This document shows, piece after piece, positions 1 to 64,000 of a DNA stretch of 64,000 nucleotides. Position 1 is the stretch's first letter, and the number at the start of each line of letters is the position of its first letter. The notes under the pieces are model-generated. The model was not told where the DNA came from. It made no database searches and saw only the letters and a program-made list of their open reading frames with translations. Source of the stretch: Bacteroidota bacterium (lineage in GTDB: Bacteria > Bacteroidota > Bacteroidia > Bacteroidales > FEN-979); the NCBI GenBank assembly GCA_026391835.1, contig JAPLDF010000045.1, positions 1-64,000 of the forward strand. The letters are read 5' to 3'. The position numbers were made by a program, and so were the translations under genes.

Positions 1-250
1 CCCTTGGAGGGGAGGGGGACTGACTGCCATACATGGGGTTTCTGGTGTTACATAGGCCTTGTTATTGAAGGTATTAAAAAGGGTTTAAATGCAGCAAACC
101 AATATTTGTCAACGATCAACGTCTCCCTCCCCTCCAATGGAAGAGTCGGGGAGGGGGCCTTTCAAACGCTGCACTCCAAGGGGAGGGCCAGGGAGGGGAC
201 ATTTGGCTATGAAGAACAGCATTTAGTGGGAAAATTATCAACATTACACA
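1..250. repeat. Intergenic G/C-rich inverted repeat elements
   Basis: This stretch upstream of the giant surface protein holds several copies of a purine-rich motif of the GGGGAGGGGG kind and its complement CTCCCTCCCC, arranged as short imperfect hairpins around 1-25, 120-160 and 175-205. The same sort of element recurs near 16350-16395 and 26410-26450. A short open frame crosses it (4-258) but its translation has no recognisable character and follows the repeats, so I do not call a gene. Confidence 0.55.
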
Positions 251-3200
251 ATGGATAACAGGGCACGTTTATTTGTATTTTATGTGCAACGGAGTTATTC
301 GTTGGCTACTTTGCGATCCTTTTTCAGGCAGGTGACAAGAGGTTCATTAATCCATTTGGTAACGGTTTTATTTATTTTATTTCTTTTTTCGGTTAATAAA
401 ATATCTGCACAAAATCAATGGGATGGGGATAATCCGGTGGGAAATTTATCAAATTGCAATAACTGGTATGCTGATGCATGTCCAACTATATGGAACAGCA
501 GTACAGACCTCTTGTTCAACCTTAAAAACAATGCAAGTCAGACCACAATGTTTCATGATATTGGCTGGAAAGACGTTAAATCCATTATCTATGCGGGCAC
601 TTTTCCGTATGGTGTTCCATTGATTGGAAATGGATCCTCCGGGTTCAACTTCTGGTATAAAGTTCAGAATTTCAGTACCTATGCTCAAACAATAAGTGTC
701 CCGCTAAGCGGTTATGGAACAACGTTGGAACTTGACCCGACAAATGCGGATATGACCTTCGACAATACGATCTTCAACAGCAGCAACGCAAACTATGATG
801 TTTACGGACCAAACAGCAAAATGTTAACGCTCAATGGACAACTCTTTGGAAACAGTTCGGTCTCGCTGAATATCCATGAGTACAGCAAGGTTGCCATAGG
901 TTACAACCATGGGGCGGGTTCTTTTGGCGGAGGAGCAAATGTATATACCGGAGAATTATGGTTTCAGCCCGCATCAGCAATTAACGGGGGAACCATTAAT
1001 GTAGGCAGTTCAGGAACAACGGCTAAAGTTTATTTAAATGCCACCACGGGAGGGTTGACACTCCCCAATAACCTTGTCGTCGTGGCAGGTTCCACCAGTA
1101 CGATCGGGGGACTTAACTCGTCCGGAACCAATACCTTTTCGGGGTCAGTAACTTTGAACAGCGGAGTTAATCTCGAAACTGTTTCAGGTGGTACAATAGA
1201 TTTTGCGGGAAACATTTCAGGGAATTACCCGGTGACTATTTCAAGAGTTTCGGGCGCTGCAAAAGCCATTATCAGGTACAGCACTATTGCGAAATCATAT
1301 ACAGGTACAACCACCGTTGCAAATGGAACCACCCTGGTGCTCTATACTGCAAATATTGTACCTGCAAGCAACAATTTTAGTGTCCTTTCAGGGGGTACAT
1401 TGCGAATCGGTGCTGATCAAACCATAGGTAACCTCGATTTGCCTGCTGGCAGCACTTTAATAGTCAATCCAGCAACAACCCTCATAATAAATGGGACGTA
1501 TACCGGTGGCGGGACGATTACGAATAACGGAACCATTATTTTGGTTGGGCCTTCAGCTTTCCCGGGGGCTTCGACAACAGTTTCGGCCATGGCTAACCTG
1601 ACGGTTAACAGGGCGGGGGGTGTTGTACTTGACAAGGCAATGACCGTTAGTAATGTTTTTACATTAACCAACGGAGTTGTTACAACAACAGCAGCCAATT
1701 TGCTTTCCATTTCAAATACTGCCACCTCAGCCATTGCTGGAGGCTCACCAACATCCTACATCAGTGGCCCGGTTCTATGGACTTTTCCGGCAAATTTAGC
1801 AGCTGGTTCCACATACAGCATCCCGATCGGGAAAGGCAGTTACATGCCAATGGCAATTATCGACCCGGTTACCGGGGCAGGGATCATAACGATAACAGCA
1901 GAGGTAAATAATACGCCAACAGGTGGTTCACCGGGGGGTTCACTCTCTTCTATAAGCAGTACTGAATTTTGGGTACTTACATCCACAGGTAATTTAACCA
2001 ATCACAGGGTGTCACTTACCCGACAAACCGCAGTAACGCCGTTTAACCGGATTGGGCGATCAACGACGGTTACAGGTGCCTATGCATCTGTTGGAGGCAC
2101 ACCCTCGGGAAATTCAATCATTAACTCAAACAACACAGGTGCCGGGGCTTCTCAATACTTTGTCATGGCCAAAGCTGGAGCCATCAATGTGGCCAATGCC
2201 AACCCGGCAAGCAATGGCGATTATGCTACCCTAAAAGCCGCATTTGATGCCATCAATGCATCAGCTCAAACTGGTAATAACATCTTGGTTACCATCAATG
2301 GAGGTACCGTCGAAACTGCCACCGCCACATTGAACCAGAATGCCGCCCCATGGAGTTCAATGGTCATATATCCTACGGCAACAGGTTATACCGTGAGCGG
2401 TGCCCTCGCCACGCCGCTCATATATCTCAATGGCGCTGATAATGTGACCATCAATGGCAACTATTTAGGCGGCGGGCAGACGTTGCTGCTCCGAAATACG
2501 AATGCCATCCCTTCCAACACCGGGCCTTCCATTCAATATGCCAATGGTACCCTGGCATGTACGCTTACCGGTTGTGACATTGAAAACAATGGTACAGGTG
2601 CAACTTCGGGTAGTATTTTAATTGGCACAGGTACGAATTCGGTTACCATTTCCGGCAATAAAATTCATGATGCAACAGGGGGAACTACCGGAAGGCCATT
2701 CATTGCAATTTATTCCAATAGTGTTAACAATTCAGTTACCATTGATGGCAATGATATTTACAACTGGTCCTTTACAGGTGTATTTTTAAACAACATTGCC
2801 AACGGGGCTTCTGTCACATCCAACAGTTTCTTCCAGCCAACAGATAATTCGACCGATGTGGAACAGTGCGCCATTGATGTAAGGGCCGGGATAAATCATA
2901 CCATAAGCAACAATTATATCGGCGGAAAGGCTACACATTGCGGCGGGTTGGCCTGGGTGACGAGTGCGGATGTCTATTTTACCGGCATCTATTTATCCGT
3001 AGGAACAACATCCCCTACTTCCGTCCAGGGCAATACGATTCAAAATATCAGTTTAACCAGCACAAACAGCAATACATGGGGCTCTTTGTTTTATGGGATT
3101 GAGGTTGCTGCAGGCCTGGTAAATGTCGGAACCACAACAGGCAATATCATCGGACACGCCGTTACTGCAAACAGTATTTCTATTGCCGGGACGAATACTG

Positions 3201-6200
3201 TTCCTAACTATTCAAGTCTGATAGACGGCAAGGACTCCTATACGGGCAGTTGTTTTGAAAATAATGTGTTGGCAAATTACACATATACCGGAACCGGGGC
3301 TGTATACACCTATATCCTGACACTGAATGGAAACGCCAGGAAAAACAGAATTTACAACGTCGGTTCTTCAACGGCAGGGGCCACAGGGCAGATTGACGGG
3401 ATTCACCTGACGGGAACCGGAGGCGGGGAGTGTTCAAATAATTTCATTGCCTTATCCGGCGGAAATGCAACCAATCCCACAGTTTATGGCATTTATGCGA
3501 ATGCCGCAACGGCTGCAGTCAATTATATCTATTACAATTCCATCAATATTTTCGGGACTGCCACTGCCAGCTCTTCCACCTATGCTTTCCGAAGGGCAAA
3601 CAATTCGCCTTTTGTGTTAAAGAATAATATTTTAGTGAATAACAGGTCAGCCGGGGGCAGCGGCACGCATCTGGCAATTTACATAAGCCCTACCGGATCA
3701 CTGACCTCAGATTATAACGATTTGTTCACGGCGAAGGCATCTACGCTGGGATACTGGCCGATTTCCTATTACGATTTTGCAGGCTGGAAAACAGCATCCG
3801 GCCAGGATTCACATTCCATCAATGTTGCCCCTGTTTTCGTATCCAACACCAACCTGCACCTGGTCACCTCGTCCAACGACGGGATCGATAAAAAAGGCAC
3901 CCCGCTGGGTGCTGTAACTGCAGATATTGACGGCAATGCAAGGGATGCAGTCACCCCTGATATCGGTGCCGATGAATTTGTCTCCACTTCATGTTCCCCT
4001 GTAACGGGCGGCACTGCCAGCGGTTCAACCTCCTTCTGCGGTTCGGGAACCCCGTCCATTACCGCAACCGGGTATTCAGTCATCACCGGCACCACCTACC
4101 AGTGGCAATATTCGAATGACAATTTTTCAAATGCCGGTGATGTTGCAGGGCAAATCAACCCTGCTGTTCTCACAACCGGGGTGGTATCGGTTACCACATG
4201 GTACCGGTTGAGGGTTACCTGTCCCGCCGCATTTGATACCGGCTATTCCAGTGTGGTTGCGGTTACCATAAATGTTGTGCCGGCTGCAGTAACAGTTACC
4301 CCTTCATCAGCCACGATCTGCAACGGAAATATTCAGCAGCTTGTGGCAACAGGAGGGGCCCTTCCGGTTACAATTTTAAGTGAGAACTTCAATGCCGGCA
4401 GCAATAACTGGGCGAAAATAAACAACTCCACATTCGGTACCCCTGCAAACGCTGCATGGACACTCAGGCCCGACGGGTATTCTTATACAGGAACATGGCA
4501 CAGCAACGACAATACCCAGTTTTACCTGTCGAACAGCGACGCACAAGGGAGCGGAGGCGTTACTGCCACTATCCTGAAATCTCCCGCATTCAGCACAGTT
4601 GGATATTCTGCTGCAATTCTGAGTTTTTATCATTATTTCGAACATGGTTTTACAGATCCGGCCCGGGTCGACATCTCCTCCGACGGCACAAGCTGGACCA
4701 ATTTGGATACCTATACTTCTGATCAGGGTTCCATGGCTTCATTTGACCACCCGTCCTATTCGCTGTCGGCTCCTTTCCTGAACCAACCAACAGTATATGT
4801 CCGTTTTACGTATAATGCAAATCAGCAGTATTACTGGGGGATTGATAATGTGTCCGTTACCGGAACACCTGTAGCACCGACCGTCACATGGTTACCCATC
4901 TCGGGATTGTATACGGATGCAGGTGCAACCGCGGCGTACGTCAACGGAACCAACCTTGCCACTGTTTATGCAAAACCACTGGCCACCACAACCTTTACGG
5001 CAACATCAACATCTCCTGCCGGATGCACGAGCCCGGGCAGTTCAACAATAACGGTAAACGTTCCGGTAGCTACAATCACCCCCAACGGCCCTACCACTTT
5101 TTGTGCCGGCAGTTCCGTGATTTTAACAGCATCTTTGAATAGCAGTTATTTGTGGAGTACCGGGGCAACAACCAGGGCAATCACCGCCATTGCTTCCGGA
5201 TCTTACACAGTTACAGTAACGGATGGAAACGGATGTACGGCTGCTTCTGCCGCAATTGTCATTGACGTAATCCCGGCGCCATGCGGAGTGTTGGTTACCC
5301 TGCAACCTGACATAAGCGGGTTATGCATCGGAGATACGCTTCATGTTCCAATTCATGTGACAGGTGATGACATAGGTGGCTTTATTTTTTTACTGGACTT
5401 TGATCATTCGGTTCTGCTGCAATCACCACCGGGATATTCAGATGTACACCCTGACTTTTCAGGGCCCTTGTATATTTATGATTATGATTTACTGAATACG
5501 ACTGCCTATGTTGACATATTAACGATTGATCCGTTTGTTGGCACCAATTTTACCGGTGAGAAGGTGTTCGACCTTGTATTTGTTTACGCAGGAGGTTCCA
5601 CGGATATCCATTTAAGGAGGTCTCCTGATCTGGCCTACCCGGAGTGGTGCCAGGTCCATGATGTCAACTCATTTGATATCCTGCCGGTAACCTACACTGA
5701 TATCCATGTTTCAGGATCATCTCTTCCCTTGCCGGTGGCAGTCATCACTCCCGGAGGTCCGACAACCTTTTGCCAGGGAGGATCAGTTATGCTTACTGCG
5801 TCAGGGGGCACAGCAGGTTACCTTTGGTCCAACGCAGCAACAACAGCAGCTATAACGGTTGCTGCCAGCGGCGCTTATACGGTTACCGTGACGGATGTCA
5901 ATGGATGTACTGATACAGAAAGCGCCACGGTAACGGTAAACCCATTGCCGGTAGCTGCAATAACTCCAGGTGGCCCCACGACTTTCTGTTCGGGCGGCTC
6001 GGTTGTACTTACTGCTTCCGGGGGCACAGGCTACCTTTGGTCAAATGCTGCTACAACGGCTGCCATCACAGTGGTGGCAAACGGCACATATACAGTAACG
6101 GTTACCAATGCTGCCGGCTGCAGCAATTCTGCAAGCCGGGTGGTGACGGTCAATCCATTGCCGACGGTCACCATCACTCCACCTGGACCTACCGCTATTT

Positions 6201-8686
6201 GTGCGGGGGCTTCGGTTGTCTTAACGGCCTCGGGCGGCACAGGCTACCTGTGGTCGAATGCGACTACTACTGCAGCTATAACAGTTACAGTTGCCGGAAC
6301 CTACACCGTAACAGTGACGGATGGCAGCGGCTGTACCAATACTGCCAGCCGGGTGGTTACCGTAAATGCCCTGCCTGCGGCAGTGATCACCCCCGGTGGC
6401 CCGACAACCTTTTGTGTCGGCGGTTCTGTTGTGCTTACAGCTTCCGGTGGCACTGGCTACCTCTGGTCAAATGCTGCCACAACAGCAGCCATCACAGTGG
6501 TGGCAAGCGGCACCTACACGGTAACAGTTACCAGTGCTGCAGGATGCAGCAGCATAGCCAGCCAGGTTGTTACTGTAAATCCATCACCCACCGCCGTTAT
6601 AACCCCCGGTGGCCCTACCACCTTCTGTGCCGGAGGTTCCGTTTTACTTACCGCTTCAGGCGGCACTGGCTATCTATGGTCAAATGCTGCTACAACGGCT
6701 GCCATCACAGTGGTGGCAAACGGCACATATACAGTAACGGTTACCAATGCAGCCGGTTGCAGCAATTCTGCAAGCCGGGTGGTGACGGTCAATCCATTGC
6801 CCACGGCCACCATCACACCTCCTGGACCTACCGCTATTTGTGCGGGAGCTTCGGTTGTCTTAACGGCCTCGGGCGGCACAGGCTACCTGTGGTCGAATGC
6901 TTCCACGACGGCATCCATCACGGTTACGGTTGCCGGAACCTACACGGTTACGGTGACCGATGCCAACGGCTGCACCAACACTGCCAGCCGGGTGGTTACC
7001 GTAAATGCCCTGCCTGCGGCAGTGATCACCCCCGGTGGCCCGACAACCTTCTGTGCCGGCGGCTCCGTGAGCCTGTCTGCATCAGCAAATGCTGGCTATA
7101 TCTGGAGTACAGGGGCTACAACCCAAAGCATTACCGCAACCACATCTGGTTCTTATACAGTTACCGTTACAGATGGAAATGGTTGTACGGCAGTTTCGGC
7201 GGCGACTACAGTCACGGTGAACCCATGTGCTACGGTTACGCTGCTGCCCGACCTTGCAGGGCTATGCGTGGGGAACACATTTACAGTCCACGTTGTAGTG
7301 GCAGGAACTGATGTTGAGACCATGTTCCTTTATCTTGAGTTTGACCAGGCAGTCTTAACCCCTGCCGGGGTTGGTCCTGACTATCCCAATTTTACAACCA
7401 ATGTGGCTCCGGGCCCGGGATCTGAATTTGTTGATATTCAGAGCAACAATGGAGTGGGGACAAATTTTAGCGGTGAGACCATTGTTGATCTCTATTTTAT
7501 CTACAATGGAGGGACAACTGATATTCAATTCAGTGCTTTACCTCCCAGTGTGGTACAGAATTCTTTCGGAGTTCCGATCTCTACAACCTATACCGGGACA
7601 GGCAGTATCACGGGATCAGCAAATCCTGTCGCAGTGATCACACCAGGAGGCCCGACCACTCTCTGCGCCGGCGGATCCGTGATTCTTACTGCTTCAGGCG
7701 GCACCGGCTATCTCTGGTCAAATGCTGCCACAACAGCAGCCATCACGGTGGTGGCAAGCGGCACATACACAGTAACGGTTACCAATGCTGCAGGTTGCAG
7801 CAACACAGCCAGCCAGGCGGTGACAGTCAACCCGTTGCCCACGGCAACCATCACCCCGCCAGGACCTACGGCCATTTGTGCGGGTGCCTCGGTTGTCCTT
7901 ACAGCCTCGGGTGGCACCGGTTACCTTTGGTCGAATACGGCCACCACGGCTTCCATCACGGTTACAGTTGCCGGAACCTATACAGTTACCGTGACCGATG
8001 CCAACGGCTGCAGCAATACAGCCAGCCGCGTGGTGACAGTGAACACCCTTCCCACTGCGGTGATAACACCCAACGGGCCTACAACCTTCTGCCCCGGAGG
8101 ATCTGTCATCCTTACCGCTTCCGGCGGCACAGGTTACCTCTGGTCAACCACTGCAACCACTGCAGCCATAACTGTTTTAACGACCGGGACCTATACAGTC
8201 ACCGTGACAGATGCAAACGGGTGTTCGGCAACTGCTTCCCAAACGGTTACCGTGGCGGATAACCAGCCTCCCACATTCACGGCGCCAGGCCCGATCAGTT
8301 TTTGCGTGGAAAATATCAACACTGCGGACTATTTCGATCCCACCATGGATATCACCCCGGCCAGGCCGGATTATTACCTGTTTTCGCCAGGTAATACAAC
8401 CTTAAACCTTAATCCTGCCACTTTTGCCGACAACTGCCCGCTGACCTGCAGTGTTGAAATACGCTGGCGGATCAGCTTTTTTGACGGGACCTTCCTGCCG
8501 CCGGTTCTGCCTTACAATACCGGCCAGCCATCCACCTTTGGAAGCAATATCCAGTTTCCCGGCTCTGTAACCGGCGATGTAACACATTCAATAACTTATT
8601 GGATTGTCGACTGCAATGGAAATGTATCGTTGCCCGTAACCGTAAATGTTACAATTAAACCCAGACCTGATATCATTAAAAACTGA
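251..8686 (+). CDS. Giant secreted modular surface protein (beta-helix, Ig-like and cohesin-like modules)
   Basis: A 2811-residue exported protein. A long N-region leads into a hydrophobic signal segment ending near residue 54. Residues 55-450 are low-complexity beta-strand repeats rich in G, T, N and S. Residues about 650-1243 look like a right-handed beta-helix closing with PDIGADEF. Residues 1376-1540 resemble a choice-of-anchor J/MAM-like domain. From about 1605 Ig-like repeats of 71 residues (xxITPGGPTTFCxGGSVxLTASGGTGYLWS) form a first unit, then a block of seven, then a block of three. Two cohesin-like domains (about 1678-1823 and 2326-2457) separate these blocks. The C-terminus (2672-2811) is HYR-like and ends KPRPDIIKN instead of a T9SS type A domain. 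It is probably a cell-surface adhesin or matrix protein. The role is inferred from architecture only. Confidence 0.85.
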   Translation: MDNRARLFVFYVQRSYSLATLRSFFRQVTRGSLIHLVTVLFILFLFSVNKISAQNQWDGDNPVGNLSNCNNWYADACPTIWNSSTDLLFNLKNNASQTTMFHDIGWKDVKSIIYAGTFPYGVPLIGNGSSGFNFWYKVQNFSTYAQTISVPLSGYGTTLELDPTNADMTFDNTIFNSSNANYDVYGPNSKMLTLNGQLFGNSSVSLNIHEYSKVAIGYNHGAGSFGGGANVYTGELWFQPASAINGGTINVGSSGTTAKVYLNATTGGLTLPNNLVVVAGSTSTIGGLNSSGTNTFSGSVTLNSGVNLETVSGGTIDFAGNISGNYPVTISRVSGAAKAIIRYSTIAKSYTGTTTVANGTTLVLYTANIVPASNNFSVLSGGTLRIGADQTIGNLDLPAGSTLIVNPATTLIINGTYTGGGTITNNGTIILVGPSAFPGASTTVSAMANLTVNRAGGVVLDKAMTVSNVFTLTNGVVTTTAANLLSISNTATSAIAGGSPTSYISGPVLWTFPANLAAGSTYSIPIGKGSYMPMAIIDPVTGAGIITITAEVNNTPTGGSPGGSLSSISSTEFWVLTSTGNLTNHRVSLTRQTAVTPFNRIGRSTTVTGAYASVGGTPSGNSIINSNNTGAGASQYFVMAKAGAINVANANPASNGDYATLKAAFDAINASAQTGNNILVTINGGTVETATATLNQNAAPWSSMVIYPTATGYTVSGALATPLIYLNGADNVTINGNYLGGGQTLLLRNTNAIPSNTGPSIQYANGTLACTLTGCDIENNGTGATSGSILIGTGTNSVTISGNKIHDATGGTTGRPFIAIYSNSVNNSVTIDGNDIYNWSFTGVFLNNIANGASVTSNSFFQPTDNSTDVEQCAIDVRAGINHTISNNYIGGKATHCGGLAWVTSADVYFTGIYLSVGTTSPTSVQGNTIQNISLTSTNSNTWGSLFYGIEVAAGLVNVGTTTGNIIGHAVTANSISIAGTNTVPNYSSLIDGKDSYTGSCFENNVLANYTYTGTGAVYTYILTLNGNARKNRIYNVGSSTAGATGQIDGIHLTGTGGGECSNNFIALSGGNATNPTVYGIYANAATAAVNYIYYNSINIFGTATASSSTYAFRRANNSPFVLKNNILVNNRSAGGSGTHLAIYISPTGSLTSDYNDLFTAKASTLGYWPISYYDFAGWKTASGQDSHSINVAPVFVSNTNLHLVTSSNDGIDKKGTPLGAVTADIDGNARDAVTPDIGADEFVSTSCSPVTGGTASGSTSFCGSGTPSITATGYSVITGTTYQWQYSNDNFSNAGDVAGQINPAVLTTGVVSVTTWYRLRVTCPAAFDTGYSSVVAVTINVVPAAVTVTPSSATICNGNIQQLVATGGALPVTILSENFNAGSNNWAKINNSTFGTPANAAWTLRPDGYSYTGTWHSNDNTQFYLSNSDAQGSGGVTATILKSPAFSTVGYSAAILSFYHYFEHGFTDPARVDISSDGTSWTNLDTYTSDQGSMASFDHPSYSLSAPFLNQPTVYVRFTYNANQQYYWGIDNVSVTGTPVAPTVTWLPISGLYTDAGATAAYVNGTNLATVYAKPLATTTFTATSTSPAGCTSPGSSTITVNVPVATITPNGPTTFCAGSSVILTASLNSSYLWSTGATTRAITAIASGSYTVTVTDGNGCTAASAAIVIDVIPAPCGVLVTLQPDISGLCIGDTLHVPIHVTGDDIGGFIFLLDFDHSVLLQSPPGYSDVHPDFSGPLYIYDYDLLNTTAYVDILTIDPFVGTNFTGEKVFDLVFVYAGGSTDIHLRRSPDLAYPEWCQVHDVNSFDILPVTYTDIHVSGSSLPLPVAVITPGGPTTFCQGGSVMLTASGGTAGYLWSNAATTAAITVAASGAYTVTVTDVNGCTDTESATVTVNPLPVAAITPGGPTTFCSGGSVVLTASGGTGYLWSNAATTAAITVVANGTYTVTVTNAAGCSNSASRVVTVNPLPTVTITPPGPTAICAGASVVLTASGGTGYLWSNATTTAAITVTVAGTYTVTVTDGSGCTNTASRVVTVNALPAAVITPGGPTTFCVGGSVVLTASGGTGYLWSNAATTAAITVVASGTYTVTVTSAAGCSSIASQVVTVNPSPTAVITPGGPTTFCAGGSVLLTASGGTGYLWSNAATTAAITVVANGTYTVTVTNAAGCSNSASRVVTVNPLPTATITPPGPTAICAGASVVLTASGGTGYLWSNASTTASITVTVAGTYTVTVTDANGCTNTASRVVTVNALPAAVITPGGPTTFCAGGSVSLSASANAGYIWSTGATTQSITATTSGSYTVTVTDGNGCTAVSAATTVTVNPCATVTLLPDLAGLCVGNTFTVHVVVAGTDVETMFLYLEFDQAVLTPAGVGPDYPNFTTNVAPGPGSEFVDIQSNNGVGTNFSGETIVDLYFIYNGGTTDIQFSALPPSVVQNSFGVPISTTYTGTGSITGSANPVAVITPGGPTTLCAGGSVILTASGGTGYLWSNAATTAAITVVASGTYTVTVTNAAGCSNTASQAVTVNPLPTATITPPGPTAICAGASVVLTASGGTGYLWSNTATTASITVTVAGTYTVTVTDANGCSNTASRVVTVNTLPTAVITPNGPTTFCPGGSVILTASGGTGYLWSTTATTAAITVLTTGTYTVTVTDANGCSATASQTVTVADNQPPTFTAPGPISFCVENINTADYFDPTMDITPARPDYYLFSPGNTTLNLNPATFADNCPLTCSVEIRWRISFFDGTFLPPVLPYNTGQPSTFGSNIQFPGSVTGDVTHSITYWIVDCNGNVSLPVTVNVTIKPRPDIIKN
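5953..7230 (+). repeat. Higher-order 639-bp repeat of Ig-like modules inside the giant gene
   Basis: The Ig-like units are 213 bp long and fall into two kinds by their opening: A (ITPGGPTTFC) and B (ITPPGPTAIC). The order from 5953 is A-A-B then A-A-B. The stretch from 5953 to 6591 is therefore repeated almost exactly at 6592-7230, an offset of 639 bp. Related units reappear after the second cohesin-like module, at 7630-8270. Confidence 0.8.
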
Positions 8687-8900
8687 AACCCATGAAAACA
8701 CACCGTTCCCGTCCGCCCCCCGGCGTTGACTTTGTAAACGTGAAAAAATCAGCCCGCAATGGCCCTGTTGTTAAAAAACAACTTTCGGGTTACTACGGCT
8801 GACCAGCCACAAACATCCTTAATGCAATTTATTATCACACGATTACAATTAATTCCATTCAATTTTTTTACACATCATTCACAATTAAAAAATCAAAAAA

Positions 8901-10019
8901 ATGAAAAAGCAATTATTAGTTATGGTTTTGGCGCTATTCGCCATTGGTTTATCAAACACTTATGGACAGGTAACATGTCCGATCCCGCGTCCCGTTGACC
9001 CGGTATGCCTTCCAAGCGATGCATTGCATCCGATCGCCGGTCAGCCCTACAACTATACCGTTGTGGTACCGACACCCCCGGGAACCAAAGAATATACCTG
9101 GTTTGTTACGCAGGACCCTGCTTTCATGGCTGCAGGGGTACTTACAGCGGCTCGTGAAACAGTGCCTGGTGTGCATATGGCAGCCAGCGGTGTTGGTTAC
9201 AATGACCCTTTGACAGGATTGGCTACATTGTCAATTACCTGGAAAGCCTTTGTACCGGATCCTTCATTGCCTGTGTTTGTCGTGATAAGTGTTCAGAACA
9301 CGGCATCTACACCGGATTTGTGTGTTTCACACAACATGAAGGTGTTCAAGATCCTCCCGGTAAACGCTTTTACACTTGATGTTGCCAACGTAAATGCAGC
9401 AGGAGTTGCACTGGCACTTGAAACGGCGATCGACCGTTGTATTCACGACATCGTATCAGCAAGCTACAGTGCAGCTGCACCCGAAGGCGTTTTGTACGAC
9501 TTTGGTACAGACTACCTGTACTATGTGGTTACCGCTGCCAATTTCTCCACATCCTGGAGGCCAAGCGTACAATTAGCCGGTGTGGCTGCACTGGAAACAG
9601 TGACTGCAGTCGAATGGGCGAGACCGAATGATTTTGCCTTTGCAGCGCCGCATGCAATGCCGCTGGCCGCCGGAACCTATACCTCCACAGATGCAGTACT
9701 CGCGCTTGACGCAACAGGTACGGTCGGCGCTGCCGGAGAGTGTATCCTGATCAGGGTTACCCTTGATCACACCAACGGGGCAAACCAATACCAGGGTTTG
9801 ACTGACGAGGTTATCACCCTGGCAGTAGACGGTATTACAGACATTGCTGCCATACCCCCAACTCCGGATATTCATTTCTCATCAACCCTGCCGGTTGTAA
9901 ATGCACTTTGCGGGTTAGCCGACGGATTCCAATTCGACAAGGCCGTACAAACCCTCAAGCCAAGGCCGGATATTACTGCCCCGGCTATGCCAGCCCCAGG
10001 GTTGCTGCCTGTTAAATAA
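8901..10019 (+). CDS. Secreted PKD-like domain protein, function unknown
   Basis: A 372-residue exported protein with a clear signal peptide (MKKQLLVMVLALFAIG, cleavage near residue 23). The first third has the pattern PPGTKEYTWFV ... LSITWKAF, which matches the PKD-like domain of the four following genes. The rest is not recognised. It ends with LKPRPDITAPAMPAPG, so it shares KPRPDI with the end of the giant protein just upstream. It lies 214 bp downstream of that gene on the same strand. No catalytic motif is visible. A structural surface or matrix role is an inference from context. Confidence 0.75.
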   Translation: MKKQLLVMVLALFAIGLSNTYGQVTCPIPRPVDPVCLPSDALHPIAGQPYNYTVVVPTPPGTKEYTWFVTQDPAFMAAGVLTAARETVPGVHMAASGVGYNDPLTGLATLSITWKAFVPDPSLPVFVVISVQNTASTPDLCVSHNMKVFKILPVNAFTLDVANVNAAGVALALETAIDRCIHDIVSASYSAAAPEGVLYDFGTDYLYYVVTAANFSTSWRPSVQLAGVAALETVTAVEWARPNDFAFAAPHAMPLAAGTYTSTDAVLALDATGTVGAAGECILIRVTLDHTNGANQYQGLTDEVITLAVDGITDIAAIPPTPDIHFSSTLPVVNALCGLADGFQFDKAVQTLKPRPDITAPAMPAPGLLPVK

Positions 10020-10623
10020 TCAGGCGATCGTTTAATTATTGCTTTTTCATCCTGAATGCCTTCTGCCCGGAAATATGTCCGGGCAGGGGGTTGACAGGTT
10101 AAGGAAGGCAATTGTGGTATATAAGCCTGAGGCTATGTGCTTACGACCGATTGTGTTGGAAAAACACTGCGTTTGTTCCGGCAATCCCAGGATAGCCGGT
10201 AAAAGGATGGCTGTTTTTTATTGCAGCACAAAATGCATCTGTATCAGACAATAACAACCCGATGAATGAACCGAATCAACAACAAACACGGACCCGACAT
10301 TGATGTAGGGTTTCCGGTAATGAAACGGCCACGCGACGGAACCGCAAGGAAACCCCGCGATGGAACGGAAGAAGCGTCACGCGACGGAACCGAACGAATG
10401 CCACGTGATGAAATAATCATGCGGAACCGCGGCATTCCCTCCTCCAAACGACGAACACCTGTGCGGTGCAAACCGGCCAATTGGACCGGTAATGGGAGAG
10501 CTATGCCTGGAAATAAATTACAAATTACTAATGACCAATTACAAATTACAGAACTTAATATCCTTAATTCAAGACAGCTAACAGCTAAAATCGTAAATCC
10601 AAAATCGTAAATCGTAAATCAAT
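10020..10623. repeat. 604-bp intergenic region with a 24-bp tandem array and short AT-rich repeats
   Basis: Positions 10331-10424 hold about four degenerate 24-bp units with the core CGCGACGGAACCG. Read in one + frame they would encode PRDGT-type octapeptides, but the frame has no signal or known domain and the opposite strand is equally open. Positions 10512-10620 hold ATTACAAATTAC and AAATCGTAAATC words. The last of these touches the TTG start of the next gene. I see no other gene here. Confidence 0.6.
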
Positions 10624-11286
10624 TTGATCCGTCCTAAACACATATTCCTCCGTCTGCTGCTGGTACTTGTACCGCTGCTGATGGCTATGGCGCCCGCCAT
10701 GGCACAGAATACTGTGTACAAAGGCAATACGACGGATTTAAGTGTCGTACCGGTTCCGGGCGACACCTATGTGTGGGAATTATACAAAGATGTGGGCGGG
10801 GTGAATTTCGTCACCGACCCGGGAAATTGCCCGGTCGCGGAGGCCTACTTCGTTGGCGGCATCAACACCGGTCCTGCGATTACAGTCATGTGGACCACGC
10901 CGGGAACCTATTTCTTTAAAGTCACCGCCACCGGCGGAACCTGCTCGAACAACCTGAAAGTAGGAAAGATGATCGTACTCGATGAGTTGCCAACCGCAAC
11001 ATTTGTGCAGCCCGACCCAATCTGCGCGGGCAATTCAACAAATTTAACAGTGCTGTTAACCGGCACTGCTCCCTGGAGCATTACCTATACCACCGATGGA
11101 ATTAACCCGGTGACTATTCCGGTTATTGGGGCAAGTCCATATTTTATATCAGTAAATCCATTGGTCAACACAACGTATCAGATTATCAGTGTAACCGATT
11201 CGCACGGAACCAACAGTGTTCCTTCGCCGGCAGTGACATTGATTGTAAAGCCAATACCGGTAACCAATCCAATTTGGCATAACTAA
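10624..11286 (+). CDS. Small secreted PKD-like protein with xPxPxTxPIxHN C-terminus
   Basis: A 220-residue exported protein. The only start that keeps the signal peptide (IRPKHIFLRLLLVLVPLL, cleavage after AMA near residue 28) is TTG at 10624; no suitable ATG precedes it. Residues about 30-115 form a PKD-like domain (VPVPGDTYVWELY ... ITVMWTTPGTYFFKVTA). Residues 116-205 form a second beta-sandwich (PICAGNSTNLTVLLTGTAPW). The protein ends VKPIPVTNPIWHN, the motif shared with the next two full-length genes. It has no T9SS type A domain. Function is unknown. Confidence 0.72.
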   Translation: MIRPKHIFLRLLLVLVPLLMAMAPAMAQNTVYKGNTTDLSVVPVPGDTYVWELYKDVGGVNFVTDPGNCPVAEAYFVGGINTGPAITVMWTTPGTYFFKVTATGGTCSNNLKVGKMIVLDELPTATFVQPDPICAGNSTNLTVLLTGTAPWSITYTTDGINPVTIPVIGASPYFISVNPLVNTTYQIISVTDSHGTNSVPSPAVTLIVKPIPVTNPIWHN

Positions 11287-11324
11287 AACGGAATTAAAGA
11301 TATCGAACAATATAAACGCATAAA

Positions 11325-11489
11325 ATGATGAATATTAATAAAATAACAGAAATAAGAGCCGCGAATATCAGACATTTCTTTGGGAATGGACCGCCGTTTG
11401 CAAGGCGATGGCACATCAGCAGCTACGGCCTCTGGCGAATGTACGGTAAACCCATACCGATCGATGCCACTAGGTTCCGACGAACATGA
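11325..11489 (+). CDS. Possible 54-residue ORF or remnant of a PKD-like gene
   Basis: A short ATG-started frame between two PKD-like genes. Its end reads YGKPIPIDATRF, which resembles the KPIPVTNPIW end of the gene just upstream. The DNA around 11440-11465 also resembles the 3' ends of the neighbouring genes. There is no signal peptide. It may be a decayed duplicate end instead of a working gene. Confidence 0.2.
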   Translation: MMNINKITEIRAANIRHFFGNGPPFARRWHISSYGLWRMYGKPIPIDATRFRRT

Positions 11490-11567
11490 AAAAACTGATT
11501 AAAACAAGATATTATTTAAAAGGACTTAAGATATAACAATTAAAACTTAACATTAAATCAATTTATC

Positions 11568-12473
11568 ATGAAAACAAAAATGAGAATGTTACAATGGTTT
11601 CTGATCCTGGTTCTGGCAATAGGTGCAATCGGAACGATGGCAGAGAATACAAACCCTACACAAACAGTTTGTATCGGATCCCAGTATTATCATGTCACTG
11701 ACATTCCTGGGGCTACTTTTACGTGGACTTTACCAGATGGAGGAGGAACCTTTACCACGCCGAATGGTGTCAATGAAATTACAGTAGACTGGACGACTGC
11801 AGGAGGACCATATACTCTTTCTGTATTCTCCACACTTAACGGGTGTCCAGGACCGGAAGTTTCAGTTGAAGTCACGGTTGTTCCTGCACCGGTCGGACCG
11901 ACTTTGCTGGCCACATCACAGCCTTATCCTGACGTTTGCTCAGGCAGCGATGTTTGGGCAACCTTTACCGCTGGTAGTGGAGGGGTAGGATGTACAGATG
12001 AGTTCGAATACAGTTATGACAACGTTACCTGGGTAGCTTATACACCAGCTGCTCTGATACCAACAGCGGGAAAATTAAATGTATATATTCACGGTCGCCG
12101 CAGTGGGTGTGATGCCACCCTCGGTTGCAATGGAACCAATTGGGTACTCCTGGCAACCTGGAACATCACCACATTGCAGGTCTCTGTTAGCATTGTAGCT
12201 AACCCGAACCCAGTGTGCGCCGGCACACAAGTCACGTTCACGGCAACACCAGTGAATGGAGGTCTGACACCTGTTTATACATGGCGTGTGAACGGCACCG
12301 TTGTTCCGGGAGTTACGATAAACACCTATACTTATGTACCGACGAACGGAGATGTGGTTGATTGCGACGTATTGTCCAGTGAAATCTGCGGCACACCGAA
12401 ACCGGCTTCTTCGAATGCAATTACAGTTACTGTTAATGCATTGCCTGTTACTTCACCGATCTTCCACAACTAA
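11568..12473 (+). CDS. Secreted PKD-like protein, tandem copy 1
   Basis: A 301-residue exported protein with a signal peptide ending near residue 26. Residues 30-105 are a PKD-like domain (IPGATFTWTLPDGGGTF ... ITVDWTTAGGPYTLSV). A middle Cys-containing domain follows, then an Ig-like domain from about 205 (SIVANPNPVCAGTQVTFTATP). It ends VNALPVTSPIFHN. The gene is a near duplicate of 12909-13814. Residues about 27-265 differ at only a few sites, whereas the signal peptide and the last 35 residues have diverged. Function is unknown; I infer a secreted structural protein. Confidence 0.75.
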   Translation: MKTKMRMLQWFLILVLAIGAIGTMAENTNPTQTVCIGSQYYHVTDIPGATFTWTLPDGGGTFTTPNGVNEITVDWTTAGGPYTLSVFSTLNGCPGPEVSVEVTVVPAPVGPTLLATSQPYPDVCSGSDVWATFTAGSGGVGCTDEFEYSYDNVTWVAYTPAALIPTAGKLNVYIHGRRSGCDATLGCNGTNWVLLATWNITTLQVSVSIVANPNPVCAGTQVTFTATPVNGGLTPVYTWRVNGTVVPGVTINTYTYVPTNGDVVDCDVLSSEICGTPKPASSNAITVTVNALPVTSPIFHN

Positions 12474-12908
12474 CATGGAGATCAATTGTTTCACCGGCAT
12501 CGTTGCAGGCAGGGCCTCGCCCCGCTTTGGCACAGGCCCGCCCGTGCGGGGACCTGCCTGGAGGTGCATAACATATGAAGAAGATGTAGGATAGAGAATA
12601 TATACCTGCTGCAGCTTGCTGCCCATATGTCTGGGCGACTTCCAAAGTCGCCCGTGCATACCAGGGCGACTTTGGAAGATACCCTTGAGTACCAGGGCGA
12701 CTTCTGAAGTCGCCCCTGCGGGACGGTACCTTGCTGCCTGGAAAGATGCCATGCATGGCATCCGGTCAAAAACGCCCGGGCTCTTTCAAATTCGCCCGGA
12801 AATGCAAAAATGTAATAGAATAAAAATATGATTAATGACAATAAAAAAATCAATCACTTAACACTTAAAACTTAATCACTTATTCACTTAACACTTAATC
12901 ACTTTATT
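12474..12908. repeat. Intergenic region with REP-like palindromes and a (CACTTAA)n array
   Basis: Two strong palindromes lie at 12633-12653 and 12695-12715. Both have arms GGGCGACTT and AAGTCGCCC, and a half copy sits between them at 12663-12675. Positions 12570-12600 (ATATGAAGAAGATGTAGGAT and what follows) resemble 13945-13975 after the second gene copy. Positions 12851-12904 carry a CACTTAA/ACTTAAT array that runs up to the next start codon. Three overlapping minus-strand frames cross the palindromes and are not credible genes. Confidence 0.65.
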
Positions 12909-13814
12909 ATGAAAACACAAGTCAACAATTTCCGCTGGTTCCTGATTCTGGTTCTGGCAGTAAGTGCCATCGGAGCGATGGCAGAGAATACAAACCCCAC
13001 ACAAACGGTTTGTATCGGATCCCAGTATTATCATGTTACTGACATTCCTGGTGCGACTTTTACCTGGACTTTACCAGACGGCGGAGGAACCTTTACCACG
13101 CCGAATGGTGTCAATGAAATTACAGTAGACTGGACGACTGCAGGAGGACCATATACTCTTTCTGTATTCTCCACACTTAACGGGTGCCCCGGACCGGAAG
13201 TTTCAGTTGAAGTCACTGTTGTTCCTGCACCGGTCGGGCCGACCTTGCTGGCAACATCACAGCCTTATCCTGACGTTTGCTCAGGCAGCGATGTTTGGGC
13301 AACCTTTACCGCTGGTAGTGGAGGGGTAGGATGTACGGATGAGTTCGAATACAGTTATGACAATGTTACCTGGGTGGCTTATACACCAGCTGCTCTGATA
13401 CCAACAGCGGGACAACTACATGTATATATTCACGGTCGCCGCAGTGGGTGTGATGCCACCCTCGGTTGCAATGGAACCAACTGGGTACTCCTGGCAACCT
13501 GGAACATCACCACATTGCAGGTCACTGTGAGCATTGTAGCTAACCCGAACCCAGTGTGCGCCGGCACACAAGTCACATTCACGGCAACACCAGTGAATGG
13601 AGGTCTGACACCTGTTTATACATGGCGTGTGAACGGCACCGTTGTTCCGGGAGTTACGATAAACACCTATACTTATGTACCGACGAACGGGGATGTGGTT
13701 GATTGTGATCTGACTTCCAGCGAAAGTTGTGGAGCGCCAATTCCAGCAACATCAAATGCGATTACGGTTACTGTTAATCCGGTACCAATTACTTCACCGA
13801 TCTTCCATAACTAA
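12909..13814 (+). CDS. Secreted PKD-like protein, tandem copy 2
   Basis: A 301-residue paralogue of 11568-12473 with the same layout: signal peptide, PKD-like domain, Cys-containing middle, Ig-like domain, and C-terminus VNPVPITSPIFHN. The central part is nearly identical to copy 1 at the DNA level. Differences cluster in the signal peptide (MKTQVNNFRW against MKTKMRMLQW) and after residue 265. Arrays of TTAAGTG-type heptads flank it in opposite orientations (12851-12904 and 14097-14233). Either a recent duplication or gene conversion would fit. Function is unknown. Confidence 0.75.
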   Translation: MKTQVNNFRWFLILVLAVSAIGAMAENTNPTQTVCIGSQYYHVTDIPGATFTWTLPDGGGTFTTPNGVNEITVDWTTAGGPYTLSVFSTLNGCPGPEVSVEVTVVPAPVGPTLLATSQPYPDVCSGSDVWATFTAGSGGVGCTDEFEYSYDNVTWVAYTPAALIPTAGQLHVYIHGRRSGCDATLGCNGTNWVLLATWNITTLQVTVSIVANPNPVCAGTQVTFTATPVNGGLTPVYTWRVNGTVVPGVTINTYTYVPTNGDVVDCDLTSSESCGAPIPATSNAITVTVNPVPITSPIFHN

Positions 13815-14336
13815 AAAATTGTGGATTATTTAACCAGCATCGGCTACGGAAAGGCACCACCCGGTTATACGACCAAACGAAACATGGTTGCATTGCTGCG
13901 TGGCGGCCATCATCCGCCATGGCGCGGACCGACTGATGCATAAAGAAATATGAATATGTAGGATTGAGGATATATCCGCCGTTATCTCATTGCCCGGCGC
14001 CGTATGGCGAAAGGGGCGATGTGTGACTGCATGCACATCAGGAGGTGCCACCGGGAAGGTGGGCAATCGTCCGTGGTTGTATGTATATGGGGGGAAGTGT
14101 TAAGTGGTTAAGTGATTAAGTGTTAAGTGTTAAGTGTTAAGTGATTAAGTGTTAAGTGATTAAGTGTTAAGTGTTAAGTGATTAAGTGTTAAGTGATTAA
14201 GTGTTAAGTGTTAAGTGATTAAGTGTTAAGTGAATGATGAACAATGAAGGTTTGTTAATTTTTTGGAATTTGGATGATGGAAAAAAGGGATGATGGAGTG
14301 TAACGATGGCCGCAGGCTGTCTTAAAACAATGTAAT
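13815..14336. repeat. Intergenic region with a long (TTAAGTG)n array
   Basis: Positions 14097-14233 are an almost pure array of TTAAGTG and ATTAAGTG units, 7 or 8 nt long, on the + strand. Positions 13945-13975 resemble 12570-12600 upstream, so the spacer itself was duplicated in part. I see no gene. The next gene starts at TTG 14337. Confidence 0.7.
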
Positions 14337-15806
14337 TTGAAAACTGTAAACCGCATACAACGCACAATAGCAAGGAGAGGCCCGGTTCTGTCCCTGCTGC
14401 TGGCTGTGTTCATGGTACTGTTCGGCGCCGTCAGGGTGGCCGGCCAGGCCATGCCCGACGAGGTATGTCTGGGTGCAACGAAACACTACTGGGTAGATCC
14501 GAACCCGATACCCGGATCTACGTATACCTGGCAGATCAACGGCGTTATACAAGTTTCGACGATCAACGAAATTTACGTAACCTGGGATGCACCAACGTAC
14601 ACTGTGGCCGGAAGTCCTTACACGATTTCGGTGCAGGAGAGATCGGCCGCCGGCTGTTACGGCGAGGTCAGGACGGGCCTGGTGAACATCAGGGCGCCGC
14701 AGCCGGTGAGTGTTTCGATCATCGCCGGTCAGAACCCGGCATGCAGCGGGGTTCCGGTTACATTTACAGCCACTGCCACCAACGGGGGAACATCCCCGGC
14801 ATACAGCTGGATCGTCAATGCCACGGCAGTTGGCGCAACAGCCGGGACCTATACCTACCTGCCGGTTACAGGCGATGTGGTTACCTGTGAAGTTACCTCC
14901 AATGCAGGGTGTGTCACCAACAACCCGGCAGTTTCGGCACCAATCACCATGACCGTCGGCAACTCGCCGGATGTGACCTTCGTGCCCTGCTACAACGTCA
15001 TCACCTCCCGCGATGCCAAACCATTCAAACTGCGGGGCGGGCTGCCGCTTGGCGGCACCTATTCGGGCGGCACCTGGGTGAACAACCCGACGGCCGGCAT
15101 GTTTAACCCGGCCGTGGCGCCTGTTGGCACCGTGCCGGTTACCTATACCTATACCAACAATGCCGGGTGCAGCGGCAGCGCGATTGGAAATGTCCAGAAC
15201 AACCCGGCCGTGACGACCTTCGCCTGCGGAACCGACGACTGGACCGATATCCGCGACGGCAAAATCTATCACACCATCCAGGCAGGGACACAGTGCTGGC
15301 TGGCCGAGAACCTCAACTTCGGAACCCGGATCGGGTCATCGCAGCTCCAGGCAGATAACTGTGTCGTAGAGAAGTACTGCTACAACAACGACCCGTTGAA
15401 CTGCAACGGGGTGGCCGGCGGACAAACCGGCTTTGGCGGGCTCTATCAATGGGATGAACTGATGCGGTACGACAACACCCCGGCTTCGCAGGGGATCTGT
15501 CCCCCGGGATGGCACGTGCCAACCGAATCGGAATGGACGGTGCTGCTCAATTTCTACGGCGGGAATTCACTTGCCGGGAAACCGCTGCAGGACCTTGTTG
15601 CGCCGGGATTCCACGCGCTCCCGGGCGGCGTGCTCTACCTGAACAACACCTGGAGTTTCAAGGGGCTGGCCACCTTGTTCTGGACCTCGACACCAGCCAC
15701 GCCTGTGAACATCATCTCCCATGGCATGAACAACATCGACCCGTCTGTATCCTACTATGAATCGGCGAAAGCGAACGCGTTCCCGGTGAGGTGCGTGAAG
15801 GATTAG
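14337..15806 (+). CDS. Secreted protein with PKD-like domains and a C-terminal FISUMP domain
   Basis: A 489-residue exported protein starting at TTG. The signal peptide (VLSLLLAVFMVLFGAVRVAG) is lost with later ATG choices. Residues 40-125 are the PKD-like domain of this cluster (IPGSTYTWQINGV ... IYVTWDAPTYTVAG). An Ig-like domain (IIAGQNPACSGVPVTFTATA) follows at about 130-205. The last 190 residues match the Fibrobacter succinogenes major paralogous domain: an early DGKIYHTIQAGTQCWLAENL, then GLYQWDELM, GICPPGWHVPTESEW, and a final FPVRCVKD. This family is associated with cell-surface proteins, and its biochemical function is not established. A fragment of the 3' end is repeated downstream at 16200-16307. 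Confidence 0.82.
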   Translation: MKTVNRIQRTIARRGPVLSLLLAVFMVLFGAVRVAGQAMPDEVCLGATKHYWVDPNPIPGSTYTWQINGVIQVSTINEIYVTWDAPTYTVAGSPYTISVQERSAAGCYGEVRTGLVNIRAPQPVSVSIIAGQNPACSGVPVTFTATATNGGTSPAYSWIVNATAVGATAGTYTYLPVTGDVVTCEVTSNAGCVTNNPAVSAPITMTVGNSPDVTFVPCYNVITSRDAKPFKLRGGLPLGGTYSGGTWVNNPTAGMFNPAVAPVGTVPVTYTYTNNAGCSGSAIGNVQNNPAVTTFACGTDDWTDIRDGKIYHTIQAGTQCWLAENLNFGTRIGSSQLQADNCVVEKYCYNNDPLNCNGVAGGQTGFGGLYQWDELMRYDNTPASQGICPPGWHVPTESEWTVLLNFYGGNSLAGKPLQDLVAPGFHALPGGVLYLNNTWSFKGLATLFWTSTPATPVNIISHGMNNIDPSVSYYESAKANAFPVRCVKD

Positions 15807-16474
15807 CCCCCTCTCCAACCGTATCCGCCCTGCCAATCCCATCTTCTCCAATGGTCGAACCCGATTTACCTTTACCTGTATCGTTTTTCAGTATGGGACA
15901 TTGTGTCAAAAATCTGGTAGTGAATGGTTTATCCACACAGAGTATATGCATTGTATATCAAGAGTAAATGAATTGTATACCGAGAGTAAATGAATTGTAT
16001 ACCGGGAGTAAATGAATTGTATACCGAGAGTAAATGCCTCGTCTATTCAATCGTATGGGTGCTCCCGACATGCCCGGGAGATGTACCCGGGATAAATCCG
16101 TGCCAACATGTTTGCTGTGAGTCATTTGCGGCAATTCACAGGACGTGTATCCACCCGGCCATGTGACCGGGTGGATACCACTTTCGTGGAGAGCCCGCGT
16201 TCCGGCACACGCCACCCCCGTAATCATCATCTCCCATGGCATGAACAACATCGATCCGTCTGTGTCCTACTATGAATCGGCGAAGGCGAATACGTTCCCG
16301 GGGAGGGGGCTATCAGTCTGATCGTGTGCTATCCGCCTCAATTCAGAGGCTGCACGAAATTCCCTCCCCCGTGGGGGAGGTTAGGGAGGGGGTTACCTCG
16401 ACGGGGGTTGCGGCGGGGGCGTCTACTCTCGAACCCTGATATGGTAAAACGTGTTGAATCGTCCTTGGTAATTT
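15807..16474. repeat. 668-bp intergenic region with a 22-bp tandem array and hairpins
   Basis: Positions 15950-16036 contain about four direct 22-bp units, each with GAGTAAATGAATTGTATACC and no spacers. Positions 16150-16172 form a hairpin with arms CACCCGG/CCGGGTG. Positions 16350-16395 are a CCCTCCCCC/GGGGGAGG element. A fragment of the preceding gene lies at 16200-16307 and is listed separately. No intact gene is visible. Confidence 0.65.
16200..16307 (+). pseudogene. Duplicated 3' fragment of the FISUMP-domain gene
   Basis: From the core ATCATCTCCCATGGCATGAA onward this segment repeats the coding sequence at about 15711-15795. By eye there are about six mismatches over some 80 bases. Similarity becomes weak upstream of 16222, and the downstream end runs into a G-rich element. 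It has no start codon or signal peptide, so it is a remnant. Confidence 0.7.
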
Positions 16475-16496
16475 TTAATCTTTAATTTTTAATTTC
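16466..16496. repeat. (ATTAAAAA)-type array overlapping a stop codon
   Basis: On the minus strand the words AAATTA, AAAATT, AAAGATTA and AAAATTA follow one another. They encode the last residues KLKIKD of the tiny exported protein and supply its TAA stop. Confidence 0.6.
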
Positions 16497-16720
16497 CCTC
16501 CAGTTGCCTGGTAGAGTTTCCACGCTCCAAACCCGGCAACCAGCGCGAGTGCAAGGTACAGGCCCCCGTCGAGGGGAGCGCCGCCGCCCGGTGCCTTGTT
16601 GGTATTGGATCCCTTTTCGGCCGGTGGAGGCGGGGGAGCCTGGGCCATGCCGGTCTTTGCAAATGTCATGCAGGCGATCAGTATGAATGAGAACAGGATG
16701 GCTTTGAAGTTTTTTTTCAT
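16475..16720 (-). CDS. Tiny Pro-rich exported protein with C-terminal sorting-type tail, copy 1
   Basis: An 81-residue protein. It has a signal peptide (MKKNFKAILFSFILIACMTF, cleavage after AQA), a PPPPP linker, then GGGAPLDGG and a hydrophobic segment (LYLALALVAGFGAWKL) with a short basic tail. This is the layout of exosortase-type or 'PID-CTERM'-like sorting signals of Bacteroidota. I name that family from memory and cannot verify membership. I chose the internal ATG because copy 2 (36665-36895) begins MKK; an upstream ATG at 16726 would add two residues. It lies 71 bp downstream of the 1527-residue adhesin on the same strand. Its last residues are encoded by an AT-rich repeat. Function is unknown. 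Confidence 0.75.
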   Translation of the reverse strand: MKKNFKAILFSFILIACMTFAKTGMAQAPPPPPAEKGSNTNKAPGGGAPLDGGLYLALALVAGFGAWKLYQATGGKLKIKD

Positions 16721-16748
16721 GATCATTTGTTTTGAATATTTTTTCTTT

Positions 16749-16780
16749 CCCGCAGGGTTTTTTCGCGCAAATCTGCGTGA
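16749..16780. repeat. CGCAGATTT-type inverted element, copy 1
   Basis: Contains CCCGCAGGG and CGCAAATCTGCG between the adhesin and the tiny exported protein. Related words occur at 36558-36627 and 37511-37560 beside the second tiny gene and the exosortase. Confidence 0.5.
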
Positions 16781-16791
16781 ACATTATATTG

Positions 16792-19700
16792 TTAATTCAT
16801 AAAAACTTTGCTTGAATATGCCTGGTCGCTGGTCACTACTTTTACCAGGTAGTAGCCGGTTGGCAGGTTCAGATTCAGGGTGCAATTTGAGCTGCCATTC
16901 AGGGCGGAGGTAGCGATGATTTGTCCCATCATGTTGTAAACGTAAATGTTCCCCTGGTTGTTGCCGGTGTTGTTGATCACATATAGGCTGTTTCCTGACG
17001 AATAGACGTTAAATACGTTGTTTTTCCGGATTTCACCAATGCCGACATGGCTGAAAGTCACCATAAAACGGTGGGGAGTATCTCCTGATACTGAAGTGAA
17101 GGAATATACAGGGTTTACCGACAGGTCCTGGGTGTAATTTGTGATCAGGTCATTCAGGATGACAGGCCCGTTGATGTTTGATATCGCCTTCGCCTCGATG
17201 CTGAAATTGCCCCCGTCGTTCCTGATAAAATCGAATGGAATCCTCACAGTTCCACCAGCATCCGGCAGCGTATTGGTTGAAAGATTTTCCGTACCCGCCA
17301 CTGAATAAAAGAGGGGCGCATATCCCGGGAGAAAATGGGAATCGAAGTCGGGATCAAAGCCGGCAGTTGACCGGTTGTCGAACCTGACATTGCTTTGTTG
17401 GGCAGTTTTGCCGTCGTTGTCAATTGCCGCCAATACGATAGAGGGCATGTCGCCGGATTTATACCATGCGGTTCCGTCATGAACCCGGTCAGTTTTTGGA
17501 ATGGTAAGTGAGCCGGTTCCACTGGTCACCTGTACCATGAATCCATTGAGTGCGGGGATTTTTCCGTTGGCGGAAACATCAATATAGGAGGCGGAAGATT
17601 CTTCCCAGATTTTCGCTGTCGCATTTATGTTAGTTAATAACCAGTCTGTTGTTCCCCAGGTAATGGCCGAAGTGAACGGATTTCCAAGGAGGTGCCAGCC
17701 CTGGTTTGTGCCTGCACTGATTGCAAGATTGCTGATGGTTATGTCATCTTTATTGAGTGTTCCGGCAAATTGTTTTGTTTCCGTGGCTGCATAACCTACA
17801 AGATACCCGGTTCCCGGAATAAAGCTTGTTAAATTGCTGTTGGCAGTATTCCAGGTAGGTGCAACTGATGTGTTTTTATAATTTACCCATAGGTTGCTCG
17901 GCTCATACCAGGCAAAAAAATCGTAATTGGCGGCGGTCGCATTTGTGAAGGCCGTTGCAATCGCCTGTTCTGCCACCGGGGATGAGAGGAAATGCCAGCC
18001 ATGCGTGGTACCAGCACCCCAGGCAGAAATATCCCGTTCAACCATTGCCGGAACCGCAGAGTTTTGGATAAGCGAGCCGCCGGAGCTGATGACCAGGCCG
18101 GAGGTGCCGGGAGTGTTGCTGACGTTGCCGCCAACTGTCAGGTTGCCGTTACCGGCAATGGTCAGACTGCCAGAGGTGATGGTCAGATCATTGCATAAAT
18201 TGCCGGTTGAACTGATAATGGGTGCAGTACCGGCAGAAACAATAACACCCGAAATCCCAGTGGTTGGTGCAACAGGTGGGGTCCAGTTTCCGGGGGTGTT
18301 CCAGTTTGCTGAGAGGCTGCCGTTCCATTGTGCGGAGGTGGCTGCGTTGATAATGCCATTGCTGCTGGGAACAAACGAGTAGCTGTAATTATTACCGCTG
18401 TTGCCATCCGTCACAATTCCCGAAGGAGTCATAACCTTTGAGGTACCAACATTGGCATTGTCATATCCCTGTGTAAAGGCAGCAACATCGCCACTCTGGA
18501 CAACACCTGAGGTAACAGTTGGGGTGGCCGTAGAGCTATTATTGCCATCGAAGGTCTTGGTGTTTGCTGCGCCGGTGATGGTCAATGGCCGTATGATTAT
18601 ATTGGCCGTTAACCCTGTTGGTTGTGTAAGCGAATAAGCACCTGCATTGGCTCCTGCGAGTGTGCTTGTAGAGGTAACACCTATTCCGTTAGCAACATTC
18701 ACACTTGCAAAGGTTCCGGTTCCATTTAAAGTAACAGCATCGGGTGATACCACACCAGACAGTGTTCCTGTAATTGCCGCAGTATTGGTTTTATCATACA
18801 TCTTACTGGTAGCTGCAGGACTGGAGACTGTCAATGGGATTGAGGTTTCACCCAATTGAACATCGTTTGAACCGTTACCGGTAGAAAAACTGCTTGAATT
18901 GGTATAAGTTGGGGTGCTAAATGAAGTGGCATTTGATGTAACTGTGCCTGTTCCTTCTCTTCTTAAAATTACAACTGAACCTGTCGGAGTTAAACCACTG
19001 TTGTTAAGTCCAACAGTATAATCAATTCCTGTAGCCGATTGTGTGATATTCCAATACCTCGCCCCAAAACGTGCCGTACTTATTGATGCCAAAGACAATG
19101 GCGAACCGCTTTCAAATTGCTCGATGGTGACCGTTTTTGAGGTTGGAGCAGCCGTATAGGTAAAAGTAACCGGCCGGTAATTTCCACCTTTGCCAACAGG
19201 GAAAGCAGTTGCTGTTGTGGAAGTAATGACCCTTGCCAGTTTGCCATTTACAAAGCTCGTTACGCCTGCACCGCTTAATGTTCCTGCAGATGCAATGGTG
19301 ATGGTGTTGCTTCCAGTGGTTACCAATCCCTTGGTAAGAGTTAAAGTATTGTTTATCGTCACATCATTGGCTAGAATAACATCGCCGGAGGTTGCTTTAT
19401 TAATTGTAAAATAAGAGAATGTTTCTCCACCTGATTTTGTGATTGTTTGGTCTCCGGTTGCACCATTGAAAAAAACTGTCCGGCTGTTTGTATTAAATGT
19501 TCCGGTAGTATGCGTCCAATTACCCCCAACATTCAAGTCACCATTTATTGCGTCTCCCAACGACACATTACCAGCAATGCTAATGTTTCGGTTTACTGTT
19601 AATGATCCACTCTTATTTGCTCCTCCACCATAATCCATATATAAGGATGATCCGGCATCAATTGTTAAGTCTCTGGCAATAATTAAAGGCAAAGCGAATG

Positions 19701-21375
19701 CGGAGCCACCGGAATTTGGATAATTCAGGGTTGTGGAGTTAGAAATTTGTACATCATTGGGAAATCCAGCCCCTGAAATTGTACTCCATTCAGCACTACG
19801 GTCGAAAATACCTCCCAAATTGTACTTTAATGAGGATGTGTTACCATAGGTGGGTGCCTGGTTGAAAGAGCCACCTGCGTTTATCTGGCAGGTGCCATTT
19901 ATTGTAATTACAGAACTGTTGCTCAATGTAACAGCCGCAGCAGTCTGAAATGTACCAGTAACAGTGCGGTCCGTTCGAACACCTGAACCAAGTGTTAATC
20001 CTCCCTGTAAAATCGTCACATTTGCCGGGCCACTTGTGGTAGGCCAATAAACATGAGTATTGTCAACGCCATAAGAGGTCGAATTATTAAAAGAAAGTGA
20101 ACCAGAGGCGCCATAAACAAAATTAGTTCCCGATGCATAACCTCCTGTATTTATCTGGAACGAGCCATTTATAGTTGTTGTTCCATTGTTTGTGAATGTA
20201 GCATTAGTTGCAAATGTACATCCACTATTAACAGTAGTTGTACCGCTGATTGTTCTAGCGGCATGTAATGTAACGCCATTTGTATTATCAATTATTAAAT
20301 TTTTCGGTCCACTTGTAGTTGGAAATTCAAGATTTGTTGTTAGTTGAGCACCTGAACCTTTATACTCTAAAGTGCTGTTGGCACCAAAAGTGGCTGCAGT
20401 TGTTGTCATTGCAGCAGTGCCTTGCATGGAAAGTGTACCCGAAACAGTGGCAGTCGAAGAAGCAGGCAGTGATTTATTTCCAGAACCCGATAGAGTTAAA
20501 TTATAATATGATATAGCTATGGTCCCACTAGCAGCAGCCCTGTTTATTGTTTGATTACCCGCAAGGTTATAGTTAACTGTTGTCCCGACTGCGTTTAAAA
20601 TAAGCGTATACGTTATACCGCCTGAACCCCATGGTGCCGATAAATCTGTATCTGTCGCCCAGGGTGATGTTCCCCCAAGGTTTAATGTCCCAGTATGGGT
20701 CCCCTGGTCCATTCTAAAAGCCAAACTATTTGCTGTTGAGGGAGTGTTTGGTGTAATTGCTCCATTCACGGTGAGTGTACCTTCATTTAAGTAAAAACGT
20801 GGTACCACATAATAGGTACTTGAAGGGGTGTAGTATGTAGCAACAAGATTCAAATTGCCACTTACATTCATCGTATTAATGGTGGATGTTAATGTTGCAT
20901 TTGTATTAACAGTTGAATTTGTACTTCCTCCAACCGTAATACTAGCACATGTTAGTGCTCCTGCACCTGAAATTGAACAATCTACAGATAAAGTAGTTCT
21001 TGGATTTAAACTGATTCCTCCTGAAACAGCAAGTGAAAATCCGTTATTTACAATCAAGTTGCCTGAACTAACACTAGGTGAAGTCTCAGCAAAGTTCAAT
21101 GTGGTACATGCTGCATCGGCTGTCACCGTTATAGTATATCCATTCTCAATATAAACCACATCACCAGCAACCGGAACACTCACCCCTGCTGCACCTCCAG
21201 AGCTGGCAGACCATGTACTTGTAGCATTCCAATTTCCACTAGCAACAGAATAACGGGCACCCCACGCCACCTGCCCCATGGCCGTTGCCACTATAATAAA
21301 TACCACAATAATTTTCAAACTCTTCCGCAGCCTGGCTGCATGGTTTTGTCTCTCGGAATAAAGGTCAATTTTCAT
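16792..21375 (-). CDS. Large T9SS-secreted beta-helical adhesin-like protein with YDG-type repeats
   Basis: A 1527-residue exported protein with a signal peptide ending near residue 40. Residues 41-850 are repeated beta-strand segments of the filamentous or autotransporter-associated kind (SGNWNATSTWS, then many SLTVNxNISIAGN-like strands). Two YDG/MBG-like repeats follow (MYDKTN near 857, TFDGNN near 938). A conserved block from about 1125 (GWHFLSSPVAEQ) is shared with the 1139-residue protein at 33130-36549. Residues about 1450-1527 form a T9SS type A sorting domain (IYVYNMMGQIIATSAL ... GYYLVKVVTSDQAYSSKVFMN). It is likely exported and anchored at the cell surface. A tiny exported protein follows it, as it does the paralogue. 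The adhesion role is inferred. Confidence 0.85.
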   Translation of the reverse strand: MKIDLYSERQNHAARLRKSLKIIVVFIIVATAMGQVAWGARYSVASGNWNATSTWSASSGGAAGVSVPVAGDVVYIENGYTITVTADAACTTLNFAETSPSVSSGNLIVNNGFSLAVSGGISLNPRTTLSVDCSISGAGALTCASITVGGSTNSTVNTNATLTSTINTMNVSGNLNLVATYYTPSSTYYVVPRFYLNEGTLTVNGAITPNTPSTANSLAFRMDQGTHTGTLNLGGTSPWATDTDLSAPWGSGGITYTLILNAVGTTVNYNLAGNQTINRAAASGTIAISYYNLTLSGSGNKSLPASSTATVSGTLSMQGTAAMTTTAATFGANSTLEYKGSGAQLTTNLEFPTTSGPKNLIIDNTNGVTLHAARTISGTTTVNSGCTFATNATFTNNGTTTINGSFQINTGGYASGTNFVYGASGSLSFNNSTSYGVDNTHVYWPTTSGPANVTILQGGLTLGSGVRTDRTVTGTFQTAAAVTLSNSSVITINGTCQINAGGSFNQAPTYGNTSSLKYNLGGIFDRSAEWSTISGAGFPNDVQISNSTTLNYPNSGGSAFALPLIIARDLTIDAGSSLYMDYGGGANKSGSLTVNRNISIAGNVSLGDAINGDLNVGGNWTHTTGTFNTNSRTVFFNGATGDQTITKSGGETFSYFTINKATSGDVILANDVTINNTLTLTKGLVTTGSNTITIASAGTLSGAGVTSFVNGKLARVITSTTATAFPVGKGGNYRPVTFTYTAAPTSKTVTIEQFESGSPLSLASISTARFGARYWNITQSATGIDYTVGLNNSGLTPTGSVVILRREGTGTVTSNATSFSTPTYTNSSSFSTGNGSNDVQLGETSIPLTVSSPAATSKMYDKTNTAAITGTLSGVVSPDAVTLNGTGTFASVNVANGIGVTSTSTLAGANAGAYSLTQPTGLTANIIIRPLTITGAANTKTFDGNNSSTATPTVTSGVVQSGDVAAFTQGYDNANVGTSKVMTPSGIVTDGNSGNNYSYSFVPSSNGIINAATSAQWNGSLSANWNTPGNWTPPVAPTTGISGVIVSAGTAPIISSTGNLCNDLTITSGSLTIAGNGNLTVGGNVSNTPGTSGLVISSGGSLIQNSAVPAMVERDISAWGAGTTHGWHFLSSPVAEQAIATAFTNATAANYDFFAWYEPSNLWVNYKNTSVAPTWNTANSNLTSFIPGTGYLVGYAATETKQFAGTLNKDDITISNLAISAGTNQGWHLLGNPFTSAITWGTTDWLLTNINATAKIWEESSASYIDVSANGKIPALNGFMVQVTSGTGSLTIPKTDRVHDGTAWYKSGDMPSIVLAAIDNDGKTAQQSNVRFDNRSTAGFDPDFDSHFLPGYAPLFYSVAGTENLSTNTLPDAGGTVRIPFDFIRNDGGNFSIEAKAISNINGPVILNDLITNYTQDLSVNPVYSFTSVSGDTPHRFMVTFSHVGIGEIRKNNVFNVYSSGNSLYVINNTGNNQGNIYVYNMMGQIIATSALNGSSNCTLNLNLPTGYYLVKVVTSDQAYSSKVFMN

Positions 21376-21707
21376 AATGCTGGGTTTAATCGTAGGTATG
21401 TGTTATGGAATCGATATGTCGCTTTTATTAAAATCTAATTCATTAACAATGAGGAACTTCAAAGGTAATGTTATTATTTGAACTATGAACAATAAAGTGC
21501 GGTTTCCAACTTTGTTAGGTTGTTTTGACCAATTTGCTGTTGACAGGTCCGGTCGTTTTTTTCAACACTACAGGCTGTTCCAAAAACCATTTAACTGAAA
21601 AAAACCTAAAAGAATAAAACCAACCCTCACCATCCCCCCAATCGTAAATCTAAAATCGTAAATCCCCACTCGTCACTTGTCACTTGTCACTTGTCACTTG
21701 TCATTTG
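21376..21707. repeat. Intergenic region with (CACTTGT)n array
   Basis: Positions 21645-21665 hold AAATCGTAAATC words. Positions 21670-21713 are a CACTTGT heptad array which, read on the minus strand, is GTGACAA. It runs into the stop codon of the upstream minus-strand gene. A candidate promoter (21460-21492) lies in the same stretch. I see no gene. Confidence 0.7.
21460..21492 (-). promoter_or_regulatory. Candidate Bacteroidota promoter for the 1527-residue adhesin
   Basis: On the minus strand TACCTTTG (21467-21460) matches the TAnnTTTG -7 box, with TTG at 21492-21490 about 22 nt upstream. The leader to the start at 21375 would be about 85 nt. The spacing is slightly long, so this is tentative. 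Confidence 0.4.
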
Positions 21708-24128
21708 TCACTCCCCGCCTTCCCCCTCATTGGTGAGCGTCCCATAAACTTCAATGATTTTCCACGCATCAACGGTCAGCTTCGCGCCGGGTTGAATCGT
21801 AAGGTTATTGCACACAGCAGGATTCCAAAGTCCTGAAGTTACGTGTGGCATAAAGGGCGTTCCTGCCGGGATCACCACATCGGTGCTGAGTGTGGGCACG
21901 CCGCCGCACCAGTTTGACGGGGTGTTCCACTCGCTGCTGGTCGTACCGAGCCAGATGCCCGAAACCACCCTTAACGTCGCGTTGTGTCCCGGGTCGCTGC
22001 TGCTGGCCAGGTAGTCACCGTTCCCTGTATAATCGGCCCGGATGGTGTGCGTGGGCAGGGGGGAGGTGCCTGGTTCGTACGAAATCGTAGCGACACCAGC
22101 GATGACGGGCACAGGGCCGCCATAGATGCTGCCGGAGATATAAAATTGTACCATGCCGCCGTCAGGGGCCGGAGATACCGTAGCGGTCAGATCCACGGAA
22201 GTGCTACCGATGCAGGTGACCTGGTCATGCGGGGTGGTGACCGTAGCGATGCCGGCTTCGCCCAGCGCGAAATTGCCGAAGGTGGTAAACCCTTCGGTGC
22301 TTGTGTAGTCTGGCGAGGTAACGTTGAAGGCAGTGTTTGTGATCCCATCGCCTTTGATCATCCTGGGTGTGTGTGCCGGTATGAAACCGGTACCGTCGAG
22401 GGTCAGCTTATAGGTACACGATGTACTGCCGCTTTCGGTGAGTTCCCAGTACCTTTCGACCCAGGGGATTGCATTTTCGGGCGGAGCGCCGGGCATGGGT
22501 GCTTCGAATTGCTCGGCCACAACAGTACTGGTACCCGCCAGGGCCGAAAAGTTCAGTGTCACCGGCCGGTAATTGCCGTTTTTCCCGATGGCAAACTCTT
22601 TGGAGCCGGTCGTGCTGATGATCCGGGCAAGTTTCCCGTTCACATAACGGCTGTTTCCTGCATTGTTTACTATGCCAGCAGGACCGATGGTGAGGGTATT
22701 ATCCCCGGTGGTGATCACCCCGGTTTGAAAATCCATCAGGCTGCTCACCACTGTGTTCTGAGACAAAACGACGCCTGAAGCGTTGTTTATCCCAAGGGAA
22801 TTCACTGTAGCGGGCATGTTCGTTCCCGTTTCCTGCGGTGCTCCCAGCCCGTTGAGGATAAAGTTCCCGCCGGTGCCGAGGTTCCTGGTTCCGCTAACCC
22901 TTATGGAACCTGTGGTGTTGTCGCCCGACATTCCAAATCCTTCGCCGTTGGAAATATACGCAGAAGCTAAGGTTCCGCCATCAGCCAGGGTAAAGGCGCC
23001 GCTCCCCCCCACGTACCATGTGCCGAAATTCAGATGCCCTGTAACGGCAAGGGTGCCCGGGGCATTGACCGTTTTGTTTTCGTCCGGCGATACGCCGCCG
23101 GGAGCATTGTTTGCAATGGTGATGTTTCTTGCGAAGTTTGCCGGCCACTCCTGGCCCGCGGTTTGTGCAGCCAGACCATTATATACCAGCGAGGCGGAGG
23201 CGCCGTATGTCAATGTTTTTCCATTCAGTAATAACGTTCCCTGTGTCATCCGCAGGATGCCATCCACGGTGGTTGCAGCACCAATCGAGGCACTTGCCGG
23301 GGTGTTGATGGTCAAATGGTTATAGGTCGTTCCCAGGATGGTTTGCGCGGATGTTCCCTGGTACACGGTGGTCACGGATGACCCGTTCAGCGATATCTTG
23401 TTTGTGCCTGCTCCCGACAGCGTCCAGGGAGTACTGCCTGTAAGCACAAGCGTCCCTGTTTGCACCTGCCCGGTTTCGGCAGCCTGGAAGGTGGCGGTGG
23501 CAAACGCCTCCGCATGCATGGAAATCGTGCCGCCTACGGTGAGTGTTCCGCTTCTTAGACTGATGGCGGCATTGTTGGTGATGTCATAATTCTCGTTTGC
23601 ATAAATTGTAACATCGCCGGCAACTGAAAAGCTTATGCTGCCCTGTATGTAAAGGGCTGTACTCTGTGAAGATGTGTAGGGCGTCATGTTGTGGCCGACC
23701 GAAACAGAATTTGCCGTAATTGTTCCCTGACCCTCTACCAGGGCCCATTTATGCTGCGGGGTCAGTGATCTTATAATGATCGCACCTGTGATGTTCAGCG
23801 TGACACCCGCATTTACATTCACGGTGCCCGTAATGGAATTGTCTTCAAACGTCAGGGAGGCCACGGTATGGTTGCCATCTGCGGTCAGCGTGTGGCCGTT
23901 ACCAATAAATACGGCATCCGTTGAAGACGGGTAACAGCCGCACGGAACACCACCGGCGGAGGTGGCCCACATGGTGGGAGAGGACCAGTGCCCGGTTCCC
24001 CTCGTGTAATAATTTGCGCCGGATGCTGCCTGCCCCGGGGTAATTGCAGCGATGATAAAAAACAGGATGATGAGTTTCGCCGTGTGTGACAGGGCGTGGA
24101 TTTTTTCAGAACAATTGTCAGTATGCAT
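21708..24128 (-). CDS. Truncated beta-helical adhesin-like protein lacking its C-terminal sorting domain
   Basis: An 806-residue exported protein. I chose ATG at 24128 over 24221 because it aligns with the start of the 1527-residue paralogue and puts the signal peptide (LIILFFIIAAITPGQAASG) near residues 20-40. The body is beta-helical (GTGHWSSPTMWATSAGG; NGKLARIISTTGSKEFAIGKNGNYRPVT). Residues about 626-722 are a bacterial Ig-like domain (TVSPAPDGGMVQFYISG). The protein stops at TLTNEGEGGE, where the paralogue continues into its conserved block and T9SS domain. The TGA stop is the first word of a GTGACAA heptad array. Without a sorting domain it may not reach the surface. Confidence 0.78.
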   Translation of the reverse strand: MHTDNCSEKIHALSHTAKLIILFFIIAAITPGQAASGANYYTRGTGHWSSPTMWATSAGGVPCGCYPSSTDAVFIGNGHTLTADGNHTVASLTFEDNSITGTVNVNAGVTLNITGAIIIRSLTPQHKWALVEGQGTITANSVSVGHNMTPYTSSQSTALYIQGSISFSVAGDVTIYANENYDITNNAAISLRSGTLTVGGTISMHAEAFATATFQAAETGQVQTGTLVLTGSTPWTLSGAGTNKISLNGSSVTTVYQGTSAQTILGTTYNHLTINTPASASIGAATTVDGILRMTQGTLLLNGKTLTYGASASLVYNGLAAQTAGQEWPANFARNITIANNAPGGVSPDENKTVNAPGTLAVTGHLNFGTWYVGGSGAFTLADGGTLASAYISNGEGFGMSGDNTTGSIRVSGTRNLGTGGNFILNGLGAPQETGTNMPATVNSLGINNASGVVLSQNTVVSSLMDFQTGVITTGDNTLTIGPAGIVNNAGNSRYVNGKLARIISTTGSKEFAIGKNGNYRPVTLNFSALAGTSTVVAEQFEAPMPGAPPENAIPWVERYWELTESGSTSCTYKLTLDGTGFIPAHTPRMIKGDGITNTAFNVTSPDYTSTEGFTTFGNFALGEAGIATVTTPHDQVTCIGSTSVDLTATVSPAPDGGMVQFYISGSIYGGPVPVIAGVATISYEPGTSPLPTHTIRADYTGNGDYLASSSDPGHNATLRVVSGIWLGTTSSEWNTPSNWCGGVPTLSTDVVIPAGTPFMPHVTSGLWNPAVCNNLTIQPGAKLTVDAWKIIEVYGTLTNEGEGGE

Positions 24129-24613
24129 GGGGGTCAGTTTAGTTTTAGCCGGGAAGGGAGTAGTCGAAACGGGTGCGATGGGCAGGGTAATACGCGGAAC
24201 AGGAATAAAAATATTTAACATAAGTGTATCAATGATTCTTCACAACAATACATAAATATAAAAACAGGAAATTTTCCTGCACGCACCCGTGTTGTGCAAA
24301 AGGCGGGCCGGGAATTAGATCCGGAGCAACATTGAGAGGGTATTGCCGGTTACCTGGCTGTTTATAAGCAGCTAAATAAAAATATATTTTTTAATTCAAG
24401 GATCCCCAGGGACAATTGGAGGAGTCTTTGCTCAATCATAATAAGCGTTATCGCGCATTTTCGCTGAAATTACCGCATTAACGCGCAGGAGTTGTTATTA
24501 TTCCGGGAAGCTTACCGTAATAATGTTCAATATGAAAGGTGGCTTGAAAAAAGTTTTATCTTTGAAAATTACTTGTTAAAGTTAATGTTGACAACTACAT
24601 AAAATTTAACCCT
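24129..24613. other. 485-bp spacer between divergent genes
   Basis: AT-rich sequence between the minus-strand adhesin and the plus-strand T9SS trio. The only signal I can support is TATCTTTG at 24557-24564. No gene, strong palindrome or tandem repeat was seen. Confidence 0.5.
24557..24564 (+). promoter_or_regulatory. Candidate -7 box for the T9SS/amylase trio
   Basis: TATCTTTG matches TAnnTTTG and lies about 50 nt before the start at 24614. No well-spaced -33 TTG is visible, so support is partial. Confidence 0.4.
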
Positions 24614-26398
24614 ATGAAAAGAGAATTACCCACTTCAGAAAGTATACTGAACCGGTTTTTTATCATACTGGTTCTCTTCGTTGCCGGCCTTCTCCTTACC
24701 GGAACCTCTTCCCAGGCGCAGATTTATGAACCGGAAGGTTTGAACATGCCCGGGGCATGGAATACATGGAACAACCCGCCCGCCAACAACCTCGCCCTTG
24801 CCAGCTATACGCAGGTCACCGGCGGTCGTGTCGTAAAATTTTCCACCGGGATCCAGCGGTGGCAGACGATCTTCAGCGTTGCTGCCACAGGGGGCGACCT
24901 TGTTGGCGGTACATACGAATGGCTTTTTACCAGCGGTCCTACAGGCAGTCCGTGGAACAACAAATGGTCCAATACCAACGCAACCATCAACACCCTGCAG
25001 TCATATACCAAAGAGGGCGCTGCAAACAACACCCTCACCCTGACCAACGACAAATGGTACACCATGAACTTCGAAGATGCAGGCTATATAAATACCCGTG
25101 CCATCTTCATGGAGACCAGCGCGCAGCCGGTGACCATAAGCTATGTTTCAACTCCCGAGGTGATTGACCCGGGAAATGCCGCGGTGATTGCGGTTACCAT
25201 ATCAGCAGCTCCTTCGCCGGAAGAACTTTTTTATTTGCGGTATTCAACAGATGCCTGGGTAACGTCGGCCGCAGTGCCTGTTTCCGTGTCGGGGATATAC
25301 GGTTCTGCCAGCATTCCCGGCCAGGTTGCCGGTACCGTTGTATCGTATTATGCCTTCTCGTCCACGATTACACCCATCTTGGCCGACTATGATCTTTATA
25401 CCATTAAACTTAACTCCAACGGCGGGACCAACTATTCTTACACAGTTACGACGCCGGTGCCGGTAGTCACCTTCGCCAATCTCCAGAATCCGCCTGCAGG
25501 AACCATCGACCTGGGTGGCGTATTCCAGGTATCGGGCAGGGTTGAGATTCCGGGTCTCACCGGCCAGCCGGTTGCAGCCCCCGGGTTGTTGGCATGGGTG
25601 GGTTACAGCAGTACGAATACCGATCCTGCAACATGGACAAACTGGATTGCCGCGCCTTATGCCGGGCCGGTACTTGGAAAAGATGAATTCAGTGCCGACC
25701 TGGGCCCTGTGATCCCTACGGCAGGGACCTGGTATTATGCCACAAGGTTCAGCCTGAATGCAGGAAGTTATCTTTATGGCGGCTACTCCGTAACGGGAGG
25801 TGGTTTATGGGATGGGACCGTCAATATTTCAGGTGTGTTAACCGTTCAGACGCCTGAGGTGCCGATGTTCCAGGCGCTGGAAAACATTACGGTTGCTGCC
25901 GAGCAGAGCGTCTGCTACAATGCCAAGCAAACCATCACCGCCGGCGGAAACGGCAGCTTTTTCAACGTGGAAAACGGTGGGTCAGTTATGCTGATAGCCG
26001 GTCAGAATATCATTTTTCTTCCTTCCGTCACGGTTGTTTCAGGCGGATTCCTGCATGCGTATCTCACCAAAACGGGCGAGTATTGCAACTCACCCGGTAT
26101 CCCGGCAGTGAAGGATGCTATGGCGGGCGGAAATTCCCCTGCCGGATCCGGAACATTGACCGTTATGGTTTACCCCAACCCGGCAACTGCCAGGGTCACA
26201 ATTGATTTGCTGGGAGTTGCCGACGGAGTGGTGTCGGGGCTGGAGTTGTTCAGCACCCGCGGCAACCGGTTGTATTCCCAAACCCTGACAGGTTCAGGCA
26301 CCCGTTCACTGGATGTTACCGGTTTCCCGTCCGGTGTGTATTTCGTAAGGATTGTAAGCGGGTCACAGGTTCAGACCCGGATGCTGGTGAAACAATAA
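24614..26398 (+). CDS. T9SS-secreted protein with repeated beta-sandwich modules (paralogue 1 of amylase neighbour)
   Basis: A 594-residue exported protein with a signal peptide ending at SQAQ near residue 36. The module beginning IYEPEGLNMPGAWNTW (about 37-185) is shared with the next two genes. A second beta-sandwich follows (SPEELFYLRYSTDAWVTSAA), then a third (FANLQNPPAGTIDLGG ... YYATRFSLNAG). After that comes a segment typical of Bacteroidota surface proteins (LENITVAAEQSVCYNAKQTI) and a T9SS type A domain from about residue 520 (VYPNPATARVTIDLL ... SGVYFVRIVSG). No catalytic residues are recognised. The neighbouring amylase suggests a glycan-binding role, which is an inference. Confidence 0.78.
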   Translation: MKRELPTSESILNRFFIILVLFVAGLLLTGTSSQAQIYEPEGLNMPGAWNTWNNPPANNLALASYTQVTGGRVVKFSTGIQRWQTIFSVAATGGDLVGGTYEWLFTSGPTGSPWNNKWSNTNATINTLQSYTKEGAANNTLTLTNDKWYTMNFEDAGYINTRAIFMETSAQPVTISYVSTPEVIDPGNAAVIAVTISAAPSPEELFYLRYSTDAWVTSAAVPVSVSGIYGSASIPGQVAGTVVSYYAFSSTITPILADYDLYTIKLNSNGGTNYSYTVTTPVPVVTFANLQNPPAGTIDLGGVFQVSGRVEIPGLTGQPVAAPGLLAWVGYSSTNTDPATWTNWIAAPYAGPVLGKDEFSADLGPVIPTAGTWYYATRFSLNAGSYLYGGYSVTGGGLWDGTVNISGVLTVQTPEVPMFQALENITVAAEQSVCYNAKQTITAGGNGSFFNVENGGSVMLIAGQNIIFLPSVTVVSGGFLHAYLTKTGEYCNSPGIPAVKDAMAGGNSPAGSGTLTVMVYPNPATARVTIDLLGVADGVVSGLELFSTRGNRLYSQTLTGSGTRSLDVTGFPSGVYFVRIVSGSQVQTRMLVKQ

Positions 26399-26400
26399 TT

Positions 26401-26455
26401 TTTTACTCCCTCCAAACTCCCTCCCCCTTGGGGGAGGGCCGGGGAGGGGGATTTT
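26401..26455. repeat. Palindromic CTCCCTCCCCC element
   Basis: CTCCCTCCCCC and GGGGGAGGG form a hairpin in the 83-bp gap between two paralogues. It is the same kind of element as at 120-160 and 16350-16395 and may act as a weak terminator. Confidence 0.55.
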
Positions 26456-26481
26456 CGTAATTTTTCCTAAAATTAATATCT

Positions 26482-27966
26482 ATGAAAACACCTTTACGCA
26501 CAGCAACAAAATCAGTGATCCGGGTTACATCCGTTATGATCATGTTCATTGCCGTCATGATCCTTTCCGGAAAAACCGGCCAGGCCCAGATCTACGAACC
26601 GGAAGGCCTGAACATGCCCGGGGCATGGAATACGTGGATCAACCCGCCTGCGAACAACCTGGTCCTGGCCAGCAGTACGCAGGTTACCGGCGGTAAGGTG
26701 GTGAAAATTGCCACCGGAACGCCAAGGTGGCAAACCACGATCGCCGTGGCTGCAACCGGCGGCGATTTAACCGCAGGCACCTACGAATGGCTCTTTACCA
26801 GTGGCTCTACTTCCAACTATTACCAGAATAAGTGGGCGGCGGTTACCGTAACCATGAACACCCTGCAGTTATATACCAAGGAAGGGGCAACCAACAACAG
26901 CATTACCATGGCCAACGGGAAATGGTATACGATGAACTATGAAGACCTCGGCTATGCCGATACCCGTGCCATCTTTATGGAAACCAGTGGTGTACCGGTG
27001 AGTATTTCAACTGTATCTGTCCCTTCCGGAGTTCTTCCGGCTGCCGCTGCCCCGGTAACGGTGACGGTTTCGGCTGCACCCAGCATGGAAGAGATCATCT
27101 ATGTAAGGTATACAGTGGACGGATGGGTTACTTCCGTGGCAATACCGGTAACCATGATCGGTACAACCGGTACGGTGAATATCCCCGGACAGGTAGTCGG
27201 AACAGTCGTTTCCTACTATGCCTTTACTTCTACTGTGGCGGCTGCCGCGGCCGATTATGACCTTGTTACAATCAAGCTGAACAACAACAGCGGTACGAAC
27301 TACACCTATACGGTCGGTGTCGCACCGCCTGCCATCACCTTTGCCAACCTGCAATATCCCGACCAGGGTTCCATTGACATCCTAACGGATTTCTGGGTGT
27401 TTGGCCAGGCATACATCGCCGGTGTGACCGGCCTGCCCACACCGGCACCAGGGCTGCAGTCGTGGGTAGGATACAGCACCACCAACAGCAATCCTGCCAC
27501 ATGGACCGACTGGGTGCCGGCAACATACAATGCCCCGATGGGAAATAACGATGAGTATAAGGCCAATATTGGTCCCGCCATCAACAACTACGGCAGGTTC
27601 TATTATGCCACGCGGTTTAAGCTGAACGCCGATCCATACCTTTACGGCGGCTTCTCCGTTACCGGTGGCGGTTTCTGGGATGGCGTGACCAACGTGTCGG
27701 GGATCCTGGATGTATATACCGGGATCCCGGAAGGACAGGGAATTGCGACGACCGTTTATCCCAATCCCACTTCCGGCGCGCTGACCTTCGACCTGCCCTT
27801 CCATGCCACGTTGCGTTTTACCAGTGCCCTCGGGATTGAATTGCTGCAAACGGAGATTCAGCCAGGTATTCAGCACCTGGATATTTCCGCTTTCAAACCG
27901 GGTGCATATCACCTGCAGGTCATTACCGGGAAGCAGACGATGCACCAGACGATCATTAAACGATAA
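26482..27966 (+). CDS. T9SS-secreted protein with repeated beta-sandwich modules (paralogue 2)
   Basis: A 494-residue exported protein with a signal peptide ending near residue 36 (GKTGQAQ). It has the same first three modules as the preceding gene: IYEPEGLNMPGAWNTW; MEEIIYVRYTVDGWVTSVA; and FANLQYPDQGSIDIL through YYATRFKLNADPYLYGG. The fourth segment of paralogue 1 is missing. It ends with a compact T9SS type A domain (VYPNPTSGALTFDL ... GAYHLQVITGKQTMHQTIIKR). It lies 83 bp after paralogue 1 and 117 bp before the amylase gene, so the three probably act together. Confidence 0.78.
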   Translation: MKTPLRTATKSVIRVTSVMIMFIAVMILSGKTGQAQIYEPEGLNMPGAWNTWINPPANNLVLASSTQVTGGKVVKIATGTPRWQTTIAVAATGGDLTAGTYEWLFTSGSTSNYYQNKWAAVTVTMNTLQLYTKEGATNNSITMANGKWYTMNYEDLGYADTRAIFMETSGVPVSISTVSVPSGVLPAAAAPVTVTVSAAPSMEEIIYVRYTVDGWVTSVAIPVTMIGTTGTVNIPGQVVGTVVSYYAFTSTVAAAAADYDLVTIKLNNNSGTNYTYTVGVAPPAITFANLQYPDQGSIDILTDFWVFGQAYIAGVTGLPTPAPGLQSWVGYSTTNSNPATWTDWVPATYNAPMGNNDEYKANIGPAINNYGRFYYATRFKLNADPYLYGGFSVTGGGFWDGVTNVSGILDVYTGIPEGQGIATTVYPNPTSGALTFDLPFHATLRFTSALGIELLQTEIQPGIQHLDISAFKPGAYHLQVITGKQTMHQTIIKR

Positions 27967-27994
27967 TACTTCAGCTTCCGGCCCCAATACATAC

Positions 27995-28070
27995 CTCAAC
28001 CCCCGGCCCCTTCTCCCCAGGGAGAAGGGGAGAGCCCTCTCCTCCAGGAGAGGGTTGGGTGAGGTGATTA
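27995..28070. repeat. Paired hairpins between paralogue 2 and the amylase gene
   Basis: Two adjacent hairpins have arms CCTTCTCCC/GGGAGAAGG and CCCTCTCC/GGAGAGGG. They fill most of the gap and could attenuate read-through. Confidence 0.5.
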
Positions 28071-28083
28071 AAAAAATCTTCCA

Positions 28084-31000
28084 ATGAAAAAGCACATGCT
28101 TCTTGCCAAAAATTCCGGTCTGAAATTCCGGCCAGCCATAACCAGGTTATTGTTACCACTGATCTTACTGATCCTTGGAACAGGTCACCCGGCCCTGGCG
28201 CAGATCTACGAACCCGACGGCCTCCGCATGCCCGGCGACTGGAACACGTGGACCAACACTCCTGGCATGGGTGGTGCCTTCGACCTGCAGAAGATCCAGT
28301 CGGGAACAGCCCGCTGGCAAACAACATTCCAGTATACCGGAACAACCGGGGCACAGAATTTCAAGTTTGTCAGCACCAGTTTTTCAGATCCATGGGGAAA
28401 CCAGTGGGCGGGAAACACGGCAGTAACCACAAATACCTTATCAAATGTGACCTATGGCACACCCAGCGATCCCAACAACACGGTGAATGTTGTTCAGAAC
28501 AAATGGTACACGGTGATCTTCGAGGACCTGGGGTATGCAAATACCAGGGCAATCTTCATGGAAACTTCGGCAGAACCTGTCACCATCGTTTCGGTGGAAC
28601 AGCAACCCCTGATCGTGACCAGCGCCGACCAGGTATCCGTTGTTGCCCAATTATCGGCTGCCCCATCGCCGGAGGAGAAATTTTACCTGAGGTATTCAAC
28701 GGATAACTGGGCAACTTCCGCCGCCGCACCGCTTGCCATGACAGGTTTGTCGGGTACGGCAACCATCCCGGCCCAGCCAAACGACACCACCGTGCAATAT
28801 TACGTTTTCAGTTCCGTGATCGCGAACCCGCAGCAGGACTGGGACCTGGTAACCTTACGCCAGGACAACAACAATGGCCAGAACTACAGCTATCTTGTAG
28901 GGGAGCAATTCAGCTGCGGCCAGGCAGTCAACCTGGTCACAACTGATCCGGCATTCCCGGTCCTTGGATCACCCGTGACCATTTATTTTAATGCAACCCT
29001 TGGAAATGGCGGATTGTACAACTATACCGGCGACATTTATGCCCATACCGGCGTGATCACCAACCTCAGTACCGGCAGCACCGACTGGAAATATGTCAAA
29101 ACCGCCTGGGGAGAGAACACACCGGAGACCAAACTGACGAAGATCGGGGATAACCTGTACAGCATCCAGGTCGCGAACATCCGGCAATATTACGGTGTCC
29201 CGGCCGCCGAACAGATACTGAAGATGGCATTTGTATTCAGGGGCGGAGTAGTCAACCCCGGGGGAAACTACCCGGAACACAAAAATGCCGACGGCTCCGA
29301 CATCCTTATTGATGTTTATGACGCCGCTCTGAAAGTGAAGATCATGAACCCGTCGAGCCGCAACCCGCTTGCAAGCCCAAACCAGGTACTTCCCGTATGT
29401 GTGGAAGCGATGCGGAACCATACCATCAGCATATACCTTGATCAGGAGCTGCTGATAACCGACAGCACATCCTCGCTGGCTTATCCCCTTGTACTCCAGG
29501 GAAAATCGCCCGGAACCTACTGGGTAAAGGCTGTGGCAACCGGCGCAACCGGCAAGGCCAGGGATTCGGTGAGTATTTACCTCCGCGGACCCGTCGTGGT
29601 GCAGGAGTTGCCTGCCGGGGTGAAGAATGGCATCAACTATGTCGACAACAACACGGTTACCCTGGTGCTCAACGATCCTGCGGGCCTGAAAAGTTTTGCG
29701 TTTGCCATCGGGGAATTCAGCAACTGGCTGCCCAATGACCAGAACTACATGAAACGCACCCCCAACGGCAAGAACTACTGGATCACCCTCTCCGGCCTCA
29801 CCAGTATGAAGGAGTATTCCTACCAGTACTTTATCGATGGAAAACTGAAAGTCGGGGATCCCTATTGCGATAAAATCCTCGACCCGTGGAATGACCGGTG
29901 GATACCGAAAGACAACTACCCCGCGCTCAAATCCTACCCGTTCGACAAAACCATCGGACCGGTGAGCGTATTTCAAACCAACCAGGCAGCCTATCCATGG
30001 GAGGTGACAGCCTTCACCCCGCCGGCAGTCAACGAAACACAACAGGACCTGATGGTGTATGAATTGCTGTTGCGCGATTTTACCGATTCGAGCAGCATCA
30101 TCACCGCCATGGAGAAACTCGATTACCTTAAAAACCTCGGCGTGAACGCCGTTGAACTGATGCCGGTGATGGAATTCGACGGCAACAACAGCTGGGGGTA
30201 TGCGCCCAATTTCTTTTTCGCACCCGACAAGTTCTATGGCCGGAAGGCCGATTACAAGAAATTTATAGATGAATGTCATAAACGCGGCATGGCGGTGGTG
30301 CTCGACATCGTTACCAACCATTGTTTCGGGCAGTGCCCGTTTGCCATGATGTACTTCGATCCAAATACCGGTGTCGGGCAGCCCTCTGCCGCCAACCCGT
30401 GGCTCAACGCACAGGCACCCCATCCGCTGAGCGTGGGATACGATTTCAACCACGAAAGCCCTTATACCCGCGAATTCTTCAAACAGGTGTTGTCATACTG
30501 GCTCACCGACTACAAGGTGGACGGGTTCCGTTTTGACCTCTCCAAAGGACTTACGCAGAAATATTCAGGCAGCGACATGGGCGCCTGGAGCGCCTACGAC
30601 CAGGGAAGGATCAACATTATCACGGATTATTACAACCACATCAAATCGGTCAATCCCAAAGCCTATATGATCCTTGAACATTTTGCCGACAACAGCGAAG
30701 AGACCGTGCTGGCCAATACCGGCATGATGCTGTGGAGCGCCATGCAGGACCGCTACAAGCAGGTGGGCATGGGGTGGCAGTCGAACTCCGATATCTCCTG
30801 GGCGTATCACGGCAACCGCGGATGGACCTATCCCAACCTGGTCGACTTCATGGAAAACCACGACCAGGAGCGGATCATGTTCGAGGCCCTCTCAAACGGA
30901 AACTCCTCCGGGACATACAATATCAAGGATACCGTGACGGCCCTTCATCATATCGGGATGACTTCGGCGCTGTTCATGGGAATTCCCGGGCCCAAGATGC

Positions 31001-31911
31001 TGTGGCAGTTTGGCGAGCTGGGGTATGATTACAGCATCATGTTCAACGATGGGCGCACGGCGCCCAAACCCGCCCGCTGGGATTACTTTAACCAGCCGGA
31101 CCGGCAGAAACTTTACTTCGTGTACAGCGGAATGGCCAAACTCAGGAAAAGCGACGCCTTCCGCTACGGCGCTTTCACCAGCGACCTTGGCGGGCTGGGC
31201 AAACGGATGTGGATTGCGCACAGCAGCATGAACGTGGTGATCTCCGGCAACATGGATGTGGCTGCGATGAACATGGCTCCCGGCTTTATGAATGCCGGCC
31301 AGTGGTATGACTATTTCTCGGGTGAAGCGGTTACTGTAACCGACCCGGCAAACCAGACCTTCAGTTTCGGGCCCGGCGAATTCAGGGTGTTTACGAGTGT
31401 TCCGCTGCCAAAGCCATACCACGATGTGGTCATTACGGTAAAGGATTCCGTGACGAATGCCCTGATCGGTTCGGCAACGGTTACCCTCGATGGATCCGGC
31501 ACACAAATCACCGGTCAGCAGGGGCAGGCGTCCTTTTTAGCCGCCCCCGGACCAGCGTTAATCACTGTGAAAAAGGTAAAATACAAGACATGGACAAAAA
31601 CCAGGTCCATTGCCGGCAACCTTGACCTGACGGTTCTCCTGCAACTTGATCCCCATTACGGCCTTGAGGAGCCCGATGGGGGGAGAGAGGTGAGGATATT
31701 TCCCAACCCGGCCGGCAGTTCGGTAACCATTGAGTCACCCGTCCTTTACCAGGTTACGGTTTACGCCCCCGATGGCCGTGAGATGTTTTCGCGCCAGATG
31801 CAGCACCCAGCCGAAACCTTTGATTTGGAAGGGTTTTCAGCAGGAATGTACATTGTCCGTTTTTCGGGAAGAGGGGCGGTTTTTGGTAAAAAATTGGTGG
31901 TTGGGCGGTAG
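28084..31911 (+). CDS. T9SS-secreted GH13 alpha-amylase family protein
   Basis: A 1275-residue exported protein with a signal peptide ending near residue 39. Residues about 40-270 repeat the modules of the two preceding paralogues (IYEPDGLRMPGDWNTW). Beta-sandwich domains follow to about 640. The GH13 barrel starts near 655 (VYELLLRDF) and shows all four conserved regions: VVLDIVTNH near 740, GFRFD with nucleophile Asp818, LEH with acid/base Glu865, and ENHD with Asp927. A carboxypeptidase-regulatory-like domain (VVITVKDSVTNALIGSATV) precedes a T9SS type A domain (VRIFPNPAGSSVTIE ... GMYIVRFSGRGAVFGKKLVVG). It should hydrolyse alpha-1,4-glucans outside the cell. The exact substrate is not readable from the sequence. 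Confidence 0.88.
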   Translation: MKKHMLLAKNSGLKFRPAITRLLLPLILLILGTGHPALAQIYEPDGLRMPGDWNTWTNTPGMGGAFDLQKIQSGTARWQTTFQYTGTTGAQNFKFVSTSFSDPWGNQWAGNTAVTTNTLSNVTYGTPSDPNNTVNVVQNKWYTVIFEDLGYANTRAIFMETSAEPVTIVSVEQQPLIVTSADQVSVVAQLSAAPSPEEKFYLRYSTDNWATSAAAPLAMTGLSGTATIPAQPNDTTVQYYVFSSVIANPQQDWDLVTLRQDNNNGQNYSYLVGEQFSCGQAVNLVTTDPAFPVLGSPVTIYFNATLGNGGLYNYTGDIYAHTGVITNLSTGSTDWKYVKTAWGENTPETKLTKIGDNLYSIQVANIRQYYGVPAAEQILKMAFVFRGGVVNPGGNYPEHKNADGSDILIDVYDAALKVKIMNPSSRNPLASPNQVLPVCVEAMRNHTISIYLDQELLITDSTSSLAYPLVLQGKSPGTYWVKAVATGATGKARDSVSIYLRGPVVVQELPAGVKNGINYVDNNTVTLVLNDPAGLKSFAFAIGEFSNWLPNDQNYMKRTPNGKNYWITLSGLTSMKEYSYQYFIDGKLKVGDPYCDKILDPWNDRWIPKDNYPALKSYPFDKTIGPVSVFQTNQAAYPWEVTAFTPPAVNETQQDLMVYELLLRDFTDSSSIITAMEKLDYLKNLGVNAVELMPVMEFDGNNSWGYAPNFFFAPDKFYGRKADYKKFIDECHKRGMAVVLDIVTNHCFGQCPFAMMYFDPNTGVGQPSAANPWLNAQAPHPLSVGYDFNHESPYTREFFKQVLSYWLTDYKVDGFRFDLSKGLTQKYSGSDMGAWSAYDQGRINIITDYYNHIKSVNPKAYMILEHFADNSEETVLANTGMMLWSAMQDRYKQVGMGWQSNSDISWAYHGNRGWTYPNLVDFMENHDQERIMFEALSNGNSSGTYNIKDTVTALHHIGMTSALFMGIPGPKMLWQFGELGYDYSIMFNDGRTAPKPARWDYFNQPDRQKLYFVYSGMAKLRKSDAFRYGAFTSDLGGLGKRMWIAHSSMNVVISGNMDVAAMNMAPGFMNAGQWYDYFSGEAVTVTDPANQTFSFGPGEFRVFTSVPLPKPYHDVVITVKDSVTNALIGSATVTLDGSGTQITGQQGQASFLAAPGPALITVKKVKYKTWTKTRSIAGNLDLTVLLQLDPHYGLEEPDGGREVRIFPNPAGSSVTIESPVLYQVTVYAPDGREMFSRQMQHPAETFDLEGFSAGMYIVRFSGRGAVFGKKLVVGR

Positions 31912-32001
31912 GGACACGCCATGGCGTGTCCCCACATTGCATGTCCCCGCATGGCAAGTCCCAGCATGGCAAGTCCCCGCATGGCAAGTCCCCGCATGGC
32001 G
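31911..32001. repeat. Perfect palindrome followed by 15-bp tandem units
   Basis: A palindrome with arms GGGACACGCC and GGCGTGTCCC starts on the last base of the amylase stop codon. Three 15-bp units GCATGGCAAGTCCCC and a partial fourth follow at 31949-32001. The palindrome could form a terminator-like stem without a T-run. Confidence 0.7.
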
Positions 32002-32078
32002 TAGCGTTTGAGAGTGATTCCGTCCCTCGGTATCGTCCCGGTACCCTGTTTCTGTCACCTTACCTGGCGTGGCCATGG

Positions 32079-32098
32079 CCCCAGGCTGAAGCCTGGGG
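32079..32098. repeat. REP-like palindrome upstream of the transposase
   Basis: Perfect hairpin with arms CCCCAGGCT and AGCCTGGGG around GA. It lies 190 bp before the RAYT-type transposase gene. The surrounding 31912-32288 has no other gene. Confidence 0.6.
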
Positions 32099-32288
32099 TT
32101 GAGGATGACTGACTTCCGTTTTTCGGCCACCTCCGACTTAGCTTGACATTCCAGACTTGCTGCTGAGCCATGCTTGCTGCACGCTGATCATTTCACACGT
32201 TATCCTGCCCTTTTATCCGGTGTTGAAAAAATATTCTAACCAACCATATCACCTTTTAGTGGTTTACCTGATTAAGCATTAAAAAGAT

Positions 32289-32738
32289 ATGTCATACGTT
32301 AAAATATGGGTGCATGCAGTGTGGGGGACAAAATGGAGGTACCCTTTTCTGGTGGGAGGATTGAGAACAAAAGCGCTGAACCATATTGTCGCAAACGCTT
32401 CAGAAAAAGGTATCGAAATTTGCCAGATCAATTGCTGGGTTGATCATTTTCATTGCCTGATCAGGCTCGGTCCCGAACAGAGTATTGCCGGAGTCATCAA
32501 ACTGATTAAAGGGGAGTTTTCATGCTGGGTGAACAAAGCCGGATTATCGAAAAAGAGGTTTCGATGGGCGAGGGAATACTACGCCGCCTCAGTCAATGAA
32601 CGCGCGGTGCGAAACGTGAAACACTATATTCAGAACCAGGAGCGGCATCATATGAATCAGACTTATTATCAGGAGATTGCTAAGTATTTTGATGCCCCAA
32701 TTCCAGAGAGACCCGAAGGGGGATCTTCTATATCCTGA
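32289..32738 (+). CDS. REP-associated tyrosine transposase (IS200/IS605-like Y1 family)
   Basis: A 149-residue HUH endonuclease of the Y1 transposase family. It shows the HUH motif His53-Phe54-His55 in VDHFHCLIRL and the catalytic tyrosine in REYYAASV (Tyr97 or Tyr98), plus the conserved PEQSIAGVIKLIKGE segment and the VRNVKHYIQNQERHH helix. Family members nick and join single-stranded DNA at hairpins. The gene is flanked by hairpins at 32079-32098 and 32752-32822, and no partner TnpB is present. This fits a domesticated RAYT serving REP-like palindromes better than an active insertion sequence. Confidence 0.87.
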   Translation: MSYVKIWVHAVWGTKWRYPFLVGGLRTKALNHIVANASEKGIEICQINCWVDHFHCLIRLGPEQSIAGVIKLIKGEFSCWVNKAGLSKKRFRWAREYYAASVNERAVRNVKHYIQNQERHHMNQTYYQEIAKYFDAPIPERPEGGSSIS

Positions 32739-32751
32739 GCGCACACTGGTC

Positions 32752-32822
32752 TCGTGGACTTCAGTCCACGACCCGCCTGCCACGACCGTGGACACTTCCG
32801 AACGCCGGGTTTTAACCCGGCG
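32752..32822. repeat. Two REP-like palindromes downstream of the transposase
   Basis: A perfect hairpin with arms TCGTGGACT and AGTCCACGA lies at 32752-32771. A second, with arms CGCCGGGTT and AACCCGGCG, lies at 32803-32822. The rest of 32739-33129 has no gene. Its last part holds the promoter of the next adhesin. Confidence 0.65.
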
Positions 32823-33065
32823 GTGGCACCCCGCAGATGACACCTCATCCACGCGGCAGTCGAGACCCTGGGAAATACCCCCATCTCCTTCGTCAACCTC
32901 CTGATATCCTGCTGCCGGTGGCACAACATCCTGCCTCCCCCTTAAATCTCATGACCTAACTATCCAACCGCACCTTATTTCTCATAACCAAATAGTTCAA
33001 AGAAGTTCAATTTTCAACCATATCCATGTTTTATTAATAAATATCAGGGAAATGACAGGTTTCTA

Positions 33066-33096
33066 TTGAATACTAGGGTGAAAAGGGTTATATTTG
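33066..33096 (+). promoter_or_regulatory. Bacteroidota-type promoter of the 1139-residue adhesin
   Basis: TTG at 33066-33068, a 20-nt gap and TATATTTG at 33089-33096 match the -33/-7 consensus (TTTG and TAnnTTTG). The leader to the ATG at 33130 is about 30 nt. Confidence 0.55.
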
Positions 33097-33129
33097 GCGG
33101 CGAAAAACGGTACTTAAAATCTGAAGATT

Positions 33130-36100
33130 ATGAAAAAACTATTTTCTACTTCTTTCCAATCTATGGGTAATGTGCAAAAAGCATTTTCGCTCATTTGTTT
33201 TATTGAAGGTTCGGGAGAACGCTCTTGTATTAAGCATTCTTTTAAAATATTACTCCTTTTATTATCTTTTAGCATGTTCAGTGGTACTGTCATTTCACAG
33301 ACAACAAGGTATTGGAGTGGAAATAGTAGTGCCAGTGATAATATTGATCAGGGGACTAACTGGCATGATGGTGTCAACCCTGCTTCTGGGGATAATCTCA
33401 CTTTTAATAATACTCTTAACAGACACTTTGCCTACTCAAACTATGGTTCTGGGTCTTGGTTTAATTTTATTATAACCTATAGCGGAGCAGGGGGTATCAA
33501 GCTATACGGAGACAATACGTATGCAAAAAAATTTGAAAATAATAGTGATGGAAATCTTTTTGAATTAGGACCAAGTAGTGCAAGTGCTGGTAATAGAGAA
33601 ATAGGGAATCGGGTAAATAATGACTTGGAAATTAATCCTACAGGAACTGGTGGCATTTTAGTTTCTTGCGATAAAATCTCTATGGATAATGTGAATGGTG
33701 CTAGGAATTTGAAAGTGTATGGCTCGCATACATTAACTATTAACGGCAACATTTACGAAAAAAATGGTTCTGGCGCAACATTGCAAATTCTGCAGGGTGC
33801 AACTGTTATTTTAAATGGAAATTCTTCATATACAGGTGCTACTACCATTAGCTCTGGAACCCTACGCCTAGGTATCGCGGAGGCTATATCTAACTCGTCT
33901 AATATGGTTCTAAATGGCGGGACCTTCAGTACTGGAGCATCCACAGGCTATACCGAAACGATTGGAACTTTAACATTAAGTAGCAGTTCAACTATTTCAT
34001 TCGGAACAGGATCTCATACATTGACTTATGCTGCAAGTAACGGGGTTTCCTGGTCGGGAACTTTATCCGTGAATAATTGGACCAGCACCGGTCCGAAGTT
34101 GTATTTTGGAACATCAAATATGGGCCTCACCGCAACACAATTAAGTAATATTAATTTTACAGGTTTCGGAACTGGCGCAAAAATTTTATCAACAGGTGAA
34201 ATTATACCTGCCTCCGTTTATATTTCTGCTTCTTCAGGAAACTGGAATACCGGAAGCACCTGGGTTGGAAGCAGCGTACCTTCCGCTGGTGCTATCGTCT
34301 TTGTTGAAAATGGGCATAATGTAACACTTGATGTGGCTGCATCGGTTACGGGTTTAACAATCCATTCAGGTGGAACATTTACTGCTTCAGATGCTACTCC
34401 AAGGACCTTAACCATTACTAAATCAACAACCGGCAATGTAACAACAATTTCCAACAGCGGAACGTGGCAAAATGGGTCAGGTACATCTACAGTTTTAGTT
34501 ACCGGAGCTCCAAGCGGAGGTGATGCTGTTCATTCAATTTCAGGCACGATCACGTTCCAGAATATAGTTGTAAATAAAACAGGAGGGACGTCAAACATTG
34601 GGTGTTCTTTCGGATCTGGTTCATCAGTTGCCGGAACTTTGGAAATAGGCGCAGGAGGTTTTATTTCAACTGCACCTCCTGCAAGTTTCTATGGTTCAAA
34701 TGCCATTCTTAAGTTCAACCAGGGCACGGGCGCAACATATAATGTTGAAGCTGGTGATTATTCATGGTCAACAACACAAGTACCCAATTATATTACAATC
34801 AGTTCAGGTACTGTAAACCTAAACGCTAACAGAACGGCCTCAGGTAATCTACTTATCGACGGCGGTGCATTGATATTGAATTTAAATACTCCTAATCTTA
34901 CCATTCAGGGAAACTGGACACGTACTTCAGGAAATTTTACAGCAGGTTCAGGAACTGTCACCTTAAGCGGAACGACAAACGGCGTAGTTGATGTTGCTGG
35001 CGGAGCAACAATGAATAACCTGGTAATTAATAAAACCTCAGGAACTGGCGTTAACCTTTCCTGCGATGCAATTGTTACCGGAACACTTACCATCACATCA
35101 GGTTTTCTTTCAATTGGTGTCCATGACCTCACCATCACCGGCCCCCTCACCAACTCCGCCGGCAGCGGCGGCCTGGTTGTCGAGAGCGGAGGTTCGCTTA
35201 TCACCAATGGTACTGTTTCAGGCGGGGCTACCGTCAAACGCGAAATCGCTTCCGACAGCAAATGGCACTTTATCTCATCCCCTGTTTCGGGACAAAATAT
35301 CTGTGATGGAAACTTTGCGCCCCTGGCTGCAAATTTCAATGCCACCACCGGGGCAACATTTGATTTCTACAAATGGAGCGAACCAACCATCACCGGCGGT
35401 CTGAACTGGATTAACCTGAAACAGGCGGATTGGTCGGTAAATACCACTGCTTTCGGGGCAACCCTGCAGTTTGCCGTTGGAGCAGGCTACCTGGTTGACT
35501 ACACCGGTTCTTTTGGCGGAAGTACCACCAAATCATTTGCCGGTACCCTTATTTCAGGGGACCAGTCGGTTACGTTAACAACCGGCGGAAACACGTGGAA
35601 CCTGATCGGCAACCCTTTTGCATCAGCGATCAACTGGGATAATGTTATCAAAACAGGGATCCTGGCCGATGGCTACTATTATGTTTACAACGAAGCAAAA
35701 TCGGGAGGTGCCGGGTATGAATCATACCTGAATTCAACCTATAAAACTTCAGGTGCCAACGGCAAGATTTCCGCCATGCAGGGATTCTTTGTAAAGGCTG
35801 CATCCAGCCCGCTCAGCCTCCCGAATGCGGCCCGCACGCACGACAACAACTGGATGAAAAAATCAGAGACCAGCACGGTGAACCAGTTGACACTAAAAAT
35901 GGGTAACGATGCCGCCTGGGATGAGGCCTTCCTCGTTTTTGAGGCCGCCGGAAGTTTGAATAAAGGCTGGTACGACGCCGAGAAAATGTTCAGCATGAGT
36001 GCTGAAGTTCCCCAGGTTTATACATTGAAGGACAATGATCTGAAAATCAGTATTGGTTCATTTCCTGTCATCACTGGCACAGTTACAGTTCCTGTCGGCA

Positions 36101-36549
36101 TGGTTATTCCATCCGATGGCAGCTATTCTTTTCAATTGTCTGGTTTTGAAAGTTTCGCATCACTGCCGGGAATCGTGCTGGAAGACCTTAAGTTGCACAC
36201 CACGCAGAACCTGGTCCAGACCCCCGCGTATAATTTCACCGCTGCAACTGCTGATGACCCGAACCGTTTCCTGCTCCATTTTGCCGGGACCAACGGGATC
36301 AATGATGCACTGGCAGGCGGGTCGTTCCATGTTTTTGCTTCGGGCAATACATTGTTTGTAACCGACAATGGTGGTCAAAACCAGGGGACGGTATATGTAT
36401 ACAACCTGATGGGTCAAATGATCTCCACCTCCGCCATGAATGGAAAATCAGTCTGCAGCATGAGCCTGGACGTTCCTGCCGGGTACTACCTCGTAAAAGT
36501 GATTACAGCAGGGCAGAACTATTCGACAAAGGTCTTTATAAATAAATAG
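33130..36549 (+). CDS. Large T9SS-secreted beta-helical adhesin-like protein with autotransporter-type repeat
   Basis: A 1139-residue exported protein. The N-region is long and the hydrophobic signal (ILLLLLSFSMFSG) ends near residue 57. Residues 58-680 are beta-helical strands and include an autotransporter-associated repeat near 228-240 (SSYTGATTISSGTLRLG). The block from about 712 (WHFISSPVSGQN; WNLIGNPFASAINWD) matches the 1527-residue protein. Residues 1066-1139 form a T9SS type A domain (VYVYNLMGQMISTSAMNG ... STKVFINK). GC content rises visibly after about 35100, where the conserved block begins, so the N-terminal half may have a different history. A copy of the tiny exported protein follows 115 bp downstream. 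An adhesin role is inferred. Confidence 0.85.
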   Translation: MKKLFSTSFQSMGNVQKAFSLICFIEGSGERSCIKHSFKILLLLLSFSMFSGTVISQTTRYWSGNSSASDNIDQGTNWHDGVNPASGDNLTFNNTLNRHFAYSNYGSGSWFNFIITYSGAGGIKLYGDNTYAKKFENNSDGNLFELGPSSASAGNREIGNRVNNDLEINPTGTGGILVSCDKISMDNVNGARNLKVYGSHTLTINGNIYEKNGSGATLQILQGATVILNGNSSYTGATTISSGTLRLGIAEAISNSSNMVLNGGTFSTGASTGYTETIGTLTLSSSSTISFGTGSHTLTYAASNGVSWSGTLSVNNWTSTGPKLYFGTSNMGLTATQLSNINFTGFGTGAKILSTGEIIPASVYISASSGNWNTGSTWVGSSVPSAGAIVFVENGHNVTLDVAASVTGLTIHSGGTFTASDATPRTLTITKSTTGNVTTISNSGTWQNGSGTSTVLVTGAPSGGDAVHSISGTITFQNIVVNKTGGTSNIGCSFGSGSSVAGTLEIGAGGFISTAPPASFYGSNAILKFNQGTGATYNVEAGDYSWSTTQVPNYITISSGTVNLNANRTASGNLLIDGGALILNLNTPNLTIQGNWTRTSGNFTAGSGTVTLSGTTNGVVDVAGGATMNNLVINKTSGTGVNLSCDAIVTGTLTITSGFLSIGVHDLTITGPLTNSAGSGGLVVESGGSLITNGTVSGGATVKREIASDSKWHFISSPVSGQNICDGNFAPLAANFNATTGATFDFYKWSEPTITGGLNWINLKQADWSVNTTAFGATLQFAVGAGYLVDYTGSFGGSTTKSFAGTLISGDQSVTLTTGGNTWNLIGNPFASAINWDNVIKTGILADGYYYVYNEAKSGGAGYESYLNSTYKTSGANGKISAMQGFFVKAASSPLSLPNAARTHDNNWMKKSETSTVNQLTLKMGNDAAWDEAFLVFEAAGSLNKGWYDAEKMFSMSAEVPQVYTLKDNDLKISIGSFPVITGTVTVPVGMVIPSDGSYSFQLSGFESFASLPGIVLEDLKLHTTQNLVQTPAYNFTAATADDPNRFLLHFAGTNGINDALAGGSFHVFASGNTLFVTDNGGQNQGTVYVYNLMGQMISTSAMNGKSVCSMSLDVPAGYYLVKVITAGQNYSTKVFINK

Positions 36550-36557
36550 GTAAAAGG

Positions 36558-36627
36558 TCCTGCAGATTTAAGCGGAAAAACATCCCGCAGATTTGCGCTG
36601 GGAAAGACGCGGATTTTCGCAGATATT
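36558..36627. repeat. CGCAGATTT-type repeat element, copy 2
   Basis: Contains TGCAGATTTAAGCGG, CCGCAGATTTGCGC and CGCGGATTTTCGCAGAT in direct and inverted order. It fills the gap between the adhesin and the tiny exported protein. Confidence 0.55.
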
Positions 36628-36664
36628 AGAAAAATTCAAGTAAAGCATTGCAAAACAATCAGCC

Positions 36665-36895
36665 ATGAAAAAAAGTTTCAAACCATTCATGTTTGCGCTG
36701 GTCCTCCTCAGCTGCATCACATTTGCAAAGACCGGGCTGGCCCAGGCTCCCCCGCCTCCTCCTGCCGAAAAAGGATCAAACACCAACAAAGCCCCCGGCG
36801 GCGGCGCGCCGCTTGATGGCGGGGTGTATCTTGCGCTGGCGCTGGTGGCTGGTTTTGGGGCCTGGAAATTTCTAAGGAGAGTGGAGAAGGTTTAA
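36665..36895 (+). CDS. Tiny Pro-rich exported protein with C-terminal sorting-type tail, copy 2
   Basis: A 76-residue protein. It has a signal peptide (FMFALVLLSCITFAKTG, cleavage after AQA near residue 28), PPPPP at 29-33, GGGAPLDGG at 45-53, a hydrophobic segment 54-69 and a basic end (RRVEKV). It matches copy 1 (16475-16720) almost residue for residue from about 18 to 68, although many codons differ by silent changes. The Pro-Leu-Asp motif, membrane segment and Arg tail fit a C-terminal sorting signal cut by an exosortase. An exosortase-like gene overlaps its 3' end by 4 bp on the other strand. The function of the mature peptide of about 25 residues is unknown. Confidence 0.78.
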   Translation: MKKSFKPFMFALVLLSCITFAKTGLAQAPPPPPAEKGSNTNKAPGGGAPLDGGVYLALALVAGFGAWKFLRRVEKV

Positions 36896-37467
36896 GGGGT
36901 TTTCTCCCGGTTGTTGATCCGCTCCACCCAGATCACCCACAGGGCAAGGATCACAACATAAAACATCCCTCTTAACACGGTGTTGTGTGCAAAATGCCAC
37001 CACTCGGGCTTGTAGATGGAAACCAGCGAAAGCAGCACGATCCTCAGGATATTGGTGCAATGAATGATCAACACGCCCAGGGGAATATACCATAATTTGT
37101 TTTTCCACAAACCGGGATAAATAAGCAGTAACAGGATAAACTGCAATATCTGTTTATCCCCCGAGCAGCTTCCGTTTATTTTGATCCAGCTGCCATTGTC
37201 AAAGGACATGGTAAGTCCTGATGTTTTCAGTGGAATATTCAGGATATGCTGGTCGACCCAGATGCTCTGGTAAAAAACCCATCGTGTAAGTACGATGTGC
37301 AAATCATTCATCCACGACTGGATAGGCCAGTAGTGGAAACTGTTGTTCCACAACCTGTAGGAATAGTGGATTGCGAGCGTAATCACGGCAAACCAGAACA
37401 CCTGCCTGATTTGCCGGTAACCGGGATCGTTGAAGAATTTCTTAATCCAGATCGTAATCATGTTCAT
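36892..37467 (-). CDS. Exosortase/archaeosortase family transpeptidase-like membrane protein
   Basis: A 191-residue protein with several membrane segments. It shows the three residues expected of the family: Cys101 in NGSCSGDKQ, Arg142 in TNILRIVLLS and His161 in WWHFAHNTVLRGMF. The arrangement (CSG, then N-x-x-R, then H-N before a last helix) matches short Bacteroidota exosortases, though I cannot assign an Xrt subtype. Exosortases cut C-terminal sorting signals and probably transfer the protein to a carrier. The gene converges on the tiny exported protein with a 4-bp overlap, which makes that protein and its copy at 16475-16720 the likely substrates. This pairing is an inference. Confidence 0.85.
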   Translation of the reverse strand: MNMITIWIKKFFNDPGYRQIRQVFWFAVITLAIHYSYRLWNNSFHYWPIQSWMNDLHIVLTRWVFYQSIWVDQHILNIPLKTSGLTMSFDNGSWIKINGSCSGDKQILQFILLLLIYPGLWKNKLWYIPLGVLIIHCTNILRIVLLSLVSIYKPEWWHFAHNTVLRGMFYVVILALWVIWVERINNREKTP

Positions 37468-37510
37468 ACCCTTTAAAATAAATCAAGCGGATGGTCCCTG
37501 TGAATTCCTA

Positions 37511-37560
37511 AGGATTTTCTGTGAAAATCTGCGCGAAATATCTGCGGGAAAAATATCCCC
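37511..37560. repeat. CGCAGATTT-type repeat element, copy 3
   Basis: GGATTTTCTGTGAAAATC, CTGCGCG and ATCTGCGGG lie just upstream of the exosortase gene, in the reverse sense to copy 2. Confidence 0.5.
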
Positions 37561-37665
37561 GGCAAAAGTAGAGAAATATGCTCAGGCCCCGAACCCATTC
37601 CAACCCCAAATGTTAAATATCCTTAAATATCTACATATATTTTCAGATGCAATATTAATTTTTAA

Positions 37666-37673
37666 TAGTTTTG
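37666..37673 (+). promoter_or_regulatory. Candidate -7 box of the acyl-CoA carboxylase operon
   Basis: TAGTTTTG fits TAnnTTTG and lies 33 nt before the first ATG. A TTTC about 20 nt upstream could be a weak -33 element. Confidence 0.4.
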
Positions 37674-37705
37674 TCCGATTTTTAGAATCAGAATAAATAG
37701 TTTTA

Positions 37706-39226
37706 ATGGGTAAGTCTATGATTAAAAAAGTATTGGTGGCCAACCGGGGAGAGATTGCCGTTAGGGTGATGCGATCGTGCCGTGAGATTGGAATCATTAC
37801 AGTCGCTGTATTTTCCGATGCCGACCGCCAGGCCATGCATGTTCGTTATGCCGATGAGGCATATTGCATCGGCCCGGCCCCGTCGCGTGACAGTTACCTG
37901 AACATTGAAGCGATCATCGGCGCCGCCAAAAAATCGGGAGCCGATGCCATTCACCCGGGGTATGGCTTCCTTTCAGAAAATGCCGGATTTTCCGAACGTT
38001 GCAAAGCGGAAGGAATCAAATTTATCGGCCCTGATGCTTACGCAATCCGGACCATGGGGGACAAGATCACAGCCCGCCAGACGATGATTGCCTCGGGGGT
38101 CCCGGTTGTACCGGGCACCAAGGAGAAACTGTCGGATGAAATCAAGGCGGTTGAAGTCGTTAAGGAGATCGGGTTGCCCGTCATGATCAAGGCCTCAGCT
38201 GGAGGTGGCGGCAAGGGCATGCGCCTGGTAAAAACCATGGACGAACTGATCCCGTCGCTCCGCATGGCAAAATCGGAAGCCATGAATGCATTTGGCGACG
38301 ATGCCGTATATATTGAAAAATACATCGAATCGCCCCATCATATTGAATTTCAGATACTGGCCGACCAGCACGGCAATGTTGTCCACCTCTTTGAACGTGA
38401 ATGCTCTATCCAGCGCCGCCATCAGAAGGTGATCGAAGAAACGCCTTCGCCGCTCATGAACCCTGCACTCCGCATGGAGATGGGCGAAAAAGCCGTGGCA
38501 GCTGCCAAAGCCGTCAATTATGAAGGAGCGGGCACCATCGAATTCATTGTCAATGACAAGCTGGAGTATTATTTCCTCGAGATGAACACCCGTTTGCAGG
38601 TCGAACATCCTGTAACAGAACGTGTTGTTGGTGTCGACCTGGTCAAGGAACAGATCAACATCGCAAACGGGCTGCCACTTTCGTTTAAACAGGAGGATCT
38701 TCAGCAGCATGGCCATGCCATCCAGTGCAGGATCTATGCGGAGGATCCCGACAACAACTTCATGCCAAACCCGGGGATCATCAAGCACATCACCGTTCCG
38801 CTGGGACTGGGCGTGCGCTACGACGGCTATGTGTATGAAGGTTACGAGATCCCCATGCACTATGATCCGATGATCTGCAAACTGATCACCTGGGGCGAGA
38901 CCCGCAAGGAGTCAATTGCACGGATGCGCAGGGCTTTGTATGAATACAAAATTACCGGGGTTAAAACTTCCATCAAATTCCTTGAACGCATCATGGATGC
39001 ACCCGATTTTATTGAGGGGAAATACAACACCCATTTCATCGAGGATAACCATGCCCGGCTGTTCACCACAAAACCTTGTGGCATCGAATGCGAGGATATG
39101 GCCATTATTACGGCATTTATCGATTACCTTGATAAGCTTGCAGAGATCCAGCCACAGAAATATACCGAGGAACTGGGCAACAACTGGAAGGATTTTGGCC
39201 GGAAAAGAAACGTTTTACGATTATAA
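37706..39226 (+). CDS. accC: Biotin carboxylase subunit of an acyl-CoA carboxylase
   Basis: A 506-residue ATP-grasp enzyme that carboxylates the biotin on its carrier protein using ATP and bicarbonate. It starts MGKSMIKKVLVANRGEIAVRVMRSC; ATG at 37718 is an equally good start and matches the usual N-terminus. Conserved sites seen are GGGGKGMR near 166, ERECSIQRRHQKVIEE near 230 and EMNTRLQVEHPVTE near 291. It is the first of three genes, followed after 9 bp by the carrier and then by the carboxyltransferase. The set is the Bacteroidota acetyl/propionyl-CoA carboxylase arrangement. Substrate length cannot be told from this gene. Confidence 0.93.
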   Translation: MGKSMIKKVLVANRGEIAVRVMRSCREIGIITVAVFSDADRQAMHVRYADEAYCIGPAPSRDSYLNIEAIIGAAKKSGADAIHPGYGFLSENAGFSERCKAEGIKFIGPDAYAIRTMGDKITARQTMIASGVPVVPGTKEKLSDEIKAVEVVKEIGLPVMIKASAGGGGKGMRLVKTMDELIPSLRMAKSEAMNAFGDDAVYIEKYIESPHHIEFQILADQHGNVVHLFERECSIQRRHQKVIEETPSPLMNPALRMEMGEKAVAAAKAVNYEGAGTIEFIVNDKLEYYFLEMNTRLQVEHPVTERVVGVDLVKEQINIANGLPLSFKQEDLQQHGHAIQCRIYAEDPDNNFMPNPGIIKHITVPLGLGVRYDGYVYEGYEIPMHYDPMICKLITWGETRKESIARMRRALYEYKITGVKTSIKFLERIMDAPDFIEGKYNTHFIEDNHARLFTTKPCGIECEDMAIITAFIDYLDKLAEIQPQKYTEELGNNWKDFGRKRNVLRL

Positions 39227-39235
39227 CTGATCCCA

Positions 39236-39757
39236 ATGGCATACGAAATAAGTATCGGACATCGCACTGCGAAGATTGAACTGCTCAACCGGGTAGGGCA
39301 CAAAGCCCTGGTCAAGGTGGACGGCCTGAAATACGACCTCGACATCGTGGAGGTGGAAAACGGGGTTTATTCCATTTTGTACAACGGTCATTCCTACAAT
39401 GTTGAGCTCATCAGGGGGGAATCCAGCAAGAAATTCATTGTGAACACCTTTGCAAAGACTTTCAATGCGGAGGTGATCGATGCCGAATCAAAATACATCA
39501 CCAACCGGAACAAGGGCATGGAGGTGGAAGGATCAAACCAGGTGCTGTCGCCCATGCCCGGAAAGATCGTGAAGATCCCCGTGAAAGTTGGGGATGTGGT
39601 AACCCCAGGGCAGACGCTCATCGTGGTGGAGGCCATGAAGATGCAAAGCGAATTCAAATCCACCGGGGATAAAATCGTCCAGGCTATCCTGGTCAAAGAG
39701 GGGGATACCGTTGATTCACATCAGTTGATGATTAAATTGGAGGATTTGAAGATTTGA
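39236..39757 (+). CDS. Biotin carboxyl carrier protein of the acyl-CoA carboxylase
   Basis: A 173-residue protein whose last 75 residues are a biotinyl domain with EAMKM. Lys135 in that motif is the biotin site. The N-terminal 95 residues (KIELLNRVGHKALVKVDGL) are a carboxylase-associated beta domain. It sits 9 bp after the biotin carboxylase gene. The C-terminus EDLKI and its TGA stop are written in a GATTTGA-type repeat that continues for some 27 bp after the stop, so the 3' end has been shaped by the repeat. Confidence 0.9.
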   Translation: MAYEISIGHRTAKIELLNRVGHKALVKVDGLKYDLDIVEVENGVYSILYNGHSYNVELIRGESSKKFIVNTFAKTFNAEVIDAESKYITNRNKGMEVEGSNQVLSPMPGKIVKIPVKVGDVVTPGQTLIVVEAMKMQSEFKSTGDKIVQAILVKEGDTVDSHQLMIKLEDLKI

Positions 39758-39784
39758 AAATTTGAGGATTTGAAAATTTGAAAA
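39740..39784. repeat. (GATTTGAAAATTTGAG) array across a stop codon
   Basis: Units GATTTGAAGATTTGA, AAATTTGAG and GATTTGAAAATTTGA run from inside the carrier-protein gene into the spacer. The TGA stop is part of a unit. Confidence 0.65.
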
Positions 39785-39802
39785 TGATCCGGCCACTAAC
39801 CC

Positions 39803-39896
39803 TTTACCTGTTCACCCGTTTACCCGTTTACCTGTTCACCTGTTTACCCGTTTACCTGTTCACCTGTTTACCCGCTTACCTGTTTACCCGTTTACT
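39803..39896. repeat. (TTTACCTG/TTCACCTG) octamer array inside the carboxylase operon
   Basis: About eleven 8-nt units of the form ACCTGTTT, ACCCGTTT and ACCTGTTC fill the gap up to 20 bp before the carboxyltransferase start. The unit has no stem potential by itself. Confidence 0.75.
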
Positions 39897-39915
39897 TTTA
39901 ACCAATTCCTAAATT

Positions 39916-41454
39916 ATGCAAACCATAGAAGAACGTTTTCAGTTTTTCGAAGATAAGAACCGCAAAGCTGAGCTGGGCGGTGGTGTTGACAAGATAGCCA
40001 AAATCCATAAAAGCGGCAGGATGACTGCCCGCGAACGGATCCAGACGCTGCTTGACGTAAATAGTTTTGTAGAGATGGACAAGCTGGTCATGCACCGTTG
40101 TCACGATTTCGGGATGGGACACAACAAAGTTCCCGGCGATGGCATGGTGACCGGTTACGGCAAGATCGACGGACGGCAGGTATTCGTATTCGCGCAGGAT
40201 TTCACCGTCTTTGGCGGTACGATGAGCCGGGCCAATGCCGATAAGGTGGTGAAGATCATGGATATGGCCATGCGTATGGGCGCCCCGCTCATCGGGCTCA
40301 ACGATTCGGGCGGCGCCCGTATCCAGGAAGGGGTTGAAAGCCTGGCAGGTTATGCCGACATCTTCTACCGCAATGTGATGGCATCGGGCGTGATCCCGCA
40401 GATTTCTGCCATCATGGGCCCCTGCGCGGGCGGTGCGGTCTATTCCCCTGCCATGACCGATTTCATATTCATGGTAAAAGAGTCAAGTTATATGTTCGTG
40501 ACCGGTCCCGAAGTTATCAAAACGGTGACGCACGAAGAGGTGACGATGGAAGAGCTGGGTGGTGCCATGTCGCACAATGCAAAGAGCGGTGTGGCCCATT
40601 TTGCCGGTGAAAATGATGAACAGGTGGTGCTGATGATCCGTGAACTGATGAGTTTCCTGCCGTCAAACAACATGGAAGACCCTCCCACCCAGCCATGTAC
40701 CGACGACATTATGCGGCAGGATGAGAAACTGCAGACCGTGGTTCCGGCCGATCCGAACAAGCCTTACGACATGAAGGACATCATCACAACGGTGGTGGAT
40801 AATCATAATTTCTTTGAGGTAATGCCGCATTATGCACAGAACATCCTCACCGGGTTTGCCCGGCTGGGTGGAAAGCCTGTGGGACTCGTCGCCAACCAGC
40901 CGGCTTTTCTTGCCGGGGTGCTCGACATCAATTCGTCCATCAAGGCGGCGCGGTTTGTGCGGTTTTGCGACTGTTTCAACATACCGATCATCACCTTCGT
41001 GGATGTTCCCGGGTTCCTGCCCGGTACGAACCAGGAGTTCGGCGGGATCATCAAACACGGAGCCAAACTGCTTTATGCATTTTCAGAAGCCACCGTGCCG
41101 AAGATTACGCTGATCACGCGGAAAGCATATGGAGGTGCCTATGATGTTATGTCGAGCAAACATATCGGGGCCGATGTGAACTATGCTTATCCCACGGCCG
41201 AAATTGCCGTGATGGGCCCCGAGGGCGCCGTGAACATCATTCACAAGGGGAAACTCAATGAGGCTGACCGCACCGAAGCCGTTGACCATTACAGGCATAC
41301 CTTTGCAAATCCTTATAAAGCGGCGGAACTGGGATATGTTGATGAGATCATCCTTCCGCGGCAAACCCGAACCAAGCTGATCCAGGCGCTTGAACTCACC
41401 CAGAACAAGAGTAAAACGAACCCGCCGAAGAAACACGGGAACATACCGTTATAG
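39916..41454 (+). CDS. Carboxyltransferase (beta) subunit of acyl-CoA carboxylase
   Basis: A 512-residue protein of the propionyl-CoA carboxylase beta / methylmalonyl-CoA decarboxylase alpha family. It moves CO2 from carboxybiotin to an acyl-CoA. Both crotonase-like halves are complete. The acyl-CoA side has [19 protein letters not shown] and [18 protein letters not shown]. The carboxybiotin side has [32 protein letters not shown] and [17 protein letters not shown] (each quoted in part from a longer conserved run). The length is typical. It is the third gene of the operon but is separated from the carrier gene by 158 bp of short tandem repeats. Propionyl-CoA is the likeliest substrate by family, not proven. 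Confidence 0.92.
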
Positions 41455-41467
41455 AATAATTGGAGGC

Positions 41468-41672
41468 AAAGGGACAAAGTAACAGGGTAACAAAGTCACA
41501 AAGACACAAAGTAACAGGGTAACAGAGTGAGGGATAGGGAAATATGCCACAATCCAATTAATTACCCCGTAACCTTGCTACCTAATAACCTTGTTACCCT
41601 GTTACCTTGTAACCTTGTAACCTTGTTACCTTGTTACCTTGTAACCTTGTTACCTTGTAACCTTGTTACTCG
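41468..41672. repeat. Two opposed (GTAACAAG)-type arrays between convergent genes
   Basis: Positions 41468-41530 read AAGTAACAGGGTAACAAAG on the + strand. Positions 41570-41672 read TTACCTTGTAACCTTG, that is GTAACAAG words on the minus strand. Each array reads outward from the gene it follows. The second supplies the TAA stop of the minus-strand lipoprotein gene. The pair could fold into a long stem. Confidence 0.75.
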
Positions 41673-42010
41673 GGCGATCCGTTCTCTATCCAGCAAGAAA
41701 TAACCTTGATCTGGGAGTCAGCAAGCCGGTCGGCATTTTTTGGCATTTGCTGGTAAAACGGCAGGTGTTGAATTGAACCCATGAAACTCTTTTTCTTGCT
41801 TGCATCAACAGTACCGGCAAATGTGGAGAGGTCGAACGCTTCGCCATTGGCTGAATGGCACCCGCTTGTCGCACAACACTGGTCCATGATGAATTTAACA
41901 TTCTTCGTGTAAGTTGGCGTGAGCCCGTTGCATTCGTATTTAACAACATGTTTGCAACTGAGTGTCATTGAAAGAAGCACTATTGCGAACAAGGAACCGG
42001 CGATTTTCAT
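41666..42010 (-). CDS. Small cytochrome c-like lipoprotein
   Basis: A 114-residue protein with a lipoprotein signal (SLFAIVLLSMTLSCKH, lipid-bearing Cys near residue 19). The haem-type motif is CATSGCH, a CX4CH spacing seen in Bacteroidota outer-membrane cytochrome-like domains, with a later Met in LPFYQQMPK that could be the second ligand. The typical pair KFIMDQCC...CHSANG and ISCWIENGSPE supports the c-type cytochrome domain family. It probably faces the periplasm. The electron partner is unknown. The stop codon lies in a GTAACAAG array. Confidence 0.72.
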   Translation of the reverse strand: MKIAGSLFAIVLLSMTLSCKHVVKYECNGLTPTYTKNVKFIMDQCCATSGCHSANGEAFDLSTFAGTVDASKKKSFMGSIQHLPFYQQMPKNADRLADSQIKVISCWIENGSPE

Positions 42011-42092
42011 GGAATAATGGGTTAAAGCAGCAAAGATATTGCAATTACAAAAGTAAATATAAATTCCGGATATAGGATCAATTGAATCTTTG

Positions 42093-42100
42093 TAACTTTG
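42093..42100 (+). promoter_or_regulatory. Candidate -7 box of the papain-like protease gene
   Basis: TAACTTTG fits TAnnTTTG and is 68 nt before the start at 42168. No convincing -33 element is visible. Confidence 0.35.
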
Positions 42101-42167
42101 CTACTGGAGCGAAATGCCTTGTTTTCAGGGCATGTCAAAGTCAATCATTTCTCTAACTTTTTAATGA

Positions 42168-45100
42168 ATGATGAATTACTACAAGTACCTGGTTCTCTAT
42201 ATAATACTGGTTTTGCTGCTGCCGGGGATCCTCTCCGGACAGGGTACCGGTCCACGCATGATGAAAACGGTTTATCCTGTTGCCGAACGGGAACGTGACT
42301 CCATTACAGCCATCAGGATCCCGCTCCTTAAACTTCCTGAAGCATATCGTAACCGGCAGCTTCCTGCTACAGTCGATAATTCCATGAATGCATACTGGCC
42401 GGTGATCCAGGATCAATACGTGTTCTACACCTGTCAGCAATATGCCGGTGTGGCGTATGTATACAGCTATGAAATGAACCGGCTGAGAAACCTTCCCGGG
42501 AACAACCCGGATAACCGTTTCCCGGCGCTTTATACCTGGAATTTCATGAACCAGGGTGAACGGTTTGTCGGGGTCGATTTCCTGCAGAGTTTTGAAGCCA
42601 TCAGGCAGCAGGGGCATATGACCACCAGCGATTACGGCCCGGATACCGCAACGTCGGTGCTTGGGTGGATCAGCGGATATGACAAATATTACCGGGGAAT
42701 GTTCAACCATGTGAAACAGGTTTACGCGATACAAACCAACAGTATTGAAGGCATCAACACGTTGAAAAACTACCTGAACGACCATCTCGACGGTTCCGCT
42801 ACAGGGGGCATCGCCTGTTTTACAACCAGCAGTGCGACACTGAACGGTCTGGCTAAACTTCCTGCCGGAACCCCTGACGGAGGAAAGGACCTGATCCCCG
42901 GCTGGCAGTCGGACCCGGTGCATGGTCTGACGGTGGTGGGCTATAACGATTCCATCAGGTATGACAGGAACCAGGATGGTAAATACACCAACGATCTGGA
43001 TATCACCGGCGATGGCATTGTCGATGCCCGTGACTGGGAGATCGGCGGCTTCCGGATCGCGAATTCATACGGGACCTGGTGGGGAAATGCCGGATTTGCC
43101 TACGCCCTGTACTGTACTTTTGCCATGAGCTACGATTCGGGCGGCATATGGAACAACCGTGTTTATATTGTGGATGCCGATACCGTATATCACCCGTTGC
43201 TGACAGCAAAGGTAAACCTGGAGTACAACATGCGGAATAAAATAAAGGTCCTGGCAGGGGTGAGCAGCGACTCCCTTGATCAACTGCCCCGGCATATGAT
43301 TGATTTCCCGATTTTTAATTTCCAGGGAGGGGAACATGCCATGCAGGGAAATGATACCATCGCAACAGAAAAATCCATTGAATTCGGGCTGGATGTTACC
43401 TCCCTGCTCAACTACATCCCTTCCGGGCAACCGGCAAGGTTCTTCCTGATGGTTGAAGAGAAGGATCCTGATCACATAGGCCAGGGAAAAATCGAACATG
43501 CTTCATTTATAAGCTACCGCAGCGCCCCGGTGGAATTCGGGGCAAAAGAAACTGATGTAGCCATCAAAGACAATAATACAACGCTGGTTTCGGTGGTTGC
43601 GACCCTGGAAAAACCCTCCGTGCAGATCACGACAACCAGCCTGCCGCCCTTTACCTCCGCGCAACCTCTCCAGGTTCAACTGGAAGTGACGGGAGGTACT
43701 GCGCCATACGATTGGTCGTTCATGAAGGAATATGTTAAAAAGCCGGTCAACACCCCCGAACCGCTGGTCAGCGGGACATCGATCCAGGTGCATTATGAAA
43801 CCAGGTCGTTTGCATCGGTTCGCCTGCCATTTGAGTTTCCTTTCTTTGGAAAACGGTATGATTCGATCTATGTGAATTATTTTGGCTTCATCGCCTTTAC
43901 GCCCCAGAATCTTCCCGCGCCCTATACCACGGACGAAACGGGGATGCTCCGTATGTTCCCGCTCATCGTGCCATCCTTTTCACAGCAATATGCTTACATG
44001 GCCAACAAAAATGACGGGATATGGCTCGAGGCTGATGCCACGCATGCCGTCATCCGGTGGAAAACCTCTGTTTCTCCCTACTATACCACTTCAAGTGATG
44101 ATTTTGCCGTAATCCTGTATCCCGATGGCCGGTTTGAATTCTGTTACGGGGCCATGGATAACCAGGGGTTTACCCATACTTTTTATGAAGGAGTGTCGGC
44201 AGGGGATGGGTTGAATTATGACATTCAAACCCAGTGGAATGCAAACGATATTTCAGGTAAGAGCTTCTGCTTTTTGCCTCCTGTTGTCCCTGAAGGTTTA
44301 ACCCTGGCGCAGGATGGACTGTTAACGGTGAACCAGGCCGACTCTTCCGTCATCTATGGCCTGCATGTCAATGTTGCCGATGCCCGTAAGATTTCAGATT
44401 CCAAAGTCCTGGCCCTGGCAAGCGGGCTTGATATGGGCCAGGAACTGGTTTGCGGGAGCGATGCACGGCTGAAATCAGGCCTGCAGGCATCCTTGAAGCT
44501 GGTATTGAAGAACAATGGTACGCAACCGATACAGGATCTGTCACTTAAGATCCATTCAACTGACTCTCTTTTGTTGATTTCCGACAGTATATATCTCGTT
44601 TCGCTCCTCAACCCGGGACAATCGCTCACTATCCCTGCGGCTTTTTCGTTCAGGCTGCGCCATTCTTTGCCGGATGAATTTCCCGTTACAATAGGACTGC
44701 AGGCGCAATCACCTGCACGGACCTGGAAAAAGGAGTTGGTTTTCAATGTTTCAGCCCCTGAAATTATGGTTGAATCTCCATGTGTCATTGATGGATACAA
44801 CGACAGGCTTGACCCGGGTGAAGTGGCCGACCTGCTCGTAAATGTTAAGAACAAAGGTTCCCTGGCGGCCGGAAGCCTTCAACTGACGCTTGTTTCCAAC
44901 AGTCCCGGCATTACCATCCTTTCTGATCCCATCTTCACGGTGGATCAGTTTGAGGTGTTTTCTTCAAAAGACTTCCATTTCCAGATCAAAGCATCCCGCA
45001 ATGCTGTGCCGGGAAGTGATCTTGGAATGCAACTCATCCTGAACGATTCCAATGGTGTTCTCGTGACCCTTGATTTTAATCTTCAGATTGGCACGAAGCC

Positions 45101-46238
45101 AATTGCGGTGGTGAATCTTTCAACGTCCATGGCTTCGCTCCAGGCGATGGCCAGTGCGTTGGACAGCCTTCATGTCGGGTACGATGTGTTCACCGCATTA
45201 CCAGTTCCTTACAGCCGGTATGCCAGCGTATACCTGATCCTGGGTACTGCGGGTTCCGGTACGCATGCACTCACCGACTATGAAGCCAGTTCCCTGGCCA
45301 TGTACCTGCAGAACAGGGGAAATCTGTACATGGAGGGCTATTATACCTGGTACTATTTGAACAAGACCGTCCTTCACCCTTATTTTAAGTATTCCTCGAA
45401 AAAAATTCCGGCTTTCTATTATCAAAATGTGACTGGCGTAACCGGGACATTTACCGAAGGCATGTCCTATGTTTACAATGCATCGCTCAACTATGCCGTG
45501 TTTAGTTTTGAACCGGTCGCCCCGGCATATGCAACGCTCACCAACACCGACAGCCCGGCAAAAAACCTGGAAGTCGTTTATCACGGCGACGATTACAAGA
45601 CCATTGGGTCCATGCTTGATTTCAGCGTATTGAACGGAGGTGCACCTCCTTCTTCCCAAACCACCATGATGCAGCGCTACCTCGAATTTTTCGACGTGAA
45701 CATTGCCGGGCCCTTTCCGCTTTTTCATGCGGCAACGACCACTGTTTGCCATAACCAGCCGGTAACTTTCACCGACGATTCCTTTGACAACATCACCACA
45801 AGAACGTGGGAATTCCAGGGAGGAACGCCGGCTGCAAGCTCAGAGGCGAACCCGGTGGTTACCTATGCCACCCCGGGCAGGTTTGATGTGAAGCTAACAG
45901 TTACCGACGGCGTGCACACCCATTCCATGCTGAAACAAAAATATATCCAGGTTGATTACTGCTCGGGTTCAGAGGACCTGGCAGCCGGATCCTCCCTGTT
46001 CAGGATATTCCCGAACCCGGCTGACGGCCTGGTTACCATTGAAGTTGACAGGAGTATCAGCGGGAGCTGTGAACTCCGGCTGTTCGACCTGGCGGGCATC
46101 ATGGTAAAGAAAATTCAGCAAACAGTCCCTGCCGGGCACGAATTCGTCATGAATCTTTCGGGTTTGGCCAAAGGTCTCTATTTTCTCAAAATTCAGGCCG
46201 GGGAATTCCAGTCGACCGTGAAATTGGTTAAAAATTGA
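42168..46238 (+). CDS. T9SS-secreted papain-like (C1 family) cysteine protease with PKD domain
   Basis: A 1356-residue exported protein with a signal peptide ending near residue 25. The N-terminal domain fits papain-type peptidases. Gln83 and Cys89 are spaced six apart as in papain (QYVFYTC), His252 lies in DPVHGLTVVGYND and Asn299 in ANSYGTWWGN. Long beta-sandwich stretches follow, including SVRLPFEFPFFGKRYDS, typical of Bacteroidota surface proteases. A PKD domain (VCHNQPVTFTDDSFDNITT) lies near 1190-1265. A T9SS type A domain ends the protein (FRIFPNPADGLVTIEV ... GLYFLKIQAGEFQSTVKLVKN). It should be an active extracellular or surface endopeptidase; the substrate is unknown. Confidence 0.85.
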   Translation: MMNYYKYLVLYIILVLLLPGILSGQGTGPRMMKTVYPVAERERDSITAIRIPLLKLPEAYRNRQLPATVDNSMNAYWPVIQDQYVFYTCQQYAGVAYVYSYEMNRLRNLPGNNPDNRFPALYTWNFMNQGERFVGVDFLQSFEAIRQQGHMTTSDYGPDTATSVLGWISGYDKYYRGMFNHVKQVYAIQTNSIEGINTLKNYLNDHLDGSATGGIACFTTSSATLNGLAKLPAGTPDGGKDLIPGWQSDPVHGLTVVGYNDSIRYDRNQDGKYTNDLDITGDGIVDARDWEIGGFRIANSYGTWWGNAGFAYALYCTFAMSYDSGGIWNNRVYIVDADTVYHPLLTAKVNLEYNMRNKIKVLAGVSSDSLDQLPRHMIDFPIFNFQGGEHAMQGNDTIATEKSIEFGLDVTSLLNYIPSGQPARFFLMVEEKDPDHIGQGKIEHASFISYRSAPVEFGAKETDVAIKDNNTTLVSVVATLEKPSVQITTTSLPPFTSAQPLQVQLEVTGGTAPYDWSFMKEYVKKPVNTPEPLVSGTSIQVHYETRSFASVRLPFEFPFFGKRYDSIYVNYFGFIAFTPQNLPAPYTTDETGMLRMFPLIVPSFSQQYAYMANKNDGIWLEADATHAVIRWKTSVSPYYTTSSDDFAVILYPDGRFEFCYGAMDNQGFTHTFYEGVSAGDGLNYDIQTQWNANDISGKSFCFLPPVVPEGLTLAQDGLLTVNQADSSVIYGLHVNVADARKISDSKVLALASGLDMGQELVCGSDARLKSGLQASLKLVLKNNGTQPIQDLSLKIHSTDSLLLISDSIYLVSLLNPGQSLTIPAAFSFRLRHSLPDEFPVTIGLQAQSPARTWKKELVFNVSAPEIMVESPCVIDGYNDRLDPGEVADLLVNVKNKGSLAAGSLQLTLVSNSPGITILSDPIFTVDQFEVFSSKDFHFQIKASRNAVPGSDLGMQLILNDSNGVLVTLDFNLQIGTKPIAVVNLSTSMASLQAMASALDSLHVGYDVFTALPVPYSRYASVYLILGTAGSGTHALTDYEASSLAMYLQNRGNLYMEGYYTWYYLNKTVLHPYFKYSSKKIPAFYYQNVTGVTGTFTEGMSYVYNASLNYAVFSFEPVAPAYATLTNTDSPAKNLEVVYHGDDYKTIGSMLDFSVLNGGAPPSSQTTMMQRYLEFFDVNIAGPFPLFHAATTTVCHNQPVTFTDDSFDNITTRTWEFQGGTPAASSEANPVVTYATPGRFDVKLTVTDGVHTHSMLKQKYIQVDYCSGSEDLAAGSSLFRIFPNPADGLVTIEVDRSISGSCELRLFDLAGIMVKKIQQTVPAGHEFVMNLSGLAKGLYFLKIQAGEFQSTVKLVKN

Positions 46239-46261
46239 CCGGCAAACATTCCCTACCTTTG
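46235..46261 (+). promoter_or_regulatory. Bacteroidota-type promoter of the M20 amidohydrolase gene
   Basis: TTG at 46235-46237 and TACCTTTG at 46254-46261, 16 nt apart, match the -33/-7 consensus. The boxes overlap the end of the protease gene and lie 25 nt before ATG 46286, which supports that start. Confidence 0.55.
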
Positions 46262-46285
46262 ACTTTTATTTATCAGCGTGAAACC

Positions 46286-47500
46286 ATGGCACAAATGAAG
46301 CAGGATATCGAAGCATTGTCGCACTCTTTTTTTGAGGAGGTGGTGGCGATCCGCCGTCACTTTCATCAGCACCCCGAATTGTCCTGCGAAGAGTTTCAGA
46401 CAGCTGCATTTATCTGTAAAAAACTGGAGGAATTTGGTATTCCCTATACCGCCGGTGTGGCCGAAACCGGCGTCGTCGGCCTCATCGAAGGGAAGAATGC
46501 CTCGTCATGCTGCATTGCGCTCCGGGCCGACATGGATGCCCTGCCGATCATCGAGGAGAACAAGGTTGCCTACAAGTCGGCGGCACCCGGAAAGATGCAT
46601 GCCTGCGGGCATGATGTTCACATGGCGTGTTTGCTGGGGGCCGCAAAGATCCTGAATTCCGTAAAAGACCAGTTTGAAGGTACGGTGAAATTGTTGTTTC
46701 AGCCCTCCGAAGAGTCTTACCCGGGTGGCGCCATCCGGATGATCGGCGAAGGGGTGCTTGAAGATCCGAAACCGGCTTATGTGATCGCACAACATGTGAT
46801 CAACACGCTGAATTCAGGGGATGTGGGCATGAGACCCGGTGCCTATATGGCGTCCACCGATGAAATATTTATCACCGTGAAGGGAAAGGGAGGCCATGCT
46901 GCCACACCATCCCAGGTTACCGATCCGATCCTGATCGCGTCGCACATCATCGTGGCACTTCAGCAGATTGTCAGCCGGAATGCCGACCCTTTGGTGCCCA
47001 CGGTGGTTTCATTCGGGAAGATTATCGGCAATGGCCGGACCAACGTCATTCCCGATGAAGTGAAAATCGAGGGAACCGTCCGCACCTATGATGAAGCATG
47101 GCGGAAGAAAGTTCACCGGCGCATTGAACAGATCGCCGTGAGCCTTGCCGAGGGAATGGGGGCAACCTGTGAAGTGAAAATTGCGCATGGCTATCCGTAC
47201 CTTTACAACGACCCGGCGCTTACCGCAAAACTTTCTCTCCTGGCATCAGAATATTTGGGCGCAGGCCACGTTAAAGAACTGGACCAGCGGATGACCGCCG
47301 AGGACTTTGCATACTTTGCCCGCGAAGTGCCTTCATGCCTCTTCCGGCTTGGCATTGCAAATGAAAGCAAGGGGATCGGGTCAAACCTGCATACCTCAAC
47401 ATTCGATGTGGATGAAGAAAGCCTCGCAACCGGGATGGGGGTGATGGCGTGGATGGCGGTTGAAATCCTTAGGGAATTACAAGTGACAAGTGACAAATGA
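46286..47500 (+). CDS. M20 family metal-dependent amidohydrolase (N-acyl amino acid hydrolase type)
   Basis: A 404-residue cytoplasmic enzyme of the IAA-amino acid / hippurate / N-acyl-L-amino acid hydrolase group. I chose ATG 46286 (MAQMKQDIEALSHSFFEE) because the longer frame begins at TTG inside the preceding gene and crosses the promoter. Metal-binding motifs are HACGHDVHMA near 104 and PSEESYPGGA near 139. The dimerisation domain has KGKGGHAATP, and a late HTSTFDVDEE provides the last ligands. The last residues (LQVTSDK) and the TGA stop are encoded by a GTGACAA heptad array. A role in peptide or N-acyl amino acid turnover fits the family. Confidence 0.88.
   Translation: MAQMKQDIEALSHSFFEEVVAIRRHFHQHPELSCEEFQTAAFICKKLEEFGIPYTAGVAETGVVGLIEGKNASSCCIALRADMDALPIIEENKVAYKSAAPGKMHACGHDVHMACLLGAAKILNSVKDQFEGTVKLLFQPSEESYPGGAIRMIGEGVLEDPKPAYVIAQHVINTLNSGDVGMRPGAYMASTDEIFITVKGKGGHAATPSQVTDPILIASHIIVALQQIVSRNADPLVPTVVSFGKIIGNGRTNVIPDEVKIEGTVRTYDEAWRKKVHRRIEQIAVSLAEGMGATCEVKIAHGYPYLYNDPALTAKLSLLASEYLGAGHVKELDQRMTAEDFAYFAREVPSCLFRLGIANESKGIGSNLHTSTFDVDEESLATGMGVMAWMAVEILRELQVTSDK
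47483..47500. repeat. (GTGACAA)n array overlapping the M20 stop codon
   Basis: CAAGTGACAAGTGACAAATGA encodes the end of the amidohydrolase and its stop. It is the inverse of the CACTTGT array at 47550-47612, and the two could pair. Confidence 0.65.
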
Positions 47501-47517
47501 CAAATAAGAGGGTAATT

Positions 47518-49461
47518 ATGAAGTATTTAAAATATTTGGCAACCATGTTTCACTTGTCACTTGTCACTTGTCACTTGTCACTCGTCACCCGTCACTTGTC
47601 ACTTGTCACTCTCGTGGCATTGTTCCCCTTCTTTGCAACAGCCCAGGACCTGAAGCCCGCAACCCCGCCGCTGCTTCCGTTCCAGCAGGATGCTCCCAGG
47701 CCGGGGAACGAGGAGCAGCTGGCACTGCAATTTTACCAGGACCGGGATTTTGACAAAGCAGCTGAATTGTTCGGGCAGCTCTATGAAAAAAAACCATCGC
47801 TCTATTACTATCAGTACCTGGTGTATTCCCTGGTCGAAATAAAGGAATATGGCAAAGCAGAGAAGTTGATCCGGAAATGCCAGAAAGCCGAGCCTGATGC
47901 ACCCCGCTATGCCGTTGACCTGGGCTATGTCAGGTTCAGGTCGGGGGATCCTGAAAAAGCAAAAAAACTTTATGAGGATGCGTTGAAGAAACTGGCCCCG
48001 ACCCAGCAGCAGGTGTTTGAACTGGCCAATGCCTTCATTACCCGCGGGGAGAACGAATATGCCATCCGCACCTATGTCAAAGGACGCCAGTTGCTGAACA
48101 ACTCCTATCCGTTTGGTTTTGAGCTGGCAGGTGTGTATGAGCGGATGGGGGATTTCAAAAATGCGATGGAAGAGTACCTGAACATGCTGGATTTGAATAA
48201 GTCTTACCTCAACACCGTACAGGACAGGATCCAGATGACCTTGTCATTCGATGTAAACAACGAGAAAAACGAGATTTTGCGCAAAACCATTCTCTCAAGG
48301 GCGCAGAAGAATCCAGACAATACCAATTACGCAGAACTGCTGTGGTGGTATTCAATACAGCAGAAAGATTTTGACCTCGCGCTCGTCCAGGCCAGGGCAC
48401 TCGACCGCAGGTATAAGGAAAATGGCGACAAACTGGTTTCACTGGCCAGTCTTGCGGTGTCGAATGAAAAGTATGACGTGGCCATTGAGTGCTACCAGTA
48501 TCTCGTTTTAAAAGGCCCTACGTGTACATTCTATAACCTTGGCAGGCGTGAACTGGCAAATACCCGTTATCTGAAAACCATATCAGAGCCGTCACCGCCT
48601 AAAAAGCAACTGGAAATCCTTGAAAAAGAGTTCACGGATGAACTGACCTATTACGGAGAGGACCCCGAAAGCATCTCCATCATTAAGAACCTGGCGCACA
48701 TCAAAGCATTCTACCTCGGAAAAACGGGTGAGGCGATTGATCTCCTGAACCGTGCCGTGGCGATGGCCGGGATCCCCGATGCCGACAGGGCCAAATGTAA
48801 AATTGAGCTGGCCGATATTCTTCTGTTTACCGATGATGTTTGGGAGGCAACCCTGCTCTATCAGCAGGCATACCAGGATTTCAAATATGATGTCCTGGGA
48901 CAGGAGGCCAAGTTTAAAAATGCCAAACTCTCTTTTTACATCGGGGAATTTACCTGGGCAAAAGCGCAGGTTGACATCCTCAAGGCAGCAACTTCCAAGT
49001 TTATTTCAAATGATGCCATAGCTTTGTCGCTGCTGATCAGTGAAAACTTTGATCCCGACAGCAACACGGTCGGGCTGGGCATGTATGCCCGCGCCGATTT
49101 GCTTGATTACCGCAACGAGGAGGGCCTGGCACTTCAAACACTCGACTCAATCCCGCGCATGTTTGGCGATCATCCCATTTTACAGCAGGTTCTGTACAAG
49201 AGGGCTGAGATCATGCGCAAACAAGGACATTATACTGAAGCCGACAGCCTTTTCCAGCTATTGGTAAAAGAGTATCCCGATGAAATCCTGGCCGATGAAG
49301 CGTTGATGCAGGCCGCTTCCCTCAATGAAAAGCAGCTGAACAACAAGGAAAAGGCCATGGCACTTTACCAGGAATTGCTGGATAAGTATCCCGGGAGCAT
49401 CTTTGTTCCGGACGCCCGGAAAAAATTCCGGGCATTGCGGGGCGATGCATCACATTCATAA
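47518..49461 (+). CDS. Exported tetratricopeptide repeat protein
   Basis: A 647-residue protein. ATG at 47518 (MKYLKYLATMF) gives a usable signal peptide; ATG 47497 overlaps the preceding stop and would add seven residues. The hydrophobic core of the signal (LSLVTCHLSLVT, then LSLVTLVALFPFFATAQ) is largely encoded by a CACTTGT heptad array. The mature part is a chain of helix-turn-helix TPR-like units from about residue 60 (FYQDRDFDKAAELFGQLYEK) to the C-terminus (QASSLNEKQ-like unit, then EKAMALYQELLDKYPGS). It should be a periplasmic scaffold. The partner is unknown. It lies 46 bp before rsmA. Confidence 0.78.
   Translation: MKYLKYLATMFHLSLVTCHLSLVTRHLSLVTLVALFPFFATAQDLKPATPPLLPFQQDAPRPGNEEQLALQFYQDRDFDKAAELFGQLYEKKPSLYYYQYLVYSLVEIKEYGKAEKLIRKCQKAEPDAPRYAVDLGYVRFRSGDPEKAKKLYEDALKKLAPTQQQVFELANAFITRGENEYAIRTYVKGRQLLNNSYPFGFELAGVYERMGDFKNAMEEYLNMLDLNKSYLNTVQDRIQMTLSFDVNNEKNEILRKTILSRAQKNPDNTNYAELLWWYSIQQKDFDLALVQARALDRRYKENGDKLVSLASLAVSNEKYDVAIECYQYLVLKGPTCTFYNLGRRELANTRYLKTISEPSPPKKQLEILEKEFTDELTYYGEDPESISIIKNLAHIKAFYLGKTGEAIDLLNRAVAMAGIPDADRAKCKIELADILLFTDDVWEATLLYQQAYQDFKYDVLGQEAKFKNAKLSFYIGEFTWAKAQVDILKAATSKFISNDAIALSLLISENFDPDSNTVGLGMYARADLLDYRNEEGLALQTLDSIPRMFGDHPILQQVLYKRAEIMRKQGHYTEADSLFQLLVKEYPDEILADEALMQAASLNEKQLNNKEKAMALYQELLDKYPGSIFVPDARKKFRALRGDASHS
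47550..47612. repeat. (CACTTGT)n heptad array inside a signal-peptide coding region
   Basis: About seven CACTTGT or CACTCGT/CACCCGT units in frame, encoding repeated LSLVT(C/R)H residues. Confidence 0.75.
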
Positions 49462-49507
49462 CGACGCATCAAGGTGCGCCTCAGCCGGAAGGCCTTAAAA
49501 AACAACC

Positions 49508-50371
49508 ATGATCCGACCAAAAAAACACCTTGGGCAGCATTTTCTTCGTGATGAGAACATCGCACAAAAAATCGTCAGCTACCTGAACCCCGATTACCCG
49601 CTGGTACTGGAAATCGGCCCGGGGATGGGTGTTCTGACAAAATACATCCTGGATATTCCCGCCATCGACCCATATTTCATGGAGGTCGACCGTGAAGCGG
49701 TCGAATACCTGAAAACCAATTTCCCGGGTATTTCAACCCGGCTGATCCAGGGTGACTTCCTGAATTATGATCTTTCAGGGTTTCCCCCGGCCCTGGAAAA
49801 TGGTACCACCGCATCGCATGACAATGCAACCCTGCCCCTGCCCAAATTCACCGTCATCGGGAATTTTCCCTATAATATTTCTTCGCAGATCCTTTTTACG
49901 GCGCTTGCCAATCGCGACCGGATCCCGGAAGTGGTCGGAATGTTCCAGAAAGAGGTTGCCGAGCGCATAGCATCTCCGCCGGGCAACAAATCTTATGGGA
50001 TCATCAGTGTCCTGCTCCAGGCTTTTTACGATATAGATTATTTGTTCACGGTGGATGAAACGGTATTTTATCCTCCCCCAAAAGTCAAATCTGCTGTCAT
50101 CCGGCTGCGCCGGAATACAACAGAAAAGCTGGACTGCGATGAGGCGCTGTTCACAAAACTTGTCAAAACGGCCTTCAACCAGCGCAGGAAAACCATGCGG
50201 AATTCCATCCGGCAAATGATCCCCCCGGCTTCCATCCAGCCGGGCCTATCTGCCTCATCAGGGTTTGTGGCTCCATCGGAGTGGATGACCAGGCAGCTTG
50301 ACCTGCGTGCCGAGCGACTTTCGGTGGATGATTTCGTAAGGCTTGCCAGAGAAATATCTACCTTTGCATAA
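49508..50371 (+). CDS. rsmA: 16S rRNA (adenine1518-N6/adenine1519-N6)-dimethyltransferase
   Basis: A 287-residue RsmA/KsgA enzyme that dimethylates two adjacent adenines near the 3' end of 16S rRNA during 30S maturation. Motifs seen are KKHLGQHFLRDENIAQKI at the N-terminus, VLEIGPGMGVLT (SAM binding, motif I), VDREAVEYL, and the catalytic GNFPYNISSQILF (motif IV, in the NFPY form). The C-terminal helical domain (FNQRRKTMRNSIRQM) is complete. The length is normal for Bacteroidota. It is followed after 14 bp by the TMTC-like gene. Confidence 0.95.
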   Translation: MIRPKKHLGQHFLRDENIAQKIVSYLNPDYPLVLEIGPGMGVLTKYILDIPAIDPYFMEVDREAVEYLKTNFPGISTRLIQGDFLNYDLSGFPPALENGTTASHDNATLPLPKFTVIGNFPYNISSQILFTALANRDRIPEVVGMFQKEVAERIASPPGNKSYGIISVLLQAFYDIDYLFTVDETVFYPPPKVKSAVIRLRRNTTEKLDCDEALFTKLVKTAFNQRRKTMRNSIRQMIPPASIQPGLSASSGFVAPSEWMTRQLDLRAERLSVDDFVRLAREISTFA

Positions 50372-50385
50372 ATTTAAATTACCGG

Positions 50386-52434
50386 ATGAAAAAAGATCAG
50401 TTGACAAATAAAAAAGCTCCTCCAGGCAAAAACATTTCAAAAGACAAACAAGGATTTTCAAAAAAGGAAACTGTAATTCCCCGGGTTTCACACAAGGCAA
50501 ACCGCTATTTTGTATTATCTTTTTTTCTTTTTGCATTCATACTTTACGGGAATACCATTTTTAACAAATACGCGGTTGACGACAACCTGGTAACCAATAA
50601 TCCGGTTGTTCAGCAGGGGTTTAAGGCCATTCCCGGTATTTTCTCCTCAAGATATTTTTTGCAGCAGGGCAATTTGGGTTCATCAACCGCCGATTACAGG
50701 CCCATCGTAAAGGCTTCTTTTGCTGTTGAATACCAGTTGTGGGGCGATAAGCCTGGCCGGAGCCATGCCATCAACATCCTGCTTTACTGGGCATTGTCGG
50801 TCCTCCTGTTTTTTATCCTTAAAAGGTTGTTGCTAAACTACAACATCCTGTTCCCTTTTCTCATAACGCTATTGTTCATGGCCCACCCGGTGCATACCGA
50901 AGTCGTTGCCAGTCTTAAGAACCGGGATGAACTGCTGGCTTTTATCTGCGGACTGGGAAGCCTCTGGTTCCTGCTCGACTACGCCGAAAACCGCAAAATT
51001 TCTTACGTTTTCCTGTCAATCGTGATTTTTTTCATCGGCTACCTGTGCAAGTCCTCCATCCTGCCGTTTCTTTTCCTCATCCCGCTGGTGCTGCACTTCT
51101 TTACCAGGCTCCAGTTAAAAACCATTGTCCCGGTATTTTTAGCCATTTTTGCAGTCGTTCTCCTTGCTCAGATGGGGCCGCGCCTGTTTCTGCCGGCCAT
51201 GCAACGGACCAACTCCTTTATTGAAAACCCGCTCTATTTTGAAAAAAGCATATGGATACGGCTCGGAACAGGCCTTGTTTCGCTGCTGTTCTATCTCAGG
51301 ACGTTGATATATCCGTATCCTTTGCTCTATTATTACGGGTATAACATGATCCCGGTCACCAACCTGGCAAATATATGGGCACTCCTCTCCCTGGTCATCC
51401 ATGCAGGATTGTTTTTGTATGCACTGATGAAATTCAGGGAAAAACATTTTCTTTCTTTTGCAATACTCTGGTACCTGGTTGCCATTGCCATGTATTCCAA
51501 TGTTGTTTTTCCCGTGGTGGGGATCGTCGGGGAACGATTTGTCTTCAATGCCTCCCTCGGATTCTGCCTTGTGCTGGTGTTTTTTATTTTTAAAATCTTC
51601 AGGACTGAACCCAAAAGCCTGACCATTGAAATGGATTCAAGATTGAAAATACTGGCAGTCGTGATACTTCTGCTGATTCCATATACCGTACTGTCCGTGA
51701 CACGGAACCGTGACTGGCGTAATTTATTCGATTTATACCGCCACGACGTCAAATCATTGAATAATTCGGCCAAGGCAAATATCGATTATGGCGGGTTCCT
51801 GATGGGGACCGTGTACCAGGATCAAAATTTCCTGAGAACCGGAACGGTAAACCAGTTCAAGTACCAGATCATTGTTTCCCATTTCAGGCGTGCGCTGACG
51901 TTGTACCCGGATAATTATTTGACAACCAATGACCTGGGAACGGTTTACCTCTTTATGGGCAAAAATTACGACTCGGCGGTTTATTTTCTCCGGAAGGCGA
52001 TCGCGCTCGATTCCACCCTGCAGCCGGCATGGGTGAACCTGGGCATGGCTTACCGCGAACAGAAACAGTACCAGCGCGCAATCGGGTGTTATGAACATAT
52101 CCTGAAAGTCAACCCGAACCAGGTCAAGGCTACCTTTGCCCTGGCGAATGTTTACAACGACATGGGCGAATTCGACCGTGCCGTAAAAATGAATGAGGAT
52201 GTGATGAAGAGCTATCCCAACCTCGAAATGCCGTATGTAAACATCGGCAATTACTACATGCTCAAAAAAGATACTGCCACAGCTGTGAATTACTGGGAAA
52301 AAGCCGCAGCCATCAACCCGAGTTTTGAGCTTTGTGTGCAGTTGAATACCCTGTACCTTATAAAAGGCGATCACGAAAAAGCCGATTATTATTACCGGAT
52401 CGGGGAGGAGATTGCGAAGCAGAGCCAGAGGTAA
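50386..52434 (+). CDS. TMTC-like multi-pass membrane protein with C-terminal TPRs
   Basis: A 682-residue protein. After a basic cytoplasmic N-terminus there are about ten membrane segments to residue 430. They carry GT-C-type features: an acidic loop after helix 1 (KYAVDDNLVTNNP) and HPVHTEVVASLKNRDELLA near 167, which recalls the HPxHTEAV motif of TMTC O-mannosyltransferase-like proteins. Residues 495-680 are TPR units (YPDNYLTTNDLGTVYLFMG, AWVNLGMAYREQKQYQRAI). A glycosyltransferase role is an inference from the fold. TACCTTTG at 50359-50366 may be a -7 box inside the end of rsmA. Its TAA stop directly abuts a GTGACAA array. Confidence 0.78.
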   Translation: MKKDQLTNKKAPPGKNISKDKQGFSKKETVIPRVSHKANRYFVLSFFLFAFILYGNTIFNKYAVDDNLVTNNPVVQQGFKAIPGIFSSRYFLQQGNLGSSTADYRPIVKASFAVEYQLWGDKPGRSHAINILLYWALSVLLFFILKRLLLNYNILFPFLITLLFMAHPVHTEVVASLKNRDELLAFICGLGSLWFLLDYAENRKISYVFLSIVIFFIGYLCKSSILPFLFLIPLVLHFFTRLQLKTIVPVFLAIFAVVLLAQMGPRLFLPAMQRTNSFIENPLYFEKSIWIRLGTGLVSLLFYLRTLIYPYPLLYYYGYNMIPVTNLANIWALLSLVIHAGLFLYALMKFREKHFLSFAILWYLVAIAMYSNVVFPVVGIVGERFVFNASLGFCLVLVFFIFKIFRTEPKSLTIEMDSRLKILAVVILLLIPYTVLSVTRNRDWRNLFDLYRHDVKSLNNSAKANIDYGGFLMGTVYQDQNFLRTGTVNQFKYQIIVSHFRRALTLYPDNYLTTNDLGTVYLFMGKNYDSAVYFLRKAIALDSTLQPAWVNLGMAYREQKQYQRAIGCYEHILKVNPNQVKATFALANVYNDMGEFDRAVKMNEDVMKSYPNLEMPYVNIGNYYMLKKDTATAVNYWEKAAAINPSFELCVQLNTLYLIKGDHEKADYYYRIGEEIAKQSQR

Positions 52435-52524
52435 ATGACAAGTGACAAGTGACAAGTGACAAGTGACGAATGACAAGTGACGAATGACAAGTGACGAATG
52501 ACAAGTGACGAATGACAAGTGAAT
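52434..52524. repeat. (GTGACAA)n heptad array between two genes, containing a GTG start
   Basis: The run TAAATGACAAGTGACAAG, then GTGACGA and ATGACAA units, fills the whole 84-bp gap. The GTG start of the next gene is the first codon of the last unit. Confidence 0.8.
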
Positions 52525-54210
52525 AGTGATATAACAGAGAGGATACTGGATAATTTACCGCAGTTGTTAGCGGCGGCGGCGGCAAACTTTCCGCTGAACG
52601 GGATCGGTTTTGTCAACGCAAACAGGTCTGTCGGATTTATCACTTTCCCTGGTCTTGAACTGAAGGCACTCTCGATGCTGGCCGGCATGCAGGCGAAGGG
52701 GCTGAACAAAGGGGATATGGTGATCCTTTCGCTTGAGAAAAGCGAGGAGATCATCCCGGTCCTGTGGGGTTGTTTTATCGGGGGCATCATCCCTGCGCTG
52801 CTGCAACCGCCGGTGACATTTACCGAATATAACCCTGCCGCCGAAAAAACCGAGAAGGTGTTTCACCTTCTGGGTCATCCGCACGTGATCCTTTCGCATG
52901 AACATGGCGAAAACTGGCGCTCAAGCCACATTCCGGCCGCTTTGCTTATCGATGTCGCCGGATTGCCTGAAGATGCTGCTTTGGCAAAAAGAGTCTCACT
53001 GGATCCATCCGATACGGCGCTGATCCAGTTCTCTTCGGGCAGCACAGGCGATCCGAAAGGAGTGATGCTCACCCACAGCAACATCATTGCCAATACCACG
53101 GATATCATCAGGGGAATAGCGCTTACGGCAAACGATGTTTCGGTAAACTGGATGCCGCTGTACCACGACATGGGGCTCATTGGTTTCCACATCACGCCTG
53201 TATTTGCAGGTGTTACCCAGTATTTCATCGACCCGGTGGATTTTGTAAAGAACCCTTCCCTGTGGCTTGACGTCATGAGCCAGGAAAAATGCACCATTAC
53301 GGCCTGCCCCAATTTTGGCCAGTTGCTGGTAACCCGCTACCTTGGCCGCAGGGCTGCCCGGGAGTGGGACCTCTCACGGGTCAGGATCCTGTTCAATGGA
53401 GCCGAACCCATTTCGGTGGCCACCATGCGGACGTTCCTGGATGGGTTGAGTCCATTCAAACTCAACCCGGTTGCCATGTTCCCCGCATACGGACTTGCTG
53501 AAGCAACGCTGGCTGTAACTTTCCCCGACAGGCTGAAGGAGGCCGAAGTGAAGGCATTCCGGCGCGCAAAACTTATCGGGGAGGGATTGGCGGTTGAAGC
53601 CGGGGAGGGGGAGGCCAACATCATTGAACTGGTGAACCTGGGGCGCAACCTCGACCATTGCCGGGTTATGGTAGCCGATGATCATCATCAGCCGTCCGGT
53701 GCGGGCATTGTTGGGAATGTACTTGTTACAGGTAAAAATATAACCCCGGGATATTACGGGAGCCCTGAAGTTACGGCTTCCGTTTTTGACGGGGAATGGC
53801 TGCTCACCGGCGACCTTGGGTTCCTCTACGCAGGCGACCTATACATCACAGGCCGTTCCAAGGATATCATTTTCATCAATGGCATCAATTACTATGCACA
53901 CGACCTGGAGACCATTGCCCTGAAACTTGAGAAGATCGCCATCGGGAAAATTGTCATTGCAGGGTATTTCGACGATGTCGAAGGGCGCGATAAACTCCTG
54001 ATCTTCCTTGTTGGGGCAGATAACGAGGCAACCCGCGATCTCTGCCGCGAAATAAGGAACCATTTTTCTGCCGTCATCGGGCTCAGTACCGAAACATTCA
54101 TTCTTGTCAGGTCGGGTGACATACCACGCACCAGCAGCGGGAAAATTCAGCGCTATAAAATGGTTGACAGGTACAGGAACGGAGGTTTTTCAAACATTAT
54201 CTGCCTGTAA
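52519..54210 (+). CDS. Fatty acyl-AMP ligase-like AMP-forming enzyme
   Basis: A 563-residue member of the ANL adenylating family. The P-loop-like motif is SSGSTGDPKGVMLTH near 171. Then come NWMPLYHDMGLIGFH, typical of fatty acyl-AMP ligases, PAYGLAEATL near 324, LLTGDLGFLYAGDLYITGR and the C-terminal Lys motif RTSSGKIQRYK near 537. It should activate a fatty acid to the acyl-adenylate, usually for loading on an acyl carrier protein, but no carrier or polyketide gene is next to it. GTG at 52519 is the only start that gives the full N-terminus. It lies in the heptad repeat. Confidence 0.85.
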   Translation: MNSDITERILDNLPQLLAAAAANFPLNGIGFVNANRSVGFITFPGLELKALSMLAGMQAKGLNKGDMVILSLEKSEEIIPVLWGCFIGGIIPALLQPPVTFTEYNPAAEKTEKVFHLLGHPHVILSHEHGENWRSSHIPAALLIDVAGLPEDAALAKRVSLDPSDTALIQFSSGSTGDPKGVMLTHSNIIANTTDIIRGIALTANDVSVNWMPLYHDMGLIGFHITPVFAGVTQYFIDPVDFVKNPSLWLDVMSQEKCTITACPNFGQLLVTRYLGRRAAREWDLSRVRILFNGAEPISVATMRTFLDGLSPFKLNPVAMFPAYGLAEATLAVTFPDRLKEAEVKAFRRAKLIGEGLAVEAGEGEANIIELVNLGRNLDHCRVMVADDHHQPSGAGIVGNVLVTGKNITPGYYGSPEVTASVFDGEWLLTGDLGFLYAGDLYITGRSKDIIFINGINYYAHDLETIALKLEKIAIGKIVIAGYFDDVEGRDKLLIFLVGADNEATRDLCREIRNHFSAVIGLSTETFILVRSGDIPRTSSGKIQRYKMVDRYRNGGFSNIICL

Positions 54211-54245
54211 AACAGTATTATATCAGAAATATTCCAGCTTTTTCA

Positions 54246-56675
54246 CTAAAACCGCGCGGTCAGTTTAAGATTGAACGTCCTGGGGGTTAGGTAATTGGGT
54301 ACAGCGTATTCTTTGCCATTGATGTCGGTGACCCAGAGGTACGAAATGGTGTTGCTGAATTGCAGCAGGTTGAACACATCCAGGGAGATCCACATGGAAT
54401 CAAATGCCCTGAGCGGATTTTTTTTCGAGAATTTAGTCTGCTGGCCGATCAACTGTTTCGACAACCCGATATCCACGCGCCTGTATGGGGGAATGCGCAG
54501 TGTCTGCGCGCTTCGCGGCGAATCAGGCGGTCCGAACGGAAGGCCGGTTCCGTAGACCAGGGTAAGGTTCATCTTCCAGGTTGGAAATCCCGGGATGAAA
54601 TCCTGGAAGAAAATTGCCAGGTTCATCCGTTGATCTGTTGGCCGGGGAATCCAGGATCCCTGGAAATGCTCCTCCGTTTTAAGAAATGACAGGCTGGCCC
54701 ACGATTCGGCTCCTTTCACAAATTCCCCATGAACCCTGAAATCGATCCCGGCGGCATATCCGTATGCATCGTTGGTTCCATAATACCTGATTTTCATGTT
54801 GTCTATCTCGTAGGGGATAAGGTTCTGGATGTTTTTGTAGTAGGCCTCCGCCACAAATTTGAAAGGACGATTCCATGCCTTGAAATAGTAATCACTTCCG
54901 GCAACCACCTGAATGGATGTTTGCGCTTTCAAACCCGGAACGATGTTCCCATTCAGGTCCGACATCTCCCTGAAAGTCGGGGGCTGTGAATAGTACCCTG
55001 TCGAAAGCCTGAAAACGGTTTCATTCTTCCAGTGCGGTTTAAAAGAAACATTCATACGTGGATTCAGCAAAAACTGCCCGTTAAAATCATAGTAGATCGA
55101 TCGCAGTCCTGCTGTCAGCGAAATGTCATTCGACCGGTTCCTGAAGGTCCAGGTATCCTGGATAAAAGCGGAAATACGGTTAGTACTCACCAGGCTGTTG
55201 CTCCTGATAACATTGTAAAGGATAAGATCACCCTTCGGAGGATTTGCCATGCCAAGCGAATCGGGCGGGCGGGGAATGGAATACCCGGCAGAGTCCTGCA
55301 ACTCCCACTCATTTACTGAATAGTTGAAATATTCATGCTGATATTTTACGCCCCAGAGCATGTTGCTGTTGGCTTTATCCCAGTAACCGCGGTGTTCGAG
55401 GTTAAACACGGTACCATCCAGGTAGTTCCTGGCATGTTGCAGGTATGCGCCAACACCCATGATCTCGGTAATTTGTCCCTGGCCGCTGCCCTGGAATACT
55501 TCGAGTTTCCCGAGCCAGTATTCACCTGAAATGTCGTAGGTTTCGGCTTCATAGGTCTGGAATGCGGAAGAGATCAGTTTCAATCGGATATTCGGTGTGG
55601 GTTTGAAGGTAAGTGTGGCGGCGGTAAGCCAGTTCTGGTACTGGTCAGATTCGCGCCCATCGAAGAAAATTGTAATCTTATAGGCCTCATCGATCGTCCC
55701 GAAGCTGGTTTCACGGGTTTCAGGGATCAACTTATAGGCATTGTCCGTAAAGGTACCGAATACGGATAGTTCCCACTTTTTGCTGATCTCAAAATTCATC
55801 ATTCCCTGGATATCAAAAAACCTGGGTTTGTAGTTCCCTTTGGTATCGAGGCCTTTGAGGATGTACGAGTTGGTTTTATATCGCGTGCCAAGGAGATACG
55901 AAACCTTTTTTGAAAAAGTCCCTTCCACATGCGCAGAGGCGCCCAGCAGGCTGACATCGAACGAAGCAGCAAATTCGGTGGGTTTTTTATACCTGATATC
56001 CAGCACCGACGACATCTTGTCCCCGTATTTGGCATCAAAACCTCCCGAGGAGAAGGATATCCCCGCCACCAGGTCGGGATTGAGAAAACTTTGTCCCTCC
56101 TGCTGTCCCGACCGGACGAGAAAGGGACGGTAAATTTCGATATCGTTGACAAACACCAGGTTCTCATCGTAATTTCCTCCTCGCACCGAGTACTGCGAAC
56201 TCAGTTCATTGCGAGACGATACACCGGGCATGGTTTTGATGAGGTCCTCCACGCTGGCATTGATGGTGGGAATGAGTGTAAGCACCTTGGGATCAAGTCG
56301 GCTGAAAGTGTTTGTACGCAATTGCTGATCTTTGACTTCGATCGATTCAAGCTGGGTGGAACTTGCCTGGAGGGTATGGTCGATCTTTCTCCGCTCATTT
56401 TCATTCAGGCGGATTACCAGCGAATCCTTTTCATAGCCAATATAAGAAAACAGGATCACGATTTCTTTGTTGGCTGGCACCTGCAACTCATACCGGCCAT
56501 CCTTTCCGGTCGTCACCCCCGCTGTGGTGCCCTGTACCGCGATGTTAACAAACTGCAATGGCTGGCTGTCGGTGCCATTGACAATCCCGTGTATCGTTCC
56601 CTGCTGGGCAAACAGCGCATGCACCGAAAAGAAAACAAGTAAAAGGGTAGTGAGGACTATCTTTCTCAAAATCAA
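54246..56675 (-). CDS. TonB-dependent outer-membrane receptor with carboxypeptidase-like domain
   Basis: An 809-residue outer-membrane protein with a signal peptide ending near residue 24. Residues 25-110 are a carboxypeptidase-regulatory-like domain (GTIHGIVNGTDSQPLQFVNI). The plug follows (TIPTINASVEDLIKTMPGV; SQYSVRGGNYDENLVFVND), then a 22-strand-type barrel that ends in a terminal Phe (FNLKLTARF). No SusD-like partner or T9SS domain is present, so it is not a standard SusCD pair. It overlaps the upstream 56672-57334 gene by 4 bp (ATGA), so the two are translationally coupled. The ligand is unknown. Confidence 0.88.
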   Translation of the reverse strand: MILRKIVLTTLLLVFFSVHALFAQQGTIHGIVNGTDSQPLQFVNIAVQGTTAGVTTGKDGRYELQVPANKEIVILFSYIGYEKDSLVIRLNENERRKIDHTLQASSTQLESIEVKDQQLRTNTFSRLDPKVLTLIPTINASVEDLIKTMPGVSSRNELSSQYSVRGGNYDENLVFVNDIEIYRPFLVRSGQQEGQSFLNPDLVAGISFSSGGFDAKYGDKMSSVLDIRYKKPTEFAASFDVSLLGASAHVEGTFSKKVSYLLGTRYKTNSYILKGLDTKGNYKPRFFDIQGMMNFEISKKWELSVFGTFTDNAYKLIPETRETSFGTIDEAYKITIFFDGRESDQYQNWLTAATLTFKPTPNIRLKLISSAFQTYEAETYDISGEYWLGKLEVFQGSGQGQITEIMGVGAYLQHARNYLDGTVFNLEHRGYWDKANSNMLWGVKYQHEYFNYSVNEWELQDSAGYSIPRPPDSLGMANPPKGDLILYNVIRSNSLVSTNRISAFIQDTWTFRNRSNDISLTAGLRSIYYDFNGQFLLNPRMNVSFKPHWKNETVFRLSTGYYSQPPTFREMSDLNGNIVPGLKAQTSIQVVAGSDYYFKAWNRPFKFVAEAYYKNIQNLIPYEIDNMKIRYYGTNDAYGYAAGIDFRVHGEFVKGAESWASLSFLKTEEHFQGSWIPRPTDQRMNLAIFFQDFIPGFPTWKMNLTLVYGTGLPFGPPDSPRSAQTLRIPPYRRVDIGLSKQLIGQQTKFSKKNPLRAFDSMWISLDVFNLLQFSNTISYLWVTDINGKEYAVPNYLTPRTFNLKLTARF

Positions 56676-57334
56676 TTGTCTTTCAAACGTTCTTTCTGCG
56701 ATTTGAACTTTCCCTCTTTCCAGGCCTTGATAAACTTCGCCCAGGCAAAAGGATTGAAGATATTATAAGGCTGGATCTGCCCGAAATAATAGAGTTTGCT
56801 TGTCTGGTTGTCGATGTAATTCCGGTAGTTCATGTTGGCATCCATCGGGTAATCTTCGGCCATCATCCGGATATCAGCGCTCAGCAGGTTTTTCCGCGCA
56901 ATCTCCAGGTCATCATCGGGGATTTTTGTTTCAACGAATGCGCGTTTGAAATCTTCGAGGGTTGGCCAGGGAAAGATAATTGCGGCGGCCAGGGTAAGCG
57001 TATCGGCCGTCATGAGCTGGATCAGCGAATATTTTTGTTTGGTGATGGTGTCGGGAATGATGAAGGAGGCCGGCTTAAACCCGATGGCCGTAAATACCAC
57101 CGTGTCTTTTTTATGGGCTACAAAGGAGAAATACCCGTTGATGTCGCTGGAAGTTCCCCGGTGACTGCAAATGTCGAGGATTTTTGTGTATGGAACGGGG
57201 TTAAGGCTGTCGGCGGTAATTGTGATCCCTGAAAATTGAACAAGACTGCTGTTGTCGTCCTGGTCCTGTGCCTGCAATGCCTTGCCGGAAAGCAGCGTAA
57301 ACAGCATCACTAAAAAGCACAGGCTTTTTTTCAT
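56672..57334 (-). CDS. Exported carboxypeptidase-like regulatory domain protein
   Basis: A 220-residue exported protein with a signal peptide ending near residue 23 (LLSGKALQAQ). Residues 30-115 form a carboxypeptidase-regulatory-like beta-sandwich (ITADSLNPVPYTKILDI ... GYFSFVAHKKDTVVFTAIGF). The C-terminal half is helical and basic (FIKAWKEGKFKSQKERLKDN). Its stop overlaps the start of the TonB receptor gene by 4 bp, so both are made together. It may help assembly or loading of the receptor. That is an inference from the coupling only. Confidence 0.78.
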   Translation of the reverse strand: MKKSLCFLVMLFTLLSGKALQAQDQDDNSSLVQFSGITITADSLNPVPYTKILDICSHRGTSSDINGYFSFVAHKKDTVVFTAIGFKPASFIIPDTITKQKYSLIQLMTADTLTLAAAIIFPWPTLEDFKRAFVETKIPDDDLEIARKNLLSADIRMMAEDYPMDANMNYRNYIDNQTSKLYYFGQIQPYNIFNPFAWAKFIKAWKEGKFKSQKERLKDN

Positions 57335-57424
57335 TCGTGGTCAATTGTATTTTAACACTTTGTATACCGGGAGCAGTTGAGGTATAACGTAAAACCCCGG
57401 TGTTTATTTCTTTAAGTAGAAGGC

Positions 57425-57455
57425 AAAAAAAATGCTGCTACAGCGTAACAGCATT
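57425..57455 (-). terminator. Intrinsic terminator downstream of rpmB
   Basis: On the minus strand the stem AATGCTG/CAGCATT with an 11-nt loop is followed by a run of about eight T. It lies 20 bp after the rpmB stop. Confidence 0.7.
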
Positions 57456-57474
57456 TATACCCATGAAAAAAAAA

Positions 57475-57714
57475 TTATTTTGCAAGATATCCTTTTTCCC
57501 GTGCCTCTTTGATGCAGACGTAGACGCCTTTTTTATTCATATGGCGCAAACCTTCGGCCGATACTTTCAGTTTGATTTCGCGGTTTTCCTCCTCTACAAA
57601 AAAGGTCTTGGTTTGTATGTTCGGGCTGAACCAACGTTTCGATTTCTTATTGGAATGAGAGACTTTATGCCCTTTGATTGCAATCTTTCCGGTAATTTCA
57701 CAAATCCTTGCCAT
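57475..57714 (-). CDS. rpmB: Ribosomal protein bL28
   Basis: A 79-residue 50S subunit protein. It begins MARICEITGK and contains GHKVSHSNKKSKRWFSPNIQ and VSAEGLRHMNKKGVY, which are conserved in Bacteroidota bL28. The usual neighbours rpmG and the small bL33-linked ORF are absent, so it stands alone. A -7 box (57752-57759) and an intrinsic terminator (57425-57455) frame a single-gene transcript. Confidence 0.95.
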   Translation of the reverse strand: MARICEITGKIAIKGHKVSHSNKKSKRWFSPNIQTKTFFVEEENREIKLKVSAEGLRHMNKKGVYVCIKEAREKGYLAK

Positions 57715-57751
57715 GGCGATTCTGATTAAAATGGTATTTCAAAATGGAGTG

Positions 57752-57759
57752 CAAAGATA
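57752..57759 (-). promoter_or_regulatory. Candidate -7 box of rpmB
   Basis: On the minus strand TATCTTTG fits TAnnTTTG and lies about 38 nt before the ATG at 57714. The -33 region (TTCTTT) is a weak match. Confidence 0.45.
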
Positions 57760-57853
57760 GAGTTTATATTTTAAAGAACCATGGAAATTTTAAAAAAATA
57801 GCGAAAAGCCAAATTTCAGAAGGGTTGCATTTGGATACCGGCAGGGACCAGCC

Positions 57854-59110
57854 TTACTGGTTCTTCAATTTCCTTCTTAACATGTTCAGCGCCTGTAAGG
57901 CAGACCGGCGTATATTCCGCTCCCTGCTGTCGCCAAAGAAAAATTTCTCGGCAATGACCTCATCCGGTGTGGCAATGGCAATCCATATAGTCCCAACCGG
58001 CTTTTCGGGGGTTCCGCCATCGGGCCCGGCAATTCCCGAAGTGGCTATGGCATAATCCACGTTAAACTTCGACTGCAGGGATGTAACCATTTCAGTCACC
58101 ACCTCCCTGCTTACAGCACCATGCTGTTCAAGGTTTTCGGCACTTACTCCCAGGATATGTTCCTTGATCTCGTTGGCATAGGCGACCACCGATCCTTTGA
58201 AATAGGCCGAACACCCCGGCACGGCGGTGATCATCTGTGCAATGGTGCCGCCTGTGCAGCTTTCGGCTGTGGCAAGGGTTGCATGTTTCTCAAGAAGCAT
58301 CCTGCCAACGATCATCTCAAGCGATTCGTCGTCGTACCCGAAAATATATTCCGGTATCAGTTTTTGCAACGTCACAATTTCCGTTTCAACCTGGCAATGC
58401 AGTGCGTCTTCATCCAAACCCTCCCCGGTGAGCCTCAGCCTGACGATGCCCGGTTGCGGCAGGTAGGCCAGTTTGATATTTGCCGGCAGGGAGTTCTCCC
58501 AGCCTTCAATTTTGGCTGCCAGGAAAGATTCTCCGACGCCCTGTGTCAAGGTGGTCTTGTGAAAAATAAACGGGGTCCGGAATGTCTGTTTGAGCCGTGG
58601 AATCACATAATCTGTCATCATGGCCTTCATCTCAAAAGGAACCCCAGGCATGGACACGAAAATCGTAAGGCCGCCATCGCTGCGTTGCTCTTCAAACCAC
58701 ATCCCGCGGGCAGTTCCGACTTTATTCGGTATCCCGGTGCAGTTTTCAGGCAACTCGGCCTGCTGCCGGTTTAGTTCGGTCACCGGCCACCCGCGGCGTG
58801 CAAACATCGCCTCCACATCCCGGTAGGCCTCCTCATTGAAAACAAGATGGGTGTTGAAATATTCGCAAAGTGTGTGCTTGGTGATATCATCCTTTGTCGG
58901 GCCTATACCTCCCGAAATCAACACCACTTCAGCCCGTTCCGCCGCCTCTGCCAGTGCATGGAGAATATGGTCCCGTGAATCGCTGATGACTGTAAACTGA
59001 TAGGCCCTGAATCCCGAAAGGTTAAGTTGTTCGGCCATCCAGGCGGCATTGGTGTTGATGACCTGCCCGATAAGCAGTTCATCGCCGATGTTGATTATTT
59101 CTATGTTCAT
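57854..59110 (-). CDS. cinA: CinA family protein (competence/damage-inducible protein A; nicotinamide-nucleotide amidase)
   Basis: A 418-residue two-domain protein. The N-terminal COG1058/MoCF-like domain has IGDELLIGQVINTNAAWMAE and SGGIGPTKDDITKHTL. The C-terminal PncC-like domain (from about 255) has TAESCTGGTIAQMIT, the catalytic-type Ser, and TSGIAGPDGGTPEKPVGTIW. The family deamidates nicotinamide mononucleotide in NAD recycling and also carries ADP-ribose pyrophosphatase activity in some members. The start overlaps the stop of the upstream ABC-type membrane gene by 4 bp, so the two form an operon. Confidence 0.92.
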   Translation of the reverse strand: MNIEIINIGDELLIGQVINTNAAWMAEQLNLSGFRAYQFTVISDSRDHILHALAEAAERAEVVLISGGIGPTKDDITKHTLCEYFNTHLVFNEEAYRDVEAMFARRGWPVTELNRQQAELPENCTGIPNKVGTARGMWFEEQRSDGGLTIFVSMPGVPFEMKAMMTDYVIPRLKQTFRTPFIFHKTTLTQGVGESFLAAKIEGWENSLPANIKLAYLPQPGIVRLRLTGEGLDEDALHCQVETEIVTLQKLIPEYIFGYDDESLEMIVGRMLLEKHATLATAESCTGGTIAQMITAVPGCSAYFKGSVVAYANEIKEHILGVSAENLEQHGAVSREVVTEMVTSLQSKFNVDYAIATSGIAGPDGGTPEKPVGTIWIAIATPDEVIAEKFFFGDSRERNIRRSALQALNMLRRKLKNQ

Positions 59111-59973
59111 AAGGCTTCTTCTTTCAGGCGTGTATTCAGCTCCCTTACTGCGGTGATGCTTTCCATCAGCCCGGGAATGTAATCGGTGGAGGCGATAAAG
59201 GTCCAGATGTAGGATACGATGGCATACGTTTTCCCGGTCGAGAATTCATCAACATCCACGGCAATGAAGAGCACCCCGACAAAAATGAACATCAGCAGAA
59301 CTTTGATGATCAGGTAATCAATTGAACTCCATTTGGCGATCTTTGATTGCGGTTGAACCATGTTGTAAAAATATTCCCTGATGGTTTCAGGGGAGCCTGT
59401 CTCGATAACCCGGTACTGGTCCTCACGCTTGTCGTGGAGGTTGCGCTGCAGGGTCACCACGTTCTTCCGGTAAATGTTGTTGATCACACCGATGGGCACG
59501 ATCACCACAACGGCAAGTGCAGCAATCCGCCAGTCATAAAAAAACAGGGCGATGATGGCCCCCCAGGTGGCGGATATCTGCCAGATCACCTCCGGCAGCC
59601 GTTCCTTCAGGAAAACAATGTACTCCTTGGCAAGGTCGGCCCGGGCGAATATTGTTGATGTGGCAAAGCCTTTTTTCCTGGAGTAATTTATTACGTTTGT
59701 GGCGGTGTCGGCATATATCTTCGCATATACCTTGCCGCTGAACAAACGGTGCAGTGTTCCGCCGGCGACATTCAGCAAATAAATAAATGCCCAGACCAGC
59801 AATGGCAGGATATAGTTTACTTTTTCCTTGTCATAGAATTTTTCAATGAGTGCATCAAGCAATTTCCCGAAAAAGGTCGGTTCTATGATCCAGGCAACGT
59901 TTTCAAGGATAACAAACGAGAGGACGAGCAGTATGGAATATTTGAATTTCTTTACGATATCATCGATGGTCAT
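59107..59973 (-). CDS. ABC transporter six-transmembrane domain protein without ATPase domain
   Basis: A 288-residue membrane protein with the six-helix fold of ABC exporter membrane domains (WAFIYLLNVAGGTLHRLFSG; AALAVVVIVPIGVINNIYRK; YAIVSYIWTFIASTDYI). There is no Walker A, signature or Walker B motif, and no ATPase gene lies next to it. I chose ATG 59973 (MTIDDIVKKF) because the longer frame would cross both divergent promoter boxes at 59994-60022. It overlaps cinA by 4 bp. The transported substrate, if any, is unknown. Confidence 0.78.
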   Translation of the reverse strand: MTIDDIVKKFKYSILLVLSFVILENVAWIIEPTFFGKLLDALIEKFYDKEKVNYILPLLVWAFIYLLNVAGGTLHRLFSGKVYAKIYADTATNVINYSRKKGFATSTIFARADLAKEYIVFLKERLPEVIWQISATWGAIIALFFYDWRIAALAVVVIVPIGVINNIYRKNVVTLQRNLHDKREDQYRVIETGSPETIREYFYNMVQPQSKIAKWSSIDYLIIKVLLMFIFVGVLFIAVDVDEFSTGKTYAIVSYIWTFIASTDYIPGLMESITAVRELNTRLKEEAL

Positions 59974-59993
59974 GGCAGCCTGTAATTCTGCGG

Positions 59994-60022
59994 CAAAGTT
60001 ACCAAATGAAGTGGTACCTTTG
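59994..60022. promoter_or_regulatory. Divergent promoter region
   Basis: On the minus strand TAACTTTG (60001-59994) serves the ABC-type gene. On the plus strand TACCTTTG (60015-60022) serves the lipoprotein gene. Each lies about 20-25 nt from its ATG. The -33 elements are not clear. Confidence 0.45.
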
Positions 60023-60046
60023 GGAATCATAAATTCAAAAGCAATT

Positions 60047-60898
60047 ATGAAAATCAAGTTTCTGACAATCATCATGTTGTCTTTACTGTTCCATGGATGT
60101 GGACAACGTGAAGCCGGTCCTGCGGTTTATCGCTTTTATGTTGGGAAAAAGAGCGGCCTGGATATCTGGATCGTGGATGGATATAAGGTCAGGCATAAGA
60201 TATACAAGGAGTTCCTGTATGGCGGGAACGGCCAGCGTTATTGCTATACCCCTGCGTCGGAGATCTGGATTGACAATGCAATTTCCTGTGAGGAGTATGA
60301 ACTTACCCTGGCCCATGAGCTGAATGAACGTCACCTGATGGCCAAATTTGGATGGACCTATGACAGGTCGCACGATTCCTCCCTGGCCGTGGAACTGGTG
60401 ATGCGGCATGTTTCCGACAGCATCTGCCGCAGCCATGAGGCCTCGCTACGGGCAGTGGCCCCTTCAGACTGGAGCAACCGGAAAGAGATTTCCACCCTTC
60501 CCGACAGCATCCGGCTCACGGGGATCTACCGTATTCCGGCAGGGATACGCAATGGGGTGACTGTCTGGATCGTTGATGGTTACCTTGTCAGGAAGAACAT
60601 ATTTCCCGATTTCGGTTTCAGCGGGAATGACCTTGTGTATCATTTCATCCCGGCAAAGGAGATATGGATTGACGGGCAGATTTCGTGCGAGGAGATGGAG
60701 TATTCTATTGCCGCGGAGGAGATGGAGCGTAACCTGATGCAACAGGGAAAATCATACAGCGATGCCTATGAAGCTTCCGTGGAGTATACCCGGACTTTGC
60801 GCGACAGGATGGAGGGGAGGATCAGCAACCACCCGCCCCTGGTGATCCCCGACACCCTTCAGCGTGAAATGGGGATAGCTGATCCCAACGAAAAATGA
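60047..60898 (+). CDS. Lipoprotein with an internally duplicated domain, function unknown
   Basis: A 283-residue lipoprotein. ATG 60047 gives a clean signal with lipobox LFHGC (Cys18); a longer frame would cross the promoter. Two copies of a domain of about 85 residues follow. Copy 1 starts LDIWIVDGYKVRHKIY and has SEIWIDNAISCEEYE and AHELNERHLM. Copy 2 starts VTVWIVDGYLVRKNIF and has KEIWIDGQISCEEME and AAEEMERNLM. Copy 1 keeps His90-Glu91 in HELNE, which resembles part of a metal site. Copy 2 has Ala in place of the His. I do not recognise the family. Confidence 0.75.
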   Translation: MKIKFLTIIMLSLLFHGCGQREAGPAVYRFYVGKKSGLDIWIVDGYKVRHKIYKEFLYGGNGQRYCYTPASEIWIDNAISCEEYELTLAHELNERHLMAKFGWTYDRSHDSSLAVELVMRHVSDSICRSHEASLRAVAPSDWSNRKEISTLPDSIRLTGIYRIPAGIRNGVTVWIVDGYLVRKNIFPDFGFSGNDLVYHFIPAKEIWIDGQISCEEMEYSIAAEEMERNLMQQGKSYSDAYEASVEYTRTLRDRMEGRISNHPPLVIPDTLQREMGIADPNEK

Positions 60899-60916
60899 AC
60901 CCAGCCGGTTTTTTTG

Positions 60917-60924
60917 TACTTTTG
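60917..60924 (+). promoter_or_regulatory. Possible -7 box of the nucleoside phosphorylase gene
   Basis: TACTTTTG fits TAnnTTTG but lies only 14 nt before ATG 60939, so the leader would be very short. Weak support. Confidence 0.3.
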
Positions 60925-60938
60925 TAAAAAATTAACTT

Positions 60939-61811
60939 ATGCCCTTACTCGCAGAACCAGACCTGATTGTAAACGCTGATGGCAGCGTTTATCATATTTG
61001 CATGAGACCTGAGGACCTTGCCGATACCGTCATTGTTGTCGGGGACCCGCAGCGTGTTCATGAAATTTCGGATCACTTCACCGGCATTGACCACCGGGCC
61101 TCGAACCGGGAATTTATTTCTCAAACAGGCTATTACCATGGCAAACGGATTACCGCCCTGTCAACAGGCATTGGTACCGACAATTGTGACATCGTCATGC
61201 ATGAACTCGATGCACTGGCCAATTTCGACCTGAAAACCAGGGTTCAAAACCCCGAACTGCGGTCGCTGAGCATCATTCGCATCGGGACTTCAGGCTCAAT
61301 ACAGGCAGATGTGCCGGTAAACAGTTTTGGTTTGTCGACCCATGCCGTAGGACTTGACAACCTGCTTCATTTTTACAAAGGTACGCCCGATGTCATTGAT
61401 AAAGAGATGACAGAGGCTTTTGCCGCCCATGCTTCCTGGCCCAAAGATCTCTCAAAGCCATATTTTATCAAAGGGTCCGACCGCCTGGTCAACCTCTTCC
61501 GGCCATTTTCCGTTGCAGGCATCACCGCAACGGCACCCGGGTTTTATGGCCCCCAGGGCAGGTTCCTGAGGCTTCCGCTTACCGATCCCGATATGATCAG
61601 GAAACTTCAGAGTTTCAGGTTCCAGGGACACCGCATTGTTAACTTCGAAATGGAAACCTCTGCACTGTATGGTCTCGGAGCCCTGATGGGACACGAAATG
61701 GTTACCATTTGCACCCTGATCGCCAACCGTGCAACCGGCGAATATAACCCCGACCATAAAACGGTGGTCAATTCCCTGATCGCACTGGTGCTCGATACCA
61801 TCACCCTGTAA
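60939..61811 (+). CDS. Nucleoside phosphorylase (PNP/UDP family)
   Basis: A 290-residue cytoplasmic enzyme of the uridine/purine nucleoside phosphorylase superfamily. Seen are VVGDPQRVHEISDHF (phosphate-binding Gly-Asp), STGIGTDNCDIVMHELDAL, RIGTSGSIQADVPVNSF and the base/ribose motif NFEMETSALYGLGALMGHE. It splits a nucleoside with phosphate into base and ribose-1-phosphate. The variant is closest by motif to uridine phosphorylase-like proteins, but the substrate is not certain. It is followed after 52 bp by the SirB1-like gene. Confidence 0.87.
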   Translation: MPLLAEPDLIVNADGSVYHICMRPEDLADTVIVVGDPQRVHEISDHFTGIDHRASNREFISQTGYYHGKRITALSTGIGTDNCDIVMHELDALANFDLKTRVQNPELRSLSIIRIGTSGSIQADVPVNSFGLSTHAVGLDNLLHFYKGTPDVIDKEMTEAFAAHASWPKDLSKPYFIKGSDRLVNLFRPFSVAGITATAPGFYGPQGRFLRLPLTDPDMIRKLQSFRFQGHRIVNFEMETSALYGLGALMGHEMVTICTLIANRATGEYNPDHKTVVNSLIALVLDTITL

Positions 61812-61863
61812 AGGCCCCTGCAGCCTCTCCGCATTACCCAATAAGGAACAACTACAACAACCT

Positions 61864-62730
61864 ATGCCCGACGCCGTCAACAATACCCTGAACGCCCTGA
61901 TTAATCTCCTGGATGAGCCTGATGAAAAGGCATTCGCCCTGATACGGGAGCAGATCGAATTGCAGGGAATGGATGCCGTTGCCCCGTTGGAAAAATGTCT
62001 TGAGAATAACTTCAGCAATATCGTCCAGGAACGAATTCAGTCCATCCTGAGAAAGCTGATCCAGGATTACCACTATGCCGAATTTGTGAACTGGCTGAGT
62101 GTCGGCTCTTCCGACCTGCTGAAAGGGTTTCTCCTGGTGACAAAAATTCAGGATCCTTCACTGGATGAAGAGGAGATCATTATCAGCATCGAACAGCTAA
62201 AAATGGATATCTGGGTTGAACTCCATGAAAACCTGACAGCCCTTGAAAATGTCAAAGTTTTGAATCATTTGCTCTTTGATATCCACCATTTCGGGGTGAA
62301 CAATGTTGACAATACCTTACCCGAGAACAATTATATCAACACCCTGCTTGAGTCCAAAAAGGGAAGTTCCCTCTCCCTGGGAATCCTTTTCATCATCCTG
62401 GCCCGGAAACTTGGTTTGCCTGTTTACGGGGTGGACCTCCCGCAGCATTTTATTCTTGCGTACCTCACTGCTGAAGGAATTGATCAACCCGGCGAAAGTG
62501 ATGTGCTGTTTTACATCAACCCTTATAGCAAAGGCGCCGTATTTACCCGCAGGGACATTGATATATTTATCGGGCAGATGAAGATCAAACCTGAAAAATC
62601 ATTTTTCGCACCCTGCAGCAACCCCGATATTATCCGCCGGCTGATAAACAGCCTGATTTTATCGCACAACAAGCAAGGAAACTCCGATAAAGCCGAGGAT
62701 TTAGAAACTCTTTTAACCGCATTCGAATGA
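61864..62730 (+). CDS. SirB1/transglutaminase-like family protein
   Basis: A 288-residue soluble protein. The C-terminal half matches the transglutaminase-like core 2 family. NNYINTLLESKKGSSLSLGILFIILA precedes GLPVYGVDLPQHFILAY (both quoted in short form from a longer run), and a TPR-like end (NKQGNSDKAEDLETLLTAF) closes the protein. SirB1 proteins have no proven activity, and the expected catalytic Cys is replaced by Ser in KGSSLSLG. The start follows AGGAAC-like purines. It overlaps the next gene by 4 bp (ATGA). Confidence 0.8.
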   Translation: MPDAVNNTLNALINLLDEPDEKAFALIREQIELQGMDAVAPLEKCLENNFSNIVQERIQSILRKLIQDYHYAEFVNWLSVGSSDLLKGFLLVTKIQDPSLDEEEIIISIEQLKMDIWVELHENLTALENVKVLNHLLFDIHHFGVNNVDNTLPENNYINTLLESKKGSSLSLGILFIILARKLGLPVYGVDLPQHFILAYLTAEGIDQPGESDVLFYINPYSKGAVFTRRDIDIFIGQMKIKPEKSFFAPCSNPDIIRRLINSLILSHNKQGNSDKAEDLETLLTAFE

Positions 62731-63842
62731 AAAAAATATTTTATTCCGCCTCACTGGCCATGCTTTGTCTTCTCCTTTCAAGCTGGGGGAGCAAGGGGCA
62801 CAGGATTATCAGCCAGAACAGTTCGAACTGTTACCCGGCATGCCTCTCTTTTTTAAAGCCCGACTGGGCAAATATCGTCACCGCAAATGCTTCCGAAGCC
62901 GATTACCGGAAGAGTTCGGATCCAAACGAAGCGCCAAAACATTATATCGATATCGATAATTATCCCGAATTTATTCAAACAGGGCAGATCCCGCAGTCGT
63001 TCGATACAGTAGTGGCCCGTTATGGCTACTCTTTTGTAATCGACCAGGGTATTTTGCCCTGGGCGACCATCACGGCATTTGATTCGGTGAAAGCCTGCTT
63101 TGCCCGTTACGACTGGACAAAAGCTGCATTGTTTGCTGCCGATCTCGGCCACTATGTCGGCGATGGCCACATGCCCCTGCATATTACCAGGAACTATAAC
63201 GGCCAGTATACAGGTCAAACGGGGATTCATTCACGGTATGAAACAACCATGGTCAGCAAATATGAGCAACAGCTGGTATATCCTGCCGATTCGGCCCAGT
63301 ATGTCGCCAATGTAAGCGATTTTGTGTTCTCCTACCTTTACACAAATTACGTCTATGTCGACAGCGTTCTTGCGGCCGATGTGGCAGCCCATGCCATCGC
63401 GGGAAATGTAACTTCCGACACCTATTACCAGGCACTGTGGAATGAATCTGGCGCCTTTACCATTGACCTGATGCGCCGCGCATCACTTTCGCTGGGCGAC
63501 CTCATCTATACCGCCTGGGTGCAGGCCGGCAGCCCGCTGATGTACCCCCTCGCCGTTGTTGAACCTGAAAATCCCAATCATCCGCAGTTCCTCAGGGTAT
63601 TCCCGAATCCTGCCGCGCAAACCATCTGCTTCCCGTTCGTGGTTAAGGAATCAAGCCAGCCTGTAACATTGCTGATCTATGACAACAAGGGAATCCTGGT
63701 TAGAACGCTCCTGGACGGAGCAATGACGGAAGGTTCCCACAAAATCAACATGGATGTGCGGGGACTTGCCCCTGGGGTGTATATGTGCAACCTGAAATCC
63801 GGGAACTTTTCAGCAACCCAAAGATTTGTCGTAGAAAATTAA
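62727..63842 (+). CDS. T9SS-secreted zinc-dependent S1/P1 nuclease or phospholipase C-like protein
   Basis: A 371-residue exported protein. The signal peptide (FYSASLAMLCLLLSS) ends just before Trp20. In this superfamily the mature N-terminal Trp binds zinc. Candidate zinc ligands are Trp20, His25, Asp59, His72, His142, Asp146, His152 and His168, with Glu172 in the place of the last acid. The 142/146/152 spacing is exactly that of S1/P1 nucleases, while Glu at the end recalls phospholipase C. A T9SS type A domain follows from about residue 290 (LRVFPNPAAQTICFPF ... GVYMCNLKSGNFSATQRFVVEN). It likely degrades external nucleic acids or phospholipids. Its start overlaps the SirB1-like gene by 4 bp. 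Confidence 0.83.
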   Translation: MKKIFYSASLAMLCLLLSSWGSKGHRIISQNSSNCYPACLSFLKPDWANIVTANASEADYRKSSDPNEAPKHYIDIDNYPEFIQTGQIPQSFDTVVARYGYSFVIDQGILPWATITAFDSVKACFARYDWTKAALFAADLGHYVGDGHMPLHITRNYNGQYTGQTGIHSRYETTMVSKYEQQLVYPADSAQYVANVSDFVFSYLYTNYVYVDSVLAADVAAHAIAGNVTSDTYYQALWNESGAFTIDLMRRASLSLGDLIYTAWVQAGSPLMYPLAVVEPENPNHPQFLRVFPNPAAQTICFPFVVKESSQPVTLLIYDNKGILVRTLLDGAMTEGSHKINMDVRGLAPGVYMCNLKSGNFSATQRFVVEN

Positions 63843-64000
63843 CGTGTTCCTAAAATCCGGGATAAACACTGTTTAATTTCAATTTGCAATTTGATTTTGC
63901 AATTTGCAATTTGATTTTGCACTTTGCACTTTCATAGTTTAAGCCACGAAAGTATATTCTTTTCAACCCTTGTCAGGATGTTGTCTGACTGTGACCGGTT
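63843..64000. repeat. (TTGCAATTTGATT)-type array at the window end
   Basis: Positions 63881-63932 hold TTTGCAATTTGATTTTGCAA and GCACTTTGCACTTT words, an AT-rich short tandem array after the last gene. No gene is visible to the window end. Confidence 0.65.

Follow-up and report, generated by a model that had tools for sequence, protein, structure and literature searches.

What does an exosortase do in a bacterium with a type IX secretion system (T9SS), when its gene runs tail-to-tail into that of a tiny exported protein? The two genes lie in a window of 64,000 nucleotides, the whole stretch of DNA that was analysed, and are placed as the original prediction had them, convergent and with a 4-bp overlap (Table 1). 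That prediction gave the 76-residue protein the layout of an exosortase substrate, and PLDGG, a helix and a basic tail are indeed seen in the sequence, where a signal peptide-like start is followed by QAPPPPPAEKGSNTNKAPGGGAPLDGG, the helix and the tail KFLRRVEKV. A model calculated from the single sequence has helices at residues 5-23 and 50-74 and leaves the part between them unstructured, at low confidence (mean pLDDT 63). The mature peptide, first put at about 25 residues, would be marginally longer, with 27 residues from the likely cleavage between Ala and Gln to the GG pair. The genome has three genes of this type encoding two different peptides; two are in the window and the third is on contig C5 at position 52444.

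Table 1. Position, strand and supporting evidence for the genes of the window discussed in the text
Feature	Position	Strand	Evidence
Small exported protein of PID-CTERM type, 76 aa, with signal peptide, mature part rich in Pro and Gly, then PLDGG, a helix and a basic tail	36665..36895	+	ORF; NF046080 17.8 bits, under cut-off 26
Second PID-CTERM-type gene, mature peptide same as that of 36665	16475..16726	-	19.8 bits, under cut-off
Exosortase, 191 aa, Cys101/Arg142/His161	36892..37467	-	TIGR04178 and PF09721 profiles, alignment, structure model
T9SS type A cargo, 1139 aa, beta-strand/autotransporter-type repeats, adhesin-like	33130..36549	+	TIGR04183 33 bits, cut-off 23
T9SS-type cargo, 1527 aa, directly upstream of the second small gene	16792..21375	-	Por_Secre_tail 24.0 bits (under gathering 27), YDG repeats 66.8

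Is the larger protein of the pair an exosortase? The original prediction had regarded a profile placement outside the family as fatal to its case, and the searches put the protein inside, at 58.7 bits against the superfamily model TIGR04178 (cut-off 23) and 31.6 bits against PF09721, the exosortase/archaeosortase family (cut-off 25.7). The three residues that it had named, C101, R142 and H161, are each conserved to at least 90% among 28 aligned homologues, and we take this set to be catalytic. A model built from 12 sequences consists mostly of long helices, with a mean pLDDT of 85.9. Neither the sequence, at E ≤ 0.01, nor the fold of the model, at E ≤ 0.001, found a match in the PDB. The enzyme has 11 named relatives from uncultured Bacteroidales or Bacteroidetes, one labelled Draconibacterium and one Lentimicrobium; presumably some live in lakes, as isolate names such as LacPavin suggest.

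The nearest curated counterpart is the pairing of PID-CTERM proteins (NF046080) with exosortase X (XrtX, NF046081). The likeness lies in the tripartite C-terminus of P-x-D-GG, helix and basic tail, in the small exosortase and in co-occurrence within the phylum, and NF046081 is the best-scoring named exosortase subfamily for the window enzyme. The differences concern scores and phylogeny. The enzyme reaches 82.5 bits against a cut-off of 170, and the small protein, which does present P-[ILV]-D-G-G, a helix and a basic tail on a short exported chain, stays under the cut-off of 26 bits with 17.8, or 18.8 (E 0.0135) when the genome is searched. Such sub-threshold matches to PID-CTERM are noisy, the model matching eight of 14 control genomes at E ≤ 1, none over the cut-off. 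The third small gene of the genome passes with 36.3 bits. In an exosortase tree of 78 proteins out of 85 distinct ones, seven short, fragmentary or very divergent sequences having been left out, the window enzyme belongs to a clade of 24 rows (99/85) with relatives from its own order. The five proteins that pass the XrtX cut-off derive from PID-CTERM genomes elsewhere in the phylum and fall in other clades, L161 (201.6 bits), L172 (191.8) and L197 (175.9) in one of 26 rows (100/97), L193 (248.8) and L195 (186) in one of five rows (87/82). Because the enzyme lies under the XrtX cut-off and in a separate clade, the window pair is, at the level of sequence comparison, a divergent variant of the known XrtX/PID-CTERM pairing and no member of it by the curated tests. 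We note separately a PID-CTERM-like tail, VPIDGEVWVLLAGG, that ends a 995-residue frame in another genome (L191; G265, contig C1, 3618-6602, minus strand). This is possibly a rare fusion or chance, and no Pfam domains were found in the frame.

Other systems offer more distant comparisons. Exosortase F (TIGR04128) of Flavobacterium johnsoniae is likewise an exosortase in a T9SS organism, but the window enzyme scores only 51.4 bits against that model, for which the cut-off is 90. The available part of a 2024 study (PMC10936215) reports that F. johnsoniae xrtF and a neighbouring gene are needed for colonisation and biofilm, and leaves the XrtF substrates to future work. The XrtH/IPTL-CTERM system (TIGR04177, TIGR04174) shares with the window an exosortase with substrate-type proteins nearby and differs in its signal, IPTVSQWG, and in its larger substrates. 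It also occurs in this genome, whose exosortases at E ≤ 0.1 number three: that of the window, one of XrtH type on contig C35 and one in an apparent polysaccharide cluster on contig C58. The C35 enzyme, in the region comprising 6748-7329 and 8123-10503 of that contig, stands beside two very similar proteins of 282 and 312 residues with an IPTL-CTERM-type tail; it scores 93.2 bits for XrtH (cut-off 86), and the one tail tested 20.8 bits for IPTL-CTERM (cut-off 20.5). Finally, as far as the accessible part of the source describes it (PMC7468200), the GlyGly-CTERM/rhombosortase system with type II secretion also couples a membrane-processed C-terminal tail to an outer-membrane secretion route. There, however, it is the cargo that carries the tail, and a rhomboid protease acts as the enzyme.

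The two copies of the small gene in the window provide information on the peptide itself. Their mature parts are identical in protein and separated by 14 silent and no replacement changes in DNA, whereas the signal peptides differ by eight silent and 12 replacement changes. When nine genes encoding this type of peptide, drawn from four species of the genus, are compared, the mature part has a pN/pS of 0.20 (0.13 without the most divergent gene), and the signal peptide and the helix plus tail have 0.50 each; an earlier count on five genes gave 0.13, 0.54 and 0.60, respectively. The silent-only divergence of the window copies, together with this pattern, indicates from sequence variation that the mature peptide is under selection and that its sequence matters, beyond a Pro/Gly-rich make-up. 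The original prediction had entertained a mere linker among possible roles, an idea to which the silent-only divergence is opposed. Gene conversion is disfavoured as the cause of the identity given the 14 silent changes between the copies. The core in the nine genus genes reads PLDGG, PVDGG, PIDGG, PIDGS, PIDSG or PIDAG, P-[ILV]-D being constant, and among 80 collected proteins, for which the search pattern required P-[ILV]-D, PIDGG is present in 68. A likely signal peptidase motif, cleavage after A-x-A and before Gln, occurs in 59 of the 80, and by this rough cleavage rule 45 of the 59 have a mature part without Lys. In Bacteroidetes a Gln exposed by such cleavage becomes pyroglutamate, according to the accessible parts of two papers (PMC5837995, PMC10653852). 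A peptide acting as acceptor of cargo through an amine is disfavoured since many mature parts lack Lys and start with Gln, again on the rough cleavage rule.

Which genes accompany the peptide? Two features that the original prediction missed, the second copy of the small gene and the large gene upstream of the 76-residue protein, together point to a more general rule. All three small genes of the genome stand behind a gene with a T9SS-type tail. The tail of the 33130-36549 cargo is of type A by TIGR04183, its last 150 residues alone giving 38.5 bits; the full protein scores over the threshold for G8 (25.0, threshold 22.9) and under it for PATR (24.8, threshold 27) and Por_Secre_tail (21.1, threshold 27). 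A gap of 115 nt separates this cargo gene from the small gene, and no terminator-like site was found at 36550-36664. The Pfam tail model stays under the gathering score for the cargo of the C5 gene. An IS200-like Y1 transposase (PF01797, 82.9 bits) is found at 32289-32738 of the window, between two T9SS cargo genes.

The arrangement extends to other genomes. A gene encoding a type A tail of the T9SS (TIGR04183) lies upstream at 48 of 62 sampled small-gene loci, these being the best-scoring copies with at most one per genome per set, and dependent to a degree as several are orthologous. The set of relatives holds 30 loci, the C5 copy (L001) and L038 to L066, of which 28 have an upstream ORF; with the two window copies added, 24 of 30 upstream neighbours match at E ≤ 0.01. 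The phylum-wide set of 30 loci gives 24 matches among the 28 with an upstream ORF. Of the 14 loci lacking a type A tail upstream, ten were scanned without a match and four had no ORF to scan; they include small genes in tandem with an exosortase (L038, L040, L041 and L135), and others lie behind housekeeping genes (for example L142, L145 and L157). The gap from cargo to small gene is below 100 nt for 48 of the 56 neighbours measured. A Pfam scan of 13 of the 22 cargo genes listed, plus the second cargo of the window, identified repeats, Ig, fn3, laminin G, YDG and lamin tail domains. Two sub-threshold matches to a purple acid phosphatase N-terminal domain apart, no enzyme domains were found in these 14 proteins. 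The Pfam tail model matches ten of them at E ≤ 0.001, some frames being cut by contig ends.

The sortase of the T9SS, PorU, might be supposed to take part, and at E ≤ 1e-10 a PorU match (NF033707) is found in 51 of 62 PID-CTERM genomes against 229 of 330 others, a weak association (p 0.025). The genome of the window has two such matches. As a required partner PorU is unsupported, with no match at this threshold in 11 of the 62 genomes. Seven of the 11 were inspected by eye, and a type A-like tail stands upstream of the small gene in four (G180, G207, G349 and G373) and is absent in three (G218, G270 and G428). The weak association, with tails present in PorU-less genomes, suggests a link to the type of cargo rather than to the PorU sortase.

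On balance we favour, with modest confidence, an explanation in which the exosortase of the window is of a divergent XrtX type and has PID-CTERM-type substrates of its own, each small gene of the genome being coupled to a T9SS cargo gene and the peptide working with that cargo. The explanation builds on the enzyme family, the gene coupling, the selection on the mature peptide and the co-occurrence described below. Cargo and small protein would be co-expressed and exported by Sec, after which signal peptidase I would leave the small protein with Gln at its N-terminus, a residue that should become cyclic under the published Bacteroidetes Q-rule. The C-terminal helix would hold the small protein in the inner membrane. 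The exosortase would then cleave in the vicinity of P-[ILV]-D-G and attach the C-terminus so created to a lipid or glycan. The short, sequence-specific peptide so conjugated may then contact the adhesin-like cargo and serve in its assembly or anchoring at the surface.

If enzyme and small protein belong together their genes might be expected to stay close in other genomes, and the original prediction considered the tight pairing meaningful. This has held up, in that an exosortase domain and a PID-type gene are found no more than about 1 kb apart in at least eight of 100 relatives, the genome of the window included, and in at least six of 392 genomes in the phylum sample, more than chance would give. 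Four of the eight relatives represent one orthologous site in the genus of the window. Adjacency spans several parts of the exosortase tree, with the genes either convergent or in tandem. The genome of the window and two relatives (G002 and G017) have cargo gene, small gene and exosortase gene in this order; in a third (G001) the small gene-exosortase pair is kept and the contig ends just upstream of the small gene. Ten genomes of other lineages (G052, G059, G077, G098, G132, G144, G171, G214, G372 and G414) have both genes on the same strand, no more than about 1 kb apart. In G001 and G002 the profile search found the adjacent genes, which the regular-expression scan had missed. Near the close exosortase orthologues of G003, G004, G013 and G015 neither the profile nor a broad pattern detected a small gene, and these genomes carry PID-CTERM genes elsewhere.

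Co-occurrence was a further check, the original prediction having reasoned that genomes with the tiny protein and no such exosortase would count against the pairing. In the phylum sample there are none: all 62 PID-CTERM genomes (E ≤ 1e-4, all over the cut-off) have a TIGR04178 match, against 154 of 392 overall (E ≤ 0.01, 143 of the 154 over the cut-off; Fisher p 7e-30), a comparison of non-independent genomes since a single family, f82, accounts for 32 of the 62. Among the 100 relatives the association holds less strictly, with TIGR04178 in 38 of 49 PID-CTERM genomes and 17 of 51 others (p 8e-6), so that in 11 of 49 the objection is partly borne out. Nine of these 11 are in two genera. One (G037) has a Cys-less homologue, detected by profile A1 (28 rows), and in three further relatives (G031, G034 and G039) the sole exosortase homologue lacks Cys and His, which brings the PID-CTERM relatives without a detected Cys-bearing exosortase to 14 of 49. 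G040, in which the TIGR04178 match is a fragment without the Cys region, is excluded from this count. Searches of the exceptions for a divergent exosortase gave, apart from G037, a very weak match to G041 with profile A1 (E 0.09) and, with profile A6 (Cys-less and polysaccharide-cluster types) in the ten exceptions other than G037, one very weak match, to G032 (E 0.26). Rhombosortase was rejected as the missing enzyme in exosortase-less PID-CTERM genomes, 0 of 20 genomes being over the TIGR03902 cut-off. Weaker matches, present in 19 of the 20, are probably general rhomboids since they also occur in all 14 control genomes. The assemblies of the exceptions are 69-98% complete. The exceptions may reflect loss of the exosortase with substrate genes retained, an enzyme that escaped detection or an unrelated protease. 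The link to cargo is seen by eye in G029, G033 and G041, none of which has a TIGR04178 match, and because it persists in some genomes without a detected Cys-bearing enzyme the exosortase may be non-essential to the unit of cargo and peptide.

Seven exosortase homologues from two genera (g4 and g5) of the same family (L036/L097, L098 to L102 and L108) form one clade in which the Cys is replaced by Leu or Phe and the His is lost, and on this evidence they look like conserved pseudoenzymes. Upstream of six of the seven (L098 is the exception) lies a gene ending like GSTPYCHGYTKRF, and the one scanned, at L097, encodes a methionine sulfoxide reductase (PMSR and SelR).

The exceptions bear on the alternative that fares best, that the small protein stays uncut and helps its T9SS cargo from the inner membrane, which it spans once, the exosortase being either not its processing enzyme or only a means of removing it. 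Coupling to cargo at 48 of 62 loci is what such a helper would show, and the 14 relatives without a detected Cys-bearing enzyme, like the seven homologues of the same family that lost Cys and His, agree with it. Against this we set the complete co-occurrence in the phylum sample, the adjacency of small gene and exosortase in several lineages, and the helix and tail, which in the genus set vary more than the mature part. We regard an uncut helper as unlikely.

Still less probable is that we are dealing with an ordinary XrtX/PID-CTERM pair and that the T9SS neighbour reflects merely how common such cargo is. NCBIfam models do exist for both parts, and the genome is rich in type A tails, at least 150 being listed (364 candidates, of which 150 were scored). 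The window proteins are, however, under both cut-offs and the enzyme is outside the XrtX clades. The abundance of cargo can also be allowed for. If the genome has about 4,400 genes, an estimate, 364 tails would amount to about 8% of them, and at a generous base rate of 8.3% the probability of a cargo gene at 46 or more of 60 loci is 1e-37 (without the window copies the count is 46 or 47 of 60); the true value is larger because orthology among the loci overstates their independence.

The weakest alternative, which we think quite improbable, is a secreted signal, possibly blocked at both ends and acting between cells next to a cargo gene that is merely co-regulated: a short, constrained mature part, the frequent Gln start and paucity of Lys, and a few regulator-like neighbours seen by eye (LytTR-like at L047 and L050, Crp-like at L062, sensor-like at L066) would suit it, but across the loci read by eye the cargo neighbour recurs and no regulator-like neighbour does, and the three small genes of this genome, with their two different peptides, are all behind cargo genes.

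We therefore return to the divergent XrtX-type exosortase with substrates coupled to cargo, the parts of which differ in strength. Family membership, adjacency and co-occurrence lend good support to the two proteins of the window as a putative enzyme-substrate pair. For a possible role of the peptide with the T9SS cargo encoded next to it, the support comes from the coupling of the genes. More tentatively, the arrangement might represent a split surface-sorting unit, in which a T9SS adhesin without a CTERM tail of its own is encoded with a separate, exosortase-finished and C-terminally conjugated peptide, often pyroglutamate-capped, that would be its dedicated cofactor or anchor.

The idea of a tiny exosortase substrate is not in itself new, because the NCBIfam PID-CTERM and XrtX models already capture the pairing. 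As far as our searches show, the coupling to cargo and the evidence of selection on the mature peptide are new, and the notes of the NCBIfam entries may already state part of this. No papers on PID-CTERM or exosortase X were found in the open-licence PMC literature, and passages from some open-licence PMC papers on 'exosortase' and 'type IX secretion' do not describe this coupling.

For the question of what exosortases act on in T9SS bacteria, it matters that PID-CTERM peptides can now be connected with particular T9SS cargo genes at several places in the phylum. The coupling to cargo and the selection on the peptide make a direct test on one named cargo possible. If true, a split sorting unit would connect the exosortase system with type IX secretion, and this would hold generally across much of the phylum.
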